A DNA stretch of 64,000 bases from the NCBI RefSeq assembly GCF_001625445.1, contig NZ_LWHG01000021.1, positions 868,001-932,000 of the forward strand, in the 5' to 3' direction. Both the position numbers and the translations under genes were made by a program. Source of the stretch: Haladaptatus sp. R4 (GTDB lineage Archaea > Halobacteriota > Halobacteria > Halobacteriales > Haladaptataceae). Below the pieces are notes generated by a model. The model had not been told where the DNA came from, did not search any database, and saw only the letters and a list, made by a program, of their open reading frames with translations. Positions 1-64,000 of this stretch are shown here, piece after piece (the first letter of the stretch is position 1; each line of letters begins with the position of its first letter).

Positions 1-1
1 G

Positions 2-730
2 ATGAGCACGGTCCACGAGTTCGGCCACGCAACCTACACGCAGGGACTGCCTGACGACCAGTACGGCACGCCGCTCGGTCAGGCGCGCGACCTGACGGTC
101 CACGAATCCCAGTCCCGCGTCTGGGAGAACAACGTCGGCCGGTCGCGTGCGTTCTGGGAGAACTTCCTCCCGCTCGTCAAGGAGCGCTTCTCCGACGCGG
201 AGGACGTCTCCGTCGAGGAAATCTACGAGGCCGCGAACCGCGTCCACGAGGACAACCTCATCCGCGTCGAGGCGGACGAACTGACCTACCACATGCACAT
301 CGTGGTACGCTTCGAAATCGAGAAGCAACTCATCCGCGGCGAAATAGAGGTTGACGAAGTGCCCGAACTCTGGAACGACAAGTACGAGGAGTACCTCGGC
401 ATCCGCCCCGACACCGACGCCGAGGGGTGCCTACAGGACATCCACTGGAGCCACGGCAGTTTCGGCTACTTCCCGACCTACTCGCTCGGAAGCGTCCTCG
501 CCGCGCAACTGTACGCGAAAGCCGACGAGGACATCGACGACCTCGACGACCAGATTCGAGCGGGCGAGTTCGACGATTTCCACGACTGGCTGACCACCAA
601 CATCCACCAGTACGGGTGTCTGTACACCACCGACGACCTCATCGAACACGCGACCGGCGAGAGCTTCACCGCCGACTACTTCCTCGACTACGTGAACGAG
701 AAGTACGGCGCGCTGTACGACCTGGAATAG
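2..730 (+). CDS. Carboxypeptidase Taq-type (M32) metallopeptidase, C-terminal half, 5' truncated by window
   Basis: The visible 242 residues are the C-terminal half of an M32 zinc carboxypeptidase, whose members are about 500 residues long. The zinc-binding and catalytic motif HEFGH is near the start of the visible part, followed by the third-ligand region HESQSR about 30 residues later, then the conserved tail ending GALYDLE. M32 enzymes remove C-terminal residues from peptides in the cytoplasm. The reading frame is already open at the window edge, so the methionine at position 2 is internal and the true start lies outside. Nothing looks damaged. Confidence 0.93.
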   Translation: MSTVHEFGHATYTQGLPDDQYGTPLGQARDLTVHESQSRVWENNVGRSRAFWENFLPLVKERFSDAEDVSVEEIYEAANRVHEDNLIRVEADELTYHMHIVVRFEIEKQLIRGEIEVDEVPELWNDKYEEYLGIRPDTDAEGCLQDIHWSHGSFGYFPTYSLGSVLAAQLYAKADEDIDDLDDQIRAGEFDDFHDWLTTNIHQYGCLYTTDDLIEHATGESFTADYFLDYVNEKYGALYDLE

Positions 731-757
731 ACGCCAATTCGTTTTCGATTTTTCCGT

Positions 758-1395
758 TCACGACTCCGCCGACGCGGCCGAATACTCGTGCACGAGTCTC
801 GACTCCGCCCGATGGAGCACCCCGCTCACGGTCGATTTCGACACGTCGAGCAGTTCCGCCAGCCGCGTTATCGAACAGCGTCGTGGCATCTCGTAGTACC
901 CCTCCTCCACGGCGAGGTCCACGATTTCCGCCTGGCGCTCGGTGAGCAATCCGCTCGAATCGCCCGTCGTCCGAACGGCGACGATTTCGACGGTGGCACC
1001 CATCCCCTCCAGCGCCCGTTTCAGTTCGACGACCCGCTCCCGCGTTTCCGTGACGGTCACGTCCACGGACCCGTTCCGGACCGTCACCGGATATACTCCG
1101 GCATCGTCCCGGTGTCGCGGAAGATGTCGTACGTCTCGTGCGACGTGGCCTCGTTCCGGAACACGGTCTTTCCGTCGCCGTGCATGACGACCCGAAACGA
1201 GTCGATGGAGGGGTCGCGTTCCGCGCTCTCCCGCAGGACGTCCACCGGGACGCCGGTCGTTTCCACGAGCGCACTCGCACGCTCGTCGCCGCCGATACCG
1301 GAGAGGATGCGGAATTCCGCGGTGTCGTATTCGCGCGATATCTTTCCGATCCATAGCCGCTCGGGCACGGTCACGCGAAATCGAATGGAGGCCAT
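758..1395 (-). pseudogene. HTH-10 (bacterio-opsin activator-like) transcription regulator, interrupted by a frameshift
   Basis: Two frames together make one protein of about 212 residues. The N-terminal part (start 1395, MASIRFRV) is a bacterio-opsin-activator sensor-like domain and runs to a stop at 1084 after MPEYIR. The C-terminal part is in another frame and continues with TVRNGSVDVTV, then the HTH-10 domain (LLTERQAEIV, LLDVSKSTVSGVLHRAE). One extra C in the short C run near 1088-1092 would restore EYIPVTVRNG. This is either a real frameshift or a sequencing error. Start 1395 is supported by a TATA-like element 21-29 bases upstream. The family binds DNA and regulates transcription; the target is unknown. 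Confidence 0.8.
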
Positions 1396-1415
1396 CGGCT
1401 CTCCTTCCGCACCCG

Positions 1416-1424
1416 ATATAAATA
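1416..1424 (-). promoter_or_regulatory. TATA element of the HTH-10 regulator
   Basis: On the minus strand the AT-rich element TATTTATAT lies 21-29 bases upstream of the ATG at 1395. That spacing fits a leaderless haloarchaeal transcript starting at or next to the ATG. Confidence 0.5.
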
Positions 1425-1536
1425 AGGCTACATGTGACCGTCTATGTACTCGGAGCCGACGACCCAACCACCATTCGACGAATGACACACGACAATCGCC
1501 GTTCCAGCGGTCGATTTTCCATCCTACTCACTACCG

Positions 1537-2391
1537 ATGATTCGCGTTGACAGCCTCGATTTCGCGTACCCGAACGCCGAGAACGACACGCTTCGTGACC
1601 TCTCTTTCGCGGTCGATTCGGGCGAGATATTCGGCTTCCTCGGTCCCAGCGGGGCGGGAAAGAGCACGACCCAGAAAATCCTCACCGGACTGCTGGACGA
1701 CTACCGCGGGTCCGTCCGCGTGTTCGACCGGGAGGTCCGCGACTGGGACGGTACCTACTACGACCGAATCGGGGTTTCGGCCGAATCCCCCAACCAGTAT
1801 CCCAAACTCACCGGCCGCGAGAACCTCGAACTGTTCGCGTCGCTCCACCGGACCGAAACGAGGGATATCGAGGAACTGTTCTCGCTCGTCGGGCTTGCGG
1901 ACGCCATCGACCGGCGCGTGGGCACCTATTCGAAGGGGATGGCGATGCGTCTCAACTTCATCCGCGCACTCCTGCACGACCCCGAACTCGTCTTTCTGGA
2001 CGAACCGACGAGCGGTATCGACCCCGGCAACGCGAAGCGGATCAAGACGGCCATCGCCGACCTCCGCGACGCCGGCACGACGGTGTTCCTGACGACCCAC
2101 GACATGACCGTCGCTGACCAACTCTGTGACCGGGTAGCGTTCATCGTGAACGGCCGGATTCCGCTCGTCGGGGAACCCGAGGCGTTGAAACGGGAGTACG
2201 GGTCGCGGACGGTTCGGGTGGAGTACCACGATGGGAACCGCCCGCGAACCGCGCGGTTCGCGCTCGACGGGTTGAACGGGAACCCGGAGTTCCGGTCGCT
2301 GCTCGCGGAGAACGACATCGAAACGCTCCACACCGAGGAAGCCACACTGGAGACCGTCTTCCTCGAAGTGACGGGGGAACGGTTAGAGTGA
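1537..2391 (+). CDS. ABC-2 type exporter, ATP-binding subunit
   Basis: A 284-residue nucleotide-binding domain: Walker A GPSGAGKST at about residues 36-44, a degenerate signature YSKGM near 130, Walker B LVFLDEPTSGID near 150 and the switch histidine in TTHD near 188. The C-terminal tail after residue 205 resembles that of drug or antibiotic ABC-2 exporters. It overlaps the downstream permease by four bases (GTGA), so the two are translationally coupled and should form one exporter. Its substrate cannot be read from the sequence. Confidence 0.92.
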   Translation: MIRVDSLDFAYPNAENDTLRDLSFAVDSGEIFGFLGPSGAGKSTTQKILTGLLDDYRGSVRVFDREVRDWDGTYYDRIGVSAESPNQYPKLTGRENLELFASLHRTETRDIEELFSLVGLADAIDRRVGTYSKGMAMRLNFIRALLHDPELVFLDEPTSGIDPGNAKRIKTAIADLRDAGTTVFLTTHDMTVADQLCDRVAFIVNGRIPLVGEPEALKREYGSRTVRVEYHDGNRPRTARFALDGLNGNPEFRSLLAENDIETLHTEEATLETVFLEVTGERLE

Positions 2392-3890
2392 ATCCAGTCG
2401 CCGCGATGATTCGGTGGGACGTACGGCTTCAGCGTCGATACGGCTTCTACACCGTCTACGCAGTGCTGACGGCGTTCTACGTCGTCGCGTTCGTCGGTTT
2501 CGGGTTGCCAGCGGCGGTAACACGGCGTGCGCTGGTGTTCGTCGTCCTCTCCGACCCGGCCGTCCTCGGTTTCTACTTCATCGCCGCGCTCGTCCTCATC
2601 GAGAAACGCGAGGGCGTCCTCGACGCCCTCGTCGTTTCGCCGCTCGGCGTCCGGGGCTACCTCGTCTCCAAAGTCGCGTCCCTGACCCTCCTCGCGGTCG
2701 TCGTGGCGACGGTGCTCGCCCTCGTCGTGCATCCGAGCGGCGTGAACGTTCCGCTGCTGATGCTCGGCGTGGCGCTCACGTCGATTCCCTTCGTCCTCGT
2801 CGGATTCGTCAGCGTCGCCCGGTTCGACTCGATAAACGACTACTTCCTGAGCGCGCTTTTGTACGGCGCGGTACTGTACGCACCGCTGCTGTCGTTCTTC
2901 GGTCTCTTCGACACGCCGGTTTTCTACCTGCTTCCCGTCCGCCCCGCCCTGATACTCATCGACGGCGCATTTCACGGGATTGGGTCGGTGGAGTTCGTGT
3001 ACGCGGTGGGCTACCTGTCGCTCGGAAGCCTCCTCGCGTTCGCCGTGGCGGAGCGTGAGTTCCATCGCCACATCGTACAGCACCGTCCGTCGCGGAGCGA
3101 AACGAACGGATCGAACGGATCGAAATCGTCCCGCCTCGGAGCGGTTCGTGATCTGGGGCCCGTCGGCGGCTTGGCGCTCACGGACGGGAAGAAGTGGTTC
3201 CGTGACCCGCTTCTCCTCGTCGCGGGAACCGGCCCGCTACTGCTCGCCTTGCTCGCTCACGTTGCACTCCCCTTCCTCAACGGGCACTATCTCCCGACCA
3301 TCTCGCTCGTTCCGTACTATCCGCTGGTGCTCGGATTCGTCATCACGTTCCCGCCCTACATCTACGGGTTCGTGGTCGGCTTCTTCGTGCTCGAAGACCG
3401 CGAGCAAGGCGTGCTGGCCGCGCTCTGGACGACGCCCCTGACCGGCCGTGGCTACCTTCGCTACCGCGGCGCGACCGCGTATCTCGTCGGTGCGGTTGTG
3501 ACGATTCCGACCGTGATGCTGTTCGGCCTCGTCCGGGTACCGTCGCTCGTGCTCGTGGCCGTTACGGTCGTCGTCGCGCTCGCTGGACCAGCCATCGCGT
3601 TCCTGTTCGCGGGGCTGCCACGCGACTCCATCGAGGGTGTGGTCATCAACAAACTGCTCGGCCTGTTGTTGATCGTGCCGGTCGCGGGAATCGCGTTGCT
3701 CCCCGAACCGTGGCAGTACGCCGTCGGAATCGTGCCGCTCTACTGGCCGGTGAAGGCGCTCGTCGTGGGAGTCAGCGACGGGATCGGACTTCGTTTCGTC
3801 GCCTTCCTCTTTCTTGGAGTCCTCTCGTTCGGCGTGTCGATTCGGTATCTCGTCCGGCGATTCGAACGGATGGCCCGGGACGAGCGGTGA
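2388..3890 (+). CDS. ABC-2 type exporter, permease subunit
   Basis: A 500-residue integral membrane protein with about twelve hydrophobic segments in two similar halves, each with an ABC-2-like layout: a DREQGVL or KREGVL loop between helices, then LTGRGYL or VRGYL. This resembles fluoroquinolone or antibiotic exporter permeases with both half-permeases fused. Translation starts at GTG 2388, inside the stop of the ATPase gene. A polar linker rich in Ser and Asn near residue 240 joins the halves. It forms the pore for the ATPase at 1537. Confidence 0.85.
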   Translation: MNPVAAMIRWDVRLQRRYGFYTVYAVLTAFYVVAFVGFGLPAAVTRRALVFVVLSDPAVLGFYFIAALVLIEKREGVLDALVVSPLGVRGYLVSKVASLTLLAVVVATVLALVVHPSGVNVPLLMLGVALTSIPFVLVGFVSVARFDSINDYFLSALLYGAVLYAPLLSFFGLFDTPVFYLLPVRPALILIDGAFHGIGSVEFVYAVGYLSLGSLLAFAVAEREFHRHIVQHRPSRSETNGSNGSKSSRLGAVRDLGPVGGLALTDGKKWFRDPLLLVAGTGPLLLALLAHVALPFLNGHYLPTISLVPYYPLVLGFVITFPPYIYGFVVGFFVLEDREQGVLAALWTTPLTGRGYLRYRGATAYLVGAVVTIPTVMLFGLVRVPSLVLVAVTVVVALAGPAIAFLFAGLPRDSIEGVVINKLLGLLLIVPVAGIALLPEPWQYAVGIVPLYWPVKALVVGVSDGIGLRFVAFLFLGVLSFGVSIRYLVRRFERMARDER

Positions 3891-3916
3891 AAAAACGGGT
3901 CGTTCGACTGCTCACT

Positions 3917-4513
3917 TCAGTAGGAATTGACGAGGTCGATGTAGTGGTCCCAATCCCAGTTCGAACCGGGGTCGGTGTGACTGCTGGAGGGGACCTGTGA
4001 GTGCCCGATGATACCGCCGTTGGCCGGGTTCGCGGCGTCGCTCGGGACGCTCGTCGGGTGCTGTTTCGGCACGCCGTACTGGTCACAGAGCCAACTGGCC
4101 AGTTTGGCCGACGCCTCGTACTGCGCTTCCTCGTAGGTCCCGCTGACGTAGCCGCCGTGTTCGATGCCGACGGAGTACTTGTTGTAGTCCCAGTCACCGG
4201 CGTGCCACGCGATGTTGATGTCGCTGACGCTCTGATATTTGTAGCCGTCCTCGGCGACGATGTAGTGTGCGCTGACGTCCGCATCGGGGTCCTGGAACCA
4301 GTTGGCCGCGCTGCTCGCCGACCCCTGCACGGTGTGGATGATGACCCAGTCGATCAGTCCCGCACCACGGTCCGCCGCCGTGTAGTTGCTCGAATCGGCC
4401 GGTTGCCAATGGACCGTCGGCTTGGCCGCCGCAGTTCCACTGAACGCAACCGCACCGAGTCCCGCCGTGCCTGCCGCACCGATCGTCTTGAGTAAGTTAC
4501 GTCTGGATGGCAT
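3917..4513 (-). CDS. Tat-exported N-acetylmuramoyl-L-alanine amidase (Amidase_2 / PGRP fold)
   Basis: A 198-residue protein. The first about 30 residues are a twin-arginine signal (SRRNLLKTIGAAG, hydrophobic core, AxA-type site near GTAAAKP). The mature part is an Amidase_2 domain: first zinc His in VIIHTVQG, substrate-side segment VGIEHGGYV, second His in IIGHSQVP, and Asp ligand in HTDPG. The family cleaves the lactyl-amide bond between MurNAc and the stem peptide of bacterial peptidoglycan. Haloarchaea have no peptidoglycan, so the likely target is outside: bacterial competitors or debris. Start 4513 is chosen because it gives the compact Tat signal; a TTG at 4528 is possible. It stands alone, convergent with the ABC permease gene. 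Confidence 0.9.
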   Translation of the reverse strand: MPSRRNLLKTIGAAGTAGLGAVAFSGTAAAKPTVHWQPADSSNYTAADRGAGLIDWVIIHTVQGSASSAANWFQDPDADVSAHYIVAEDGYKYQSVSDINIAWHAGDWDYNKYSVGIEHGGYVSGTYEEAQYEASAKLASWLCDQYGVPKQHPTSVPSDAANPANGGIIGHSQVPSSSHTDPGSNWDWDHYIDLVNSY

Positions 4514-4540
4514 GTTCCATTCATCCAAAAGAAGAACTCA

Positions 4541-4550
4541 TTTAAAATAT
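4541..4550 (-). promoter_or_regulatory. TATA element of the amidase gene
   Basis: The minus-strand sequence ATATTTTAAA lies 28-37 bases upstream of the amidase ATG at 4513. It is the strongest AT-rich element in the 265-base gap. The rest of the gap (4551-4778) is moderately AT-rich and shows no convincing gene. Confidence 0.45.
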
Positions 4551-4778
4551 TTTCTCTAGTAATTTTGTAAATTAATAGTTAATAGACCGTGTATTTAGAT
4601 ATCGGAGGCGAAACTACCAGTTTACCGCACGTTCGTCACGACGAATCGGAAGCGGACGACGGTACGATCCGTCGCTCGCTGTTCCACGGGAAACCAGCGT
4701 GTCGTTACGGGGATTATGAAAACGGAAAATCGGGGCAGGATCGAGACGGCATCACACGCTATTTCGGGTAGTCCGTGC

Positions 4779-5867
4779 CTACGAGGTGCGTTTCAGCAAC
4801 GTCCGGAGGTGATCCGTCGAGAAGAACGACGAGGGTTTGTCCATGTGGACGCCGATTTCGCCCTCCATCGCCGAGAGACCGACCGTTTGGAGCGGTTTCG
4901 GGAGCGAGTACGCCCGCCGCACCCAGTGGCCCAGTCGGATCTCGTTCTTTAGTTCCCGCCGCCACGCGCGTTCGTAATCGGCGAGCGTTCCGGGGTCGTC
5001 GGGATCGACCGTTTCGGCGGCGTGATCGGCCGAAGTCATCCCATAGAGGATTCCACCGCCGGTGAACGGCTTCGTCTGCGCGGCGGCGTCGCCGATGAGG
5101 AACCCTCGATGTGCGGTGACGCGCGGTGCCGGACCGATGGGAATCATCCCGGCGCAGAAATTCCCGATTTCGACGCCGTAGTCCGCCGTAAATCGGTCGA
5201 ACAACTCGCGGGCGCTCTCGCCCGGCGGCGCGGCCAGACCGTACTCGACGCCCTCCGCTCCACGGGGAATTCGCCACGCGAAGAATTTGGGCGCGGTGAG
5301 GTGAACGTCGACGAAATCGCCGCCGTCGTCTTCGGTCGTGAAACCGAGCACGCCCTGGAGCTTCTCGTCCGGTTCCGGCAGGTGGAGTTCCCGTCGGACG
5401 CGGGAGGCGGGGCCGTCACAGCCGACCACCATCTTCCCGCGAAACGTCTCGGTTCCGTCCGGCGTGTTCGCGGTAACATCGACGTATTCGCCGTGTTCCT
5501 CGACCCCCGAGACGCTGTGGTTCTCGCGCAGATCGACTCCGGCATCCTCGGCGGCGCGGGCGAGCGTCCGGTCGAGACCGACCCGGTCGATGACGTTGGA
5601 GATGACTTCCTTCTTGTAGAACGGATGGTCCGCCGAACCCGGTCCATCGACGTGGAACCGAGCCCCGTAGACTTCGTTTTGCAGAAGCTCGTCGCGTGCT
5701 CCATCGGGAGTAAAGTTCCAAATGTCGGTACTGACGTGGCCGGAACACGCGAGTGGCGTCCCCACTCGTCCACGTTCGAGAACGAGAACGTCGTGTCCCG
5801 CGTTCGCAGCCCGTCGTGAAAACCGCGACCCAGCGGGCCCCGCACCGACTACCACGAAATCGTGCAT
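4779..5867 (-). CDS. Geranylgeranyl reductase family FAD-dependent oxidoreductase
   Basis: A 362-residue flavoprotein with an N-terminal FAD-binding dinucleotide fold (GAGPAGS at 8-14), the family segment PLACSGHVS near residue 40, VVGCDGPASRVR near 150, and the FAD motif GFLIGDAAAQTKPFTGGG near 255. Relatives saturate geranylgeranyl chains of archaeal membrane lipids, and haloarchaea carry several paralogues acting on lipids or carotenoid and quinone side chains. I cannot tell which substrate this one uses. It is a single gene, with its start near the 3' end of the upstream regulator (50-base gap). Confidence 0.88.
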   Translation of the reverse strand: MHDFVVVGAGPAGSRFSRRAANAGHDVLVLERGRVGTPLACSGHVSTDIWNFTPDGARDELLQNEVYGARFHVDGPGSADHPFYKKEVISNVIDRVGLDRTLARAAEDAGVDLRENHSVSGVEEHGEYVDVTANTPDGTETFRGKMVVGCDGPASRVRRELHLPEPDEKLQGVLGFTTEDDGGDFVDVHLTAPKFFAWRIPRGAEGVEYGLAAPPGESARELFDRFTADYGVEIGNFCAGMIPIGPAPRVTAHRGFLIGDAAAQTKPFTGGGILYGMTSADHAAETVDPDDPGTLADYERAWRRELKNEIRLGHWVRRAYSLPKPLQTVGLSAMEGEIGVHMDKPSSFFSTDHLRTLLKRTS

Positions 5868-5919
5868 TATCCTCGATTACGGCCCGTCCGTCAAATAGCT
5901 TGTTTCTCGTTTCGGGTCG

Positions 5920-6465
5920 TTACCGTGCCGACGGCGGCCGTTCGCCCGTCCCGAGTTGCCGACGGCGAAGGTAATGAACCAACGCCGAAAACGCGAAGAG
6001 GGCGACGATGAGGACACCCCAGATTTTGTCGGGGATGGCCGAAAACGGCGGGATACCGAGGAAATCGGCCAATACGAGGACCGCGCTCACTATCGCGAGA
6101 CCGAGGTAGTAGCGAATCCACGGGAACTCGTCCTGCGGACGCAAGTACCCCTCCAGTTGAGCGGCGTTATCGGAGAGTTCCACGATACCTCGACTCTGGT
6201 TGTACTCCACGATACCGGCATCCGAAAGCTTCGGAAGATGAGTCTGGTACAGCGACGTATACACCGATTTGCGCTCGTTCGCGGACAGGCCTTCCACCGT
6301 GGTGTCGTTCTCCCACGCGGCCACCTGTTCGGCGAGTTCGCTGAGTTCCACTGGTCGCCCCTGTTGTTTCAGATAGTGGAGCGTGTATCGTCGTCGTCGA
6401 TTTTTCAGAACGTCGAAGATGAGGTCTTCGGACAGTTCTTGTGGGGTTCCATCAGTCGAACTCAT
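5920..6465 (-). CDS. DUF7344-type winged-helix regulator with two C-terminal membrane segments
   Basis: A 181-residue haloarchaeal protein. Residues about 15-115 form a winged-helix-like DUF7344 domain (LIFDVLKNRRRRYTLHYL, then VYTSLYQTHLPKLSDAGIV). Two hydrophobic helices follow (about 125-145 and 150-170) and then a basic tail LRRRQLG. This suggests a membrane-anchored DNA-binding regulator. Start 6465 (MSSTDG) is preferred over an in-frame ATG six codons upstream. No regulatory partner can be named from the neighbours. Confidence 0.8.
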   Translation of the reverse strand: MSSTDGTPQELSEDLIFDVLKNRRRRYTLHYLKQQGRPVELSELAEQVAAWENDTTVEGLSANERKSVYTSLYQTHLPKLSDAGIVEYNQSRGIVELSDNAAQLEGYLRPQDEFPWIRYYLGLAIVSAVLVLADFLGIPPFSAIPDKIWGVLIVALFAFSALVHYLRRRQLGTGERPPSAR

Positions 6466-6674
6466 GCCACCGGTAAGTCGCAATCGGTTGTTTCGGCTAT
6501 ACCACCGCCACCCGGACGTAACACGACTGCGTTGTTACCGCGGACGACACTTTGTTATCCAGTGCTTAGCCGCCAGGAGTTTTCAAACTAATTACGATTG
6601 AGAGGTATAAGCGTTCGATTCTCTGCGGTAAGGACGCCATTATCGAGGGAGAAACAGTGGTTACGCGCCGATTT

Positions 6675-9617
6675 TCAGTCGTCCATCGCTGCCGGTGCAG
6701 GCCTGTCGGCACGTGGACCATCGAGGTCGATCGCAGGGAGTTTATCCCGAAGATACCGGCCAGTGTAGGACTCCTCTGTCCGCGCGATTTCCTCCGGCGT
6801 GCCGGTCGCGACGACTTGACCGCCCTTCTCGCCGCCCTCCGGACCGAGGTCGATGACGTGGTCCGCGTTCTTCACGAGGTCGAGTTCGTGCTCGATGACG
6901 GCGATGGTGTTCCCCTTGTCCGTCAGTCGCTGAAGCACCGAGACCAGTTTGCGCTCGTCCTCGTGGTGGAGACCGGTCGTCGGTTCGTCCAGCAGATACA
7001 GCGTCTCACCCGCGTCCTTCTTGCCGAGTTCCTCGGCGAGTTTCACGCGCTGGGCTTCCCCGCCCGAGAGCGTCGTGGACGGTTGGCCGAGTTTCATGTA
7101 ATCGAGACCGACGTCCTTCAACAGTTTCAGACGACGGCGAATGCGCGAGTCGTGTTCGAAGAACTCGTGGGCCTCCTCGACGGACATGTCGAGCACCTCC
7201 GCGATGGTCGCACCGCGGTAGGTCACGTCCAGCGTCTCGTCGTTGTAGCGTGCGCCGCCGCACTCCTCGCACGGGACGTACACGTCCGAGAGAAAGTTCA
7301 TCTCGATCTTGACGGTTCCCTGTCCGCCACATTCCTCACAGCGCCCGCCCTTCACGTTGAACGAGAAGCGCCCCTTCTCGTAGCCGCGCTGTTTGGAAAG
7401 CTTCGTCTCGGCGAACGATTCCCGGATGTAGTCGAACACGCCCGTGTACGTCGCCGGGTTCGAGCGCGGCGTCCGACCGATGGGCGACTGGTCGATGAGT
7501 CGCACCTTCTCGATGTGTTCCATCCCCTCGATGGAATCGTGCTCGCCGGGGTCCACCGAGGTGTTGTCGTTCATCTCGCGGGCCAATCCTTTGTAGAGGA
7601 TGTCGTGCATCAACGTGGATTTGCCCGACCCGGAAACGCCCGTGACGGCGGTAAATTTCCCGACCGGGATGTCCACGTCGAGGTTTTTGAGGTTGTGCTG
7701 GCGTGCACCGCGAATCGTGATGTCGTCCTCGCTCTCGCGTCGTTCGTCGGGAACGGGAATCTCCTTTCGGCCAGCGAGGTAGTCGCCCGTGATGCTGTCC
7801 TCGTGGGCCATCACTTCGTCCACGTCACCCTGCACGACGATTTCGCCGCCGCGCCGTCCCGGACCGGGACCGATGTCGATGACGTTGTCCGCCCGTCGCA
7901 TCGTTTCCTCGTCGTGTTCGACCACGATGAGGGTGTTCCCCAGGTCGCGGAGTTCACACAGCGTGTTCAGCAGGCGGTCGTTGTCGCGCTGGTGGAGTCC
8001 GATCGAGGGTTCGTCCAGCACGTACAGCACGCCGACCAGTCCCGACCCGATTTGGGTCGCCAACCGAATCCGTTGACTCTCGCCGCCCGAGAGCGTCGAA
8101 GCCTCCCGGTCGAGGGTGAGGTACTGCAAGCCGACCTCCTCCATGAAGCCGAGTCGAGCGCGAATCTCCTTGAGAATCTCCTCGGCGATGCGGTTCTGCC
8201 GTTCCGTGAGGTTGGCTTCGAGGTTCTCGAAGTGCTCCAACGCGTCCCCGATGGACATCCCGTTGACTTCCGAGATCGACGTGCCATCGACGTACACCGA
8301 CCTGCTCTCCGGGCGCAGTCGCGTGCCGTCACAAGCCGGACACTCCGTCACGGCCATGTACTCCTCGATGTGGTTCCGCGCCCGGTCGCTGTCGGTCTCG
8401 ATGTACCGTCGTTCGAGGTTCGGGATGACGCCCTCGAACGGTTCCTCCTTGCGTCGGATGCCGTTCTTCGTGTTCCACTTGAACAGCACGTCCTCGTCGG
8501 TGCCGTAGAGGAATCCCTGCCGGACGTCCTCGTCGAGGTCCTCGAACGGGGTCGTCAGGCTAACGTCGAAGTGTTTCGCCACGGAATCGAGCTGTCGGCG
8601 GTAGTAGGTCCGCTGGTAGCTCCACGGCTCGAAGACGTGTTTCAACTGTTTGCTCGGATCCTCTACGACGAGGTCCTCGTCGATTTCCTTCGTCTCGCCG
8701 ATACCCTCACACTCGGGACACGCCCCGTGCGGGCTGTTGAACGAGAAGCTCCGCGTCTCGATTTCCCGGAAGTCGATGCCACAGTGCGTGCAGGCGAGTT
8801 CCTCGGAGAACTCCACGACGAGTCGCTCGTCGCCGTCTCCGGCCAGATCGCCCGTCGAGCGGGACTCCGAACCGAGGTTCACGTCCTCGGGAGGGTCCGG
8901 AACGATGAGTTTCATGACGCCCTCGGCCTCCTCCAGCGCGGTCTCCACGCTGTCGGTGATGCGGCTTCGCGCTTCCGGGCTGACCTTCACCCTATCGACG
9001 ATCACGTCGATGGTGTGGTCGTAGTTCTTGTCGAGTTCCGGGCGGTCGAGGGTAAGGTCGAACTCCTCGCCGTCCACTTCCACGCGGGAGTAGCCGTCCG
9101 AGACGAGTTCGTCGAACAGGTCGGCGAACGCGCCCTTCTGGTCGCGGACGACCGGCGCGGCGATTTTCGCCTTGGTTCCCTCGGGCAAGCCCAACACACG
9201 GCGGACCATGTTCTGGGCGCTCTGTTCGCCGACTTCGCGGCCACACTGCGGACAGTGTGGCGTGCCGACGCGCGCATACAGCAGTCGCAGATAGTCGTGT
9301 AGTTCGGTCACGGTTCCGACCGTCGAACGCGGGTTGTTCGCCGCGTTCTTCTGGTCGATGGAGATGGCGGGTGACAGGCCTTCGACGTTCTCGACCTGCG
9401 GCTTGTCCATCTGCCCGAGGAAGTTCCGGGCGTAAGCCGACAGGCTCTCGATGTAGCGTCGCTGTCCCTCAGCGTACACCGTCTCGAAGGCGAGCGAGGA
9501 CTTCCCCGACCCGGACAGGCCGGTGACGACGTTGAACTCCTCGCGCGGAATCTTCACGTCGAGGTCTTTGAGGTTGTGCTCCTCGGCCCCCCGCACTTCG
9601 ATGTAGTCCTTGCTCAT
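6675..9617 (-). CDS. uvrA: UvrABC excision repair, DNA damage-recognition ATPase UvrA
   Basis: A full-length 980-residue UvrA with two ABC ATPase modules: Walker [10 protein letters not shown] near residue 33 and GVSGSGKST in the second half, two signature LSGGE(S/A)QR motifs, and zinc-binding Cys pairs (CPQCG near 116, CTHCG/CPEC near 280, CPACDG near 400, [14 protein letters not shown] near 730). UvrA dimers scan DNA for bulky lesions with UvrB and hand over to the UvrBC nuclease. The gene is isolated; uvrB and uvrC are not in the window. Large open frames on the opposite strand are shadows of its GC-rich codons. Confidence 0.98.
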
Positions 9618-9720
9618 CTAGACTCAGACAGCGACCGAATGAGGGTATGCCTGTCGGTTGCAGATTAAAGCGGAGTGAAAGTGAAAGTGGAATCAAAAGC
9701 CATCACTCGCACACTCCATC

Positions 9721-9774
9721 CCGACACTCACGTCCACCCCGACACTCACGTCCACCCCGACACTCACGTCCACC
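9721..9774. repeat. Three perfect 18-bp tandem repeats upstream of the ABC exporter gene
   Basis: The unit CCGACACTCACGTCCACC occurs three times without mismatch in the divergent gap between uvrA (start 9617) and the ABC exporter (start 9820). A looser partial copy (CACTCGCACACTCCATC) lies just before. The array is 46-99 bases upstream of the exporter GTG and 104-157 bases upstream of the uvrA ATG. Confidence 0.9.
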
Positions 9775-9819
9775 ATCTAAACACACAAAACCGCTGAGCG
9801 CCTACTCTGTTCGGATCAG

Positions 9820-11781
9820 GTGATTTCATTCAGCACGACTAACGACACCACACGATTCGACGGGGACGAGGAGCGACACACGATGTGGCGGTTGTTCGCG
9901 GAGTACGGCCGCGGCTACTTCCCGCAGTTCGTCGCGGGATTCGTCGGGACGGTGCTCGGACGCCTCTCGGGCCTCCTACCGCCGGTCGTCCTCGGCATCG
10001 CCATCGACGCGATATTCCTGAACAAACAGGCGTTCCGTCTCGGGCCGATTCCCTCGGCGTGGCTCCCGACCACGCCGACCGGACAGCTCTGGCTCTCCAT
10101 CGGTATCGTCCTCGCGTCGTTTCTGGTGGGGGCGCTATTCTCGTGGGTGGAAGGCTGGGGCTGGAACGCGTTCGCGCAGGGCGTCCAGCACGAACTCCGG
10201 GTGGACACCTACGACCGGATGCAGTTGCTGGACATGACGTTCTTCGACGGCAAACAGACGGGCGAACTGATGTCCATTCTGAACAACGACGTGAACCAAC
10301 TGGAGACGTTTCTGAACGACGGGCTGAGTTCGGCGCTCCGCATCGGCGTCATGATCGTCGGCATCGGCGGCATTCTGTTCACGCTGAACCCGTCGCTGGC
10401 GGTCGTTGCACTCCTGCCGGTGCCGCTGCTGGCGGCCTTCACGTACCTGTTCGTGCGGACCATCCAGCCGAAGTACGCCGCGATGCGGGCCAGCGTCGGC
10501 GCGCTCAACTCCCGACTGGAGAACAACCTCGGCGGCATTCGCGTCATCAAATCCGAGACGGCCGAGAGGTACGAATCAGGGCGCATCGAGGAGGCGTCAC
10601 AGGAGTACTACGATACGAATTGGGACGCAATCACGACCCGCATCACGTTCTTTCCCGGCCTGAGCCTGCTGACCGGCATCGGCTACGCCGTCACGTTCGG
10701 CATCGGCGGGTTCTGGCTCCTCTCCGGCGCGCCGGGACCGCTCACCGGCGCGCTCGAACCGGGCGTGTTCGTCACCTTCGTCATCCTGAGCCAGCAGTTC
10801 ATCTGGCCGATGGCGCAGTTCGGTCAGATCATCAACATCTACCAGCGCGCGGAGGCGTCGAGCGACCGCGTGTACACCCTGATGAACGAACGCGGGACGT
10901 TGGACGAAACGTCCGATGCTCCCGATATGACCGTGACCGACGGCACCGTCGAGTACGACGACGTGAGCTTCGGCTACGGCGACGAGGAAGTCGTGGAGGG
11001 AATCGACCTGCGCGCCGAGCGGGGGCACATGCTCGCCCTCGTTGGCCCCACGGGAGCCGGAAAATCGACCGTCCTCAAACTCCTCTTGCGGATGTACGAC
11101 GTGGACGAGGGAGCCATTCGCATCGACGGAACCGACATCCGCGACGTGAACCTCCGCAGTCTGCGGCGGGCCATCGGCTACGTCAGTCAGGAGCCGTTCC
11201 TGTTCTACGGGTCGGTAAGAGAGAACATCTCGTATGGTTCGTTCGACGCGAGCGACGAGGAAATAGAGGAAGCCGCGAAGGCCGCCGAGGCACACGAGTT
11301 CATCAGCAACCTGCCCGACGGCTACGACACGATGGTCGGCGAGCGCGGCGTGAAACTCTCCGGTGGCCAACGCCAGCGGTTGTCCATCGCGCGGACGATT
11401 CTCAAGGACCCCGCCATCCTCGTGTTGGACGAGGCGACGAGCCACGTCGATACCGAGACGGAGGCGCTCATCCAGCGTAGTCTCGCCTCGCTGATGGCCG
11501 AGAAGACGACGTTTGCCATCGCCCACCGCCTCTCGACGGTGAAGGACGCCGAGGAAATCGTCGTCTTGGACGAAGGGACGGTCGTCGAGCGCGGCACCCA
11601 CGACGACCTGCTGACGCTCGGAGGTCTCTATGCGAACCTCTGGCACGTGCAAGCCGGGGAGATCGAAGACCTCCCGAGGGAGTTCATCGAACGAGCGATC
11701 CAGCGCCGGTCGGAAATCGAGGACGTGGGTGACGGAGGGGAGACCGAAGGGGCGGATGCACAGACCGACGGCGGGGAGTGA
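9820..11781 (+). CDS. ABC exporter with fused membrane and ATPase domains (MsbA/MDR type)
   Basis: A 653-residue half-transporter expected to work as a homodimer. Residues about 30-340 hold six membrane helices. The ATPase domain has Walker A GPTGAGKST near 408, Q-loop GYVSQEPFLF, signature LSGGQRQR near 512, Walker B ILVLDEATS and H-loop AIAHRLST. The acidic tail ends in a Gly/Asp-rich stretch. The GTG at 9820 gives the longest frame; an internal ATG at 9883 (MWRLFAEYG) is the alternative, and I favour the GTG only weakly. The substrate is unknown; relatives export lipids or drugs. The upstream 18-bp repeats may belong to its promoter. Confidence 0.93.
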   Translation: MISFSTTNDTTRFDGDEERHTMWRLFAEYGRGYFPQFVAGFVGTVLGRLSGLLPPVVLGIAIDAIFLNKQAFRLGPIPSAWLPTTPTGQLWLSIGIVLASFLVGALFSWVEGWGWNAFAQGVQHELRVDTYDRMQLLDMTFFDGKQTGELMSILNNDVNQLETFLNDGLSSALRIGVMIVGIGGILFTLNPSLAVVALLPVPLLAAFTYLFVRTIQPKYAAMRASVGALNSRLENNLGGIRVIKSETAERYESGRIEEASQEYYDTNWDAITTRITFFPGLSLLTGIGYAVTFGIGGFWLLSGAPGPLTGALEPGVFVTFVILSQQFIWPMAQFGQIINIYQRAEASSDRVYTLMNERGTLDETSDAPDMTVTDGTVEYDDVSFGYGDEEVVEGIDLRAERGHMLALVGPTGAGKSTVLKLLLRMYDVDEGAIRIDGTDIRDVNLRSLRRAIGYVSQEPFLFYGSVRENISYGSFDASDEEIEEAAKAAEAHEFISNLPDGYDTMVGERGVKLSGGQRQRLSIARTILKDPAILVLDEATSHVDTETEALIQRSLASLMAEKTTFAIAHRLSTVKDAEEIVVLDEGTVVERGTHDDLLTLGGLYANLWHVQAGEIEDLPREFIERAIQRRSEIEDVGDGGETEGADAQTDGGE

Positions 11782-11861
11782 TCCCGTCCACCCTCCGTTC
11801 TGCTCCCTTCCCGACCCTCCGGCCTCAAGTTTAAATATGAGAACGTGAGAAATGGCGGTCA

Positions 11862-12443
11862 ATGGAACCCCCAACGCAGCGACACGACATCGGCGGCGTG
11901 ACCCTCGACGACGACGAATACACGGTCAAACAGAGCTACTTTCGGAACAAGTACAAGGTGTACGACGAGGGCGGGAATCTCGTCCTGAAATCGAAACAAA
12001 AGCTGTTCAAGATGAAAGAGCAGTTCCCGTTCTTCGACGCGGACGGGAACACGGTGTTCCGCGTGAAGGCGAAGAACGTCCTCGACATCGCCGGGGATTA
12101 CGTCCTCGTGGACGAACGAACCGACGAACCGGTTATCGTCCTCTCGAAGGACTTCACTATCTTCCATCATCACTGGACGATAAAGACGCCCGACGGAACC
12201 GATGTCGCGGAAGTCGAATCCAGAAGCGCGATAATCGAAGCGCTCCGGTCGTTCTCGACGTGGTTCTCGTTCCTGCCACACAAATATACCATCTCGGGAC
12301 CGGACGGGAACTCCATCGGAAAAATCGAGGGACGGTTTTCGCTCCGCGACGTGTACGATATCAGCGTCGAGGAGTCGAACGCGGTATCCAAGACCGCACT
12401 CGTCGCGGCCGCAATCGCCATCGACGCGTTGGAAGGGAACTGA
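11862..12443 (+). CDS. LURP-one-related / scramblase-like protein
   Basis: A 193-residue protein of the LURP-one-related (Tubby-like beta-barrel) superfamily. It has repeated beta-strand patterns such as YTVKQSYFRNKYKVYDEGG, NTVFRVKAKNVLDIAGDY and HKYTISGPDGNSIGKIEG. Bacterial and archaeal members are small cytosolic or membrane-peripheral proteins of unknown job. It lies 80 bases downstream of the ABC exporter on the same strand and may be co-transcribed. Its ATG at 11862 is preceded by an AT-rich element (TTTAAATATG). Confidence 0.82.
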   Translation: MEPPTQRHDIGGVTLDDDEYTVKQSYFRNKYKVYDEGGNLVLKSKQKLFKMKEQFPFFDADGNTVFRVKAKNVLDIAGDYVLVDERTDEPVIVLSKDFTIFHHHWTIKTPDGTDVAEVESRSAIIEALRSFSTWFSFLPHKYTISGPDGNSIGKIEGRFSLRDVYDISVEESNAVSKTALVAAAIAIDALEGN

Positions 12444-12457
12444 GTCCGAAATCGGAG

Positions 12458-13195
12458 TCAGACTTTCTCCGGCAACCAACCGCCGTCGACTTCGACGTTC
12501 ACGCCGCTCAGGTAGTCGCTGTCGTCGTCGACGAAGAATCGCAGCGCCTGTGCCATGTCCTCGAATTCGGCGGGGCGGTCGCGGGGTAAATCGTCCGGGA
12601 ACACGTCGGAGTTCTCGACCACGTAAGGAGAAATCGCGTTGACCGTCACGCCGTCGTCCTGCGTGTCCGCCGCGAGCATTCGGGTGAACATCAGGACGCT
12701 CGCCTTGGCCATGAAGTACGGGGCGTTTTTGGGGCTGATGAGTCCCTTCTCGGCGCTCGCGTAGCCGATGTTGACGATGCGACCGAATCCCGACGCTCGC
12801 ATCTCCGGGAGCGCCCGCTTCGAACAGAGGTAGGTCCCGTTGATGTTGCCGTTCAACACGGCGTTCCAGCGGTCGAAGGAGATGTCCTCCCAGTGGTCGG
12901 GCGCGAACGGGCCGACGTTGTTCACCAACACGTCGACGCTCCCGAGTTCGGCTTCGATGGTCCCGAAGAGGTCGTCCACTTCGTTCGGGTCGGTGACGTC
13001 GCCGTTGACGGTTATTGCTTCGACGTCGTGCGTGCGGGCGGTGTCGGCGACGTCCTCGGCGACGTCCTTGCTGGAGTGGTAGTGAACGGCCACGTCGGCC
13101 CCGCAGTCGGCGAGTGAAAGGAGGAGTTCCCGGCCGACGCCCTTCGAACTACCGGTCACCAGCGCGACCCGCCCATCGAGGTTGGGTGTTATCAT
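12458..13195 (-). CDS. Short-chain dehydrogenase/reductase (FabG-like)
   Basis: A 245-residue classical SDR: cofactor motif TGSSKGVG near residues 15-22, NNVG in place of the usual NNAG near 90, the catalytic YFMAK (YxxxK) near 160, and the family C-terminus VEVDGGW. The strand that normally carries the catalytic serine reads VNIGYASAEKG, so the serine may be displaced by two residues. It should be an NAD(P)-dependent oxidoreductase of unknown substrate. A longer frame continues to 13861, but ATG 13195 (MITPNLDGRVALVTG) gives the family-typical N-terminus. Confidence 0.9.
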   Translation of the reverse strand: MITPNLDGRVALVTGSSKGVGRELLLSLADCGADVAVHYHSSKDVAEDVADTARTHDVEAITVNGDVTDPNEVDDLFGTIEAELGSVDVLVNNVGPFAPDHWEDISFDRWNAVLNGNINGTYLCSKRALPEMRASGFGRIVNIGYASAEKGLISPKNAPYFMAKASVLMFTRMLAADTQDDGVTVNAISPYVVENSDVFPDDLPRDRPAEFEDMAQALRFFVDDDSDYLSGVNVEVDGGWLPEKV

Positions 13196-13220
13196 GGGCG
13201 ACCTTCGCGGTGCAGTCCCA

Positions 13221-13256
13221 ATTAGTTTGATGTCGACGGGTCGGATTAGTTTGATG
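13221..13256. repeat. Direct repeat of ATTAGTTTGATG upstream of the SDR gene
   Basis: Two exact 12-base copies begin at 13221 and 13245, 24 bases apart (about two helical turns). They are 26-61 bases upstream of the SDR ATG at 13195, read on the minus strand. The position overlaps the expected TATA/BRE region, so a regulator could bind here. Confidence 0.7.
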
Positions 13257-13348
13257 CCAATGGGGTCGGGATTCCGTCCGAGGCGCGACCTTCTCCAATT
13301 ATGAGTGAACCCCCCTATCTTTAATATTCTGCATGGAGACCTGATACC

Positions 13349-13798
13349 ATGGGAATTGAGACGATTCTTCTCGCCGTAGGACCGGGCGACGCGGACCGTA
13401 CCGGAAAACTCGCTGACGCCGTCATCGACGTGGCGGGACCGACAGGTGCGACAGTCGTGCTCGCGCACGTATTCACCGACGACGAGTTCGAGGACGTGGT
13501 CGAGCAACTCGACTACGACCCGGCCGGGCAACCGAACTCCGACGAAGTGGCGGCGCGACACGCGACGATCCGATCGCTCTCGGATGCGCTCGACGCCGAA
13601 GACATCGGTTACTCGGTTCGTGGGTCCATCGGCCACCACGGCGAAACCATCGTCGAACTCGCCGAGGACGTGAACGCCGACAGCATCTTCGTCGGCGGCC
13701 GCAAACGCTCGCCGACCGGGAAGGCCGTCTTCGGCAGCACCGCACAGGAAGTCATGCTCTCGGCACCTTGTCCCGTGACGTTCGTGCGCGAGGACTGA
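13349..13798 (+). CDS. Universal stress protein (UspA family)
   Basis: A 149-residue single Usp domain. It has the N-terminal beta strand (TILLAVGPGD), the ATP-binding-type loop GGRKRSPTGKAVFGS near residues 119-133, and the final strand CPVTFVRE. The GxxxxxxGKxxxGS pattern suggests a nucleotide-binding member. A TATA-like TCTTTAATA lies 24-32 bases upstream of the ATG. It is one of four Usp-type genes in the window. The role is inferred only: stress-related ATP-binding protein. Confidence 0.93.
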   Translation: MGIETILLAVGPGDADRTGKLADAVIDVAGPTGATVVLAHVFTDDEFEDVVEQLDYDPAGQPNSDEVAARHATIRSLSDALDAEDIGYSVRGSIGHHGETIVELAEDVNADSIFVGGRKRSPTGKAVFGSTAQEVMLSAPCPVTFVRED

Positions 13799-13903
13799 GC
13801 GCCCCCGAGAATTTTCGGCTCTTTTGAGCGGGTCACAGTCACCTGACCGCACCCGATCCAAGTATCGGTGAGCGTTCGGTTAGCATCTCCGGATCGTCGT
13901 CAG

Positions 13904-14320
13904 TTATTCCTCGGCGCGTTCCTGCCACTCCCGTTGCATCCGTCGCTCGCGGACGTGACGCTCTCCGTCCGCGATCTCCTCGCGGGTGGCGCGTTCGAAC
14001 GATTCGATATCGTGGAGGAATCCCGTCTCGAAGGATTCGACCAGTTCGTAGGTCCAGCGGTCGCCGCCGAGAACGCCACACGGAAGGATTTCGTCGCGGA
14101 TGTGGTCGGCGATGTCGTCGTGACCAGCGTCACGGAGGTCGTTTTCGGCCTCACTGAAGTGCTCCATCGCGTGGCCGGTGACGTGGTGAAACTGGACGAG
14201 GTAGCCGTGTGCCTTACGAAGTCCCTCGATACCGAGTTCGAGTTGGTGCAGCGCGGACTCGGTTTCGTCGTCGAGGTCGAGACGGTCGTCCGAGAGGTCG
14301 TCGGGGGAGTCCTCGGTCAT
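13904..14320 (-). CDS. Haloarchaeal helical protein of unknown function
   Basis: A 138-residue acidic, almost entirely helical protein. Conserved-looking His and aromatic positions stand in one amphipathic segment (LVQFHHVTGHAMEHFSEAE, about residues 41-59), and a Trp-Thr-Tyr motif (GGDRWTYELVESFE) follows. The C-terminus is Arg/Glu-rich and ends QERAEE. I do not recognise the family. ATG 14320 (MTEDSPDD) is preferred because the 20 residues before it look like untranslated promoter sequence. It is divergent from the glucokinase, sharing a 140-base promoter gap. Confidence 0.7.
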   Translation of the reverse strand: MTEDSPDDLSDDRLDLDDETESALHQLELGIEGLRKAHGYLVQFHHVTGHAMEHFSEAENDLRDAGHDDIADHIRDEILPCGVLGGDRWTYELVESFETGFLHDIESFERATREEIADGERHVRERRMQREWQERAEE

Positions 14321-14460
14321 GCATCGATACACGACGCCGAACCAGTTAACTTCGACAACCCGACCCGTCAGAATTGACACCCGGACCTGTCGAGTCGGGA
14401 GAACTCGTCCACGAGTAAATGCCTGTAGTTAAGTGGGACGGACGACGTTAGTTCACCTGA

Positions 14461-15438
14461 ATGGCCTACTACGCGGGTGTAGACCTCGGGGCGACCAACG
14501 TCAGGGCGGCGGTTGCCGACGGGGACGGTAACGTCATCGGCACGTACGACCGTGGCACGCCACGAGGACCGAACGGCATTGCGGTTACCGAGGCAGTGCT
14601 CGAAAGTATTCGAGGGGCGTGTACGAACGCGGGCGTCGATCCGAGGGAACTCCGGGCGGCGGGAATCGGCAGTATCGGTCCGCTCGACCTCGCGGAGGGA
14701 GCGGTCGATGGCCCGGCAAACTTGCCGGACACCATCGGTCGAATTCCGCTGACCGGACCGGTGAGCAAACTCATCGGGAGCGACCGGATATTCCTCCACA
14801 ACGACACCAATGCGGGCGCTATCGGACAACGATTCTACAGCGACCGCAACCCCGACGACATGGTCTACATCACTATTTCGAGCGGTATCGGTGCCGGAGT
14901 CAGCGTCGATGGAAACGTCCTCACCGGGTGGGACGGCAACGCGGGCGAAGTAGGACACATGCTGGTCGATCCCCACGGCGGGCGAACCTGTGGCTGTGGC
15001 AAGGACGGCCACTGGGAAGCTTACTGCTCGGGGAACAACATCCCCGAGTACGCCCGCATGTTGGCGAAAGAAGACGAGAGCGTGGAGACGTCCCTCCCAC
15101 TCGACGACCCCGACTTCTCGGCAAAGGACGTGTTCGAGTATGCCGGTCTCGACGCCTTCGCCGACCACGTCATCGAACAGGTCGCCCACTGGAACACCGT
15201 CGGCGTGGCGAACGTCGTCCAAGCCTACGCGCCCATCGTCGTCTACCTCGGCGGCGCTGTCGTCCTCAACAACGAGGAACTCGTCGTGGACCCGATCCGG
15301 GAACGCGTCGGCAACCACCTGCTCAACAACGTTCCGGACGTGCAGGTGACGACCCTCGGCGACGAAGTCGTCCTGAAAGGTGCCGTCGCGAGCGCGCTGA
15401 CCGACGGCACCGGCGACGAATCGCGGCTTCGGTCGTGA
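14461..15438 (+). CDS. ROK family sugar kinase, probable glucokinase
   Basis: A 325-residue ROK kinase: phosphate-binding GVDLGATNVR at about residues 6-15, catalytic Asp in LHNDTNAGAIG near 117, glycine-rich ISSGIGAGV near 140, and the ROK zinc cluster region GHMLVDPHGG...CGCGKDGHWEAYCSG at about 161-191, where Gly-His replaces the common Gly-Cys. ROK glucokinases phosphorylate glucose at C6 with ATP and feed the haloarchaeal sugar pathways. The phosphohexomutase at 31-32 kb and the PfkB kinase at 48 kb are other sugar enzymes here but are not linked in an operon. Confidence 0.9.
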   Translation: MAYYAGVDLGATNVRAAVADGDGNVIGTYDRGTPRGPNGIAVTEAVLESIRGACTNAGVDPRELRAAGIGSIGPLDLAEGAVDGPANLPDTIGRIPLTGPVSKLIGSDRIFLHNDTNAGAIGQRFYSDRNPDDMVYITISSGIGAGVSVDGNVLTGWDGNAGEVGHMLVDPHGGRTCGCGKDGHWEAYCSGNNIPEYARMLAKEDESVETSLPLDDPDFSAKDVFEYAGLDAFADHVIEQVAHWNTVGVANVVQAYAPIVVYLGGAVVLNNEELVVDPIRERVGNHLLNNVPDVQVTTLGDEVVLKGAVASALTDGTGDESRLRS

Positions 15439-15586
15439 ACGACGGATAGCGATTTTTGACGTTTCAATTCCTCTTCTCGTTCGCTACGGGAGCACCTCGA
15501 TTTTGGCGTTGCAACATCCACGACTCGGGAGTTGCACTCACGACGAAGACGAACGAGTCGACGGAAAATAGATCGAGTACGGTTCG

Positions 15587-16759
15587 CTAGCGGAGTTGTT
15601 CGCGGGCCGCGGCCATTCCGGCTTCGACGTCCACGTCCGCGCCGACTTCGAGAAACGCTTCTCCGATGGTGCGGACGCCGCGGAGGATCTGTTCGTCGGA
15701 GAGGTTGCCCATGTTGCTCACGCGGAAGATTTCGCCGCCGAGGTGGGCCTGCCCGCCGCTGATGCTCGCACCACGTTCGGTGACGGCGTCGAAGAAGTCG
15801 GTCGGGTTCTCCCGGACGGACGCCGGGAGCGAGACGGCGGTGAGGGTGTTCGAGTACTCCGAGGCGTCGTTTCGCTCGGGGAACATCGAGAGACCCATCG
15901 TCGTGAACGCCGCGCGGAACGCGCTGGACTGACGGCGGTGGCGGGCGATGCGCTCGGGCATTCCCTCGTCCTCGATGTGGCCGACGGCGAGCGCGAGGCC
16001 GCGGAACAGCGGAACCGCGCTCGTGAACGGCGTCTGGTGGGAGTCGGCCTTTCGGAGGTGCCACTCCAAATCCTCGTAGAAGGGTGCGCTTTCGCCGTCG
16101 AACGCCTCCTGTGCGCGGGGCGTGGCGTACATCGCGCTCGTTCCCGGCGGGGCCGCGAGGGCCTTTTGGGCGTCCGTGACCGCGACGTCGACGTTCCACT
16201 CGTCGATGAGGAACTCGTCGCCGCCGAGGGAGGTCACCCCGTCCACGACGAAGTAGGCGTCGTGTTCGGCCGCGATTTCACCGACTTCGGCGACGGGGTT
16301 CAGCAGGCCGGTGCTCGTCTCGTTGTGGACCATCGTCACGACCTTCGTGTCGTCGGTGACGGCCTCCGCGACCGCCTCGGGGTCGATGGATTGGCCCCAG
16401 TCGAACGCCACCGGCGTCACGTTCGCGTAGCGGTCGGCGATTCGCTTGAAGCGACGGCCGAACTTGCCGTTCACGACCGAAACCACCTCGTCGTCTGCGC
16501 CTGCGAGGTTGGCAACGGCGGCTTCCATCGCCATCGTCGCGGTTCCGTTGAAGATGAGGCTGGTACCGTCGGACTCCGTCGTCGGCGTCCCGTCGAGCGA
16601 CGAACGCTCGAAGACGTAATCGAGGCCGTTCTGGGCGTCCTCGTAGACGGATTCGAACTCCGCAGAACGGTGTGAGACCATCGGTTCGCTCATCGCTTGT
16701 CGAACGTCGCGAGCGAGGGGTACCGGACCCGGGTTGAGTAAGAGGAAATCCTCTCGCAT
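15587..16759 (-). CDS. Class V PLP aminotransferase (alanine/serine-glyoxylate type)
   Basis: A 390-residue fold-type I aminotransferase. The N-terminus LLLNPGPVPL is characteristic of alanine- or serine-glyoxylate aminotransferases. The PLP Asp lies in VVDGVTSLGGDE near residue 180, and the Schiff-base Lys in TDAQKALAAPPG near 203. The tail RVSNMGNLSDEQILRGV is family typical. It should transfer amino groups to glyoxylate or a related oxo acid; the exact substrate is uncertain. A longer upstream frame exists, but MREDFLLLNPGP is the natural start. Confidence 0.9.
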   Translation of the reverse strand: MREDFLLLNPGPVPLARDVRQAMSEPMVSHRSAEFESVYEDAQNGLDYVFERSSLDGTPTTESDGTSLIFNGTATMAMEAAVANLAGADDEVVSVVNGKFGRRFKRIADRYANVTPVAFDWGQSIDPEAVAEAVTDDTKVVTMVHNETSTGLLNPVAEVGEIAAEHDAYFVVDGVTSLGGDEFLIDEWNVDVAVTDAQKALAAPPGTSAMYATPRAQEAFDGESAPFYEDLEWHLRKADSHQTPFTSAVPLFRGLALAVGHIEDEGMPERIARHRRQSSAFRAAFTTMGLSMFPERNDASEYSNTLTAVSLPASVRENPTDFFDAVTERGASISGGQAHLGGEIFRVSNMGNLSDEQILRGVRTIGEAFLEVGADVDVEAGMAAAREQLR

Positions 16760-16835
16760 ACTCACCCGTTCTACCTCCCCATAAATAAGCGTCGTGCGGG
16801 GCGCAAATTCCGCCTCTTGTCGTTGACAGTTACAA

Positions 16836-17504
16836 CTATCGCTGTGAGTGCTCGCCCGGCATGTTCGGGAGCAGCCACGACAGCAGCGCCACCGGACTCC
16901 TCGACTGTAACCAGATCGTTCCCGGACCTTCGAACTCGGCGAGGAGACCACCCCGCCCGTCGCCGGGTGATCGGAGTCCATCGACCTGGTGGACGTCGAA
17001 ATCGACGGGGCCTTCGAACGCGACGACGTGCCCCGTGTCCACGACGTATCGCTCGCCGGGGTCGAGACTCACCACCGAGACGGACCCGTAGCTCGATAGG
17101 AACGCGAGACCCGCGCCCGACAGTTCGAGGAGGAAATCCCCGGCACATTTCACGAACGTCTCCTCGCCGTCGAACGTCGTCTGGAAGTCGATACCCGATT
17201 CCGCGGCGAGAAACGAACAGGACTGGACGTACAGCGATTCGTCCCGCAGTTCGTAGCGAAAGATGTCGCCCGGAAACGGCGGCGCGAGGCGGACGGTTCC
17301 GGGTTGATCCGCGGCGAACGTCGTGGAAAACGGCGTCCCTTCGCCGAGGGAAGCGTGCTCCGGCGTCTCGTCCGTTCTCGGCGAGAGTTCCACCGTTCCC
17401 GAGTAGCTAACCAGCGCCCCTGACTCGGCCCGTACTTCCTCACCTGCCTCCAGTGTCAGTACGAGTTCGGCGAACGCTGGCTGGTTCGTGATTTCGTACT
17501 CCAT
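16836..17504 (-). CDS. AIM24 / TIGR00266 family protein
   Basis: A 222-residue beta-rich protein of the AIM24 family: N-terminus YEITNQPAFAELVLTLEAGE, then repeated strands with GALVSYSG, GDIFRYEL, FLAAESGIDF, ECAGDF-like KCAGDFLLEL, and the tail GPGTIWLQSR. Archaeal and bacterial members are cytoplasmic proteins of unknown biochemical role with a Tubby-like double barrel; the yeast namesake is mitochondrial. The C-terminal stretch SPVALLSWLLPNMPG is hydrophobic. It is probably a single gene with a long repeat-rich region upstream. Confidence 0.9.
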   Translation of the reverse strand: MEYEITNQPAFAELVLTLEAGEEVRAESGALVSYSGTVELSPRTDETPEHASLGEGTPFSTTFAADQPGTVRLAPPFPGDIFRYELRDESLYVQSCSFLAAESGIDFQTTFDGEETFVKCAGDFLLELSGAGLAFLSSYGSVSVVSLDPGERYVVDTGHVVAFEGPVDFDVHQVDGLRSPGDGRGGLLAEFEGPGTIWLQSRSPVALLSWLLPNMPGEHSQR

Positions 17505-17626
17505 GCTCGACTAGGCCACGACGTCACGACCCATAGCCCTCCCGGCCTCCTCTCCACTCCGTGACCTGCTTTTTCGGTGATGTGGATTCCGGGTTGATGC
17601 TGGACAGGATTCGCGGTAGTTCGATG

Positions 17627-17712
17627 GTTGTCGCGGTGCGGAAGCGGTTGTGAGGGGTTGTCGCGGTGCGGAAGCGGTTGTGAGGGGTCGTTGCGATTCG
17701 GAAGCGGTTGTG
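17627..17712. repeat. Tandem 30-bp repeats (two perfect, one degenerate copy)
   Basis: The units at 17627-17656 and 17657-17686 are identical, begin GTTGTCGCGG and end GGTTGTGAGGG. A third copy at 17687-17712 differs by a few substitutions and loses its tail. The array is 123-208 bases upstream of the AIM24 start. Confidence 0.85.
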
Positions 17713-17917
17713 TTGCTGTGTGCGGTGACGTTTGGTGACGTGGCGGTATTCTCAAGAAAAAGAACCGTGAGCGAAGCGAGCGGGCCAAGGAACCCCCGGA
17801 GGGGGTGACGTGGTTCGAAAGAGCAAAGCTCTCTCGTCATCAGCTCTTCGATTTTCGAACGACAGAGCTTTTCATCAACATTTTGCCAGCGAACGAAGTG
17901 AGCGCAGGAAAAGGTTG

Positions 17918-17939
17918 ACGAGCACGATGGGATTCGAAC
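17918..17939. repeat. Duplicate of the tRNA-Arg 3' end (attachment-site-like)
   Basis: These 22 bases are identical to 18064-18085, the T-arm and acceptor end of tRNA-Arg plus one base beyond the gene, in the same orientation. Exact duplication of a tRNA 3' end is what integration of a mobile element into a tRNA gene leaves. Only 124 bases separate the two copies, so any element between them has been lost. Confidence 0.7.
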
Positions 17940-17960
17940 TACGCCCAGACATTCCTGCTC

Positions 17961-17991
17961 GTGAGAATCGGCGCAGTGCGCCGATTCTCAC
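17961..17991. repeat. Perfect long inverted repeat
   Basis: Arms of 15 bases (GTGAGAATCGGCGCA and its complement) flank a single central G; equivalently 14-base arms with an AGT loop. It lies between the two tRNA 3'-end copies. It could form a very stable cruciform or RNA hairpin. Confidence 0.9.
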
Positions 17992-18064
17992 TCCGCGGGC
18001 TGTGACTGGTCTAATTCGAATCCCCTTTCGCACTCGTTTGCTCGTCGCGTTGCTCCTCGCTGCA

Positions 18065-18139
18065 CGAGCACGATGGGATTCGAACCCACGGCCGTCGGAT
18101 TAGAAGTCCGACGCTCTATCCAGACTGAGCTACGTGCCC
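18065..18139 (-). tRNA. tRNA-Arg (anticodon TCT)
   Basis: On the minus strand, 75 bases fold as a full cloverleaf. The acceptor GGGCACG pairs with CGTGCTC, the D-stem is GCTC/GAGC, the anticodon stem is TCGGA/TCCGA with loop CTTCTAA (anticodon TCT, reading AGA), and the T-arm is GTGGG-TTCGAAT-CCCAT. The discriminator is G. CCA is not encoded. No intron is seen. The 3' end is duplicated 146 bases away (17918-17939). Confidence 0.95.
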
Positions 18140-18232
18140 TCGATATTCCGTTATTCGTCAGCCTTCATAAGGGATTGGGATTCTGTCCCGTAAACACAGA
18201 CCTTAAGCACGGTTCACGACAAAACCAAGACG

Positions 18233-18814
18233 ATGCGAGTAATCGGAACCGTCGGCCTTCCGGGGAGCGGCAAAGGCGAAGCCGCCACCGTCGCCGAGGA
18301 GATGGGGATTCCCGTCGTCACGATGGGTGACGTCATCCGCGCCGCCTGCCGTGACCGGGGTCTCGATCCGGCGAAACACCACGGCGAGATCGCCAAAGCG
18401 CTCCGCGAGGAGAACGGCCCGGACGCCATCGCGCAGGCGTCGCTGCCGAAGATCGACGACGCGCTGACGGGCGCGGACACCGTCCTCGTGGACGGCATCC
18501 GCTCCGGCGTGGAGGTCGAACGGTTCGAGGAGGCGTTCGGCGACGACTTCGTACTGGTGAGCATCGAAGCGCCGTTCGAGGTTCGGGCCGACCGCCTGGG
18601 GGAACGCGGGCGCGACCACTCCGACGCCGACGAAGAACGACTTCGGGAACGCGACGACCGGGAACTCGGGTTCGGACTCGACCGCGCGATGGCGCGGTCC
18701 GACGCCGTCATCGACAACACGCGCTCGCTCGACGCGTTTCGCCGTCGGATCCGAGCGCTGTTCGAGGACGGAGTGGCGGGACTGGAAAACGTGGAGGCGA
18801 CTGACGAACCATGA
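18233..18814 (+). CDS. UPF0200 family P-loop kinase-like protein
   Basis: A 193-residue archaeal P-loop protein: Walker A GLPGSGKGEA at about residues 8-17, lid-like Arg-rich segment ADRLGERGRDHSDADEERLRERDDRE near 123-148, and a terminal ADxVIDNT-like SDAVIDNTRS. It is related to adenylate and dephospho-CoA kinases but its substrate is not established. Its stop overlaps the start of the UPF0201 gene (ATGA), a conserved archaeal pairing that suggests the two act in one process. Its start lies 94 bases beyond the tRNA-Arg 5' end. Confidence 0.88.
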   Translation: MRVIGTVGLPGSGKGEAATVAEEMGIPVVTMGDVIRAACRDRGLDPAKHHGEIAKALREENGPDAIAQASLPKIDDALTGADTVLVDGIRSGVEVERFEEAFGDDFVLVSIEAPFEVRADRLGERGRDHSDADEERLRERDDRELGFGLDRAMARSDAVIDNTRSLDAFRRRIRALFEDGVAGLENVEATDEP

Positions 18815-19224
18815 TTTACAGCGTCGATATTCGAATCACGGCACCCGTGCACGACACGGAAATCGGAGCACGAATCGAGGACGCGATCGAGAACGTCTTT
18901 CCCGGCGCGAAGGTGACGTCGGACGAGGGCGAACTCGTCGCGGAAGCCCACAGCGTCGAACACTTCTCAGAACTGCTCCACCGGCAGGAAATCCTCGACA
19001 CGGCACGCGGGGAGTTCTTCTCCGGACAGGACGGGGACACCCTCTCGTTCGACCTGAAAAAGCAGGCGGCGTTCCAAGGCGTCGTCAACTTCGCCGTCGG
19101 CAACCCCGACGAACTCGGCGAGATTCACGTTCGGATGGACGTCCACGACCCGGACGTGGAATCGTTTGTGGACTACGTCGCCCCGCCGACGAAGGACGGA
19201 AAACCGATAGACGGCGACGAATAG
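18811..19224 (+). CDS. UPF0201 family RNA-binding-fold protein
   Basis: A 137-residue archaeal protein of the UPF0201 family, with alternating strands (YSVDIRITAPVHDTE) and the central segment ENVFPGAKVTSDEGELVAEA, then LSFDLKKQAAFQGVVNFA. The fold is reported to resemble ribosomal protein L5-like RNA binders, but no function is proven. It is translationally coupled to the UPF0200 gene by a four-base overlap. Confidence 0.88.
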   Translation: MIYSVDIRITAPVHDTEIGARIEDAIENVFPGAKVTSDEGELVAEAHSVEHFSELLHRQEILDTARGEFFSGQDGDTLSFDLKKQAAFQGVVNFAVGNPDELGEIHVRMDVHDPDVESFVDYVAPPTKDGKPIDGDE

Positions 19225-19252
19225 CGACCGGGACCGGTAGCGGAACGATTTT

Positions 19253-19810
19253 TCACACCAGCAGTTCCACCACGGCGAACAACACGATCACGCCGAGCAC
19301 GTCACAGGCGTTCGTGACGACCGGAATCACCACATCGTCCGGGTCGAGTTCGAACCGATAGGCGACGTACGTGGCGACGAGCGTGACGAGCACTGCGACG
19401 AACGCGAGGACGATACCGCTGGTCAGCGAGACGAGGACGACCGTTCCCAACCCGAGTTCCGTTCCGCCGATGAACCACGTCAACGCCCACGCGCCGAAGC
19501 CGACGACGGGGAAAATCGTGATCGCGAGGGCGACCGTGGCGACGGCGTTCCCCGCGAGCACTTCGTCCTCCCGACCGAACGAGAGCGTTCCGAGATGGAA
19601 CGCCGTCGAGAGGCGAGCGGCGAGGATGCTACCGAGGTTGCCCGCGGTGCCGATCGTCACTGGCACCAGCGCGAGCAGCGTGGGATACTGGAGGAGCGTC
19701 TGCTGGAACGACCCGAGGACGAGTCCGCTCCCGAGTTCGACGACCGTGAGAACGAGCAACACCGGCAGCATCGCTCGCATGATGGCTCGAACCGTCCAGC
19801 GCGTCGGCAT
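19253..19810 (-). CDS. MgtE/SLC41-type divalent cation transporter, second half protein
   Basis: A 185-residue membrane protein with about five hydrophobic helices. It carries the MgtE transmembrane-domain pore motif in VPVTIGTAGNLGSILAARLSTA (about residues 51-72), and a C-terminal signature PDDVVIPVVTNACDVLGV. There is no cytoplasmic N or CBS domain. Its start codon directly abuts the stop codon of the upstream half (19811), so the two probably assemble as a heteromer like the two halves of SLC41. Mg2+ is the likely ion. Confidence 0.85.
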   Translation of the reverse strand: MPTRWTVRAIMRAMLPVLLVLTVVELGSGLVLGSFQQTLLQYPTLLALVPVTIGTAGNLGSILAARLSTAFHLGTLSFGREDEVLAGNAVATVALAITIFPVVGFGAWALTWFIGGTELGLGTVVLVSLTSGIVLAFVAVLVTLVATYVAYRFELDPDDVVIPVVTNACDVLGVIVLFAVVELLV

Positions 19811-20389
19811 CTATCCACCCCCGAGTGCGAGGACTATCTTGACCGCGAGCAGGAGAAACGAGATGCCGAACACGTCGCCCGTCGTCGTCACGAGCGGACC
19901 GACGAGCGTATCCGGGTTCTTCCCGCGACGATACCCAGCAAACACGACGATGACGACGGCGACCGTCAGCGCGATACCGGACAGCAATCCGGCGATGAGA
20001 GCGATTGCGACCAGGGTCGGTAGCGATGCGACGTCCTGCGAGAGTGCTTTCAGGATGAAGAACGCGACCACGGACGCGAACAGACTGGCGAGGATGCCGT
20101 TCGCCAGCGAGGCGACGATTGCCGCCCAGACCCGTTCGTCGTCGGGGACGAACGACGGTTCGACCAGCCCTTGGTGCAGTCCGGACGCGAGACGCGCGCC
20201 GAGCGACCCGTAGACGTTCCCACGGGTAGCGAGGAGGGCGGGAACGAGAACCAACAACCCGGCCACCTGACGGAGTTCGGCGCGCATTCCCCCGAGGACG
20301 ATACCGGCGAACAGCCCACCCACCATGCTCGCTGCGAGCGCGGGGAGAGCCTCGCGGTACGCCTCGATGGCGACTTCCCGGACGGTCAT
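19811..20389 (-). CDS. MgtE/SLC41-type divalent cation transporter, first half protein
   Basis: A 192-residue membrane protein with the same fold as its downstream neighbour. Helix I has LVLVPALLATRGNVYGSLGARLAS (the PALLxxxGN motif, about residues 46-69), and the C-terminus NPDTLVGPLVTTTGDVFG matches the second cation-site segment. No regulatory CBS domain is present. Zero-base spacing to the next gene indicates one operon and a stoichiometric pair. Confidence 0.85.
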   Translation of the reverse strand: MTVREVAIEAYREALPALAASMVGGLFAGIVLGGMRAELRQVAGLLVLVPALLATRGNVYGSLGARLASGLHQGLVEPSFVPDDERVWAAIVASLANGILASLFASVVAFFILKALSQDVASLPTLVAIALIAGLLSGIALTVAVVIVVFAGYRRGKNPDTLVGPLVTTTGDVFGISFLLLAVKIVLALGGG

Positions 20390-20537
20390 CTATTGCTGTG
20401 GAGGTGGGCACGGAACAAAAAAGCGGTGTGTCGCGGTTTCACTTGCGCTCGATAGTTGTGATACACAAGAACGCTAAAAGCGGCCGTTCATCGCAATCGT
20501 GCTCGCGACAAAATCGTAGCCGAATCGCGGAGACCGT

Positions 20538-21929
20538 TCACCCGAACGGACCCATGCCGCCCATACCGCCACCGCCGCCACCGCCGCCGCCCTGCATCTT
20601 CTTCATCATGCGCTCCATGTCGCCGCCCTGCCCCATGCCCTGGAACTGTTTCAGGGTCTGGGCCATCATCTTGTGCTGTTGGAGCAGTTCGCGGATGCGT
20701 TCCTCGTCCTGTCCGCTCCCGCGAGCGATACGTCGAATCTGGCTCGCGCCGATGGACCGCGGATTTTCGAGTTCCTTGTCGGTCATCGAGTCCATGATGA
20801 CCTCGAAGCTCCGCATCCGGTCCTTCGTCACGTCCATCGCGTCGTCCGGCAGTTCGTCCATGATCCCGCCGCCGAAGCCGGGGATCATGTCCATAACCTG
20901 TTCGAGCGGCCCCATCTTGTTCATCGCGTTCATCTGATGGCGCATGTCGTCGAGGGTGAACTGGCCCTTCATCATGTCCTCGGGGTCCCAGTCCTCCTCC
21001 TCTTCGGTCTCCGTCATCGCCCGCTGGACGCGCTCGGTGAGCTGTTTCAGGTCGCCCATGCCGAGCAGGCGGGAGATGAAGCCGTTCGGCTCGAATCGCT
21101 CGACGTCCTGGACCGTCTCACCGGACCCGAGGAAGGCGATGGACGAATCGGTCTCGTTGACCGCCGTCAGCGCGCCACCACCTTTCGCGGTACCGTCGAG
21201 TTTCGTGATGACGACGCCGTCGATGCCGATGGACTCGTCGAACTGTTGGGCTTGGTCCTTCGCGCCCTGTCCGATTGCGGCGTCAAGCACGAGCAGGTTT
21301 CGGTCGGGGTCGGCGACCGATTCGATTTCCTCGATTTCCGCGATGAGGTCGTCTTCGAGCGCGTGGCGACCGGCCGTGTCCACGATGTGGATGTCGGCGT
21401 CCGCCGTCTCCTCCAGTCCCTTCCGCGCGATATCCACGGGGTCCTCGTTGTCCGGGTCGCCGTAGAAATCGACCTCGGCGCGGGAACACATCTCCTTCGC
21501 CTGGTCGTACGCACCGGGCCGGAAGGTGTCGGTTTGGATGACCGCGGGGCGAAGCCCCTTCTTCGAGAACCACCACGCCATCTTGGCGGAGGTGGTCGTC
21601 TTCCCCGACCCCTGCAAACCGGCGAGGAGAATGGTCTGGTTTTCGAGCGGGATTTCCGTACTCTCGCCGACGAGGCCGACGAGTTCCTCGTAGACGATAC
21701 TGAGGACGTGGTCACGGGCCGTCGTCCCGCCCGGCGGTTCTTCGTTCACAGCGCGGTCCTTGATGGACGACGAGAGGTCCATCACGAGGCTGACGTCGAC
21801 GTCAGCCTGCAGGAGGGAACGCTGAATTTCCTTGACGATTTCCTCGACATCGTCCTCGCTGACGCGTGATTTCCCACTCAGTTTGTCGAGTGAGCCGCGA
21901 AGAGAACTGCCGAGATTATCGAGCACCAT
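20538..21929 (-). CDS. srp54: Signal recognition particle 54 kDa GTPase
   Basis: A 463-residue SRP54. The N domain is at residues 1-90, the GTPase domain has G1 [10 protein letters not shown] near 104 and DTAGRH near 187 followed by [10 protein letters not shown], and the methionine-rich M domain begins near 300 ([10 protein letters not shown]). The tail is Gly/Met-rich. SRP54 binds signal sequences and 7S RNA and docks on FtsY, which is encoded 2.4 kb downstream of its start on the other strand. The 7S RNA gene is not in the window. Confidence 0.98.
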
Positions 21930-22051
21930 CGTTAGGGAGTGTTTGGCTTTCCGGCGGTTTAAACCCTTTTTCTATTTGGTTTGGAGTCGATGTCGTCGGA
22001 ACGTATCGAGGGCCGTCAATCTTCAAGCCGACTGGGAACGAAGGGTTTCGT

Positions 22052-22609
22052 ATGCGACTGTTCGTGAGCATCGACCTGACGGACGACCTCTGGGAGGGTG
22101 TCGAGGGCGTGCAGGAGGAGTTCCGCGACGCGGACGGACTCTCGTTCACCGACCCAACGCAGGCCCACCTGACGCTCTCGTTTCTCGGCGACGTGGACGA
22201 GGACCGCGTGCCAGCCATCGAGGACGCGCTCGAAACCGCCGTCGAGGACGACATCGACTTCGGCCCCTTCGACGCGGAAATCGGCGGCTTGGGCGTCTTT
22301 CCCAGTCTCGACTACATCTCCGTCGTCTGGCTCGGCCTCGACGATGGGGGAGAGGAGACGAGTCTCGTCCACGACGCCGTCGAATCCCGCCTCTACGACC
22401 TCGGGTTTTCGCCCGACGACAACGAGTTCGTTCCGCACGTCACCATCGCCAGGATGCAACACGCGGGCGGCAAGGAACTCGTCCAGCGGAACGTGCGGGA
22501 ACTCGACCCGACTGTGGGGAGAATGGAAGTCAGGGAGGTTCGACTGACCGAGAGCGAGCGATCGTCTGACGGTCCGGAGTATTCGACCGTCGCGGCGTTC
22601 ACCCTGTGA
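22052..22609 (+). CDS. thpR: RNA 2',3'-cyclic phosphodiesterase (2H family)
   Basis: A 185-residue 2H phosphoesterase with both catalytic HxT/Sx tetrapeptides, HLTLSF near residue 45 and HVTIAR near 130. The start MRLFVSIDL is typical. The family opens 2',3'-cyclic phosphate ends of RNA, including tRNA halves. The gene is divergent from srp54 with a 122-base gap. An upstream extension of the frame lacks family features, so ATG 22052 is used. Confidence 0.92.
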
Positions 22610-22628
22610 AGCCGTTTGAAAGGAACAA

Positions 22629-22637
22629 GATTTTATG
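22629..22637 (+). promoter_or_regulatory. TATA element of the rpl39e operon
   Basis: GATTTTATG lies 26-34 bases upstream of the rpl39e ATG. It overlaps nothing coding and has the spacing of a leaderless haloarchaeal promoter. Confidence 0.4.
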
Positions 22638-22662
22638 CGACGGCGGAAAAGTGGCAACCACT

Positions 22663-22815
22663 ATGGGCAAGAAATCGAAGGCCAAGAAGAAACGCCTGTC
22701 CAAGCTGGAACGGCAGAACAGCCGCATCCCGGCGTGGGTCATCATGAAGACGGACCGAGACGTAATGCGAAACCCGAAGCGCCGTAGCTGGCGGCGTAGC
22801 GACACTGACGAATAA
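22663..22815 (+). CDS. rpl39e: 50S ribosomal protein L39e
   Basis: A 50-residue basic ribosomal protein, [15 protein letters not shown] followed by [23 protein letters not shown], matching eL39 over its whole length. It lines the exit tunnel of the large subunit. The stop codon shares its last base with the start of rpl31e (TAATG), so the two are coupled. Confidence 0.97.
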
Positions 22816-23093
22816 TGAGCGCAAGTGATTTCGAGGAGCGAGTCGTTACGGTTCCGCTCCGAGACGTGACGGCAGAGGCAAAGCACAAACGAGCGAACAA
22901 AGCGATGAAACTGGTGCGCGGGCATCTCGCCCAGCACTTCAAGGTGGACGAGGACGAGGTTCGCCTCGACCCCTCCATCAACGAGGCGATCTGGGCGCGC
23001 GGTCAGAAGAACCCGCCACGAAAGCTTCGAGTTCACGCTGCCCGCTTCGAGGAAGAGGGCGAATCCGTCGTCGAGGCGGAATACGAAGAGTAG
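22815..23093 (+). CDS. rpl31e: 50S ribosomal protein L31e
   Basis: A 92-residue eL31, VVTVPLRDV near residue 10, [18 protein letters not shown] near 25-42, [23 protein letters not shown] near 51-73. It sits at the tunnel exit, close to eL39. It is followed after four bases by tif6. Confidence 0.97.
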
Positions 23094-23097
23094 AGCG

Positions 23098-23763
23098 GTG
23101 CTTCGTACCGCGTTCAACGGCTCGGCGTACGTTGGCGTCTTCGCTCGTGTGACTGACGAGTATCTCCTCGTCCGACCGGATTTGGACGATGACCTCGTCG
23201 ACTCCCTCGAAACGGAGTTGGAAGTCGATGCAATCGGCACGACGCTCGGTGGGTCGTCCACCGTCGGCGCGCTGGTCGCAGGCAACGAGAACGGACTGCT
23301 CGTCAGCAACCGTCTCACCGACCACGAGCGCGAACGAATCGAAGAAGTGGTCGACGTTCCACTCACGAAGTTCCCGGGGCGAATCAACGCCGCCGGAAAC
23401 GTCGTGCTCGTGAACGACACGGGCGCATACGTCCACCCGGACCTCTCGCGGGAAGCAGTTCAAGCCGTCTCGGACGGCTTGGACGTTCCCGTCGAACGAG
23501 GGACGATTGCGGGCGTTCAAACGGTCGGAACGGCAGGCGTCGCCACGAACCGAGGCGTCCTCTGCCATCCGAAAGCGACCGACGACGAACTCGATACCAT
23601 CGAGGACGTGCTCGGCGTCCCGGCGGACATCGGCACCATCAACTACGGTGGGCCGCTCGTCGGGTCCGGGCTTCTCGCCAATGCCCACGGCTACGTCGTC
23701 GGAGAGGAGACGACCGGACCGGAACTCGGCCGTATCGAGGACGCGCTGGGCTATATCGACTGA
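23098..23763 (+). CDS. tif6: Translation initiation factor 6 (aIF6)
   Basis: A 221-residue pentein-fold anti-association factor that binds the large subunit and blocks 30S joining. The pseudo-fivefold repeats are visible as [51 protein letters not shown] and [17 protein letters not shown]. The start is GTG at 23098, four bases after rpl31e. It belongs to the conserved archaeal L39e-L31e-aIF6-prefoldin-FtsY cluster. Confidence 0.96.
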
Positions 23764-23869
23764 TTTTCGGCCCACCGTGTTTTGCAACCTAGTTAGCAAC
23801 ATTCTTCCCGCTCGCTCCCGCACGTGGTGACATGAGCACGATTACTCGCGGAACGGAGAGTGGAGCACA

Positions 23870-24331
23870 ATGATGGGCGGCGGCAATCAAGAGATGCAGC
23901 AGATGCAACAGCAGCTCCAACAGCTGGAAGCCGAGAAGGAGGAGCTGAACGGAGAAGTCGAGGACCTTCGCGACGAGAAGGGCGAGGTCGACGAGGCAAT
24001 CGAAGCCGTCGAAACGCTCGACACCGGCTCGGTCGTTCAAGTCCCGCTCGGCGGCGGCGCGTACCTCCGCGCGAGCGTCGAGGACATCGACGAGGTCATC
24101 GTCGAACTCGGCGGCGGCTACGCCGCGGAGCGAGACCAGGAGGGCGCAGTGGCGTCCCTGAAGAGCCGGAAGGATCTCCTCGACGAGCAGATCGCGGACC
24201 TGCAGGAGGAAATCGGTGAAGTCGAAGCCGAGAGCGACCAGCTAGAGCAGAAAGCACAGCAGATGCAACAACAGCAGATGCAACAGCAGATGCAGCAGAT
24301 GCAGCAACAGCAGGACGACGAGGACGAGTAA
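23870..24331 (+). CDS. pfdA: Prefoldin alpha subunit
   Basis: A 153-residue prefoldin alpha with long N- and C-terminal coiled coils around a central beta-hairpin pair (SVVQVPLGGGAYLRASV, DEVIVELGGGYAAERD). The coiled-coil tips are glutamine-rich (QQMQQQ repeats), which gives the CAG-rich DNA at 24250-24310. Prefoldin captures unfolded proteins for the thermosome. Two ATGs stand in tandem (23870, 23873) and either could be used. ftsY follows after six bases. Confidence 0.93.
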   Translation: MMGGGNQEMQQMQQQLQQLEAEKEELNGEVEDLRDEKGEVDEAIEAVETLDTGSVVQVPLGGGAYLRASVEDIDEVIVELGGGYAAERDQEGAVASLKSRKDLLDEQIADLQEEIGEVEAESDQLEQKAQQMQQQQMQQQMQQMQQQQDDEDE

Positions 24332-24337
24332 CCGCCG

Positions 24338-25522
24338 ATGTTCGACAGTCTGAAGGATAAGTTGAGCGGGTTCCGTAAGGACGTCGAAGAGACGACAGAG
24401 GAGAAGGCCGAAGAAGCTGAGGCGGCGGACGCGGAGACTGCAGATGCCGCGGCAGCCGAAGAAACGGCCGAATCGGAACCCGTCGAAACGGAAGCGGAAA
24501 CCGCGGGAACAGCCGAACCGGAACCAGAGCCGGAAATCGAATCCGAGCCTGAACCGGAGCCAGCGGCGTCCGACGAGGACGGCGTGGAATCGGAAACGGA
24601 CTCCGAATCGAGTTCGGGCAACGGCGGCGGGTTCGCCCAGAAGGCGAAGTCGTTCGCGCGCGGTGAGATCATCATCGAGGAGCAGGACGTCGAGGACCCG
24701 CTCTGGGAGCTGGAGATGGCGCTTCTCGAAAGCGACGTGGAGATGAGCGTCGCCAGCGAGATGCTCGAAGACATCCGGAACGACCTCGTCGGCGCGACGC
24801 GTAAGTTCAGCGCCGAGACGGGGGACGTGGTCGAACAAGCCCTGCGCGATTCCCTGCTGTCGGTCATCAGCGTCGGGCAGTTCGACTTCGATCAGCGGGT
24901 TGCGGAAGCCGACAAACCGCTCGTCATCATCTTCACCGGGGTCAACGGCGTCGGGAAGACGACGAGCATCGCCAAACTCGCCCGCTACTTCGAGGAGCGC
25001 GGCTACTCCTCGGTGATGGCGAACGGTGACACCTACCGTGCCGGTGCGAACCAGCAGATTCAGGAGCACGCGAACGCGCTCGACAAGAAACTCATCGCGC
25101 ACGAGCAGGGTGGCGACCCTGCCGCCGTCATCTACGACGCGGTGGAGTACGCCGACGCCCACGACATCGACATCGTGCTGGGCGACACCGCGGGTCGCCT
25201 GCACACCAGCGAAGGGTTGATGGACCAGTTGGCGAAGATCGGACGCGTCGTGGACCCCGACATGACCCTCTTCGTGGACGAGGCCGTGGCCGGACAGGAC
25301 GCGGTCCAGCGCGCGAAGGAGTTCGACGACGCCGCCGAGGTTGACGGCTCGATCCTGACGAAAGCCGACGCCGACTCGAAGGGCGGCGCGGCGATCTCGA
25401 TCTCCCACGTCACGGGCAAGCCCATCCTGTTCCTCGGAACCGGCCAGGGCTACGACGACATCGAGCAGTTCGACCCTGAAACGATGGTCGAGCGACTCCT
25501 CGGCGAAGAAGAAGAGGAGTAA
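24338..25522 (+). CDS. ftsY: Signal recognition particle receptor FtsY
   Basis: A 394-residue SRP receptor. Residues about 20-100 are a very acidic, Glu/Pro-rich A domain, followed by the N domain and the G domain: G1 TGVNGVGKTTS near 206, DTAGRLHT near 292, TKADADSKGG near 348, and the closing GQGYDDIEQFDPE. It docks SRP at the membrane for co-translational export. It ends in an acidic EEEEE tail and is followed by a T6 tract. Confidence 0.97.
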   Translation: MFDSLKDKLSGFRKDVEETTEEKAEEAEAADAETADAAAAEETAESEPVETEAETAGTAEPEPEPEIESEPEPEPAASDEDGVESETDSESSSGNGGGFAQKAKSFARGEIIIEEQDVEDPLWELEMALLESDVEMSVASEMLEDIRNDLVGATRKFSAETGDVVEQALRDSLLSVISVGQFDFDQRVAEADKPLVIIFTGVNGVGKTTSIAKLARYFEERGYSSVMANGDTYRAGANQQIQEHANALDKKLIAHEQGGDPAAVIYDAVEYADAHDIDIVLGDTAGRLHTSEGLMDQLAKIGRVVDPDMTLFVDEAVAGQDAVQRAKEFDDAAEVDGSILTKADADSKGGAAISISHVTGKPILFLGTGQGYDDIEQFDPETMVERLLGEEEEE

Positions 25523-25533
25523 TCGACTTCAGA

Positions 25534-25539
25534 TTTTTT
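25534..25539 (+). terminator. Poly-T terminator after ftsY
   Basis: A run of six T residues begins 12 bases after the ftsY stop. Archaeal RNA polymerase terminates at such oligo-T tracts, so this probably ends the pfdA-ftsY transcript. Confidence 0.45.
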
Positions 25540-25589
25540 CGAAACCGCCGTTCGAGAGTGGTGACACAACCGCTTTCGGGACGCGCGAT

Positions 25590-25723
25590 GCGGACACTGC
25601 ACCAGCGGTCGGTGCAGGTGTCCGCGTGCCCGGGGAGGTAAGGGGACGTCGAGGGCGGTGGCCGTGCGGTTCCGGCCACCCGTCCACATGCGGTTGCTGT
25701 CATGGACCCTAGCAGTTGGGGTC
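25590..25723. ncRNA. Candidate structured RNA between ftsY and the tRNA methyltransferase gene
   Basis: The 393-base gap 25523-25915 holds three strong hairpins in a row. The first, at 25590-25625, is a 14-15 base stem (GCGGACACTGCACC) with one bulge. The second has an outer stem GGACG/CGTCC (25644-25648 with 25681-25685) around GGTGGCC/GGCCACC and is followed at once by ACA. The third is GACCCT/GGGGTC at 25705-25723. There is no coding signal in either strand. A stem-loop followed by ACA recalls H/ACA guide RNAs, but the internal loop is one-sided, so the class is uncertain and the strand unknown. Confidence 0.35.
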
Positions 25724-25915
25724 TCAAAATCGGCGTCGAAGGCGGTCGCGGCAATCGCATAAATTCCGTCGAACAAGCGGTGGGGTCGCAGTCTCGAAAA
25801 CGGTACCAAATCAGCGCAGACAAACGGGGTGTTTCGACACGCGATTCGCAATCCCCAAGACGACGGCACTGTTCCCCTCGAACGAAACCGGACGGCTCCG
25901 GAGGAAATCGCAATC

Positions 25916-26884
25916 GTGTACGTACTGGAACTCGGCGGACAAGACGACGAATTCGCGGCGTGTGAAGCGGCGAGTGCGGCGACCGAGGTGGAACTCGTCG
26001 CGCCCGGCCTCGCGCGGGCGGCGACGATCACCGAGCGCGTTCGAAACCTCGCGTACACCCATCGGGCGAACGAACTGGTGGGGACGACGGACGCCGACGT
26101 GGCGAGCGCGCGGGCGTTGCTTTCTGCTGCACCCATCGACCGAGAAGGAACGGTCGCGGTACGTGCGCGGACGGTCCGTGACACGGAGGACATCAGCACA
26201 CAGGAGGTCGAGCGCGAATTGGGGCAAATACTCGTGGACCGTGGATTCGCAGTGGACTTGGACGGCCCCGACCACGAACTGCGGGCGACGTTCTCCGACG
26301 ACAGTTGTGTGCTCGGGTGGACCGCAGTCGAGAGCGTGCGCGACTACGGTACTCGGAAACCGACCGACAGACCGTTCTTCCAACCGGGGAGCATGCACCC
26401 CCTCCTTGCGCGCGCGCTGGTGAACATCGTCGGGGCGAAGGAGGAAACGACGGTTCTCGATCCGATGTGCGGGACGGGTGGCACCCTCATCGAGGCCGCG
26501 CTCGTCGGCGCGCGACCGTTGGGTGCCGATGCACAGTGGAAGATGGCCCGTGGGGCGGCGGAGAACCTCGACCACTACGCACCGGACGCGGACGCCGCCA
26601 CGGTTCGCGGCGACGCGACACATCTGCCGTTCGCCGACGATTCCATTGACGGCGTGGTGTTCGACGCACCCTACGGCAGGCAGTCGAAGATAGCGAACCT
26701 CGACCTCGACGACCTCGTGGCTGGCGCGCTCGCGGAAGCCAAGCGGGTTGCATCCCGTACCGTCGTCGTCGGCGACCGCTCGTGGGCGGACGAAGCGCGG
26801 ACGGCGGGATGGACCGTCGAAGGGGAGTTCGAGCGGCGCGTGCATCGGTCGCTGACGCGGTACATCGTCGTGTTGTCTGGGTAA
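25916..26884 (+). CDS. tRNA (guanine-10-N2) methyltransferase, THUMP type
   Basis: A 322-residue enzyme with an N-terminal THUMP-like half and a C-terminal Rossmann methyltransferase: SAM motif LDPMCGTGGTLIEAAL near residue 180 and catalytic motif DAPYGRQSKI near 250, where Ala replaces the first Pro of the usual DPPY. It is expected to make m2G or m2,2G at position 10 of tRNA. The frame extends upstream to 25829, but GTG 25916 (VYVLELGGQDDEFAACEA) gives the family N-terminus and has a GGAGG ribosome-binding site 11 bases before it. Confidence 0.88.
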   Translation: MYVLELGGQDDEFAACEAASAATEVELVAPGLARAATITERVRNLAYTHRANELVGTTDADVASARALLSAAPIDREGTVAVRARTVRDTEDISTQEVERELGQILVDRGFAVDLDGPDHELRATFSDDSCVLGWTAVESVRDYGTRKPTDRPFFQPGSMHPLLARALVNIVGAKEETTVLDPMCGTGGTLIEAALVGARPLGADAQWKMARGAAENLDHYAPDADAATVRGDATHLPFADDSIDGVVFDAPYGRQSKIANLDLDDLVAGALAEAKRVASRTVVVGDRSWADEARTAGWTVEGEFERRVHRSLTRYIVVLSG

Positions 26885-26980
26885 CAGCGGTTGCGCGAAT
26901 ACGAAATCGGATGGCTAAAAATCCGACCGGTCAAAGCTATTTTATCAGCACTTAAGATACCGTAGGGGGGACACCCACCC

Positions 26981-27976
26981 ATGAAGCAGTACCTCGGACT
27001 CGTCGAGGACGTTCTCGGGGACGGAACCTACAAGCCCAATCGAACCGGCGTAGACACGATTTCCACGTTCAGCCAGCACTACGAGGTGGACCTGCGCGAC
27101 GGCTTTCCGCTGTTGACCACCAAGGCGATGGACGGTGCTCGGTGGAATTCGATGCTCCACGAACTCCTCTGGTATCTGTCAGGAGAAGAGCACATCCGAA
27201 ACCTCCGCAAAGAGACCGGAATCTGGAACGAGTGGTCGAACGAAGAAGGCCACCTCGACACGGCCTACGGTCGGTTCTGGCGGCGCTTTCCGGTTCCCGA
27301 GGAGGGTCTACCGGGCGAATCGTGGCCCGAGGACGGCAACCGCTGGATGAACGAGGACGGGACCTTCGACCAGATTCAGTACGTCATCGACGGTCTCAAC
27401 GAGAATCCGAACTCGCGCCGGTTCGTCGTTTCGGCTTGGCACCCCGCGAATGCGGCCGTCTCGCTGCTTCCGCCGTGTCACTACACCTTCGTCATCAACG
27501 TTCAGGGCGACGGTACCCTGAACCTGCACCTCACCCAGCGTTCGGGCGACGTGGCACTCGGCATTCCGTTCAATATCGCGGCTTACGCCCTGATGGCGAC
27601 CGTGCTCGCTAAACAGACCGGTTTCGAGGTGGGCAAATTCTCCCACACAGTCGTAGATGCACACGTCTACTGCGGCGAAGGAGAACGCGGCGAGTGGTAC
27701 CGCGACAACCTTTCGGACCTGCAATTGCGCATCGCCGACGTGGACGAGAAATCGGGGTACGAGGAAGTCCGCGAGTGGTTGGAATCGGAAGCACCCGCCG
27801 AGGAGACCGAACGCCTCGACCACGTTCCGGGCCTGCTGACCCAACTCTCGCGCGAACCCAAATCGAAGCCGGAAATCGACATCGCGGCGGATTCCATCGA
27901 CGAGTTGAGCTACGAGGACATCACGCTCCGGGAGTACGACGCTCATCCCGGTCTGAAATTCAGCGTGGCGGAATGA
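26981..27976 (+). CDS. thyA: Thymidylate synthase (ThyA)
   Basis: A 331-residue ThyA: N-terminal NRTGVDTISTFSQHYEVDL, catalytic Cys in LLPPCHYTFV near residue 166, nucleotide-binding QRSGDVALGIPFNIAAYALM near 187-206, and C-terminal DAHPGLKFSVAE. It converts dUMP to dTMP using methylene-tetrahydrofolate. An acidic insert near 225-285 is longer than in E. coli, as usual in haloarchaea. The stop overlaps the start of the dihydrofolate reductase gene (ATGA), which regenerates its cofactor. Confidence 0.97.
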   Translation: MKQYLGLVEDVLGDGTYKPNRTGVDTISTFSQHYEVDLRDGFPLLTTKAMDGARWNSMLHELLWYLSGEEHIRNLRKETGIWNEWSNEEGHLDTAYGRFWRRFPVPEEGLPGESWPEDGNRWMNEDGTFDQIQYVIDGLNENPNSRRFVVSAWHPANAAVSLLPPCHYTFVINVQGDGTLNLHLTQRSGDVALGIPFNIAAYALMATVLAKQTGFEVGKFSHTVVDAHVYCGEGERGEWYRDNLSDLQLRIADVDEKSGYEEVREWLESEAPAEETERLDHVPGLLTQLSREPKSKPEIDIAADSIDELSYEDITLREYDAHPGLKFSVAE

Positions 27977-28452
27977 CCCGTCTGGTCCTCATCGCCGCGA
28001 TTGCGGAAAACGGCGTCATCGGCAACGACGGCGGCATGCCGTGGCATTATTCGGAGGATATGCGGCACTTCAAGGAGACGACGATGGGCCACCCCGTCGT
28101 CATGGGTCGGACGACCTACGAGAGCATCGCGGCACAGATGGATGGCCCGCTCCCGGGCCGAACGAACGTCGTGTTGAGTCGGTCGAACCCGGACCTTCCG
28201 GAGGAAGTCGTCCTCGTCCACGGCGTGGAGGAAGCGATGGCGGAAATCGAGGAACTGGACGACGTCGCCTACATCACCGGCGGCGCGGCGGTGTACGAGC
28301 AGTTCCTCCCGCACGCGGACGAGATGATCCTCACGGAGATTCACGAATCCTACGAGGGGGACACGTACTTCCCCGAGTGGGACCCGGAGGAGTGGCGAGA
28401 AGTCGAGCGCGACGAGCGCGACGAATTCGACTTCGTTCGCTACGAGCGGTGA
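27973..28452 (+). CDS. folA: Dihydrofolate reductase
   Basis: A 159-residue DHFR: LIAAIAENGVIGNDGGMPWH at residues 5-24 with the catalytic acidic residue in the next helix (SEDMRHFKETTMG), NADPH segment VVMGRTTYESI, and YITGGAAVYEQFLPHAD near 96-112. It reduces dihydrofolate made by thymidylate synthase. It is coupled to thyA by a four-base overlap. Its 3' end overlaps the convergent membrane-protein gene by 13 bases. Confidence 0.97.
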   Translation: MTRLVLIAAIAENGVIGNDGGMPWHYSEDMRHFKETTMGHPVVMGRTTYESIAAQMDGPLPGRTNVVLSRSNPDLPEEVVLVHGVEEAMAEIEELDDVAYITGGAAVYEQFLPHADEMILTEIHESYEGDTYFPEWDPEEWREVERDERDEFDFVRYER

Positions 28453-28823
28453 GGAACCGCCGCACGGAGTTTTCTGTCGAGCTTAAATCGCACGACGAGG
28501 AACGCAAACAGCGTGCCGACCATCCACGTCGTGAGTAGGGGGATGAGTGCGTAGGCGTCCTCCGTTCCCGTGAGCGATCCGATCAATCCCGATCCAAGGA
28601 GAGTCAGAAGGCCGAACAGCGCGACGCGTTTCGGTGCTGCGGGACGGTAGTACAGACAGAGACCCGTCGTCAGAATCGCCGCTGCGAACGGCAAGTCGGA
28701 CAGCAAACGATCGTATCCACCTCCGGGTCCGATGAAGAGTAGTGGGGTAAACACCGCACCAGCACCGACGTAATACCAGAAGAGGTCAGCGAATTTCCCC
28801 ATCTCGTCGGCGAATTCACCCAT
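28440..28823 (-). CDS. Small four-helix membrane protein, unknown
   Basis: A 127-residue protein with four hydrophobic helices (about residues 13-32, 42-58, 67-84 and 92-111) and a basic C-terminal tail (RFKLDRKLRAAV). I do not recognise a family. It is the second gene of a tight pair: its start ATG abuts the stop of the upstream membrane gene at 28824. It converges on the dihydrofolate reductase with a 13-base overlap. Confidence 0.7.
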   Translation of the reverse strand: MGEFADEMGKFADLFWYYVGAGAVFTPLLFIGPGGGYDRLLSDLPFAAAILTTGLCLYYRPAAPKRVALFGLLTLLGSGLIGSLTGTEDAYALIPLLTTWMVGTLFAFLVVRFKLDRKLRAAVPHRS

Positions 28824-29198
28824 CTACGCCCCGCTCCGTCGGAACCGGACGCGTGGTTTCGCCCACGCGGCGAACGCGCCGATGGCTACGGCGATAGCCC
28901 ACGTTGTCAACGCGGCCGGTCTGTTGGCGGGCGTGAGACTGATTTCGAGGCCAGCCCACAGAACACCGATCGCCACGGAGCTGGCGAGCGAGAACAGCCA
29001 GACCTGTCCGTAGGAGACCGGGAGCAGATCGAAGGCGACGAGTACGCCAACGACAAGACCGGGGATGCAGACGAGGAGAGTCCCGACCCAGTGGGGGCTA
29101 ACGATGAACAAATCGAGAAGCGCGATGAATGGAAGTGGAAGCATGATAACGCTCCCGACGACGATGCCGACCTGTTCCAGACGGCGGGGGAGGGACAT
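28824..29198 (-). CDS. Small four-helix membrane protein, unknown
   Basis: A 124-residue protein with four hydrophobic segments (about 9-31, 37-55, 66-83 and 94-112) and a basic end PRVRFRRSGA. No family is recognised. It is immediately followed by another small membrane protein, so the two may form a complex. The gap to tbp (29199-29293) contains no gene. Confidence 0.7.
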   Translation of the reverse strand: MSLPRRLEQVGIVVGSVIMLPLPFIALLDLFIVSPHWVGTLLVCIPGLVVGVLVAFDLLPVSYGQVWLFSLASSVAIGVLWAGLEISLTPANRPAALTTWAIAVAIGAFAAWAKPRVRFRRSGA

Positions 29199-29293
29199 AC
29201 TGTCAAGTTAATCAGGTGAGGATAAATGTTTTCTCGTCGGGGAGTCCGACGATGTCACTCCGAGAAAGGCGGGAAAGGGAAAATCGAAAGAGA

Positions 29294-29854
29294 TTATTCC
29301 AGCAGACCGAGTTCTTCGAGCCGCGAGACGATTTTATCGACTGCCTGTTCCGCATCTTCGGGCTTCTTGCCGCCGGTGATGACGAGTTTGCCGGAGCCGA
29401 ACAGCAGGGCAACGACTTCGGGTTCGTCGAGACGGTAAACGAGGCCGGGGAACTGCTCGGGTTCGTACTCGATGTTCTCCAGACCGAGACCGATGGCGAT
29501 GGCGTTGAGGTTGAGGTTGCGTCCGAGGTCCGCGCTCGTAACGATGTTCTGGACGACGATTTCGGGGTCGTCGTTCACCTGAATGTTCAGCTCTCGGAGC
29601 TTGTCGAAGACGATTTCGAGACTCTCGTGGACGTCGGCAGTGCTCTTTGCACCGGTGCAGACGATTTTACCGGAGCGGAAGATGAGTGCGGCAGACTTCG
29701 GGTTCTGCGTACGGTAAACGAGACCGGGGAACTGCTCTGGATCGTAATCCGCGCCCTCCAAGTCCATGGCGACACTTTGAAGGTCGAGTTCCTGCCCGAT
29801 GCCCGTCGAGGCGACCACGTTTTCAATGTTGATGGTTTCCTTTGGGTCGGTCAT
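29294..29854 (-). CDS. tbp: TATA-box-binding protein
   Basis: A 186-residue TBP with the two direct repeats of the saddle: first repeat INIENVVASTGIGQELDL, FPGLVYRTQNPKSAALIF, GKIVCTGAKS; second repeat VQNIVTSADLGRNLNLNAI, FPGLVYRLDEPEVVALLF, GKLVITGGKKPED. It recruits TFB and RNA polymerase to haloarchaeal promoters. Haloarchaea often have several TBPs; this is the only one here. The promoter carries a palindrome between the TATA box and the start. Confidence 0.97.
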   Translation of the reverse strand: MTDPKETINIENVVASTGIGQELDLQSVAMDLEGADYDPEQFPGLVYRTQNPKSAALIFRSGKIVCTGAKSTADVHESLEIVFDKLRELNIQVNDDPEIVVQNIVTSADLGRNLNLNAIAIGLGLENIEYEPEQFPGLVYRLDEPEVVALLFGSGKLVITGGKKPEDAEQAVDKIVSRLEELGLLE

Positions 29855-29861
29855 AGCGCGA

Positions 29862-29889
29862 CTTAAATGACGTATTTAAGGTTTATAAA
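29862..29889 (-). promoter_or_regulatory. tbp promoter: TATA box with adjacent palindrome
   Basis: Read on the minus strand, TTTATAAA (29882-29889) lies 28-35 bases upstream of the tbp ATG. It is followed by the inverted repeat CTTAAAT-N5-ATTTAAG at 29862-29880, which sits where the transcription start should be. The palindrome is itself AT-rich enough to be a second TBP or repressor site. Confidence 0.55.
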
Positions 29890-30173
29890 GGTTGGTAGTC
29901 CAGACTGACACGTCTCAGCCACCCTTTATGAGCGGACTGCGGACGAAATATTGATGTCGGAGCCCCTATCGACGGCAATATTGGTGTTTTCGCGTCCTCG
30001 AAACGAACGGGTCTCGTTGTAAACATCTCACATTTTATCGGACCGGTTTTCGTCAGCAGGTCCGCGACGAACCGCCTCCGATGGAGGACGCGAAATGGGT
30101 TTCAATCGAGCGGAGCGGTCGTCCTCTGAACGGCATATCGTCGGCTTCGACACGCTGAAGGCGTGAGAAACGC
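29890..30173. other. Intergenic region between tbp and samp2, no gene seen
   Basis: The gap between the two divergent genes is 331 bases long. Apart from the tbp promoter and the samp2 ribosome-binding site I see no gene. ATATTG occurs twice (in GAAATATTGATG near 29950 and GCAATATTGGTG near 29979). A 25-codon open frame near 30079 has no recognisable features. Confidence 0.5.
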
Positions 30174-30180
30174 AAGGAGG
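30174..30180 (+). promoter_or_regulatory. Strong ribosome-binding site of samp2
   Basis: AAGGAGG stands five bases before the samp2 ATG. A perfect Shine-Dalgarno is unusual in haloarchaea, where many mRNAs are leaderless, and implies that samp2 has a real 5' untranslated region. Confidence 0.7.
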
Positions 30181-30185
30181 ATCCA

Positions 30186-30383
30186 ATGAACGTGACGGTC
30201 GAAGTGGTCGGCGAGGAAAGCCACGAGTTCGACGTGGAAGACGAGGTGTACGCCGATTTGGTGTCGGCCGTGGGGTTGAGTCCGCACGAGGTGTCGGTGA
30301 TGGTGGACGGACGGCCGGTGCCGGAGGACCAACCCGTTGAGGCGGAACACGTGAAGATACTGCGACTGATAAAAGGCGGATGA
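30186..30383 (+). CDS. samp2: Ubiquitin-like small archaeal modifier protein SAMP2
   Basis: A 65-residue beta-grasp protein that begins MNVTVEVVGEE and ends in the diglycine KILRLIKGG needed for E1-type activation by UbaA. By family it is attached to lysines of target proteins and also serves as sulfur carrier for tRNA wobble uridine thiolation. It matches haloarchaeal SAMP2 in length and C-terminus. The GNAT gene overlaps its stop by four bases, so both are made together. Confidence 0.93.
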   Translation: MNVTVEVVGEESHEFDVEDEVYADLVSAVGLSPHEVSVMVDGRPVPEDQPVEAEHVKILRLIKGG

Positions 30384-30784
30384 CGGTTCGACTCGCGACC
30401 GCGGCGGACCGCCTGTCAGTGATGCGAATCGTGAACGGTGCGATGCTGGAAGTCGATGCGAAAGCGGTCGAGCGGAGAATCGATTCGGGGGACGTGTTGG
30501 TAGCCGTCGAGGAAGACAGGGTGCTCGGAGCGGCGGTGCTGGAACCGGGAGAGGACGGCACGCACATCGATGCAATCGCGGTGCGACGGGCGCGGCGGGG
30601 ACAGGGCATCGGCGGCGAACTGGTGGCGTTCGCGGCCGAGCGATGCGGAACGCTGACCGCGGACTGTGATCCGAACGTGCGACCGTTTTACGAGTCGTTG
30701 GGGTTCGACATCGAGGAACGGATGACGGATGGGAAGGAAAGCGAGGAAAAGCGGTTGTGGGGAACGCTCGAAAGCGAAGACTGA
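30380..30784 (+). CDS. GNAT family N-acetyltransferase coupled to samp2
   Basis: A 134-residue GNAT domain. The acetyl-CoA pyrophosphate loop is in VRRARRGQGIGGELV at about residues 68-82 (RRGQGIG), and the C-terminal strand and helix are FYESLGFDIEE. Its ATG overlaps the samp2 stop (ATGA). The substrate is unknown. The tight coupling to SAMP2 hints that it could act on SAMP2 or its targets, but that is inference. Confidence 0.87.
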   Translation: MTVRLATAADRLSVMRIVNGAMLEVDAKAVERRIDSGDVLVAVEEDRVLGAAVLEPGEDGTHIDAIAVRRARRGQGIGGELVAFAAERCGTLTADCDPNVRPFYESLGFDIEERMTDGKESEEKRLWGTLESED

Positions 30785-30810
30785 TATGGCGAGTTCGCCA
30801 ACGGCCGGAC

Positions 30811-31002
30811 ATGGACGAGACGAAACGACGCCGTCTCACGCTCATCTGGGTCGCGTTCGCGGCGGTGATGGTGTACTACGTCTTCGCAAGCGGATTTACC
30901 GGGTCGGTCGGTGACCTGCTCGGTCTCCTCACCGCAGCGTTGGGCGTGGTGCTCGCCGCCGTCTACTACTTCAATCCACGCGGCATGCTTACGTTCGGCT
31001 AA
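30811..31002 (+). CDS. Small two-helix membrane protein
   Basis: A 63-residue protein: basic start MDETKRRRL, one hydrophobic helix at about 10-27 and a second at about 34-53, then a short tail NPRGMLTFG. Family unknown. It follows the GNAT gene by 26 bases on the same strand and may be the third gene of the samp2 operon. ATG 30811 is chosen because the frame upstream is not hydrophobic or conserved in character. Confidence 0.65.
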   Translation: MDETKRRRLTLIWVAFAAVMVYYVFASGFTGSVGDLLGLLTAALGVVLAAVYYFNPRGMLTFG

Positions 31003-31020
31003 AAAATCGAAGCGATGGAT

Positions 31021-32403
31021 TCAGATCAACGGTGCGACCAGTTCCTTCCCCGCGTCGAGCAGGTCGGCCACCGCGTCCTCGCTTTCCCCCTCGGCGTAGA
31101 TTCGCATCTTCGGTTCGGTGCCGCTCGGCCGGACGAGCAACCACGAACCGTCGTCGAGCAGGATTTTGAAGCCGTCCTTCGTCACCATGTCGGCCACGTC
31201 CTTACCCGCGACTTCGTCGGGGAGTTCGGTTTCGAGGTCGTCGAGGACGCGCTCCTTTTCGTCGTCGGGACAATCGAGACTGACCTTGCCCTGGTGAATC
31301 TCGCCGAATTCGGCGAGGAGGTCGTCCACGCGGTCGTCGAACGGTCGTTCGTGGGCGACGGCCGCGGCCAGGAGCGCCATGAGGACGCCGTCCTTCTCGC
31401 GGACGTGGCCGCGGATGGTGAATCCGCCGCTCTCCTCGCCGCCGATGAGCGCGTCGTGTTCGCCCATCGACTCCGCGAGCCACTTGAATCCGACCGGCGT
31501 CTCGTGGACTTCCTCGCCGTGTTCCTCGGCGATACGGTCGATGAGGAAGGTGGTCGAGACGGAGCGCACCGCGGGACCCGACTCGTCTTCGAGCAGATAC
31601 TCGTACAGCGCGGCGAAGACGAGGTTTTCGTCCAGATAGCCGCGTTCGGGCGTCACGATGGCAATTCTGTCGGCGTCGCCGTCGTTGGCGATACCGAGGT
31701 CCGCGTCGCCGTCCTCGACCGCTTCGATGAGGTCTTGGAGGTTTTCCTCGCTCGGTTCGGGCGGTGTGCCGCCGAATTCCGGGTCCTGATCGCAGTTGAG
31801 TCGTTCGACACTCGCACCGGCGTCTTCGAGGAGTCGGTCGGTGATGCCTCGACCGCTGCCGTGCATGGCGTCGTAGACGACCGAGAGGCCGTCGAAGTCG
31901 GCGTCCACGAGGTCGAAGGCGTGTTTTTCGTAGGGGTCGACGAGGTCCTCCTCGCTGACGGACCCGTACTCCGATTCGGGGAGGGGGTCGGGTTCGGCGA
32001 GTCGAGCCATGATCTCGTCGGTGACTTCGGGGAGGGCGGGTGCGCCGTCCGACGGGATGAACTTCACGCCGTTGTACTCCGGCGGGTTGTGGCTCGCGGT
32101 TATCATCAGGCCGCCCGCGAGGTTGCGGTCCACCAAGGTCCACGCGAGGATCGGCGTCGGGGTGTCGCGTTCGGCGACGAGTACGTCGAACCCGTTCGCG
32201 GCGAGAACTCGGCAGAGGTCTTCCGCGAACCCGCGTGAGGTTTCGCGGGCGTCGTAGCTGATCGCGACCGTTTCTCCCGCTCGGTCTTCGACCTCGCGCA
32301 GGTAGTCGGCGACTGCTTGGCCGACGATCTGCACGCGCGGGGAGGTGAACTCGTCGAGCGTCGCGCGCCAACCGTCGGTTCCGAACGAAATCGGCGTGTC
32401 CAT
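31021..32403 (-). CDS. Phosphoglucomutase/phosphomannomutase family protein
   Basis: A 460-residue alpha-D-phosphohexomutase: N-terminal FGTDGWRA, phosphoserine loop ITASHNPPEYNG at about residues 100-111, metal-binding DGDADRIA near 249-256, sugar-binding GGEESGGF near 334-341, and phosphate loop RPSGTEPKMR near 424-433. It interconverts hexose 1- and 6-phosphates; whether glucose, mannose or glucosamine is preferred cannot be told. It converges on the samp2 operon and is divergent from the FMN reductase. Confidence 0.93.
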   Translation of the reverse strand: MDTPISFGTDGWRATLDEFTSPRVQIVGQAVADYLREVEDRAGETVAISYDARETSRGFAEDLCRVLAANGFDVLVAERDTPTPILAWTLVDRNLAGGLMITASHNPPEYNGVKFIPSDGAPALPEVTDEIMARLAEPDPLPESEYGSVSEEDLVDPYEKHAFDLVDADFDGLSVVYDAMHGSGRGITDRLLEDAGASVERLNCDQDPEFGGTPPEPSEENLQDLIEAVEDGDADLGIANDGDADRIAIVTPERGYLDENLVFAALYEYLLEDESGPAVRSVSTTFLIDRIAEEHGEEVHETPVGFKWLAESMGEHDALIGGEESGGFTIRGHVREKDGVLMALLAAAVAHERPFDDRVDDLLAEFGEIHQGKVSLDCPDDEKERVLDDLETELPDEVAGKDVADMVTKDGFKILLDDGSWLLVRPSGTEPKMRIYAEGESEDAVADLLDAGKELVAPLI

Positions 32404-32611
32404 ACATCGTTCGTCATCGGGGATGTCGAAAAAACCACCGTGTCGAAGTTTGACACAGAAGTGGCAAGCATGCAACCAAAGTGCGCTTTCGGAAACCGCC
32501 TCGTACGCTCCGCCCGTCCGACCAGCCGTTCTTCACGAGGCGAACACGAACCGAAAATTGGTTGGAGTCGAACACGCCGGTTAAACGTTCTCGGTTCCAA
32601 GGTGTCCAATA

Positions 32612-33205
32612 ATGCAACGGACACCGAATGTCATCGCGGTATGCGGCAGCATGCGCGATGGCAGTCACACACGAACCGCTTTGAAGCACGTCCTCGATGC
32701 CGCGGAGGCGGAAGGCGCGGAGACGGAACTCATCGACCCGCGCGAGTACGACCTCCCCATCTTCGATCCGGACGAGGAAGAACCGGAAGACGCCGTCGAG
32801 ATCAAGCGGAAGATTCGGGAAGCCGACTCGGTCATCATCGGCAGTCCGGTTTACCACGGCTCGTACACCTCCGCGTTCCGGAACGTCCACGACTACTGTA
32901 GCTTCGACGAGTTCGAGGACACCACGGTCGGCCTGCTCGCGGTCGCCGGTGGCGGTTCCTACGGAAGCACGCTCGATCACATGCGGATCACGGTCCGCGG
33001 CGTCCACGGCTGGGTACTCCCCCATCAGGTCGGTATTCGGAACGCATACGAGCAGTTCGACGACGACGAGTTCGTCGACGGCGATTTGGAAGCGCGCGTC
33101 CGAAAGCTGGGCGAGCAGGCCGTCAAATACGCCTTTCTCGACCCCAACGTGACCTCCTCGGAGGCCGACGAAGAGGTGGCGGACGAAGCCGCCGCTGACG
33201 ACTGA
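32612..33205 (+). CDS. NADPH-dependent FMN reductase family flavoprotein
   Basis: A 197-residue flavodoxin-like protein: N-terminal phosphate loop CGSMRDGSHTRTAL at about residues 11-24, PREYDLPIFDPDEEE, the family segment SPVYHGSYTSAFRNVHDY near 75-92, and AVAGGGSYGSTLDHMR near 110. Relatives (NAD(P)H:quinone or azo reductases) move two electrons from NADPH through FMN. The C-terminus is an acidic Glu/Ala tail. Single gene. Confidence 0.92.
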   Translation: MQRTPNVIAVCGSMRDGSHTRTALKHVLDAAEAEGAETELIDPREYDLPIFDPDEEEPEDAVEIKRKIREADSVIIGSPVYHGSYTSAFRNVHDYCSFDEFEDTTVGLLAVAGGGSYGSTLDHMRITVRGVHGWVLPHQVGIRNAYEQFDDDEFVDGDLEARVRKLGEQAVKYAFLDPNVTSSEADEEVADEAAADD

Positions 33206-33237
33206 AAACGGTCTCGAACTGCGACCCACTCTACGAA

Positions 33238-33480
33238 CTACTCTATCAACCGCTCTTTCTGCCGACGGCTGAGCTGTTTGATCCGATATTCGCGGGACAT
33301 CGCGGCCGATTTCGAGTCGAATCGCTCGGTGTAGCGGAGCGTGACGGGAGTTCTTCCGCGGGTGTATTTCGCCCCGTTTCCGGCGTCGTGTTCGGCGACT
33401 CGACGAGTGACGTCGGTCGTGTACCCCGTGTAAAAAGTGCCGTCACTGCATTCGACGACGTACACCCAATGGTCGGTCAC
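33238..33480 (-). CDS. GIY-YIG domain protein (UPF0213 type)
   Basis: An 80-residue single GIY-YIG domain: [20 protein letters not shown] at about residues 4-23 (degenerate YVV/YTG motif), catalytic-type Arg in [20 protein letters not shown], and the terminal [23 protein letters not shown]. Small stand-alone members are presumed nucleases, probably in DNA maintenance, but activity is unproven. GTG 33480 gives the family N-terminus; an upstream in-frame start at 33537 would add 19 residues of low likeness. It lies just downstream of the small zinc-finger gene on the same strand. Confidence 0.88.
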
Positions 33481-33543
33481 ACCTGACAGGCTTCGCGTGG
33501 TTCTTCTTCGTCCTGTCGATTCCGCCCGGGCCGCCACAGTGGG

Positions 33544-33693
33544 CTATACTTTTTGCGCACGCTCTCGTGCCACCTCGGCGATACCTGCGTTCGCCGAGCA
33601 AGCAGGGCAAGCGCGGATGTAACCGGATTCGTCAGCGAAGACGCGCGCAAATCGTTCCGAGACATGCGCGCCACAGTGGTCACAGTTTGGCAT
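33544..33693 (-). CDS. 49-residue zinc-finger protein (CxxC...CxxC)
   Basis: On the minus strand, ATG 33693 to TAG 33544 encodes a 49-residue protein. It starts MPNCDHCGAHVSERFARVFA, carries a second pair in IRACPACSANAG at about residues 26-37, and ends ERAQKV. The two CxxC pairs 22 residues apart form a zinc ribbon of the kind found in many tiny haloarchaeal proteins (DUF7563-like). Such proteins are often regulators or nucleic-acid binders, but no function is known here. It precedes the GIY-YIG gene by 63 bases and may share its transcript. Confidence 0.8.
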   Translation of the reverse strand: MPNCDHCGAHVSERFARVFADESGYIRACPACSANAGIAEVARERAQKV

Positions 33694-33933
33694 GCTGTCA
33701 GCCGACGATTGGTCGTCGGCATCCGGTGCTTCGATTCGAGCGCGTAAATATGCTTTCCAAATTCCGACCCAAATTCAGGGATTCAGAATATTTGTTTTTC
33801 TAACCGGCAATGATATAGTGGGAAAACGAGTTCAGATTGTTCAAAGCGAGACGAAGTTTTCGAATCGCAAAATTCTGGATGGGGCCCCTCCATTTCCGGT
33901 GGAGTCCGTTCGGTTGGGACACTCAGTGTTCGC

Positions 33934-34494
33934 TCAGTGGCCGTCCCACGTCTGCTCGCCCGCAGGAATCAGCACGTCGAGCCAGTTTTCCTCGGGCGGG
34001 AGCGGACAGGAAAACGTCTCGCTGTAGGCGCAGAACGGGGAGTACGCCACGTTGAAGTCGAGAACTATCTCGTCGCCGTCCGACAGTCGGCGGTCAGGAT
34101 GGAGTTCGAGATAGCGTCCGTTTTCGTAACTCTGCTGGCCCGTCGTCTTGTCCCGGAAGGGCACGAACAGCGAATCCTGCCCCTCCTGTTGGTACACCGC
34201 GAGCGACGCATCCTCGTCGTCCACCTCGAAGTGGAGCGTCATGGTTCGAAGGTAGCGCTGTGACGGCCCCGCGGTCGTCTCCAGTTCGACGGGTTCCGGT
34301 TCGTCGTGGGCCTCGACCGCCGCTGTCACGCGGTAGTCCGCGTCCGGGTCGAAGTACGACAGGCCGTCGAAATCGTCGCGCTTTTCGGGCGGAATCGGCG
34401 ATTGCGGATGCGTGTCGAAAAAGTCGTCTTTCTCCTCGCGCATAGCGAGCAGTTCCTCGCGCCACTCCTCCTCCGTGGTGTCGAAGTCAGCCAT
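33934..34494 (-). CDS. DUF1684 family protein
   Basis: A 186-residue protein. It has the family pattern at its start (WREELLAMREEKDDFFDTHPQSPIP, no signal peptide), the middle strands SLFVPFRDKTTGQQSYENGRYLEL, and the conserved ending LDFNVAYSPFCAYSETFSCPLPPEENWL with two Cys. Function is unknown. The 240 bases between it and the zinc-finger gene (33694-33933) are AT-richer than the surroundings and contain no gene I can support. Confidence 0.88.
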   Translation of the reverse strand: MADFDTTEEEWREELLAMREEKDDFFDTHPQSPIPPEKRDDFDGLSYFDPDADYRVTAAVEAHDEPEPVELETTAGPSQRYLRTMTLHFEVDDEDASLAVYQQEGQDSLFVPFRDKTTGQQSYENGRYLELHPDRRLSDGDEIVLDFNVAYSPFCAYSETFSCPLPPEENWLDVLIPAGEQTWDGH

Positions 34495-34805
34495 ACAGGG
34501 ACGTACTGGTTCGCGCCGGATGAATCGCTCGGGATCAAGACTCGGGGCATTCTCCTACACCTCCTGTAAACACACCGCCACGAGATGGCTTTGGTTTTGA
34601 TTTTTCTGCGATTACAGTTGCCGAGCCACACCATACCGCATCGCTCCCGCCTGCTCGCGGTTTCGCCGGACAAAGTCCGGCAGACTGCCGAGCTTTGCTC
34701 GGCAATTTCACCACTCACAATCGAGGTTGCGGAGCAACCTCACGTTCCGCTCTTCGTCTCCCTTTCCACCGTAGCCTTTTGTACGAAGCCGCCGAAAATT
34801 TCGAA
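34495..34805. other. Hairpin-rich non-coding region
   Basis: These 311 bases between the divergent DUF1684 and membrane-protein genes hold no gene. They contain a segment (about 34594-34627) also found near 49935-49960, and three successive perfect hairpins with three-base loops (listed separately). Confidence 0.7.
34665..34741. repeat. Three consecutive perfect hairpins with trinucleotide loops
   Basis: Hairpin 1 (34665-34681) is GCCGGAC-AAA-GTCCGGC, hairpin 2 (34686-34704) TGCCGAGC-TTT-GCTCGGCA, hairpin 3 (34723-34741) GAGGTTGC-GGA-GCAACCTC. Arms are 7-8 bases and perfect, loops exactly three bases, and the three arm sequences are unrelated to each other. The pattern recurs at 17.8, 50.0 and 50.1 kb. 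Confidence 0.9.
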
Positions 34806-35258
34806 ATGATGAGCCGCGGTACGGACCACGCGACGGAGGAACGCCGCCTTCGAACCCGCGAGGAAAAGGAGGGCATCGAGGAGTGGACGGAGAGCTTCTT
34901 CTTCGCGGTCGGGGAGGTGACGTTTCTCTGCGTGCCCGCCTTCTACGTCCTGATGGACGCGGAACCGAACGGGCCGCTGAAGTTTTCGGCCCTCTTCGGA
35001 TGGCTCGCGCTCTGTCTCTCGGTCGGGACGTTCCGCGGCCATTGGATCGATATCGACTGGCCGCAGGTGACACCCGCGTTGGTGCTCCTGCGGTTCGTCT
35101 TCTACGACGCCGTCATCCTCGGGGTCGCCTACGCCGCGACAGGGGTCGATATCGCGTTTCACTCGCCGGTCGTGACAGCGACGACCGCGGTCGTCCTCGC
35201 CGTCGGGTGCGCGCTGCTGTTCTCCCGCCTCGGGGGAGCGGTCGAAAACCGACTGTAG
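34806..35258 (+). CDS. Membrane protein of unknown function
   Basis: A 150-residue protein with a charged N-terminus (EERRLRTREEKEGIEEW) and four hydrophobic helices at about residues 33-49, 56-72, 88-110 and 121-141. A conserved-looking RGHWIDIDWP stands between helices 2 and 3. No family recognised. Tandem ATGs at 34806 and 34809. It is followed 48 bases later by the zinc-finger protein gene on the same strand. Confidence 0.65.
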   Translation: MMSRGTDHATEERRLRTREEKEGIEEWTESFFFAVGEVTFLCVPAFYVLMDAEPNGPLKFSALFGWLALCLSVGTFRGHWIDIDWPQVTPALVLLRFVFYDAVILGVAYAATGVDIAFHSPVVTATTAVVLAVGCALLFSRLGGAVENRL

Positions 35259-35306
35259 CGGAACGCTCAAGAAAACGACGAACGCGATACTACACGGAGA
35301 GGACAC

Positions 35307-36101
35307 ATGCAAGACGAGTACGACCCGACGACCTGTCCGGTCGAGGGGTGTGAGTACGAGGACGCCATCCGCTCGGTCGCGGCACACGTCAGTCGTTCGT
35401 CGGACGACGGCCACTCGTGGGACGCGCTGGACTACGACGGTGCCCGCGAGTTCGTGATGAGCGAAAAGCGACGACAGCACGCGGAGTCAGGGGGGGCAAC
35501 GGCAACTGGTAACGGAGCAGAAGATACGGGCGGAGAATCTGCCGCATCGACGCCCGCCCCCACTCTTCCGCCGGAGGACCCGCCCGAGTTCGGTCTCGAC
35601 CTCGATTTCGTCAGGGACGTGTTGGTGCTGTTCGACGCCGTCGAGGAGTACGACGTCGATTCGTTGGACGAACTCGACACCTTCCGCCTGGTGAACCTCT
35701 ACACGCTCCTTTCCGACGTGAGCAGTTCCGCCGACGACGCGCGGAAGGAAGTCCGGGACAAACTGCTGGAGGTCGTGCAGGACGACCGCCGAGTCGAGTC
35801 GGATTTCGGCGCGGTGAAACGGACCACCCACAAGCGACGGAATCTCAAGGACGAACGAACCGTCGCGGACCACTTGGAAGCGGCGGGTATCGACCCGGAG
35901 GAAGCCCGGTCGTTCGACACGAAGAAGGTCAAAAAGCTCGTTGCCGAGCGGGGGCTGGACGAGTCCTCGGTTTTCGACATCGAGAAGCGGACCTACGTCC
36001 GGAAGTCCGGCGCGGACGACGAGAGGCGGCGCAAGGCGTACAACCGACTCGACCCGGAACTGCGGGCGCTGGTGGACGACGAGCGGTTCGGCGGGAAATG
36101 A
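35307..36101 (+). CDS. Haloarchaeal protein with N-terminal zinc finger, unknown
   Basis: A 264-residue acidic protein. The N-terminus is a C2H2-like finger (CPVEGCEYEDAIRSVAAHVS with a second His in SDDGHSW, about residues 10-40). A low-complexity linker rich in Gly/Ala/Thr/Pro follows (60-95), then a helical region, and a C-terminal charged stretch (RRKAYNRLDPELRALVDD). The finger suggests nucleic-acid or protein binding. I do not recognise the family. Confidence 0.68.
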   Translation: MQDEYDPTTCPVEGCEYEDAIRSVAAHVSRSSDDGHSWDALDYDGAREFVMSEKRRQHAESGGATATGNGAEDTGGESAASTPAPTLPPEDPPEFGLDLDFVRDVLVLFDAVEEYDVDSLDELDTFRLVNLYTLLSDVSSSADDARKEVRDKLLEVVQDDRRVESDFGAVKRTTHKRRNLKDERTVADHLEAAGIDPEEARSFDTKKVKKLVAERGLDESSVFDIEKRTYVRKSGADDERRRKAYNRLDPELRALVDDERFGGK

Positions 36102-36194
36102 TCGGTTTTCTGGCCACTGACATCGATGCCATGTGGTGACACCACCGTCAGCGAGGGTATTTCTCCGCTCGGAACCTATTCCGAGACGAGAACG

Positions 36195-36824
36195 ATGTCC
36201 AACGAACCTTCCACGGACGATATTCCGATCACGGCGGAGCGCCCGGACGGCGCGGTTCCGCTCACCGGCACCGACCACATCACGCTCATCGGGAGCAACG
36301 AGGAGGATACGGTCGAATTTTATCGGGACGTGCTCGGCATGCCGCTCGTCCTCCGCCAACCGAACCTCGACGCGCCGAACGTCACGCACCTGTTCTTCGA
36401 CAGCGGCGACGGCCGCATCATCACGTTCTTCGTCGAGGAGGGTCGCCAGTCGAATCCCGCACCACAGCGGACCGGCATCGGTGCCGTCCACCACCTCGCG
36501 TTCCGGTTCGATCCGGAGCGAATCGAGGAGGTCCGCGAACGACTCGAAGCGCACGGCCGCCGGTACAACGAGTTCGACCGGAGCATCTTCTACTCGCTAT
36601 ACACCTCCGACCACAACGGCCTCACCATCGAACTGACGACGGACAAGTTCGACATTCCGGACAACCGCCGCGCCGAAGTTCTCGCCGTCGCCCAGCAAAA
36701 GCGCGAGGAGGACGGTTCGGAGTACGCGAAGGGCGAACACCTCGAAGCCGCGCTGGAAGAACTCGGCATTCCGGTGGAACCGGCGGACCTTCCCGACGCG
36801 CCGACCGGCGCGGGCGGGTTGTAG
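36195..36824 (+). CDS. VOC family (glyoxalase / extradiol dioxygenase fold) protein
   Basis: A 209-residue protein with paired beta-alpha-beta units: metal His in GTDHITLIGS, FYRDVLGMPLVLRQPN, Glu in ITFFVEEG, second His in AVHHLAFRFD, and Glu in GLTIELTTD. These are the usual metal-ligand positions of ring-cleaving dioxygenases and glyoxalases. The C-terminal 45 residues are a helical extension. Substrate unknown. Start 36195 (MSNEPSTDD) is preferred over an upstream in-frame ATG at 36126. Confidence 0.88.
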   Translation: MSNEPSTDDIPITAERPDGAVPLTGTDHITLIGSNEEDTVEFYRDVLGMPLVLRQPNLDAPNVTHLFFDSGDGRIITFFVEEGRQSNPAPQRTGIGAVHHLAFRFDPERIEEVRERLEAHGRRYNEFDRSIFYSLYTSDHNGLTIELTTDKFDIPDNRRAEVLAVAQQKREEDGSEYAKGEHLEAALEELGIPVEPADLPDAPTGAGGL

Positions 36825-36898
36825 GTCTGGGCGGATTGTAACGGAATTCGAAGCCGTTGGGCGGTGCTTTTCTGTATCGTGCGCCCGTAACCGGATTC

Positions 36899-37861
36899 AT
36901 GACCAATTCCGGGTGGACCCAAGACAGCATGCCGGACATGGCCGGAAAGACCGTCATCGTCACGGGCGCGAACAGCGGCCTCGGCTACGAGGTGACGCGG
37001 GCGCTCGCCCGCCACGGTGCGACCGTCGTCATGGCCTGCCGACGGACGGATCACGCGATGACGGTCAAGGGGCGGATTTTGACCGAACTGCCGGACGCGA
37101 ACCTCGACGTGCGGGAACTCGACCTCGCGGACCTCGCGTTGATTCGGGAGTTCGTGGACGATTTCACCGAGGAGTACGACGACCTGCACGTTCTCTGTAA
37201 CAACGCGGGCGTGATGGCGGTGCCGCGGGAGGAAACCGCGGATGGCTTCGAGTTACAGTTCGGCGTCAACCACCTCGGTCACTTCGCGCTGACCGGTCTC
37301 CTGCTCGATTCACTGCTGGAAACGGAGGGCGAGACGCGGGTCGTGACACAGAGTAGTGGCGTGCACGAGCGGGGGACCATCGACTTCGACGACTTGCAGG
37401 GCGAACGCGAGTACGACAAGTGGGACGCCTACGGCCAGAGCAAACTGGCGAACGTGCTGTTCGCCTACGAACTCGACCGAAAACTCCACGACGCGGGGGT
37501 CGACGACGTGGCGAGCGTCGCCTGTCATCCCGGCTACGCGAGCACGAACCTCCAGCGACGCGGCCCGGAGCGGGAAGGCTCCCTGCTTCGACTGTGGATG
37601 ATACGGGTCGCGAACGCCGTCTTCGCACAGAGCGCCGAACGCGGCGCGCTCCCGATGCTGTACGGTGCGACCGCCGGGGAAATCGAGGGCGGGGAGTACG
37701 TCGGTCCGGACGGCCTGAGGAACATGCGCGGCCTCCCGAGCGTCCAACCGTCCAGCGACGAGTCCTACGACGAACGCACCGCCGAGCGACTCTGGGACAC
37801 CTCCGAGGAACTGACGGGGGTCGCGTACGACTTTCCGCAGTCGAAATCCGTCAGTCGATGA
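36899..37861 (+). CDS. Short-chain dehydrogenase (retinol dehydrogenase / WWOX-like)
   Basis: A 320-residue extended SDR: TGANSGLGYEV near residue 23, CNNAGVMAVPR near 100, SSGVHERG near 145, catalytic YGQSKLAN near 180. The layout resembles light-dependent protochlorophyllide- or retinol-dehydrogenase-like SDRs common in haloarchaea. NADP(H) use is suggested by the basic residue after strand 2 (MACRRTDHA). Substrate unknown. It follows the VOC gene by 74 bases on the same strand, so co-transcription is possible. Confidence 0.9.
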   Translation: MTNSGWTQDSMPDMAGKTVIVTGANSGLGYEVTRALARHGATVVMACRRTDHAMTVKGRILTELPDANLDVRELDLADLALIREFVDDFTEEYDDLHVLCNNAGVMAVPREETADGFELQFGVNHLGHFALTGLLLDSLLETEGETRVVTQSSGVHERGTIDFDDLQGEREYDKWDAYGQSKLANVLFAYELDRKLHDAGVDDVASVACHPGYASTNLQRRGPEREGSLLRLWMIRVANAVFAQSAERGALPMLYGATAGEIEGGEYVGPDGLRNMRGLPSVQPSSDESYDERTAERLWDTSEELTGVAYDFPQSKSVSR

Positions 37862-37923
37862 TCGTGGATCGGTAATCGTCAGTCGATAGAATTCTTTAAT
37901 TCCCATCCGTCAGATACGCCCGT

Positions 37924-38355
37924 ATGGACGCGACGGACGACGCCCACCGTTTGACGACGGTCGAGGACCTCCCCGAAAACGATTCCTTTCTGTTCACGGT
38001 TCGCGAACGCGACGGCTCACAGGAGGAAGTGATTCTCGTGAACGGTGGCGACTGCATCGCCGCGTGGAAGAACTTCTGCCAGCACGAAACCGACCAGCGT
38101 CTCGACCGGGGGTTCGGGGCGGCGATGCGCGACGGCGACATCATCTGCCCGAAACACGGGTCGATGTTCGACGGTTGTTCCGGCCACTGCGACAACGGCA
38201 AAGCGTCGGGTTCGACGCTCCTCTCGGTCGACGTCACCGAGGACGACGGCGAGATTTACCTGACCGACCGAACCTGCGACTTCGATCACGAGGGGGGAAT
38301 CGAGGAGGACGATGACGACGATATGCCGAGTTCGTCGTCACATCTCACGTTTTAG
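37924..38355 (+). CDS. Rieske [2Fe-2S] ferredoxin-like protein
   Basis: A 143-residue soluble Rieske domain: first ligand pair in FCQHETDQ (CxH, about residues 52-54), second in IICPKHGSMFDGCSGHC (CxxH, about 77-80), separated by 22 residues. The surrounding Cys in DGCSGHC are typical of the dioxygenase-ferredoxin group. The C-terminus is an acidic Asp run. It should carry electrons for an oxygenase or reductase; no oxygenase is adjacent. It follows the SDR by 62 bases on the same strand. Confidence 0.92.
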   Translation: MDATDDAHRLTTVEDLPENDSFLFTVRERDGSQEEVILVNGGDCIAAWKNFCQHETDQRLDRGFGAAMRDGDIICPKHGSMFDGCSGHCDNGKASGSTLLSVDVTEDDGEIYLTDRTCDFDHEGGIEEDDDDDMPSSSSHLTF

Positions 38356-38459
38356 ACGTTAGTTGGATACAGTTATCCGCCGCGACCGGTAGCGATTATT
38401 CCGGAATTCTCAGAAGGGTTCTGTAGAGTTTTATCGAGCTGTCGGTCGAACGGATAGTC

Positions 38460-38999
38460 ATGGTCGTTGTTGATAACCGTCTGGTCGATGATCTCTCGCT
38501 GCGCGACCGCGAGTACGAAATCGACGACTTCGTCAGATATCTCGAACGGCATCACCACGGGGAAGAACCCGGGCTTTCGCGGGAACGGATCGACGCCTAC
38601 GCCGACGCGCTCGATTACGACAGGGATCGGACGAACGCCTTGCTCGAAGAGCGACTGACGGACTCGGAGACGTGGACGCCCGGAAACAACCTGTACCGAG
38701 TCGGGGAGAACGTCAGCATCTACCCACCGTCGTGGCACGATCAGTTGGACGACACGATAGACCTCGCCGAGTACGTTCGCGTCATGCTCGCCGAAAAGGA
38801 GGCCAAGAGTGGCCGACTGAATTCCGCTCAGCGAGGAGTCCCACAACCCGACATGCTCACCGCGATAGAGATTTTCGCCGACCTCGACCGCGAGATGGGC
38901 GAACAACTGCTACAGAAACAACGACAGGAGGGTTCTATCGTGATATTCGCCTCGCAAAACCCCGAGGACCTCGTGCGACTGCCGGAGATGACGGAGTAA
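38460..38999 (+). CDS. Unknown protein, first gene of the propeller cassette
   Basis: A 179-residue hydrophilic, mostly helical protein with no signal peptide or membrane segment. It begins MVVVDNRLVDDLSLRDREYEI; Trp residues stand in SETWTPGNN and PPSWHDQ; it ends VIFASQNPEDLVRLPEMTE. I do not recognise it. Its stop is nine bases before the beta-propeller gene, so they form an operon and probably one functional unit. The codon use looks like its neighbours. Confidence 0.65.
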   Translation: MVVVDNRLVDDLSLRDREYEIDDFVRYLERHHHGEEPGLSRERIDAYADALDYDRDRTNALLEERLTDSETWTPGNNLYRVGENVSIYPPSWHDQLDDTIDLAEYVRVMLAEKEAKSGRLNSAQRGVPQPDMLTAIEIFADLDREMGEQLLQKQRQEGSIVIFASQNPEDLVRLPEMTE

Positions 39000-39008
39000 C
39001 TACGAACG

Positions 39009-40100
39009 ATGAAAGTAGCGACAACACTCAACGAACGCGACCACCTCGAACTGTTCGTCCTCATCGACGAAACGGTGTACACCAGCAGACAGACCGGGTC
39101 GGAGACGGAGTGGACCGACTGGGAGCAACTCGTCGGTGCCGAAGGAAAGGCGATAGCGTCCGGGCGCAACGAGGACGGACGGCCCGAGGTGTTCCTCACC
39201 GACCCGGCGGACGGAACGTATCACAATCGACGGGAACCGCTGGGTACCGACGAAGCCGCGACCGAATGGGAGGGCTGGCGACTGCTCTCCGACGATCCGA
39301 TCACGGGCGAGTCGATAGCCGTCGCACCCAACGGTGATCGACGGCTCGAAGCCTTCGTCACCGGGCCAGCGAGCGGGACGTTCCACGCGAAACAGACGTC
39401 GCCGAACGATGCGACGTGGACCGACTGGGAACAGTTGGGCGATCAAGCCGGGAACGAAATCGTCGTCCAGCAGGCCGCGAACGAACGGTTGCACGCCTTC
39501 CTGCTCAGCTACGACGACGAGGCGGCCGATCTGACGGCGGCCGAAAGGGAGTTCCTGTTCGGAATTCACCACTGCTGGCAACTCGAATTGGACGGCAACG
39601 AGTGGGCCGACTGGCATCGACGCGGGCGGGCGAACGGTCACTCGCTCGCCGTCGCGGAGAACAACGACGGGAAGTTCGAGATATTCCTCGTCCGGGACGA
39701 CGAGACGCCGCTCTACCTCCGACAGCTCGGATTCGAGGAGATCGAGTGGGAGGAGGAATGGAGCGAACTGAGCTATCCCGAGCGGTTCCAGGTGTTCCAC
39801 CGACCGAAGGCGAAATCGCTGGCAGTCGGGCGACACGCCGACGGCCGCCTCGAAGCGTTCATCACCGGAAAACGCCTCCACCATCTCTCGCAGATGGCAC
39901 CGAACGGTGACTGGTCGCTGTGGGAGCGGTTCGGGAGGGTCAAATGCGCCGGTCTCTCCGTCGCACGGACGGCGGACGAACGCCTCGTCGTGTTCGGTCT
40001 CGAAGACATACCGGAAGTGTCGCGGCAGCCGAAGATTCACCAGCGATGGGAAATCGAACCGAACGGCAAGTGGTCGAAGTGGCACTCGCGCACGATTTAG
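39009..40100 (+). CDS. Seven-bladed beta-propeller, PLL/tectonin lectin-like
   Basis: A 363-residue protein made of seven repeats of about 45-60 residues with no other domain. Each blade repeats a pattern of the form DGRLEAFVTG, then Y/F-H-x-x-Q, then W-x-x-W (for example TEWTDWEQL, TEWEGWRLL, ATWTDWEQL, NEWADWHRR, EWEEEWSEL, GDWSLWERF, GKWSKWHSR). This is the organisation of Photorhabdus-type PLL lectins and tectonin propellers, which bind sugars or other surface ligands. No export signal is seen, so it should be cytoplasmic unless exported with its partner at 38460. Confidence 0.78.
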   Translation: MKVATTLNERDHLELFVLIDETVYTSRQTGSETEWTDWEQLVGAEGKAIASGRNEDGRPEVFLTDPADGTYHNRREPLGTDEAATEWEGWRLLSDDPITGESIAVAPNGDRRLEAFVTGPASGTFHAKQTSPNDATWTDWEQLGDQAGNEIVVQQAANERLHAFLLSYDDEAADLTAAEREFLFGIHHCWQLELDGNEWADWHRRGRANGHSLAVAENNDGKFEIFLVRDDETPLYLRQLGFEEIEWEEEWSELSYPERFQVFHRPKAKSLAVGRHADGRLEAFITGKRLHHLSQMAPNGDWSLWERFGRVKCAGLSVARTADERLVVFGLEDIPEVSRQPKIHQRWEIEPNGKWSKWHSRTI

Positions 40101-40143
40101 GGGGGTAACGGCGAGTTTAGCGACAGAGTTTAGCGACGAGTCG

Positions 40144-41418
40144 TCACGTGAATTTGTTGCGAGGCGTCGCGGAGGTCGAATTGTCGGCGATTTCGAATCG
40201 ACTACCGAGTTCGGGCGCGTTCGCATCGAAACCGTCGTCCCGCAGTTCCTCGGCGAACGCGTCGCATCTGTCGCCGTGATTGACGAGGACCGTCGAATCC
40301 CGATACGAATCGAGGAAGTCGAGCAACCCGTTCCGGTCGGCGTGGGCCGAGAAGTCGTAGGATTCGACCTGCGCGCTGACGGGCATGACGCGACCGTCGA
40401 TTTCGCCGCGGCCGTGGTTCAGCAGTTCCCTTCCGGGCGTTCCTTCGACCTGATAGCCGGTCATCGTGATCTTGTTGACCGGATTGGCGCGGATTTCGGG
40501 AATGTACGTCATCGCCGGACCACCGGTAAGCATCCCGCTTGTCGTCACGATGACGGTGTTCTTCCGCGCGATTCGCTTTCGCTGGCCGTTTCTCCCCGTC
40601 ACGAACCGGGCGTTCGAGACGGCGCGCTGGAAGGCGTCCGGGTCACGGAGGAACTCGGACTGCTGTTGGAGCATTCTGGTGACTTGCGTTCCCATCCCGT
40701 CCACGTAGCAGTCGATGTCGTGGGCCTCACAGACCATCAATACCTCCTGTGTCCGGCCGATGGCGAACGCCGGGACGACCACGGTTCCGCCCTCCCACAC
40801 CGTCGTCTTCACGCTTTCGGCGAACTCCCGTTCCGTCGTCTTCCGCTCACCGCGCTCCACGTCGGAGTACGTGCTCTCGCAGATGACCACGTCCGCGTCG
40901 GGGCGGGCAGTCGTGCCCGACAGCAACCGCTGGTCGCCGGTGTGGAAGTCGGCGGTGTAGAGCAGTTCGGTGTCCCCGTCGTCGATGAGCACGTGCGCGC
41001 TCCCCGGAATGTGGCCAGCGTTGAAAAACGTGATTTCGTGGCCCGCGGCTTCGAACGACTCCTCGTAGCCGTGCAGTTCCGACACCTGGGCCAAGCGTTT
41101 CAGTTCGGCCTCGGTGAACGGACAGTCGTAGCTTCCGCCGTGGAGTTTCAGGGTGTCCCGCGCGAGGATGCGCGTCAGTTCGTACGTCGGCGGCGTCCAG
41201 TGAATCGGCGGCCGGTCGTCGCCCGCGAGCAGGGACGGGAGGATGCCGACGTGGTCGAGATGGCCGTGCGAGACGACGACGGCATCTGGGTCCACGTCCT
41301 TGACGGGGTACTGTGGCGGATTACCGGTCAGCATCCCGTAATCGAGCAGGAGGGAGTCGTTGACGAGAATCGCGCTGCGCCCCACCTCGCGCGCGCCGCC
41401 GAGAAACTCGATATTCAT
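40144..41418 (-). CDS. Beta-CASP family ribonuclease (metallo-beta-lactamase fold)
   Basis: A 424-residue beta-CASP nuclease: zinc motif SHGHLDHVG near residues 50-58, a His in NAGHIPGSAH, the Asp in YTADFHTG, beta-CASP insertion with VVVPAFAIGRTQEV and TTSGMLTGGPA, and the final SAHADRNGLLDFL plus LVNHGD. It should process or degrade RNA; relatives include archaeal CPSF2-like and RNase J-like enzymes. There is no KH domain at the N-terminus, unlike aCPSF1. Start 41418 (MNIEFLGGAREVGRS) is standard. It is divergent from the aldehyde dehydrogenase. Confidence 0.9.
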   Translation of the reverse strand: MNIEFLGGAREVGRSAILVNDSLLLDYGMLTGNPPQYPVKDVDPDAVVVSHGHLDHVGILPSLLAGDDRPPIHWTPPTYELTRILARDTLKLHGGSYDCPFTEAELKRLAQVSELHGYEESFEAAGHEITFFNAGHIPGSAHVLIDDGDTELLYTADFHTGDQRLLSGTTARPDADVVICESTYSDVERGERKTTEREFAESVKTTVWEGGTVVVPAFAIGRTQEVLMVCEAHDIDCYVDGMGTQVTRMLQQQSEFLRDPDAFQRAVSNARFVTGRNGQRKRIARKNTVIVTTSGMLTGGPAMTYIPEIRANPVNKITMTGYQVEGTPGRELLNHGRGEIDGRVMPVSAQVESYDFSAHADRNGLLDFLDSYRDSTVLVNHGDRCDAFAEELRDDGFDANAPELGSRFEIADNSTSATPRNKFT

Positions 41419-41534
41419 TGTCGGTGCTAACGGCCGGAGCCGTTTTTCTTCGTCGGTTCGGAAGCGTGTCTGAAAATGCCACACCGCGGCCGGTTCCTGA
41501 CCATTTATCACCACGAACCTCCGAGTTCTCAGTG

Positions 41535-43007
41535 ATGTCGGACAGAGCCTACACCTTGGACGGCGACTGGAACGCCCTCTACATCGACGGCGAATGGATC
41601 GACGGCGGCGACCGGGACGAAATCGAAGTGACGAACCCGGCGACCCAGGAGAAAGTCACGTCGGTCCCCGCCGCGACCGAGGACGACGTGAACCGCGCCT
41701 ACGAGGCCGCCGCCGAGGCGCAGGCCGACTGGGCCGACCTGCCGCCGAGCAAACGAGTCGGCGTCGTCCAGTCCGCACTCGACCTGCTGGACGAACACCG
41801 AAACGACATTCTCCACGCGCTCGCCGTCGAGTCCGGAAGCGCGAACATGAAAGCGTTCGCCGAGTGGCAGACCGCCCGCGGTATCACCCAGCAGGCGGCC
41901 GAGTTCCCGTTCCGCGTCGGCGGCGAAATCAAGGACTCGATGATTCCCGGCAAGGAGAACCACGTCAAGCGCGTGCCGATGGGCGTCGTCGGCGTCATCT
42001 CGCCGTGGAACTTCCCGTTCAACCTCTCGATGCGCGCCGTCGCACCCGCGCTGGCGCTCGGCAACGCGGTCGTCCTGAAACCCGCTTCGCCGACGCCCGT
42101 CACCGGCGGTCTCCTCCTCGCCAAAATCTTCGAGGAGGCCGAACTGCCCGAGGGACTGCTCAACGTCGTCCCCGGCAAGGGTTCAGAAATCGGCGACCGG
42201 ATGGCGTCCCACCCTGAACTCGATGTAATGGCGTTCACGGGTTCGACCGAAGTCGGCAAACACGTCGCGGGTCTCGCCGCGGAGAACCTCGCGCTCCCCG
42301 CGATGGAACTCGGCGGGAACAACCCGCACGTCGTCACCGAGGACGCGGACCTCGACGCGGCCATCGATTCGGCCGTGTTCGGGTCGTTCCTCCACCAGGG
42401 ACAGGTGTGCATCTCCATCAACCGCCACCTCGTCCACGAGGACGTGTACGACGAGTACGTCGAGAAGTTGACCGAGCGCGCCGAAGGACTCCCCATCGGC
42501 GACCCGACGGACCGCGACAACGTCATCGGCCCCATCATCGACGAGGGTCAGCGCGACCAGATGCTCGACTACATCGACTCGACGGTCGAGGAGGGCGCGA
42601 CCCTCGAAACCGGCGGCCACCACGACGGCCTGTTCGTCAAGCCGACGGTCCTCTCCGGCGCGACCAACGACATGGCTGCGTCGTGCAACGAGACGTTCGG
42701 TCCCATCGCACCGGTCATCCCGTTCTCCTCCGACGAGGAGGCCATCGAACTCGCGAACGACACCGAGTACGGCCTCGCCGCGTCGGTACACGCGGGCGAC
42801 CTCGGCCGCGCACAGGACTTCGCCGACGCCATCGATGCCGGGATGGTCCACATCAACGACCAACCCATCAACGAGGAACCCCACGTCCCGTTCGGCGGCG
42901 TGAAAGGCTCCGGAATCGGCCGCTACGACGGTGATGCCATCGTCGAGGAACTCACGCAGGAGAAGTGGATTTCGGTGCAGCGCGACCAGCGTCGGTATCC
43001 GTTCTAG
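41535..43007 (+). CDS. Aldehyde dehydrogenase (NAD(P)+)
   Basis: A 490-residue ALDH: cofactor segment ISPWNFPFNLSMR near residue 158, LKPASPTPVTGG, FTGSTEVGKHV near 235, general-base Glu in MELGGNNPH near 260, and nucleophile Cys in LHQGQVCISINR near 294. It oxidises an aldehyde to the acid; likeness to salicylaldehyde or benzaldehyde-type ALDHs is only suggestive. Start 41535 (MSDRAYTLDG) is chosen over an upstream in-frame ATG that lies within the divergent gene's start. Confidence 0.95.
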   Translation: MSDRAYTLDGDWNALYIDGEWIDGGDRDEIEVTNPATQEKVTSVPAATEDDVNRAYEAAAEAQADWADLPPSKRVGVVQSALDLLDEHRNDILHALAVESGSANMKAFAEWQTARGITQQAAEFPFRVGGEIKDSMIPGKENHVKRVPMGVVGVISPWNFPFNLSMRAVAPALALGNAVVLKPASPTPVTGGLLLAKIFEEAELPEGLLNVVPGKGSEIGDRMASHPELDVMAFTGSTEVGKHVAGLAAENLALPAMELGGNNPHVVTEDADLDAAIDSAVFGSFLHQGQVCISINRHLVHEDVYDEYVEKLTERAEGLPIGDPTDRDNVIGPIIDEGQRDQMLDYIDSTVEEGATLETGGHHDGLFVKPTVLSGATNDMAASCNETFGPIAPVIPFSSDEEAIELANDTEYGLAASVHAGDLGRAQDFADAIDAGMVHINDQPINEEPHVPFGGVKGSGIGRYDGDAIVEELTQEKWISVQRDQRRYPF

Positions 43008-43158
43008 ACGACCCTTTACGACGGTCGAAAGCCAGCAGTTGTGCCGACGCGGCGCAACTGCGGGCGGTTTCCCCGTGAAAGTCGATCAAAAGTATCGTCA
43101 GAACTTCGCTCTGATGAGCCTTTGCTCGCGGCGGAGTTTCGTGAGCAACCCCACAATT

Positions 43159-43680
43159 TCACGTCTCGACGCGCAGCGTGAATCCCCACTTCGCGTATCC
43201 TTCATCTTCGACCGAGAGCGTTTCCTCGAACGAATACTCTCCCGGTTCGAGGGGGTTTTCCGACCGGTGGTCACCCCAGATTTCGGCACGACAGGACAGC
43301 GTCTCGCCCTTCTCCGTTTCCCTCCGCATGAGGCCCAGCGGGTGGCCGAAATCGTCGTTTGCGGGGAGGACCGGTATCCAACATTCCGGTTCGTCCATCT
43401 TCCGTTCGTACCCGTTGGGGGACGAAAGCAGTACCAGCCCGGTTTCGGGTCGAGAACAACAGCAGGGAAGTTCGATCGGGACGGTTTTCCCGAACAGGAG
43501 TGCGGCCGCGTCCCCGTTCCACTTCACCCCGATTTCTATCGTCGCCGTGGCTTCCGCGGTGATCTCCTCGTCGATCGTCCCGACGGATACGCTGGCTCTC
43601 GGGTCGGCGGGTTGGTCTACCCGTTCGATTCGGATCGTCTTCGTACTCCCCATGTTCTCCATTTCGGTGGAACTGAACAT
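43159..43680 (-). CDS. Haloarchaeal beta-rich protein of unknown function
   Basis: A 173-residue protein, mostly beta strands, with a Cys triplet (ELPCCCSRPETG) near its middle and the ending PLEPGEYSFEETLSVEDEGYAKWGFTLRVE, which looks like an immunoglobulin-like strand pair. No signal peptide. Three in-frame ATGs (43680, 43662, 43653) could start it; 43680 (MFSSTEMENM) is used here. It lies 41 bases downstream of the metallophosphoesterase gene on the same strand. The 151 bases after it (43008-43158) hold decayed hairpins and no gene. Confidence 0.65.
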   Translation of the reverse strand: MFSSTEMENMGSTKTIRIERVDQPADPRASVSVGTIDEEITAEATATIEIGVKWNGDAAALLFGKTVPIELPCCCSRPETGLVLLSSPNGYERKMDEPECWIPVLPANDDFGHPLGLMRRETEKGETLSCRAEIWGDHRSENPLEPGEYSFEETLSVEDEGYAKWGFTLRVET

Positions 43681-43721
43681 CAAAGGGAGGCCGCTACTCC
43701 ACCGCGAACCCCAATTTCCAC

Positions 43722-45047
43722 CTACTCCTTCGATGCCGACTCGACGACTTCCTTCTCCGACCCCTCGATGACGGTCCGTTTCGGAATATCGTTCTTCACC
43801 TTCGGACGGCGCGAGAGCAACCGCTGGACGAGCGTGAGTTCGTTCGGGGCCTCCTTCTCGATGGTGTGGTACTCGATTACGACGTTTCCTTCCTCCTCGT
43901 CGATTTTGAAGTAGTTCAGTCGGTAGGAGGGGTAGTACACCGGCGGCAAGATGCCGATCCACGTCGAGGTCCGGTGCAGTCGCTTGAGCCACGTTCCGGT
44001 ATTGATGATGACGCGCTCGCCCACGTTCGTGAGCGAGACGCGGTGGGTGTGGCCGTAGATGTACGCCACCACGTCGGGGAACTCCTCGAACACGTCCTCG
44101 GCGGCGGCGACGTAGGGCGCGTCGGCCGGTTTGTCCGGCTTCTCCTGTCTGACGAGGCCGAACCGTTCGAGCGTCTTTCGCACGTCGCGGGCGAAGAAGT
44201 ACAGCGGTATCGAGACGAGAATGAGGAGACCGACGACGACGAGGTTGACGTAGATGACGAACTCCACGAGGTCGCCGACCAGTCCGAACTGGTGGAGAAA
44301 TTCCGTCGTGAGGTTCGAGATGAGATGCGTTCCGAGGACCCCGGTCGCTTCCAGCACGAGGACGAGGAGATACAGCAGGCTGATCTGGAAGAGCAACAGG
44401 AACGGTAACGCGCCGTAGCGCAGAAACGGGTTCATCTCGCGGTAGAAGTAGTTCGATGCGATCCAGTCCGGAATCTCTTCGAGCGGCGTGAGCGACTGGA
44501 TGTCCTTGAGCCAGTTGTACTTCCCCCGCCCCGAAAGCTGTCCGGCCTTTCCCGTGATGTGGCGGTTGACGAAGTAGCCGAGCGGGTTCGCACGCGGGTT
44601 GCCGAACTCCGGCATGCGGTTGTGTGCATCCTCCTGCATGCCGTGTTCGATCCAGATTTTCTTTCCGGCGACGGACCGAGTCAGCGACAGCGTCGAGTCG
44701 AGGTTCACGTTGTACTCGGCCAGTCGCCTCTCGTACTCCGGATACCCGGCGAGTTCGGCGTCGTGGTTGCCGGGAATGAGCGTGATGGTGACGTTCTCGC
44801 CCGTCTTTCGAAACTGGTCGAACAGTTTCGGGTGGTGTTCGACCAGCAGGTCGAACTTCTTCATCCCGGCCGATTGGGTGAACTCCCACAGGCCGAAGGC
44901 GTCGCCGAGAATTACCAGTTCGGCGTCTTCGTCCGTCGTTTCGAGCATCCGCAGGAACTCGACGAACTCGTCCTCGAACTCACACTTCTGTAGCTCCTCG
45001 TCCCCGCCGACGTGCAGGTCACTGACAAAGTAATAGGTTTCCGACAT
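43722..45047 (-). CDS. Calcineurin-like metallophosphoesterase with membrane-spanning insert
   Basis: A 441-residue protein. Metal motifs are split: FVSDLHVGG near residue 7, LGDAFGLWE near 47, IPGNHDAEL near 91, then at about 215-325 two or three hydrophobic helices ([38 protein letters not shown]), and finally GHTHRVSL near 345. Relatives without the insert resemble LpxH-type or phosphodiesterase enzymes. The insert should anchor the catalytic domain to the membrane. The substrate is unknown. ATG 45047 is clear. It is divergent from rps6e. Confidence 0.88.
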
Positions 45048-45148
45048 TCGTCCCCCCTGCCACCAACGAACGACCGGCCCATGCAAAGCGGTTTCGTCCG
45101 AAAGCCCTTTTCGATGTCCTTTTAGGGTGCGACCGATATTCGTTCCGT

Positions 45149-45553
45149 ATGGCAAACTTTCAGGTCGTCGTTGCTGACCCCGAGTCCGGGGTGGCCTATC
45201 AGCGCGAAGTAGACGGACAGGACGCAAACCGATTCCTCGGCAAGTCTATCGGTGAGGACGTCGACGGCAGTGCCGTCGGCCTCGACGGGTATTCCGTCGA
45301 AATCACCGGTGGCTCGGACAACGCCGGTCGTCCGATGCGCGGCGACGTCGCAGGCCCGAACCTCAAGGACGTGCTCCTCGAAGGCGGCACGGGTTACAAC
45401 CCCGAGCGAGACGGCGAGCGACGACGCATCTCGGTCCGCGGCAAGGAAGTCAGCGAGGTAGTCGCGCAACTCAACGTCACGATCTCGGAATACGGCGACG
45501 AATCCGTCGAATCCCTCTACGGCGAGGGCGACGACGAGGAAGACGACGAGTAA
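45149..45553 (+). CDS. rps6e: 30S ribosomal protein S6e
   Basis: A 134-residue archaeal eS6: [37 protein letters not shown] near residues 52-70, [13 protein letters not shown] near 90. The C-terminus is an acidic Asp/Glu tail, shorter than the eukaryotic basic tail. It is the first gene of a set with DUF7112 and DUF5807, which follow on the same strand. Confidence 0.97.
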
Positions 45554-45595
45554 CGCGGCGGAACACTCAAACATATACACCATCTTTTCACGATT

Positions 45596-46033
45596 ATGAC
45601 CCAGCGGGTTTCTAGTGATACGACCGAAACCGTCAGGGCGACACTGGCGCAGGCGGGTGCGACGCATCGTGCGAACATCGAGATTTCCGGGGACGACGAG
45701 GACGCGTTTCCGGCCGATGAAATCGTCCGTATCGTCATGGACGATACGGAGTACCGCGCTCGGATCGAACGGCCGCTAACCGGCGACGGACGGCTTATTC
45801 GCGGGGTGTACGATACGCCGCGACTCGCGCGGAATCCCGGCGAAGGAGAGAACAGACTCGCCGAGTGGTTCGACGAGAGCAACCGTTCGTTCGGCCAGTC
45901 GGTGCTCATCGACGTGGTCGAGGAGGGGTTCAAATACGGGATTCGACAACCCGGTTCGCGGGCGGTGTACGAGGCGACGGAAGAACCGGACGGCAGCCTT
46001 GCGGATATCGCACGCCAAGTCGAGGACCAATGA
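45596..46033 (+). CDS. DUF7112 family protein
   Basis: A 145-residue haloarchaeal protein: TVRATLAQAGATHRANIEI, VRIVMDDTEYRARI, GVYDTPRLARNPGEGENRLAEWF, and VVEEGFKYGIRQPG. It matches DUF7112 as I know it. Function unknown; a double-psi-like barrel is possible. It lies 42 bases after rps6e and overlaps the DUF5807 gene by four bases. Confidence 0.82.
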   Translation: MTQRVSSDTTETVRATLAQAGATHRANIEISGDDEDAFPADEIVRIVMDDTEYRARIERPLTGDGRLIRGVYDTPRLARNPGEGENRLAEWFDESNRSFGQSVLIDVVEEGFKYGIRQPGSRAVYEATEEPDGSLADIARQVEDQ

Positions 46034-46461
46034 GCAAGCGAGACGAGTTTTTGGCCGGTGACCGTCCGGACGACGTCGCGCTCTTTCTCGCCGATTCGTT
46101 CGTCTCCCGGGACACGCTGACGGAGTACGGCGAGTCGGTACCCGGTGGGACGCTGCTCATCGTCCCCGGCGAAACCGGTCGAAGCGTGTTCAAGAAGGCG
46201 ACCGGAATGGACGCGATGAACTTCGCGAAACAGGCGATGGGAACCGAAGGGACCGTCGCGCCGACGCTCGACGGCGGCGACTGCCCGGAGGGTGACCACG
46301 ACGTGAAGTTCGTTTTCGCGTTCGCCGAGGAACAAAACGAGGACGTCGGTGGCCTATACGCGGAGGGGGACGTGATTCACGCCTACGCCTACTGTGACTG
46401 TGGCACCGCGTTCTCACAGAAGTGGGTCGCTGGCGAACGCGAAGACGCACGAGCGGAGTGA
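46030..46461 (+). CDS. DUF5807 family protein
   Basis: A 143-residue haloarchaeal protein: DEFLAGDRPDDVALFLADSFV, GTLLIVPGETGRSVFKKATGMDAMNFAKQAMG, and a C-terminal Cys-containing HAYAYCDCGTAFSQKWV. The pairing and order with DUF7112 and rps6e suggest a translation-linked housekeeping role, but none is known. It is translationally coupled to the DUF7112 gene (ATGA). Confidence 0.85.
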   Translation: MSKRDEFLAGDRPDDVALFLADSFVSRDTLTEYGESVPGGTLLIVPGETGRSVFKKATGMDAMNFAKQAMGTEGTVAPTLDGGDCPEGDHDVKFVFAFAEEQNEDVGGLYAEGDVIHAYAYCDCGTAFSQKWVAGEREDARAE

Positions 46462-46557
46462 GAATTCGATCTTGAATTCGTTATTCGATCCCGAATTCGT
46501 TACCGTTCGTAATGAGTTAGGTATATGTCTTTTGGCCCTGTTGGTGCAGAGAGCTAG

Positions 46558-47985
46558 ATGGCGAATGTAGACCCGGTTTCGATCGGTCACGACTTCCCCG
46601 CCGAAATCCGTGTGCTCCACGTCGACAACGATGAGAGATTTCTCCAGTTATCCAGAACGACCTTGGAAGCGGAGGATGGCATCGGAGAGGTCGTCAGCGT
46701 TACGAACAACGCGGAAGCGACGGAGTACCTCTTCGACCGTGACATCGATATCGACTGCGTCGTCAGCGATTACGAACTCGAAGACGGGTCCGGATTGAAG
46801 CTGCTCGAACAGGTCCGTGACCGCTGTCCGTACATTCCGTTTCTCATGTTTACAGGGACTGGAAGCGAGGACGTTGCAAGCGGTGCTATTTCCGCCGGTG
46901 CGACAAACTACCTCCAGAAGGGGACGTCCGGTGCTCGGTTCGTCACGCTGGCGTCCCAAATCCAGCAAGCGGTGTCACACCGCTACGTGGAAAAACAAGT
47001 CCACCGAGGGTTTCGAGCCATCGACACGACCAGCGAAGGTATCGCGTTGCTCACGAACGATTTCCGTTTCAATTACGTCAACGAAGCGTACGCCGACCTG
47101 TTCGGGTACGACTCGTCCACCCTCATCGGAGGGGAGTGGAAGGAGACGCTCACGGACGAGGCGGACGACCGCCTTCAGTCCGAGATAATCTCCGAAGTCG
47201 ATTCTGCCGGGGAGTGGAACGGCGACATCACGGGGGAACGTCACGACGGCAGTACCCTCACGCTGACGCTCACCGTCTCGGTCGTCGCGGAAGACGAGTA
47301 CGTCTGTGCCGTCCGAGACGTCACCGAGCGCAAGGAGCGTGAACGCGCGCTCGTCCGGGAGAACGAGCGACTCGACGAGTTCGCGAGTCAGGTCTCCCAC
47401 GACCTCCGTGGGCCGTTGAGCATCATCTACGGCTATCTCAACTTGGCCCGTAAAACGGGGGAAGAGGAACATTTCGACGAGGTGGAGACGGCCGCGGATC
47501 GCATCGAGGCCATCATCTCCGACCTCCTCGAAATCGCACGAGAAGGGCAGAAGACGCTGAAACTGGAGGAGGTCGAACTCGTCGAGTTCGCCATCGACGT
47601 GTGGAACGGCGTCGAAAGCGAGTCGGCGACCCTCGACGTCGAGTCGACGAACGGCCGAATTCTCGCCGACCGCGACCGTTTGACCGAGTTGTTTGCGAAC
47701 CTGTTTCGAAACGCGATCGAACACGGTGGCGACGACGTGACCATTTCTCTCGGCAGGACGCCGGACGGGTTTTACGTCGCTGACGACGGCCCCGGGATTC
47801 CGGAGGAGCAACGCGAACGGGTGTTGGAATCGGGGTACTCGACGGAACAGTCCGGAACCGGACTCGGCTTGAGTATCGTCCAGCAGATCGCCGACTCCCA
47901 CGGATGGACGATTGCGATCGGTGACAGCACCGGCGGCGGTGCTCGGTTCGCGTTCTCCGACGTCGAATATCCGGGCATACAGTGA
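46558..47985 (+). CDS. Response receiver - PAS - histidine kinase (soluble hybrid)
   Basis: A 475-residue signalling protein. The receiver domain (1-140) has acidic DND near residue 23, phospho-acceptor Asp in VVSDYELEDGSG near 71, Thr in MFTGTGSED and Lys in YLQKGTSG. The PAS domain is at about 145-260, and the kinase has H-box SQVSHDLRGPL near 280, N-box LFRNAIEHGG near 385, G1 VADDGPGIPEE and G2 SGTGLGLSIV. No membrane segment is present, so it is a cytoplasmic sensor relay. This receiver-first layout is common in haloarchaea. The partner regulator is not adjacent. Confidence 0.92.
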   Translation: MANVDPVSIGHDFPAEIRVLHVDNDERFLQLSRTTLEAEDGIGEVVSVTNNAEATEYLFDRDIDIDCVVSDYELEDGSGLKLLEQVRDRCPYIPFLMFTGTGSEDVASGAISAGATNYLQKGTSGARFVTLASQIQQAVSHRYVEKQVHRGFRAIDTTSEGIALLTNDFRFNYVNEAYADLFGYDSSTLIGGEWKETLTDEADDRLQSEIISEVDSAGEWNGDITGERHDGSTLTLTLTVSVVAEDEYVCAVRDVTERKERERALVRENERLDEFASQVSHDLRGPLSIIYGYLNLARKTGEEEHFDEVETAADRIEAIISDLLEIAREGQKTLKLEEVELVEFAIDVWNGVESESATLDVESTNGRILADRDRLTELFANLFRNAIEHGGDDVTISLGRTPDGFYVADDGPGIPEEQRERVLESGYSTEQSGTGLGLSIVQQIADSHGWTIAIGDSTGGGARFAFSDVEYPGIQ

Positions 47986-48060
47986 CACCTTTCCCTCGGA
48001 TTTTCCCGATTTTTCCAATCGACCCGACATCGCTTTCCCCTTCCCTGCCGACGATTACCT

Positions 48061-48324
48061 ATGGCAGAGCGGGTGCCCATCGACAACTGGGGCGCAATCG
48101 AAACCAACCTCCGGCAGTTCGCTCCGGACGTTGACGAACACGGGTCGAAACTCGTCGCGCGGATGGGTGTCGCCCGGTTTACCGTCACGCGTGACGGGCA
48201 CGTTACGGCCGGAATGCCGTTTCACGAGTTCGACGGACGCGCCGATTGGGTCGTCTTCGACCACGACGCGGGCGCGATTCGAATCGAGCGAGCAGGGGTG
48301 ACCTACGTGTTCCGCAAACCATAG
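48061..48324 (+). CDS. Small haloarchaeal protein of unknown function
   Basis: An 87-residue protein, MAERVPIDNWGAIETNLRQF at the start, beta-rich afterwards (KLVARMGVARFTVTRDGHVTAGMPF, AGVTYVFRKP). It has no signal, Cys or membrane segment. It precedes the PfkB kinase by 38 bases on the same strand and may share its transcript. Family not recognised. Confidence 0.7.
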   Translation: MAERVPIDNWGAIETNLRQFAPDVDEHGSKLVARMGVARFTVTRDGHVTAGMPFHEFDGRADWVVFDHDAGAIRIERAGVTYVFRKP

Positions 48325-48362
48325 CGCAAGCGACTTCCCGCCGCGACGTGACCGTGCCGACG

Positions 48363-49283
48363 ATGACATTCGACGCGGCGACGGTCGGGAGCGCGCTCGT
48401 TGACCACGTCTACTCGCTCTCGAACCTCCCGGAGCCGGACGGCGGCGCGTTCGTCCGCGACGAATCCCGTGCCGCCGGTGGCGTCGCGGCGAACGTCGCA
48501 ACCGCGCTCTCACGACTCGGCCGCGACACCGGCGTCGTGGCACGCGTCGGCGACGACGAGGAAGGGGAATTCGTGAAAAGCGACCTCGAAGCCCGCGGCA
48601 TCGACACGACCCGCGTTCGCCGCGGCGACGAAGACTCTTCGTACTGTCTGATCCTCCGCGACCCCGACGGCGAGCGTATGATCATCGCGGGCGGGGACGC
48701 CGTACCCGCACTCCGACTCGACGACGCCGACCTCGACTACCTCCGGCGCGCCCGCGTCGTGTTCACCAGCGCGTACGCCCCCGACGAAGTCGTCTCGCGC
48801 CTCGTTTCCGCCCGGAGAGCGGGCGACTTGCCGCCGCTCGTCTTCGACCTCTCCGGCCCGCTCTCAGAACTCGACGGCCGGGGCGTCACCCGTGAAACGT
48901 TGGACGACGCGCTCCCCGTCTTCGACCTGCTGGTCACCAGCGAGGTTCCGGTCCGGTCGTATCTCGGCGTCGGTCCACACGAGGCCGTCGAGACGTTCCG
49001 CGAGAGGGGTGTGAAACGAGGCGCGGTGACGCGCGGCGCGGACGGTGCGCTGCTGTTCGACGCGTCGGAGACGGTCGAGATACCCGCCTTCGACGTTCCC
49101 GTGACCGACACGACCGGTGCGGGGGACGGTCACACTGCTGGCCTGATCCACGAGTGGATTTTGGGAGCGGGGAGAATGGTCGAGGCGGGGGAGTTCGCGG
49201 CCGCCGTGGCCGCACTGAACTGCGGCGCGGAGGGCGCGAGGGATGGCTTGCCGACGGAAAACGAGATCGAAGAGTTTCTGTGA
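48363..49283 (+). CDS. PfkB family carbohydrate kinase
   Basis: A 306-residue ribokinase-fold protein: N-terminal TVGSALVDHVYSL, substrate segment GGVAANVATALSRLG near residues 39-53 (degenerate of GGxxxN), and the C-terminal PfkB signature DTTGAGDGHTAGLIHEWI at about 254-271 with the catalytic Asp in GAGDGH. It phosphorylates a sugar or related alcohol with ATP; which one is unknown. Start 48363 is used because the longer upstream frame overlaps the preceding gene. Confidence 0.88.
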   Translation: MTFDAATVGSALVDHVYSLSNLPEPDGGAFVRDESRAAGGVAANVATALSRLGRDTGVVARVGDDEEGEFVKSDLEARGIDTTRVRRGDEDSSYCLILRDPDGERMIIAGGDAVPALRLDDADLDYLRRARVVFTSAYAPDEVVSRLVSARRAGDLPPLVFDLSGPLSELDGRGVTRETLDDALPVFDLLVTSEVPVRSYLGVGPHEAVETFRERGVKRGAVTRGADGALLFDASETVEIPAFDVPVTDTTGAGDGHTAGLIHEWILGAGRMVEAGEFAAAVAALNCGAEGARDGLPTENEIEEFL

Positions 49284-49287
49284 ACGG

Positions 49288-49797
49288 TCACAGCTCCTTT
49301 TTCATCTCGATAACCGTCCCCGTCACACCCGTCGATTTGCTGCTGGAGAACTCGTGTGTGTACTCCTTCACGCGTTCGTATCCGTGTTTCTCGTAGAACG
49401 AAACCGCGTTCAACGACGCCGAGAGGCCGAGGGCGTGCGTATCCCGGTCACGCATCCGTCGTTCTATCTCCGAGAGTACCGCGGAGCCAACTCCCGTCCG
49501 GGAGACCGACGGGTGAACATACACACCTGTGACTTCCGCCTCCACTGTGGCCTCGTACTCCTCGGGCGATTCGAGTGTGGCCGACCCGAACGCCACGACG
49601 GTTCCTTCGTCCTCCGCGACGACGAACTCGGTCTCCTCGTTTTCGATAACTGATGAGTAGTCGGCGGACTCACAACCTCTCGCCCACGCCGCGACCTGCG
49701 GTTCCGCGTATCCTTCCGGGCCGAGTTCCGTGATTGATTCCGAATGAACGCTCCGGACTGCCTCGGCGTCGTCGGTCGTTGCGTCACGAACGTGCAT
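49288..49797 (-). CDS. GNAT family N-acetyltransferase
   Basis: A 169-residue GNAT: VRDATTDDAEAVRSVH, strand VVAEDEGTVVAFGSATL, acetyl-CoA loop VTGVYVHPSVSRTGVGSAVLSE near residues 89-110 (QxxGxG-like RTGVGS), and C-terminal FYEKHGYERV. Substrate unknown. It converges on the PfkB kinase gene with a five-base gap. Confidence 0.9.
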   Translation of the reverse strand: MHVRDATTDDAEAVRSVHSESITELGPEGYAEPQVAAWARGCESADYSSVIENEETEFVVAEDEGTVVAFGSATLESPEEYEATVEAEVTGVYVHPSVSRTGVGSAVLSEIERRMRDRDTHALGLSASLNAVSFYEKHGYERVKEYTHEFSSSKSTGVTGTVIEMKKEL

Positions 49798-50281
49798 GGA
49801 GAAATGTTAGTTCCAGCGGTCATCTTCGGTTCGGTTCTGCAGATTGGTCTGTGTAACCTCGGTAGGAGTGGTGGAAAGACATGGATGTATTCGTGAGACA
49901 CCCCTTTCTGCTCACCTCACCGTACTGAATTTGATTTTGATGCGATTGCAGCTACCGAGCCGCATGAATACCGTCCTACAACCGATTCCGCACCACACCA
50001 CGCCCTCCCCAGCCGATTCCTCCGGGAGAGCTTCGCTCTCCCGTGCTCTTGTTCACTCCTTCGTCCTCATCAGCGTGAAACGTCGGCTTCCAGCGGGACC
50101 TTCGGTCCCAACCGGCTCACGAGAACTCCCATCGTCACTTCGTTTCTCAGGCCGTCATCCCTCGCGCGCCGCTCGTATTCACTCGCTTCCGCGCGCCACT
50201 CGGTTAGGACGGGTTAGGCGATACGAGTGGGCTACACGAGAACCGAAGGAGCATCCGTTCGTAGCGAGCGTAGTGGGTATC
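49798..50281. other. Hairpin-rich non-coding region
   Basis: There is no credible gene in these 484 bases. A segment near 49935-49960 matches one at 34594-34627 (TTTTGAT...GCGATT-CAG-T-CCGAGCC). Perfect hairpins with TTC loops are at 50023-50043 (CGGGAGAGC arms) and 50095-50109 (GGGACC arms). The remainder has degenerate repeats of the same GC-rich style. Together with 17.5-18 kb and 34.5-34.8 kb it forms a recurring type of intergenic DNA. Confidence 0.65.
50023..50043. repeat. Perfect hairpin with TTC loop
   Basis: CGGGAGAGC-TTC-GCTCTCCCG is a 9-base perfect arm pair with a three-base loop. The same style recurs at 50095-50109 (GGGACC-TTC-GGTCCC). Confidence 0.9.
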
Positions 50282-51070
50282 TCAAAGCCCCTCGACTAGT
50301 CCCCGAACCCGCTCCTCGTCCACTCGGTTCGTCGTCTCGCCGCCTTCTTTCAACGCCGTGCCGACGATAGCGCCGTCCGCGATATTCAACAGGTCACGCA
50401 CGTTTTCGGCCGTCGTTCCGCTCCCGAGAAGCACCGGCGCGTCCGATCCGATTCCGTCCCGGCACGCGACGACGGCTTCCAGCATCTCGGTGTCCACTTC
50501 GTGACCGGTTCCGACGCCGCTCACGACGATACCGTCCGCCCGTCCGCGGCCGAGGGTCTCGTCCACCAGTTCGGAGACGGGGCGTTCCGCGAGTGCGGCG
50601 GAGTGTTTCACGTCCACGTCGGCGAGGACCTTCACGTCGGAATCGAGTTCGTCGCGCAGGCGAATCGTCTCGTGTGCGCTCCCCTCGATGATGCCTTGGT
50701 CGGTCAGGCGCGCGCCGGTGTGGACGTTCACGCGGATGAACTGGGCGTCGGCCGCGGTCGCTATCGAGAGGGCCGCTTCGGCGTCGTTGCGGAGAACGTT
50801 CACGCCGAGCGGGCACTCTGTAGCCTGTCGGAGTTCGGTGACGACGCGGGTCATGGAGGCGACGACGTGTTTCGGCACGTCGTTCGGGTGGAACGGCGAG
50901 TCGCCGAAGTTCTCCACCATGATCGCGTCCACGCCGCCCGATTCGAGCGCGTGGGCGTCGGTGAGCGCGCGGGTCCGGAGCGCGTCGAAGTTGCCGTCGA
51001 AACCGGGAGCACCCGGAAGGGCGGGCAGGTGTACCATGCCGACGATGGCGTCGGTGTCGAAAATGACCAT
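50282..51070 (-). CDS. btpA: BtpA/SgcQ family protein (TIM-barrel)
   Basis: A 262-residue TIM-barrel protein: MVHLPALPGAPGF, VDAIMVENFGDSPF near residues 47-60, PLGVNVLRNDAEAALSIA, FIRVNVHTGARLTDQGII near 110-127, and the phosphate-binding end VLLGSGTTAENV, GAIVGTALKEGG. The family includes cyanobacterial BtpA (photosystem I biogenesis) and putative sugar-metabolism enzymes; in archaea the role is not established. It has a TATA-like TTTTAATCC 23-31 bases upstream of ATG 51070. Confidence 0.9.
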   Translation of the reverse strand: MVIFDTDAIVGMVHLPALPGAPGFDGNFDALRTRALTDAHALESGGVDAIMVENFGDSPFHPNDVPKHVVASMTRVVTELRQATECPLGVNVLRNDAEAALSIATAADAQFIRVNVHTGARLTDQGIIEGSAHETIRLRDELDSDVKVLADVDVKHSAALAERPVSELVDETLGRGRADGIVVSGVGTGHEVDTEMLEAVVACRDGIGSDAPVLLGSGTTAENVRDLLNIADGAIVGTALKEGGETTNRVDEERVRGLVEGL

Positions 51071-51110
51071 ACGCGGGCCTCGTTGCGGCCCGGATTAAAA
51101 GGTCCGAGTC

Positions 51111-51160
51111 GTTCGTTCGGGGTCGTTCCGGTTCGCTCCGATTCGCTCTGGTTCGTTCCG
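51111..51160. repeat. Five tandem 10-bp repeats upstream of btpA
   Basis: Five consecutive 10-mers match the consensus GTTCGYTCCG with one to three changes each (GTTCGTTCGG, GGTCGTTCCG, GTTCGCTCCG, ATTCGCTCTG, GTTCGTTCCG). The 10-bp period keeps all copies on one face of the helix. The array sits 41-90 bases upstream of the btpA start, just behind its TATA element, and 82-131 bases before the divergent APH-like gene. Confidence 0.8.
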
Positions 51161-51241
51161 GCCCGGAGAGTTCCGTTGCTGTTGGCAGTTAGACACCACA
51201 AGGCTTCTACGAGCGGGGCGGCGAAACCCACCCATAACTCG

Positions 51242-52267
51242 ATGACGGACACAAGCTTGGAGACCGAGCGCGTTCCGCGACTGATCCGGGAGATACTCGG
51301 CGACCGCACGGTGACGAACGTGGTTCCGGCGGACGAGGGCACTGACGACGTCTTTTTCGTCACCGTCGAGATGCCGGACGGGGACCGATACTGCGTGCTG
51401 AAATCCCGTTCGTTCGTGGACCCGCCTTCGTTTCGGGTGGAACCGCGCATTCTCGACTTCGTGAACCGGCGAACCGAAGTTCCGGTTCCGGCCGTTCTCG
51501 GATACGTGGACGACCACGATAGTCTGCCCGCGCCGTTCTTCCTGATGGAGCGTGCGCCCGGCGAGCAGGTTTCCGGCCCGGAGTCGCTGACCGACCGCGC
51601 CCTCGAACGCACCGCACACGACGCCGGACGGCACCTCGGCGAACTTCACTCCGCGGCCACGTTCGACGGATACGGATGGCTTCGTGCGGGCGTGGACGCC
51701 GACAGCGAACCGACCGTCGGTGGTCTCTCTATCACCGACCTCGAACCAGATTGGCCCTCACGGCTCCGGTCCTACGCGGAAGGAAACCTCGCCCGCATCG
51801 AGGACTCCGGGCGATTTTCGGATCTGACCGACGACCTCCGTGCCGGACTCGACCACTACCTCGAAGTCGTTCCGTCCGACCCCGCCCCGGTGCTCCTCCA
51901 CGACGACTATCGGTTCGGCAACCTCCTCGTCGACCCGGACACGGGTACCGTGCGGACGGTGCTCGACTGGGGCAACCAGTTCACCGGCCACTGCGAGTTC
52001 GACCTCGCGACCACCGAACACTACCTCTGCGGTCGTCGCCCGCTGGACGACGAACGTCGGAACATCGTCCACGAGGCGTTGCTTTCGGGGTATGCGCAAA
52101 CGGACGAACTGACGCGCGACGACGAGTTCAGACGACGGCAGCGGGCCTACCGCTTCATCGGACAACTCTCCCCGCTCGCGTGGTTCGATCTCTGGTACGG
52201 TGGGCGCGACGATTCGGATGAGATCGAGACTCGGCAGAAGGAACTCGCGCTGTCGTTGCTTCCGTAG
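51242..52267 (+). CDS. Aminoglycoside phosphotransferase (APH) family kinase
   Basis: A 341-residue APH-fold kinase: VLKSRSF (nucleotide Lys), PAPFFLMERAPGEQV hinge near residue 100, catalytic loop LLHDDYRFGNLL near 222-233 (HxDxxxxN), and metal Asp in VLDWGNQFTG near 243. The family phosphorylates small molecules such as homoserine, choline or antibiotics; acyl-CoA dehydrogenase-linked members also look like this. No substrate can be assigned. It is divergent from btpA. Confidence 0.88.
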   Translation: MTDTSLETERVPRLIREILGDRTVTNVVPADEGTDDVFFVTVEMPDGDRYCVLKSRSFVDPPSFRVEPRILDFVNRRTEVPVPAVLGYVDDHDSLPAPFFLMERAPGEQVSGPESLTDRALERTAHDAGRHLGELHSAATFDGYGWLRAGVDADSEPTVGGLSITDLEPDWPSRLRSYAEGNLARIEDSGRFSDLTDDLRAGLDHYLEVVPSDPAPVLLHDDYRFGNLLVDPDTGTVRTVLDWGNQFTGHCEFDLATTEHYLCGRRPLDDERRNIVHEALLSGYAQTDELTRDDEFRRRQRAYRFIGQLSPLAWFDLWYGGRDDSDEIETRQKELALSLLP

Positions 52268-52522
52268 CCCCGAATCAGTTCCTCGTGTTCTCCGGTCACT
52301 GAACCGTCGGTTGCTTATAAACGAGACGTAGTGAACGGTGTGATCGTCCAAGCCGAAGGAGTGATCATAACGATAAGCGTTCTCCGAACCGCTCCGACGT
52401 GCCCACGGGAACCTGGTCCAGCATGTACTTGCGGGGCGAAAAGGGATGTTCGACACGGTGGGCTCACCATCAGAATCCAAACCGGATACGAACGTGGACG
52501 AACGATGATCTATCGTTACTGA

Positions 52523-52933
52523 TCAGTTACTGTGTTCTCGCAGGCGATGTGCGAGTTGACCGATATTGGTCCATCCGCGCAGTTTTCCGCTCTCTCGATC
52601 GAACTTGATGACATCGTGCTCGGCGAGTAGTGGTAGATGATCGTTCCAGACAGCCTCGGAGATCGCTTCGAAGAGGTGGGTCGGTGTACCACTGGAACAC
52701 TCCTCCAACTCTTGGTACGTGAGGTGCTCGATTAGCGATTCGATTTCGACCGGGCCGTCGCATACTTGTAAGTAAGAGAGGATCACGCGTCGCCGTTGGC
52801 TCGAAAGCAATTCGCCGACTTCCGTCTCCGAAAGTCTCCCGTCAGTTGCATCGTTGGAACTACTTTCGAGGTCTTCGGTCACTTTTTGGAGTTGCATATG
52901 TTTGCTCATTGCTCCCGACGTCCTTTCATCCAT
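52523..52933 (-). CDS. DUF7344 family winged-helix protein
   Basis: A 136-residue protein with one DUF7344 winged-helix domain (VGELLSSQRRRVILSYLQVCDGPVEIESLIEHL, about residues 39-71; VWNDHLPLLAEHDVIKFDRESG, about 95-116). There are no membrane helices. It is probably a DNA-binding regulator with unknown targets. Start 52933 (MDERTSG) is used; an internal ATG (MSKHMQ) is also possible. The 255 bases before it (52268-52522) hold no gene. Confidence 0.8.
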   Translation of the reverse strand: MDERTSGAMSKHMQLQKVTEDLESSSNDATDGRLSETEVGELLSSQRRRVILSYLQVCDGPVEIESLIEHLTYQELEECSSGTPTHLFEAISEAVWNDHLPLLAEHDVIKFDRESGKLRGWTNIGQLAHRLREHSN

Positions 52934-53434
52934 TTTGTAGTAATTCCCGTGTCGATGAATATCTCGCTGTTGCGTATGTCACCGTATAAAATGGGGTCCA
53001 GTAGGCGAATATATTCGTAAAACCGATAGGAGCAGTGAACGCAAATCCCAAACTGCTTCGAGGAAGAATGATCGGTACCCAGGGGAGACAACTCCCCACG
53101 CTGTCCCAATCTTCCAGTTTTCGTTACTAATCCGCATCAATCGACTGCTTGGCCGTTCTTAACGGCAGTGCCATCCATGCAGGTTAAACAGTCACGAACA
53201 CCATTTTATTATCGCCAAAGGAACGTGCAGAACAGCGCGTACGAAGTTACAGCAGTTTTGATACCGGATAGCTTCAAGAAGCGCTGCCGGAGTACAGCAT
53301 TGAAAACATAGAGATGAGGTATCCGCATTATCTTTCGCCAGAGGATGTTTATAACTACAGGCCGGAGGTTTGGATGGAGTGTTCGTTGCGGAAATTCCCC
53401 GAATAATCACGCACTCTGGGGAGAGACTACAACC
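52934..53434. other. AT-richer stretch without a supported gene
   Basis: These 501 bases are clearly lower in GC than the flanks and carry TATA-like tracts (CCGTATAAAATGG near 52981, ATATATTCGTAAAACC near 53010, TTTTATTATCG near 53203). The open frames here are short and have no family features. The character is that of a decayed insertion or promoter-rich spacer. Confidence 0.55.
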
Positions 53435-53734
53435 ATGGGAGAGACAACAACCAACACACCAAGCGACGAGCAAACGACCATGGCAGAGCCCTCGATCACG
53501 GTGTTGATCCACACCGAGATTGCTGCCCGTGACGGTCCCGATACGAGCGAATGCCCGCCGTTGTACGAGGCTATCGACCCGGACGCTCTTGACACGCTGT
53601 TCGCTCCACTCCACCGGGAGACCGAACGAAACGGGAAAGTGATTTTCGACTACTGTGGCTATCAGATCACGGTCAACGCTGATCGGACGATCGAACTCGA
53701 ACCACTCGATGCCGAGGGGAACGAGATACTGTGA
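53435..53734 (+). CDS. HalOD1 output domain protein
   Basis: A 99-residue protein that is almost entirely a halobacterial output domain (HalOD1): SITVLIHTEIAARDGPD, CPPLYEAIDPDALDTLF, VIFDYCGYQITVNADRTIEL. The domain is common at the end of haloarchaeal sensor systems and as small stand-alone proteins; its role is unknown. The start 53435 (MGETTTN) is chosen because the sequence before it is not conserved in type. Confidence 0.8.
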   Translation: MGETTTNTPSDEQTTMAEPSITVLIHTEIAARDGPDTSECPPLYEAIDPDALDTLFAPLHRETERNGKVIFDYCGYQITVNADRTIELEPLDAEGNEIL

Positions 53735-53975
53735 TTCTAGTCGGCTACCGCGTCTTCGTTGGTCGTTGATCGGAACGGGTGGTTCTGGGATACCGGCGTT
53801 TTCACCGAACGCGTGGTCACTGACATCTCCGTCGCCACGTCGGACCCGTTCGGAGAGCGTTCGATGTGTGACCCCAAACGCTTCGGCTAAATCGTCGGCA
53901 GTGATCTCACGAGGAACTGAACACGAGGAATCGAATCGTCGTACGCCCGACGAACCGCGTTTTTATCGATCATCC
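53735..53975 (-). pseudogene. Decayed remnant of an HTH-10 (bacterio-opsin activator-like) DNA-binding domain
   Basis: On the minus strand one frame encodes SVPREITADDLAEAFGVTHR followed by TLSERVRRGD, a good match to the recognition half of an HTH-10 domain. The preceding helix (AVRRAYDD) lies in a different frame, and what follows (VSDHAFGENAGIPEPPVP) no longer resembles the family. No start or upstream sensor domain is present. It is therefore a frameshifted fragment, probably left from an ancient loss. It occupies most of the gap between the HalOD1 gene and the DHH gene. Confidence 0.55.
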
Positions 53976-54041
53976 GTATCGAGTGGCAAAGAATAGCAGT
54001 TGATTTTTTGCACCGTTCGGGACGGGCCGTTCGAAGTGGCC

Positions 54042-55193
54042 TTATTCGTCTGCGTCCAGTTCGTCGGCCGCACCAGACTCGGCTTCCGCGTCGTCGGCCG
54101 TATCCGCCGCCTTCGCCGCCTCGTCGTCCTCGTGTTTCAGGGCCCAGAACGCCTCCAGAATCACCTGTTTGGTCACCGCGCCCTGCGTGGTCCAGTGGTG
54201 GGCGTAGTCCAGCATGTCGTCGTAGATGCTCGGTTTGCAACCCGCCGCTTTCGGGTGTCCGCCGCCGTTGACCTGCCGGGCGACCTCGTGGCAGCGCTCG
54301 AACTCGTCGGTGCCGCGAATGCTCGCGCTTCCGGCGGGCTTGACGACGACCGAGGCGTCAGCACCCTGTTCGCGCATCGCTTCCGCGACCTCGTTCTGCG
54401 AACAGCGGCCGTAAGTGACCCCGACCGTCCAGTCGCCGATTCGCTTCATCTCGGCGCGGGAAACCGCCCGCTCGATGAGCGCCTCCTTCTCGACGCGCTG
54501 TTCCGCGAGGAACTCCTCGACTTCCGTGGGGAGTTCCGCGCCGTGTTCCTGAATGACCTCCATGTACTCCTCGGGTTCCGCCCAGTAGGAGTAGTCCGCC
54601 AAGTCGTCGCTCCGCGGGTCCTCGCGAAGCCACAAGTCGTGGTCGCGCGTGACTTCCGCGAGTTCGACGAGGTAGTCCGGGAAGTCGTAATCGAGCGAGC
54701 GGGCAACCACGTCGGCGGTACACTCCTCGTCGGATTCGCCGACGACGAGTTCGATACCGAGCGCGCGAACGGCGTCGGCCACGGCCTCGTCCCACTGGTG
54801 GTGATCGAACCAGAAGACCTCGTTCGCCTCCTCCACGAGGACTTCGAGTTCCGTCGCTATCGGCTCGTAGGCGTCGGGACAGAGGTCGCAGATGAAGACG
54901 GTCGCACCGGGTTCGCTGTACGCGACGACCCGTTCGAGGGCGTCCGCGAGGTCGTGCGGTCCGGCGTCGATGAGCGCCGTCTCGCCGTAGGCTTCGCGAA
55001 CGAGCGCGGTTGCCGCCAGTCCGTCGGCGTCCGGGTCGGCGACGACGGCCCGTTCTGCACCCTCCAACTCCTCTTTCGCTTCCTGTTCTTCCTGCCGTGC
55101 TTCGAGCGAGTCGGGAAAGAAAAAGCCCTCGCCCGGGAGGAGCGATTTCCGTTCGAGCGAGAGGTTCTCGTCGTCGATAACCCAATCTTTCAT
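54042..55193 (-). CDS. DHH family phosphoesterase (RecJ/GAN-like)
   Basis: A 383-residue DHH-DHHA1 protein: motif I VVADPDADGLAATAL near residue 49, motif with VFICDLCPDA, the DHH triad in VFWFDHHQWDE near 128, and the DHHA1 motif QVNGGGHPKAAG near 315. The C-terminus is an Asp/Ala-rich acidic tail. Relatives in archaea act as single-strand exonucleases or nanoRNases; without the GINS-associated context the role is uncertain. ATG 55193 (MKDWVIDDE) is preferred to 55205; the sequence between them contains a GGGAAGG that could be a ribosome-binding site. Confidence 0.9.
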   Translation of the reverse strand: MKDWVIDDENLSLERKSLLPGEGFFFPDSLEARQEEQEAKEELEGAERAVVADPDADGLAATALVREAYGETALIDAGPHDLADALERVVAYSEPGATVFICDLCPDAYEPIATELEVLVEEANEVFWFDHHQWDEAVADAVRALGIELVVGESDEECTADVVARSLDYDFPDYLVELAEVTRDHDLWLREDPRSDDLADYSYWAEPEEYMEVIQEHGAELPTEVEEFLAEQRVEKEALIERAVSRAEMKRIGDWTVGVTYGRCSQNEVAEAMREQGADASVVVKPAGSASIRGTDEFERCHEVARQVNGGGHPKAAGCKPSIYDDMLDYAHHWTTQGAVTKQVILEAFWALKHEDDEAAKAADTADDAEAESGAADELDADE

Positions 55194-55251
55194 ACCTTCC
55201 CTCATACCCCTGTCCCAAAGAGTTACCGGGTATGGCTCCGGGAAGACGAAG

Positions 55252-56085
55252 TTATTCGAACGTTCGGGAGATGCCGTTCCGTTCGAGGAGGTGACGGACC
55301 ATGTTCAGCGTCCAGTTGATCCGCGTGTCGAGGTCCGTACCGTATCGCGTCGTATCGAGGAGATAGGCGGGAATCTCCATGTCGCGGCCGACTTTTCCGG
55401 CCAGGAGGGGTTCGCTCCCGTCGAGCAACCGCCCCATCTTGAACTCGTAGTACTCGGGGAGCGAGTTGGCGAGGTGGTGGTTGTTCATGTACGACGCCGT
55501 TTTCGTCGCGTCCCGGTCGGCACCTTCCGAAGTCGTCGGGAAGATGGCTTGTCCGGTTCCGTCCGGCGTATCCGCATCCCAAAGGATGCCCTTCGAGCTA
55601 TGGAGGGTCAACACCGTCTTCGGGTCGTGGCGGTCGATCTCGTACCAGAGCGCGCGCGCGAGCGCCGTTCTCGGTTCGCGCCCCGGGTGGAACTCCGCGT
55701 TCAGGTTCCCGTCGTCGTTTAGATACGCGCCCCGTTCGATAGCGACCGGGTTCGCTCGCGGAATCACGACGAGTTTCCCCTTATCGATGGACCATTCGGC
55801 GATACCACCGGCGGCCCGGTATCCGGCCGGTTCGTTGCCGTGGATGCCACCGACGACGACGGCCGTCGGACCCGGTTCTCCTGATTTGACGACGTGCACG
55901 TCCGTTTCGTCGTCCGTTCCGCGCCGAATCGAGTGAGACGTTCGCTCCTCGCCCGCCGCCGCACCGACTCCCGTCGCAACCGTCGCCGCCGCGAGAACGC
56001 TTCCCGATTTCAGTAGAAATCCGCGCCGTGAGCTGCGAGTGGCAGATACTGCTCGTTCCGATCGTGAACTCTGGCTGTCAACCAT
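55252..56085 (-). CDS. Tat-exported succinylglutamate desuccinylase/aspartoacylase-like metallopeptidase
   Basis: A 277-residue protein. Residues 1-45 are a twin-arginine signal (SSRRGFLLKSGSVLAAATVAT, ending GAAAGEE). The mature part has the family zinc motif VVGGIHGNEPAGYRAA (HxxE, about residues 79-94), LVVIPRANPVAIERG, a second His in TVLTLHSSKG and the tail TRINWTLNMVRHLL. Family members hydrolyse N-acyl amino acids or act as M14-like peptidases. An exported member is unusual and its substrate is unknown. The gene is alone, preceded by a very AT-rich promoter (56110-56155). Confidence 0.87.
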   Translation of the reverse strand: MVDSQSSRSERAVSATRSSRRGFLLKSGSVLAAATVATGVGAAAGEERTSHSIRRGTDDETDVHVVKSGEPGPTAVVVGGIHGNEPAGYRAAGGIAEWSIDKGKLVVIPRANPVAIERGAYLNDDGNLNAEFHPGREPRTALARALWYEIDRHDPKTVLTLHSSKGILWDADTPDGTGQAIFPTTSEGADRDATKTASYMNNHHLANSLPEYYEFKMGRLLDGSEPLLAGKVGRDMEIPAYLLDTTRYGTDLDTRINWTLNMVRHLLERNGISRTFE

Positions 56086-56109
56086 CTGGAAGTGAAACTC
56101 CTCACGTCC

Positions 56110-56155
56110 GAATATTATGTATTTCTAACGAAAAAATATATATTTATCCGAACAG
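56110..56155 (-). promoter_or_regulatory. AT-rich promoter region of the exported aspartoacylase-like gene
   Basis: Between the gene start (56085) and the next gene, the segment contains several TATA-like tracts, including AAAAAATATATATTTATC at about 56135-56152. Its AT content is unlike the surrounding GC-rich DNA. The actual TATA box cannot be singled out. Confidence 0.4.
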
Positions 56156-56200
56156 ACAAAAGAATTCTACCGGGTGTGGAATTCTGCGTCGAAAAGCGGG

Positions 56201-56995
56201 TCAGAGATCCGCCGAACGAAACCGCCGGTAGCCGAGCGCGACCGGGACCACGGCCCATCCGATGAGGACGAGGAGGGCGAACCAGCCGGACCGATAGAAC
56301 GTGGATGCGGCGTGTCCGTGCACCAGCGAACTCATCCCGTTCGAGTAGGCCTGGATGGGACTGAGGCTGTCGATGACTTTCGCCCAGACGGGTTCCGCGC
56401 CACCCGGCATCGAAAAGCCGTTGAGCACGTATCGGATCACCATCGGAATCGTTGACCAGCCCACGAGCGTCAGGAGAAAGAACCCGACGCTCGTCGCCAT
56501 CGCGCGGTTGCTCGTGGGCGAGGCGGCCGAGAGACAGACCGCCGAACTAGTGTACGCCGCGGCGAGGAGCAGGACGAGGACGAGGAACAGCGCGTACCCG
56601 ACGATGGGGAGCGTCCCGCCGAGGACGACGAAGACGAGCGTCGAGACGAGGATGCCGATGATCGCTGCCGCGCCGACGACTGCGGCCCGTCCGATGGCCT
56701 TCCCGGAAATCACGTCCAACCGGGTGTACGGGAGCGCGAGCAGGAGTTTCAGGCTGCCGAGTTCGCGTTCGCCCGCGATAGCCCCGTAACTCATCATCAG
56801 CCCCGCCAACGGGACGAAAAAGAGGGCCGTCTGCACGAGCCCGAAGAAGCTCTGGTCGCCGGGATGTTGCGCGCGACTCATCCGCAGATACGTCGGAACG
56901 GCGAAGAACAGGACGAACCCGGCGGCCGCAGTCGCGAGCGACCACTTCCGGTAGGCGTCGAGGAAGTCCTTTTTCGCCAAAACGGACCAGTTCAT
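56201..56995 (-). CDS. ABC-2 type transporter permease (NosY-like)
   Basis: A 264-residue membrane protein with six hydrophobic helices: N-terminal LAKKDFLDAYRKWSL, then about residues 18-35, 55-75, 100-125, 135-155, 170-190 and 235-250. The ABC-2 signature segment IAGERELGSLKLLLALPYTR is at about 75-94. It overlaps the ATPase gene by four bases and forms the pore of that transporter. Confidence 0.9.
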   Translation of the reverse strand: MNWSVLAKKDFLDAYRKWSLATAAAGFVLFFAVPTYLRMSRAQHPGDQSFFGLVQTALFFVPLAGLMMSYGAIAGERELGSLKLLLALPYTRLDVISGKAIGRAAVVGAAAIIGILVSTLVFVVLGGTLPIVGYALFLVLVLLLAAAYTSSAVCLSAASPTSNRAMATSVGFFLLTLVGWSTIPMVIRYVLNGFSMPGGAEPVWAKVIDSLSPIQAYSNGMSSLVHGHAASTFYRSGWFALLVLIGWAVVPVALGYRRFRSADL

Positions 56996-57903
56996 GCCGG
57001 TACCTCCGCCGTGTAGGTGGCGAACAGTTCTTCGAGCGACGCCTCCTCGGTTTCGAAATCCTCGATAACTGCACCCGTCGATTCGACGACGTCGAGAACG
57101 CGCTTTTTCGACTGGTTCGTACAGGCCACCACGAGCGTCGTCCCGTCGGCGACGACGTTCCCGACACCCTCGACGCCACGCACTCTGTCGAGCGTACCCG
57201 ACGGAATCCGGTCCACTTGGACGGTCAGCGACGCGCCGGAACCGACCGTCTCGCGGAGTCCGTCGATGGAGTTCACTGTGACCAGTTCCCCGTCGTTGAG
57301 GATCGCGACGCGGTCACAGACGGCTTCGACCTGTTCCAGGATGTGGCTTGAGAAGAACACGGTCGTCCCGCGGTCGCTCTCCTCCTGGATGATTTCCCGC
57401 ATCGCCAGTGCACCGTTGGGATCGAGGCCGGTCGTCGGTTCGTCGAGGATGAGCAAGTCGGGGTCGCCGACGAGCGCCATGCCGAGGATGAGTCGCTGAG
57501 TCATCCCCTTCGAGAAACCTTCCGCCCGCCGGTCCGCCGCCTCGGGAATGCCAACCCGTTCCAGTATCCTGTCCGGGTCGTCGTTCGCGCCGCGTGTTTC
57601 GATGACGAAGTCGAGGTGTTGACGGGCGGTGAGATGGCCGTAAGAATGGTAGGCGTCAGGGAGGACACCGATACGTTCGTGAACGGCGCGGGTTTCCCGC
57701 TGGGCGTCGTGGCCGAAGACGCTGACCGTTCCGCTGGTCGGTCTGACGTAGTCGAGAACGATGTCGATGGTGGTCGATTTTCCCGCGCCGTTGGGGCCGA
57801 GAAAGCCGAACACCTCACCTTCCTGTATGGAGAGGTTGAGATTGCGGAGGGCGACGACGTTCCCGAATCGCTTGGAGACGTCTATCAATTCGATGGCGGT
57901 CAT
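56992..57903 (-). CDS. ABC-2 type transporter, ATP-binding subunit
   Basis: A 303-residue ABC ATPase: Walker A GPNGAGKST at about residues 37-45, signature FSKGMTQRLIL near 130, Walker [16 protein letters not shown] near 151, H-loop FFSSHILEQ near 183. The C-terminal 80 residues are the accessory domain of NosF-type exporters. It is upstream of and coupled to the permease (stop overlaps its start). Substrate unknown. Confidence 0.92.
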   Translation of the reverse strand: MTAIELIDVSKRFGNVVALRNLNLSIQEGEVFGFLGPNGAGKSTTIDIVLDYVRPTSGTVSVFGHDAQRETRAVHERIGVLPDAYHSYGHLTARQHLDFVIETRGANDDPDRILERVGIPEAADRRAEGFSKGMTQRLILGMALVGDPDLLILDEPTTGLDPNGALAMREIIQEESDRGTTVFFSSHILEQVEAVCDRVAILNDGELVTVNSIDGLRETVGSGASLTVQVDRIPSGTLDRVRGVEGVGNVVADGTTLVVACTNQSKKRVLDVVESTGAVIEDFETEEASLEELFATYTAEVPA

Positions 57904-57939
57904 GGCGGCAACATCGTAGCCGTCTGATAAATGTTTTCC

Positions 57940-58374
57940 TCACGCCTCGCTCGGGTCGAGTTGCCGGACCGTCAACACGGGTGTCGGGCAGGTTCGAACG
58001 ACGCGTTCGGCGACGCTCCCGATGAGGAATCGGTTTTCGCCGTGTCGTCCTCGCGTCCCTGTCGCGACCACGTCCACGTCGTTGTCACGGGCGTACTCCC
58101 CGATTTCGGCGGCCGGATCGCCCTCCCGGACGGCGGTGACGACGCTCCCGTTCGTGTTCTCGCGGACCGATTCCAGCGCCGCTTCGGCTTGCGCTTCGAG
58201 CGCGTCGTGAAACTCCTCGCGCAGCGTTTCGGGGGAGGAGTTCACTTCTCCCTCGTCCACGACGTAGAGTGCGTGTACCTCGGCGTCGAAACGGCGCGCG
58301 AGGTCGAGCGCGACCGTCACTGCCCGTTCGACGCTCTCGGAACCATCGGTGGCGATAACGACGGTGTCTATCAT
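57940..58374 (-). CDS. Universal stress protein (UspA family)
   Basis: A 144-residue Usp: VVIATDGSESVERAV, DLARRFDAEVHALYVVD, VVATGTRGRHGENRFLIGSVAERVVR near residues 105-130, and CPTPVLTVRQL. The loop GTRGRHGENRFLIGSV is the ATP-binding GxxGxxxxxxxGS type. It is divergent from the UspA gene at 58571, and a hairpin lies between them. Confidence 0.93.
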   Translation of the reverse strand: MIDTVVIATDGSESVERAVTVALDLARRFDAEVHALYVVDEGEVNSSPETLREEFHDALEAQAEAALESVRENTNGSVVTAVREGDPAAEIGEYARDNDVDVVATGTRGRHGENRFLIGSVAERVVRTCPTPVLTVRQLDPSEA

Positions 58375-58492
58375 CGTTTCTCATTCCTCCGGCATCCCGC
58401 TTAAAGCCTAAGACTATATTGCACCAATCCAAACGGCTAAGGTCTATGGTGCATGTTATCAGTACGCCCGACGGGGCAAGGTTGCACTCAAG

Positions 58493-58514
58493 CCGCAATC
58501 CCATCCGATTGCGG
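58493..58514. repeat. Perfect hairpin between divergent uspA genes
   Basis: CCGCAATC-CCATCC-GATTGCGG has perfect 8-base arms and a six-base loop. It is 56-78 bases before the plus-strand uspA and about 120 bases before the minus-strand one, in the shared promoter region. Confidence 0.85.
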
Positions 58515-58570
58515 TTTCTCGACGGGCGAGCGGGAGAAGGCTTTTTGCTTACCTACGCGCACCCACACGT

Positions 58571-59026
58571 ATGTCCGAGTCGTCAGTCGAAGTAAACACG
58601 GTACTCGTTCCGGTGGACGGAAGCGACGAATCGGTGCGTGCCGTCGAGTACGCGGTTGCTATCGCCGACCGTTACGGTGCCGATGTTCACGCGCTCTACG
58701 TGTTCGGCGAGGAAGTGTCCCGAGCGATCGAGACCGGAACGGTCGAGGAGGACGACATCATCGACGAGACGGAATCGTTCATCGACGGTGCACGCGCCAT
58801 CGCCGAGAACGCCGACGTCGAACTCGGCAGTTCGATAGCCTACGGCTTTTCGACGCACAGCAAACTCCGCCATCCCGGCAGCACCGTGCTCGACAGTGCG
58901 GACGAGGTCGATGCCGACTTCATCGTCGTCCCGCGGGAAACGCTCGCCGACGAACCCGGAGACGTGCTCGAAAAAGCGGCGGAGTACGTACTCCTGTACG
59001 CCAGTCAACCCGTTCTCTCGGTCTGA
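58571..59026 (+). CDS. Universal stress protein (UspA family)
   Basis: A 151-residue Usp: NTVLVPVDGSDESVRAVEYA, ADRYGADVHALYVFGEE, FIVVPRETLADEPGDVLEKAAEY near residues 117-140, final strand ASQPVLSV. The ATP-loop is degenerate, so it may not bind nucleotide. It is divergent from another uspA gene. Confidence 0.9.
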   Translation: MSESSVEVNTVLVPVDGSDESVRAVEYAVAIADRYGADVHALYVFGEEVSRAIETGTVEEDDIIDETESFIDGARAIAENADVELGSSIAYGFSTHSKLRHPGSTVLDSADEVDADFIVVPRETLADEPGDVLEKAAEYVLLYASQPVLSV

Positions 59027-59051
59027 TTCCGTTCTCTCGGTTAGATGGGCC

Positions 59052-59618
59052 TCAGAAGTTGGTCATCTTCGATTGAATCCGCCCGTCGTCGATCGCCAAC
59101 TCCTCGTCCGCGTCCCTGAAATACTCCGCCAGTTCGTCCATCCGTATCTCGTCGCTGTCGTGTAGATAGGCGATTTCGGTGAGCGACAACGCTTCACCCG
59201 CTTCCAGTTTGTGTCGCAGTTGCTCGACGGAGAGCGAGTGGAAGGTCAGATCGAGATCGACGCTCGCCACCCTGCCCTCTCTCACCTCCGCCATGTTGAT
59301 TCCTTCGTGCAATACCGTCTCGAAATCGAGGCTGGTGTCCTCGGTCGCCCGATAGAGGAACGAGACGGCGGACACGAGTGCGTCGAACGCCGCTGCGCCG
59401 TCCATGTTTTCGAACCGCTTTTCGAAGATGAGCCGTCGGTCGCGTTCCGGAAGTCGCTCCACGAGGAGTTCGAAATCGCACATCGCGTTGTACGTTCGGT
59501 CCCGGATGCGCGCACGCGTGTTGCGTTCCGATTGCGTACTCGCGAGGTCGGACTCGCCGCGAAGATACGCGCGGTCGGCCTGACTCAGGATTCCGCGGGG
59601 TCGCTCGTTCCCGTCCAT
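59052..59618 (-). CDS. Conserved haloarchaeal protein of unknown function
   Basis: A 188-residue hydrophilic, mostly helical protein beginning MDGNERPRGILSQADRAYLR. It has GESDLASTQSERNTRARIRDR near residues 21-41, which resembles a motif seen in many haloarchaeal proteins, and a C-terminal LHDSDEIRMDELAEYF. No domain can be named. It is divergent from the PCNA gene, and a palindrome sits over its TATA element. Confidence 0.7.
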   Translation of the reverse strand: MDGNERPRGILSQADRAYLRGESDLASTQSERNTRARIRDRTYNAMCDFELLVERLPERDRRLIFEKRFENMDGAAAFDALVSAVSFLYRATEDTSLDFETVLHEGINMAEVREGRVASVDLDLTFHSLSVEQLRHKLEAGEALSLTEIAYLHDSDEIRMDELAEYFRDADEELAIDDGRIQSKMTNF

Positions 59619-59623
59619 AACTT

Positions 59624-59647
59624 GTATCAGGTTATAGAATGTGATAC
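59624..59647. promoter_or_regulatory. Inverted repeat GTATCA-N12-TGATAC over the 59052 gene promoter
   Basis: Two 6-base arms (59624-59629 and 59642-59647) flank TATAG/TATAAC, which is the TATA-like element of the minus-strand gene starting at 59618. A repressor bound here would block that promoter. Related half-sites (TGATAT at 59650, CGATAC near 59665) follow toward the pcn gene. Confidence 0.5.
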
Positions 59648-59740
59648 ACTGATATAAACATAACCGATACTGGGGTATCTATCTTCTATCGTAGGAAAAT
59701 CCTTATTCGATTGTTTACTGATGGGTAAATCGAGAAAACG

Positions 59741-60538
59741 ATGAGCGAAACCAGTTCGAAACCACGACAAAGCAGCGACGGAGACAACTTGTTCGAAGGG
59801 GTGGTGAGCGCCGACGTGATGCAGACGACCGTCTCGCTGGTCGAGGCGTTGGTGGACGAGTGTCACTGCTACTTCGACGACGATGGGTTACGGATTCCGG
59901 CGATGGACCCCGCCACCGTGGCCGCCATCGACCTCGTCCTGAAACCCGACGCGTTCGAATCCTACGAGACCGACGGTGCCCACGTCGGCGTCGACGTCCC
60001 ACGGCTCAGCGACATCGTTGGAATGGCCGACCGCGACCAATTGGTATCGCTTACGCTCGACGCCGAAACGCGAAAACTCGTGATTCGCATCGACGAACTC
60101 ACGTACACGCTCGCGCTTCTCGACCCCGAAACGGTTCGCTCCCCGCCGAACCGGTCGAACGTCGATCTCGAATTCACCGGGGAAGTCGTCACGGACGCCG
60201 AAACCATCAGTCGGGCGGTGACGGCGGCCGATATGGTTTCGAGTCACGTGACGCTCGGAATCGACGCGGAACGGGAACTGTTCTACGCCGAAGCGGACGG
60301 CGACACCGACGACGTCTCGCTCGCGCTTCCGGCGGACGACCTCGCGGGGTTCACCCCCGGCGACGCACACGCGCTGTTCTCCATCGACTATCTGACGGCC
60401 ATCGACCGAGCGATGCCGCGTGATTTGGACGTCGAACTCGAACTCGGCGTCGACATCCCGCTCGCGATGCACCACTCGTTCGCCGAAGGTGCTGGGGTAG
60501 TCGATTATCTGGTGTCCCCCCGAATCGCCAAAAGTTGA
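59741..60538 (+). CDS. pcn: DNA polymerase sliding clamp (PCNA), divergent
   Basis: A 265-residue PCNA fold of two similar domains: LFEGVVSADVMQTTVSLVEALVDEC, IPAMDPATVAAIDLVL, FESYETDGAHVGVDV near 72-86, interdomain LLDPETVRSPPNRSN near 128, AADMVSSHVTLGI near 163, and the end YLVSPRIAKS. It has a 16-residue Ser/Asp-rich N-terminal extension and several changes from the usual haloarchaeal clamp. It should encircle DNA as a trimer and tether polymerases. It may be the only clamp or a second one; no replication genes are adjacent. Confidence 0.87.
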   Translation: MSETSSKPRQSSDGDNLFEGVVSADVMQTTVSLVEALVDECHCYFDDDGLRIPAMDPATVAAIDLVLKPDAFESYETDGAHVGVDVPRLSDIVGMADRDQLVSLTLDAETRKLVIRIDELTYTLALLDPETVRSPPNRSNVDLEFTGEVVTDAETISRAVTAADMVSSHVTLGIDAERELFYAEADGDTDDVSLALPADDLAGFTPGDAHALFSIDYLTAIDRAMPRDLDVELELGVDIPLAMHHSFAEGAGVVDYLVSPRIAKS

Positions 60539-60598
60539 GACGCGCGTTCGAACCGCGATGACACAACGTTTTTACCCGCAAAAGCCACCCATCGGTGT

Positions 60599-61135
60599 AT
60601 GGACCGGACGACGCCGAACGTCACGGCGCACTCACGCGCGATGCCGTACTGGGAGAACGTCATCGGCGACATGGACGCGACAGCGGCGGAATACGACGAC
60701 GAGGGATGGGAGACGGTACAGCTCCATCCCGGCGACGTGACGCCGCTTTGGCTGGACGAGGACGACGAGTTCGGACTCGACGTGCTCGTTCCGGACAACG
60801 AGTTCGAGGAGGTAGAGGAACTGATGGACGACGACGTTTCGTTCGACGCGTTCGAATTCTATCGCGCGCTCGCCGACGGCCTCGTGTTCGGTGTCGTCGT
60901 CATGGAAGACCACGACGCCGAAACCGCCGTTCTCTATCCGGTGTACTACGACATGCAGGGAGCGGAGGGAATGTTGGACGACGCGACGGAAGCGGGTGAG
61001 ATGTACACGTTCGTCCGAACGCTGAGCGAGGACCGCGTCCAGTTCGTTCACGACGACCCGTCGCTGTTCCGGCCGACGGAGGAAGAGATCGAAGCGGCGA
61101 GCGCGGATGTGGAAGAAGCGGACGTCGAAGAGTAA
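60599..61135 (+). CDS. DUF7529 family protein
   Basis: A 178-residue haloarchaeal protein: MPYWENVIGDMDATAAEYDDEGWETVQLHPGDVTPLW in pieces (MPYWENV near 15, EGWETVQLHPGDVTP near 32), LDVLVPDNEFEEV near 60, YRALADGLVFGVVVMEDHDAETAVLYPVYYDM, and an acidic tail. The DUF7529 identity is from memory of the family pattern. Function unknown. Start 60599 is preferred; 60641 would remove 14 residues. It is 60 bases downstream of pcn. Confidence 0.82.
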   Translation: MDRTTPNVTAHSRAMPYWENVIGDMDATAAEYDDEGWETVQLHPGDVTPLWLDEDDEFGLDVLVPDNEFEEVEELMDDDVSFDAFEFYRALADGLVFGVVVMEDHDAETAVLYPVYYDMQGAEGMLDDATEAGEMYTFVRTLSEDRVQFVHDDPSLFRPTEEEIEAASADVEEADVEE

Positions 61136-61141
61136 CGAATC

Positions 61142-61909
61142 CTACTCCTCACCGTTGATTTCGTGCCCGCAGTGGGGACACTCCATCTCGTCGTGGCGCA
61201 ACTCCTCGCTCGATTCACGCACCTCGCGCATGACGCTCGAAATCCTGTCCTCGGCGGCGAGTTCGTCCTCGACCGCGAGGTCCACGCCCTCGACTTCGAG
61301 CAGGAACTTGGCGACCTCGGTCACCTCGTACATCACGTCGTCCAGTTCCTCGGCGGTGAAAAAGCCGGACATCGCGCCGTAGAGGAACGTCGCACCCGCT
61401 TTTCGAACCTTGTCCTCGAACGCCGACCGCGCCTGATTCACCGCCTGCGGGGTGTACGTGTCGGTCATGAACGGGACGAGATACGGGAGGTTGTTCCCGA
61501 TTTTCGTCATCTCCACGCCGGTTTCGGTTCGGAAGTCCGCACAGAGACGGGCGATGGCCCACTCGCGCGCGGTGATGTAGGTCCGGTCGCGCAGGAACTC
61601 GTTGACGCGGTCGTACTGTGCCCCGTCCATCTTCTTGAATCGGGCGTATTTCTGCACCTCCGGCGGTATTTCGGGGGTATCAGGTTCGTCGGGTGCGGTA
61701 TCGTTTCCGGCATCGGGTGCGGTATCGTTTCCGGCATCGGGTGCGATATCGTTTCCGGCATCGGGTGCGATATCGTTTCCGGCGTCGGGAGTCGTTTCGG
61801 CCGCCGATTCGGCGGCCATCTCCTGGGAAACGCCTTCCGCCGTCTCGCGTGTCGTTTCGGCGTGCTCGTCCTCCGTTTCGGGGTCGGGCGGGGAGGGGTC
61901 GTTCGACAT
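61142..61909 (-). CDS. DUF5806 family protein with N-terminal PDAGND repeats and C-terminal zinc ribbon
   Basis: A 255-residue protein. Residues about 40-75 are four 8-residue repeats of the PDAGND(I/T)A type. The conserved DUF5806 core runs from about 84 to 235 (YARFKKMDGAQYDRVNEFL, RTYITAREWAIARLCADF, MTDTYTPQAVNQARSAFEDK). The last residues have a single CPHCGH knuckle. Function unknown. It converges on the DUF7529 gene with a six-base gap. Confidence 0.86.
   Translation of the reverse strand: MSNDPSPPDPETEDEHAETTRETAEGVSQEMAAESAAETTPDAGNDIAPDAGNDIAPDAGNDTAPDAGNDTAPDEPDTPEIPPEVQKYARFKKMDGAQYDRVNEFLRDRTYITAREWAIARLCADFRTETGVEMTKIGNNLPYLVPFMTDTYTPQAVNQARSAFEDKVRKAGATFLYGAMSGFFTAEELDDVMYEVTEVAKFLLEVEGVDLAVEDELAAEDRISSVMREVRESSEELRHDEMECPHCGHEINGEE
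61691..61786. repeat. Four 24-bp tandem repeats inside the DUF5806 gene
   Basis: Four in-frame 24-base units (first copy starts GGGTGCGGTATC on the plus strand) encode the PDAGND(I/T)A octapeptide on the minus strand. Copies differ by one or two bases. Repeat number is likely to vary between strains. Confidence 0.88.
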
Positions 61910-61985
61910 ATCCCGTCGTTACCGAGCGGGGTGCAAAAGCGTATCGCACCCAACTGTTTTGATACCCGGCGGAAATGGAGGTAGT

Positions 61986-62354
61986 ATGAAGGTCTTATTG
62001 GGAATCGGCGGGAGCGATGACTCCCTTACCGCGCTCTCCCGAACCGTCGAGCGCGCGGTCGCGGCGGACGACGAACTGACGGTCGCCATCCTTGACAACC
62101 CGGAAAGCGATCTGGCGAAGGACGACATCACGGAGAAGGTACAGGCGGTACTGGACGACGTCGGGTTCGACGCGACCGTTCGGGACGTCTCCGGCGACCC
62201 CGGGAGCCGACTGCTCGACATCGCCGAAAGCGAAGGGTTCGAACAGATCGTTCTCGGCGGCGGCCAGCGCAGTCCGATGGGGAAGATCCGCTTGGGCCAG
62301 ATCGCGGAGTTCGTCCTATTGAACTCGCACGTCTCGGTGAAACTAGTACGATGA
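61986..62354 (+). CDS. UspA-like universal stress domain protein
   Basis: A 122-residue minimal Usp: VLLGIGGSDDSLTALSRTVE, LTVAILDNPESDL, and IVLGGGQRSPMGKIRLGQIAEFVLLNS near residues 89-115 with the ATP-loop GGGQRSPMGKxxLG. It is shorter than usual at the middle. Its stop overlaps the GNAT gene start (ATGA), so it is coupled to that acetyltransferase. The role is unknown. Confidence 0.88.
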   Translation: MKVLLGIGGSDDSLTALSRTVERAVAADDELTVAILDNPESDLAKDDITEKVQAVLDDVGFDATVRDVSGDPGSRLLDIAESEGFEQIVLGGGQRSPMGKIRLGQIAEFVLLNSHVSVKLVR

Positions 62355-62878
62355 GTCCCGACCGCCGGTTCCCGGACGAGCCCGCCGGGCCGTTCCCGGA
62401 ACCACCGCAGACGTTCACCGACCGCGAAGGGCGAGACATCGAGGTCCGTCCCTTCGAGGAGGGGGATGCGGAAGCACTCGTCTCGATGTACGTCGATTTC
62501 GACCCGGCCGACCGGGCACAGGGGATTCCCCCGGCCACGGAACCACGGGTGCGCAACTGGGTGGAGACGTTAACCGACGGCGACGGGTTGAACGTCATCG
62601 CGTGGGACGGTGACGAGGTCGCGGGTCATGCGACCCTCGTTCCCGACGGGAACTCCTCCTACGAACTCGCCATCTTCGTGCATCAGGGGTACCAACGCGC
62701 CGGAATCGGATCGCACCTCATCCGTACCCTCCTCGGCTACGGGCGACAGGAAGGCATCGACAAGGTGTGGCTCACGGTCGAACGATGGAACCGCGCCGCC
62801 GTCAACCTCTATCGCAACGTCGGGTTCGAAACCGCCGACGCCGAGAGTTTCGAGCTAGAGATGGTTTTGCGGTTGTGA
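62351..62878 (+). CDS. GNAT family N-acetyltransferase coupled to a UspA
   Basis: A 175-residue GNAT: N-terminal Pro-rich lead, IEVRPFEEGDAEALVSMY, AGHATLVPDG, acetyl-CoA loop IFVHQGYQRAGIGSHLIRTLL near residues 107-127 (QRAGIG), and NLYRNVGFETAD. Pairings of Usp with GNAT domains occur in signalling-linked protein acetylation in bacteria; whether that applies here is inference. A T6 tract follows three bases after the stop. Confidence 0.9.
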   Translation: MSPDRRFPDEPAGPFPEPPQTFTDREGRDIEVRPFEEGDAEALVSMYVDFDPADRAQGIPPATEPRVRNWVETLTDGDGLNVIAWDGDEVAGHATLVPDGNSSYELAIFVHQGYQRAGIGSHLIRTLLGYGRQEGIDKVWLTVERWNRAAVNLYRNVGFETADAESFELEMVLRL

Positions 62879-62880
62879 GA

Positions 62881-62886
62881 TTTTTT
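62881..62886 (+). terminator. Poly-T terminator after the UspA-GNAT operon
   Basis: A run of six T residues begins just two bases beyond the stop codon, the usual form of an archaeal intrinsic terminator. Confidence 0.45.
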
Positions 62887-62969
62887 CACGGCCATCCTTT
62901 CGTTACCGTGTCGTATGCTATATTCAACCGAACGATTTTTGCTCGCGCGACCACCATAGCCGCGTAATC

Positions 62970-64000
62970 GTGAGCGATCTACTGTCCATCTCGAATCTCA
63001 AAACGCAGTTCCACACCGAGCGGGGAACTGTCGAAGCGGTGGACGACTTCGAACTGAATATCCGCGAGGCGAAACGATCGGACTCGTCGGCGAATCAGGG
63101 TCCGGAAAGAGTGTTACCGCGCTCTCGGCGATGCAACTCATCGACGACCCGGGTGAAGTCGTCTCGGGTGATATCGAATTCCAACACGCCGAAGTCGCCG
63201 AAACGTTCGCCGAGAAATATCCGAGCGGCGTCGGGGAGTTCGTGTTCCCCGACGAGGGCTACATCGACATCATGGCCGCGCCCGAATCCGTCATGCGGGA
63301 CATCCGCGGCAGCGAGATGGGGATGATCTTCCAGGACCCCATGACCTCGCTCAACCCGGCACTGACCGTCGGCGAGCAGGTGGCCGAAAGCCTTCGACTC
63401 CACCAGTACGGCGGCCAGCGAAAGGATAGCTGGTGGAACGCGGTGCGGGAAATCGCCCCGAAACTCGGCAACGACGAAATCGACGGCGAACTCCTCGAAG
63501 ACACCATCGACATCCTCGAAGAGGTGGGGATTCCGGAACCGGAATCCCGCGTGGAGGAGTACCCACACGAGTTCTCGGGCGGGATGCGCCAGCGCGTCCT
63601 CATCGCCATCGCGCTCGCGTGCAAGCCGAAACTGCTCATCGCGGACGAGCCGACGACCGCACTGGACGTGACGATTCAGGCCCAGATTCTCGACCTCATC
63701 AACGACCTGCAGGACGAGTTGGGCATGTCCGTCTTCATGATCACCCACGACCTCGGCGTCGTCGCCGAGACCTGTGACCGCGTCGCGGTGATGTACGCGG
63801 GCGACCTCGTGGAAGTCGGTCCCGTGGACGAGATTTTCCACAACCCGAGCCACCCGTACACCTACGCGCTCCTCGAATCCGTCCCGCGCGAGGACAAGGA
63901 ACGGCTGACTCCCATCGAGGGGAACGTTCCCGACCTCATCGACATGCCGCAGGGGTGTCACTTCGCCGACCGCTGTCCGTGGGCGCAACCCGAATGTACG
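62970..64000 (+). pseudogene. Oligopeptide/dipeptide ABC transporter ATP-binding protein, frameshifted and truncated by window
   Basis: Translation from GTG 62970 reads [18 protein letters not shown]...[12 protein letters not shown], which leaves the family frame at about 63068. The other frame resumes [18 protein letters not shown] with Walker A GESGSGKS. It continues with Q-loop [16 protein letters not shown], signature [10 protein letters not shown], Walker [14 protein letters not shown]-loop FMITHDLGV and the family tail [11 protein letters not shown], still open at the end. One missing G in what would be a GGG before CGAAACG explains the break. It energises peptide import with a second ATPase and permeases that must lie beyond the window. 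Real pseudogene or sequencing error. Confidence 0.88.

Follow-up and report, generated by a model that had tools for sequence, protein, structure and literature searches.

A predicted Tat-exported murein amidase of Haladaptatus and its ties to a haloarchaeal MurNAc catabolic gene cluster

Introduction

Tat-exported enzymes of the haloarchaeon Halogranum salarium, built from M23 and PG_binding_1 domains, have been reported to kill bacteria (Strock et al. 2025, PMC12352652). In that paper modular peptidoglycan hydrolases are placed in ~5% of archaeal genomes, Opp-MppA homologues are found in excess in the genomes that carry them, and whether such hydrolases serve defence, predation or scavenging is posed as a question. 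The survey, as described there, counted proteins with at least one catalytic and at least one wall-binding domain and did not require a secretion signal, and a stand-alone amidase is thus not counted by its stated criteria (PMC12352652).

Bacteria offer parallels both for a single-domain amidase and for the use of its products. AmpD is a cytoplasmic amidase that recycles anhydro-muropeptides, and Streptomyces has Tat-type secreted Amidase_2 proteins. In Bacillus subtilis the recovery of MurNAc is encoded by the cluster murQRP-amiE-nagZ-namZ. NamZ is an exo-muramidase that releases MurNAc and AnmK phosphorylates anhydro-MurNAc; the MurNAc sugars on which they act are constituents of murein and are absent from chitin and from haloarchaeal glycans. 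A related cluster on a Paenibacillus plasmid (NZ_CP045294.1) has the order murR-murQ-ABC transporter-AnmK-GNAT-PIG-L deacetylase-NamZ, plus an ATPase and a GH10-like gene.

Here we describe an amidase, P0001, encoded in a window of 64,000 nucleotides (the whole stretch of DNA analysed) from Haladaptatus sp. R4. Like Woldo and Danwoldo of Halogranum salarium B-1, P0001 is, by prediction, a haloarchaeal Tat-exported murein hydrolase acting on bacterial peptidoglycan. Woldo combines an M23 peptidase with two PG_binding_1 domains, whereas P0001 consists of one Amidase_2 domain and has no binding domain; the available part of the paper describes no murein-sugar catabolic cluster alongside Woldo and Danwoldo (PMC12352652). 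Taken by itself, the amidase belongs to a type already described; what looks new is that in archaea it is linked with a cluster for MurNAc catabolism. A search of the open-access literature (subscription papers and preprints were outside its scope) found no paper on murein or murein-sugar catabolism in haloarchaea.

Results

An intact gene for a single-domain amidase with a Tat leader

The open reading frame fills its coordinates (Table 1) exactly, running from an ATG start through 198 codons to a stop, and is intact. Its product has Amidase_2 (PF01510) as its sole Pfam domain, matched with an E-value of 7e-32 and 110.9 bits against a cut-off of 26, and is without a wall-binding domain. The N-terminus, MPSRRNLLKTIGAAGTAGLGAVAFSGTAAA, reads directly as a twin-arginine leader with an AxA site behind it. 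Two Tat profiles score below their cut-offs (TIGR01409, 16.0 against 16.7 bits; PF10518, 14.4 against 22.7 bits). An RRxx[LIVMFW] leader is found by pattern in 81 of the 87 haloarchaeal relatives, and judged by eye the P0001 leader appears to be a standard haloarchaeal Tat leader. Because P0001 has no lipobox cysteine, it is predicted to be free in the medium. Its domain is acidic, as expected of a secreted haloarchaeal protein (pI 4.5, against a median of 5.8 in the bacterial rows of our alignment). Mature-domain dN/dS values of 0.14-0.22 between P0001 and five orthologues indicate that the gene is maintained by purifying selection and is not a chance reading frame.

Table 1. Features of the amidase gene and its product, in window coordinates
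Feature	Position	Strand	Basis
Tat-exported Amidase_2 (N-acetylmuramoyl-L-alanine amidase, predicted), P0001, 198 aa	3917..4513	-	ORF, profile match, orthologues, dN/dS
Twin-arginine signal peptide, residues 1-30 (SRRNLLK ... TAAA)	4424..4513	-	Direct reading, RR leader in relatives
Amidase_2 catalytic domain, residues 54-183	3965..4354	-	Pfam profile; Foldseek on low-confidence model
H60, predicted first zinc ligand	4334..4336	-	Conservation
E118, predicted catalytic acid	4160..4162	-	Conservation
H171, predicted second zinc ligand	4001..4003	-	Conservation
D181, predicted third zinc ligand	3971..3973	-	Conservation; aligns with TDPG of AmpD

All of the ligands expected of Amidase_2 zinc amidases (H, H and D/C, together with the catalytic Glu) are present. 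Each of the 87 distinct haloarchaeal sequences has H60, as do 24 of the 25 bacterial rows, the remaining row having a gap at this position; both E118 and H171 are invariant across all 115 rows of the alignment, the 87 haloarchaeal ones included. The third-ligand position, D181 in P0001, is D in 63 and C in 21 of the haloarchaeal rows (84 of 87 D or C). We take E118 to be the equivalent of AmpD E116. An earlier sequence-only reading of this stretch had described a Tat signal followed by an Amidase_2 domain with intact zinc ligands in the motifs VIIHT, IIGHS and TDPG, and each of these elements proved to be correct.

Profile alignment pairs P0001 with the solved structures of AmpD, AmpDh2, AmiD and XlyA. 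A structure model, used as support only (pLDDT 61, low to moderate confidence), has AmpD as its top Foldseek match (E 1.6e-6), with AmiA, XlyA and AmpDh2 also among the best. Taking profile and fold together, the best solved-structure matches are AmpD, AmpDh2 and AmiD. Unlike the cytoplasmic AmpD, however, P0001 has an export leader, and it falls below the AmpD equivalog cut-off (NF008758, 59 against 143 bits). The fold is shared with peptidoglycan-recognition proteins, and RefSeq names orthologues of P0001 'peptidoglycan recognition family protein', as might be expected if the protein bound or sensed peptidoglycan without hydrolysing it. Non-enzymatic proteins of this kind are without a zinc ligand, whereas P0001 has every catalytic residue, and we consider such a role very improbable.

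A profile search for murC found no match above cut-off in the nine Haladaptatus genomes, in agreement with the earlier premise that these cells have no murein, and turnover of the cell's own wall was rejected on the same grounds. Overall, the sequence supports the assignment of P0001 as a predicted exported murein-type amidase without a substrate at home.

Distribution and descent of the amidase family

Amidase_2 is present in all nine Haladaptatus genomes and in 65 of the 392 Halobacteriales genomes, spread over 19 of the 95 genera sampled; the other 327 genomes have none. Orthologues of P0001 in named Haladaptatus and Halorussus records are 78-85% identical to it. The window genome itself carries two further Amidase_2 loci: a paralogue that joins the amidase to SH3 (L002), and a locus on contig C29 (L003, ~327-329 kb) where a Tat-type glucosaminidase gene directly precedes an SH3-amidase gene that appears frameshifted in its SH3 part.

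Haloarchaeal relatives of the amidase are fused in one chain to SH3_3, to two PG_binding_1 domains or to a glucosaminidase, as in bacterial wall hydrolases, which strengthens the earlier proposal of an exported murein-type enzyme. P0001 lies outside the definition of a modular hydrolase given in PMC12352652, and its paralogue L002 and relatives L021, L030 and L049 lie within it. Two loci (L049 and L050) have 727-aa ORFs joining Amidase_2, SH3 repeats and a glucosaminidase, proteins in principle able to cut both the peptide and the glycan parts of murein.

The 87 haloarchaeal rows of a 115-domain tree all fall into a single group (SH-aLRT 98), apart from the sampled Streptomyces, Nonomuraea, Myxococcales and other rows. 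P0001 falls in a clade with a support value of 97 that has members embedded in the murein-sugar cluster described below. This comparison with bacterial Amidase_2 domains, which the sequence-only reading had proposed, is consistent with an ancient acquisition, after which the gene was duplicated and its domains were shuffled, although the bacterial reference set is small and, at 25 rows, thin for naming a donor. The Streptomyces copies (L057-L064) are 44-46% identical to P0001 over almost the whole length, signal included, and have the same ligands, HTDPG motif and RR leader. The haloarchaeal copies differ from them in a ~13-residue insertion before the second ligand, in their acidity and in forming their own clade.

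The gene had also been thought to stand alone, as an acquired gene would. Its neighbours are indeed unrelated, but it is no isolated oddity: the two nearest species (L149, L150) have it at the same locus and every genome of the genus has the family, on which grounds a recent isolated acquisition was rejected. ABC transporter genes at 1084-3890 of the window (ATPase 1537-2391, permease 2388-3890) are missing at the same site in those two species. A phage or halovirus origin was rejected, as identity to phage proteins reaches ~37% at most, across a part of the domain, and a scan of viral contigs returned one weak match (30% over 57 residues). Contamination was likewise rejected: the window lies on a haloarchaeal contig, and the clusters described below lie on complete plasmids of named haloarchaea amid archaeal genes.

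A murein-sugar gene cluster that includes amidase orthologues

In Halorussus vallis, H. aquaticus and H. limi, plasmid-borne orthologues 78-80% identical to P0001 lie within a murein-sugar gene cluster. The Halorussus amidase gene is flanked by a HAD-family gene and by one for a beta-lactamase-family (serine) hydrolase, and the cluster also encodes AnmK, GNAT, SDR, GH10-like, NamZ (DUF1343), NagZ, creatininase-family and GH18 proteins, an IclR regulator and an SBP_bac_5 (Opp-type) transporter. Across haloarchaea, where we compared 20 cluster loci from 19 genomes, NamZ, NagZ and AnmK occur together with the transporter, as in a bacterial-type MurNAc catabolic cluster. The cluster NamZ matches both NamZ_N and NamZ_C (Pfam) far above cut-off and closely matches a solved Bacteroides member of the family (E 2e-84), and AnmK (458 against 387 bits) and NagZ (239 against 207 bits) exceed their NCBIfam equivalog cut-offs. 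Read directly, the GH18 protein, which resembles a chitinase, and the binding protein have Tat leaders, the latter with a lipobox as well, and no leader is visible in NamZ, NagZ or AnmK.

In five genomes (G147, G178, G108, G041 and G380) the distance between the amidase gene and NamZ is 2.7-12.3 kb; the amidase lies inside the cluster or at its edge, and three arrangements occur. In G380 a gene for a Tat-type NlpC/P60-SH3 protein, which resembles gamma-D-Glu endopeptidases, is followed by the amidase and then GH18 at the edge of the NamZ cluster. A mandelate-racemase-family (MR_MLE) gene is found in or next to several clusters; the more distant matches to it include the L-Ala-D/L-Glu epimerase of B. 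subtilis.

The haloarchaeal clusters have much of the Paenibacillus arrangement, with AnmK next to GNAT, NamZ accompanied by a transporter, a GH10-like gene nearby and, in some, PIG-L; NagZ and the beta-lactamase-family hydrolase are held in common with the B. subtilis cluster. In contrast to the bacterial clusters, they have neither MurQ nor MurR, their ABC transporter is of the Opp/Dpp type and their regulator of the IclR family, and their hosts have no murein. A search of the nine Haladaptatus genomes for the MurQ etherase gave no TIGR00274 match above cut-off and weak matches only, so that the route beyond MurNAc-6P is incomplete in this genus.

A conserved cytoplasmic protein of 390 aa, which we call A2 (L131:11608-12792), and its homologues adjoin NamZ in 14 cluster loci. 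The protein has an invariant CFCxxC motif, belongs to no Pfam family and is labelled 'putative glycoside hydrolase' in some records. Its weak resemblance to TIM-barrel glycosidases (GHL10, DUF4015, Cwp19 E 0.28) makes A2 a possible candidate for a new enzyme of MurNAc or glycan breakdown.

The composition of the cluster bears on whether P0001 might act on a native archaeal or environmental polymer, such as an S-layer glycopeptide, an exopolysaccharide or a chitin-associated peptide, with a murein amidase as its ancestor only. The activity of P0001 is read from its sequence, H104 is replaced by T in 13 of the 87 relatives, some of which have other changes near the site, and the chitinase-like GH18 suggests that further GlcNAc polymers may be processed by the cluster as well. 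Against this, the zinc ligands and E118 are invariant, the family is fused to PG_binding_1, SH3 and glucosaminidase domains, NamZ and AnmK are MurNAc-specific families, and absence from most haloarchaeal genomes would be unlike a housekeeping envelope enzyme. A native substrate is consequently unlikely in our judgement.

The window genome's copy of the cluster

In the window genome the P0001 gene lies outside the cluster, the gene being on contig C21 and the cluster on C3. This copy (L129, C3:68001-88000) has the complete gene order with at least eight frameshifts, which fall in the genes for the ATPase, binding protein, AnmK, serine hydrolase, NamZ and NagZ. Its dN/dS is not relaxed (0.19-0.21, against 0.19), and ORF density is normal in most nearby stretches of C3, one other stretch being low as well. 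Very recent decay and local sequencing error are therefore both possible. If the decay is real, the window strain has lost the sugar pathway and kept an exported amidase, and killing or the scavenging of peptides would then be the favoured role in this strain.

Co-occurrence of amidase and cluster

NamZ and AnmK are found in an identical set of 26 of the 392 genomes, including all nine of Haladaptatus. Amidase_2 is present in 21 of these 26 genomes, against 44 of the other 366 (Fisher p 7e-14). The cluster-bearing genomes are partly related, so that their co-occurrence is not fully independent; counted by genus, which removes shared ancestry only in part, the figures are 7 of 11 genera with NamZ/AnmK against 12 of 84 (p 0.0009). 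A wider sample of the phylum contained NamZ in four of 345 genomes, three of them haloarchaea that were already known. The 44 genomes with Amidase_2 and without NamZ/AnmK imply that the enzymes must also be useful in the absence of the sugar pathway.

Discussion

From its sequence, intact active site, family, selection and distribution, and from the physical linkage of its orthologues to the murein-sugar cluster, we infer that P0001 is exported, that it cleaves bacterial murein and that the products are taken up and used. Its main use is probably the digestion of wall material from dead or lysed bacteria, with the products feeding NamZ, NagZ and AnmK. P0001 would be a soluble zinc amidase that leaves the cell by the Tat route and, once outside, cuts bacterial peptidoglycan at the MurNAc-L-Ala bond. 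It would belong to a haloarchaeal set of secreted murein hydrolases that in relatives includes amidase-SH3, amidase-PG_binding_1 and amidase-glucosaminidase proteins, a stand-alone glucosaminidase and the NlpC/P60 protein. The freed peptides and short glycans would be taken up through Opp/Dpp-type transporters, and the imported sugars would be broken down inside the cell by NamZ, NagZ and AnmK, whose cluster is present in every Haladaptatus genome. The importer encoded in the cluster agrees with the excess of Opp-MppA homologues in hydrolase-bearing archaeal genomes (PMC12352652). Digestion of walls for food is the best reading of the clusters because MurNAc is a sugar of murein and because the haloarchaeal clusters share AnmK-GNAT, NamZ and GH10-like genes with the bacterial one.

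The sequence-only reading had left open whether the enzyme lyses competitors or scavenges their wall fragments, and had pointed to the suggestion that archaea direct peptidoglycan hydrolases against bacteria. That idea is now published with experiments, which give a direct haloarchaeal precedent of a Tat-exported hydrolase that kills (PMC12352652). P0001 could accordingly be an antibacterial weapon like Woldo and Danwoldo, secreted to lyse competitors with nutrition secondary or absent. The occurrence of several paralogues per genome, their patchy distribution and the presence of some copies on plasmids would fit an arsenal, as would the many amidase-bearing genomes that have no sugar cluster and the possibility that the cluster of the window genome is dead. 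On the other side, the wall-binding domain is absent from the whole clade of P0001, the compact amidase has been kept vertically at one locus in the three closest species, and a weapon needs no linkage to MurNAc catabolism and importers. Moreover, for all eight Haladaptatus amidase copies that lie outside a cluster, the same genome has a NamZ/AnmK cluster at another site. We regard a role mainly as a weapon as a minority possibility, although a more credible one than action on a native polymer. The gene clusters favour scavenging of bacterial murein, which remains the likeliest reading, with killing as a means or a by-product; the killing of live bacteria may accompany it.

On a broader view, we judge the chances to be about even that some haloarchaea feed on bacterial walls by way of secreted amidases, glucosaminidases and endopeptidases, import of the fragments, and MurNAc catabolism by NamZ, NagZ and AnmK together with a route that does not use MurQ. 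If this is true, cells that make no murein of their own would have a pathway for eating it. A MurNAc gene set that travels with secreted hydrolases makes the choice between combat, predation and scavenging a testable one. Should the reading be correct, archaea would contribute to the turnover of bacterial necromass in saline soils and salt lakes, and would do so with genes of bacterial type.
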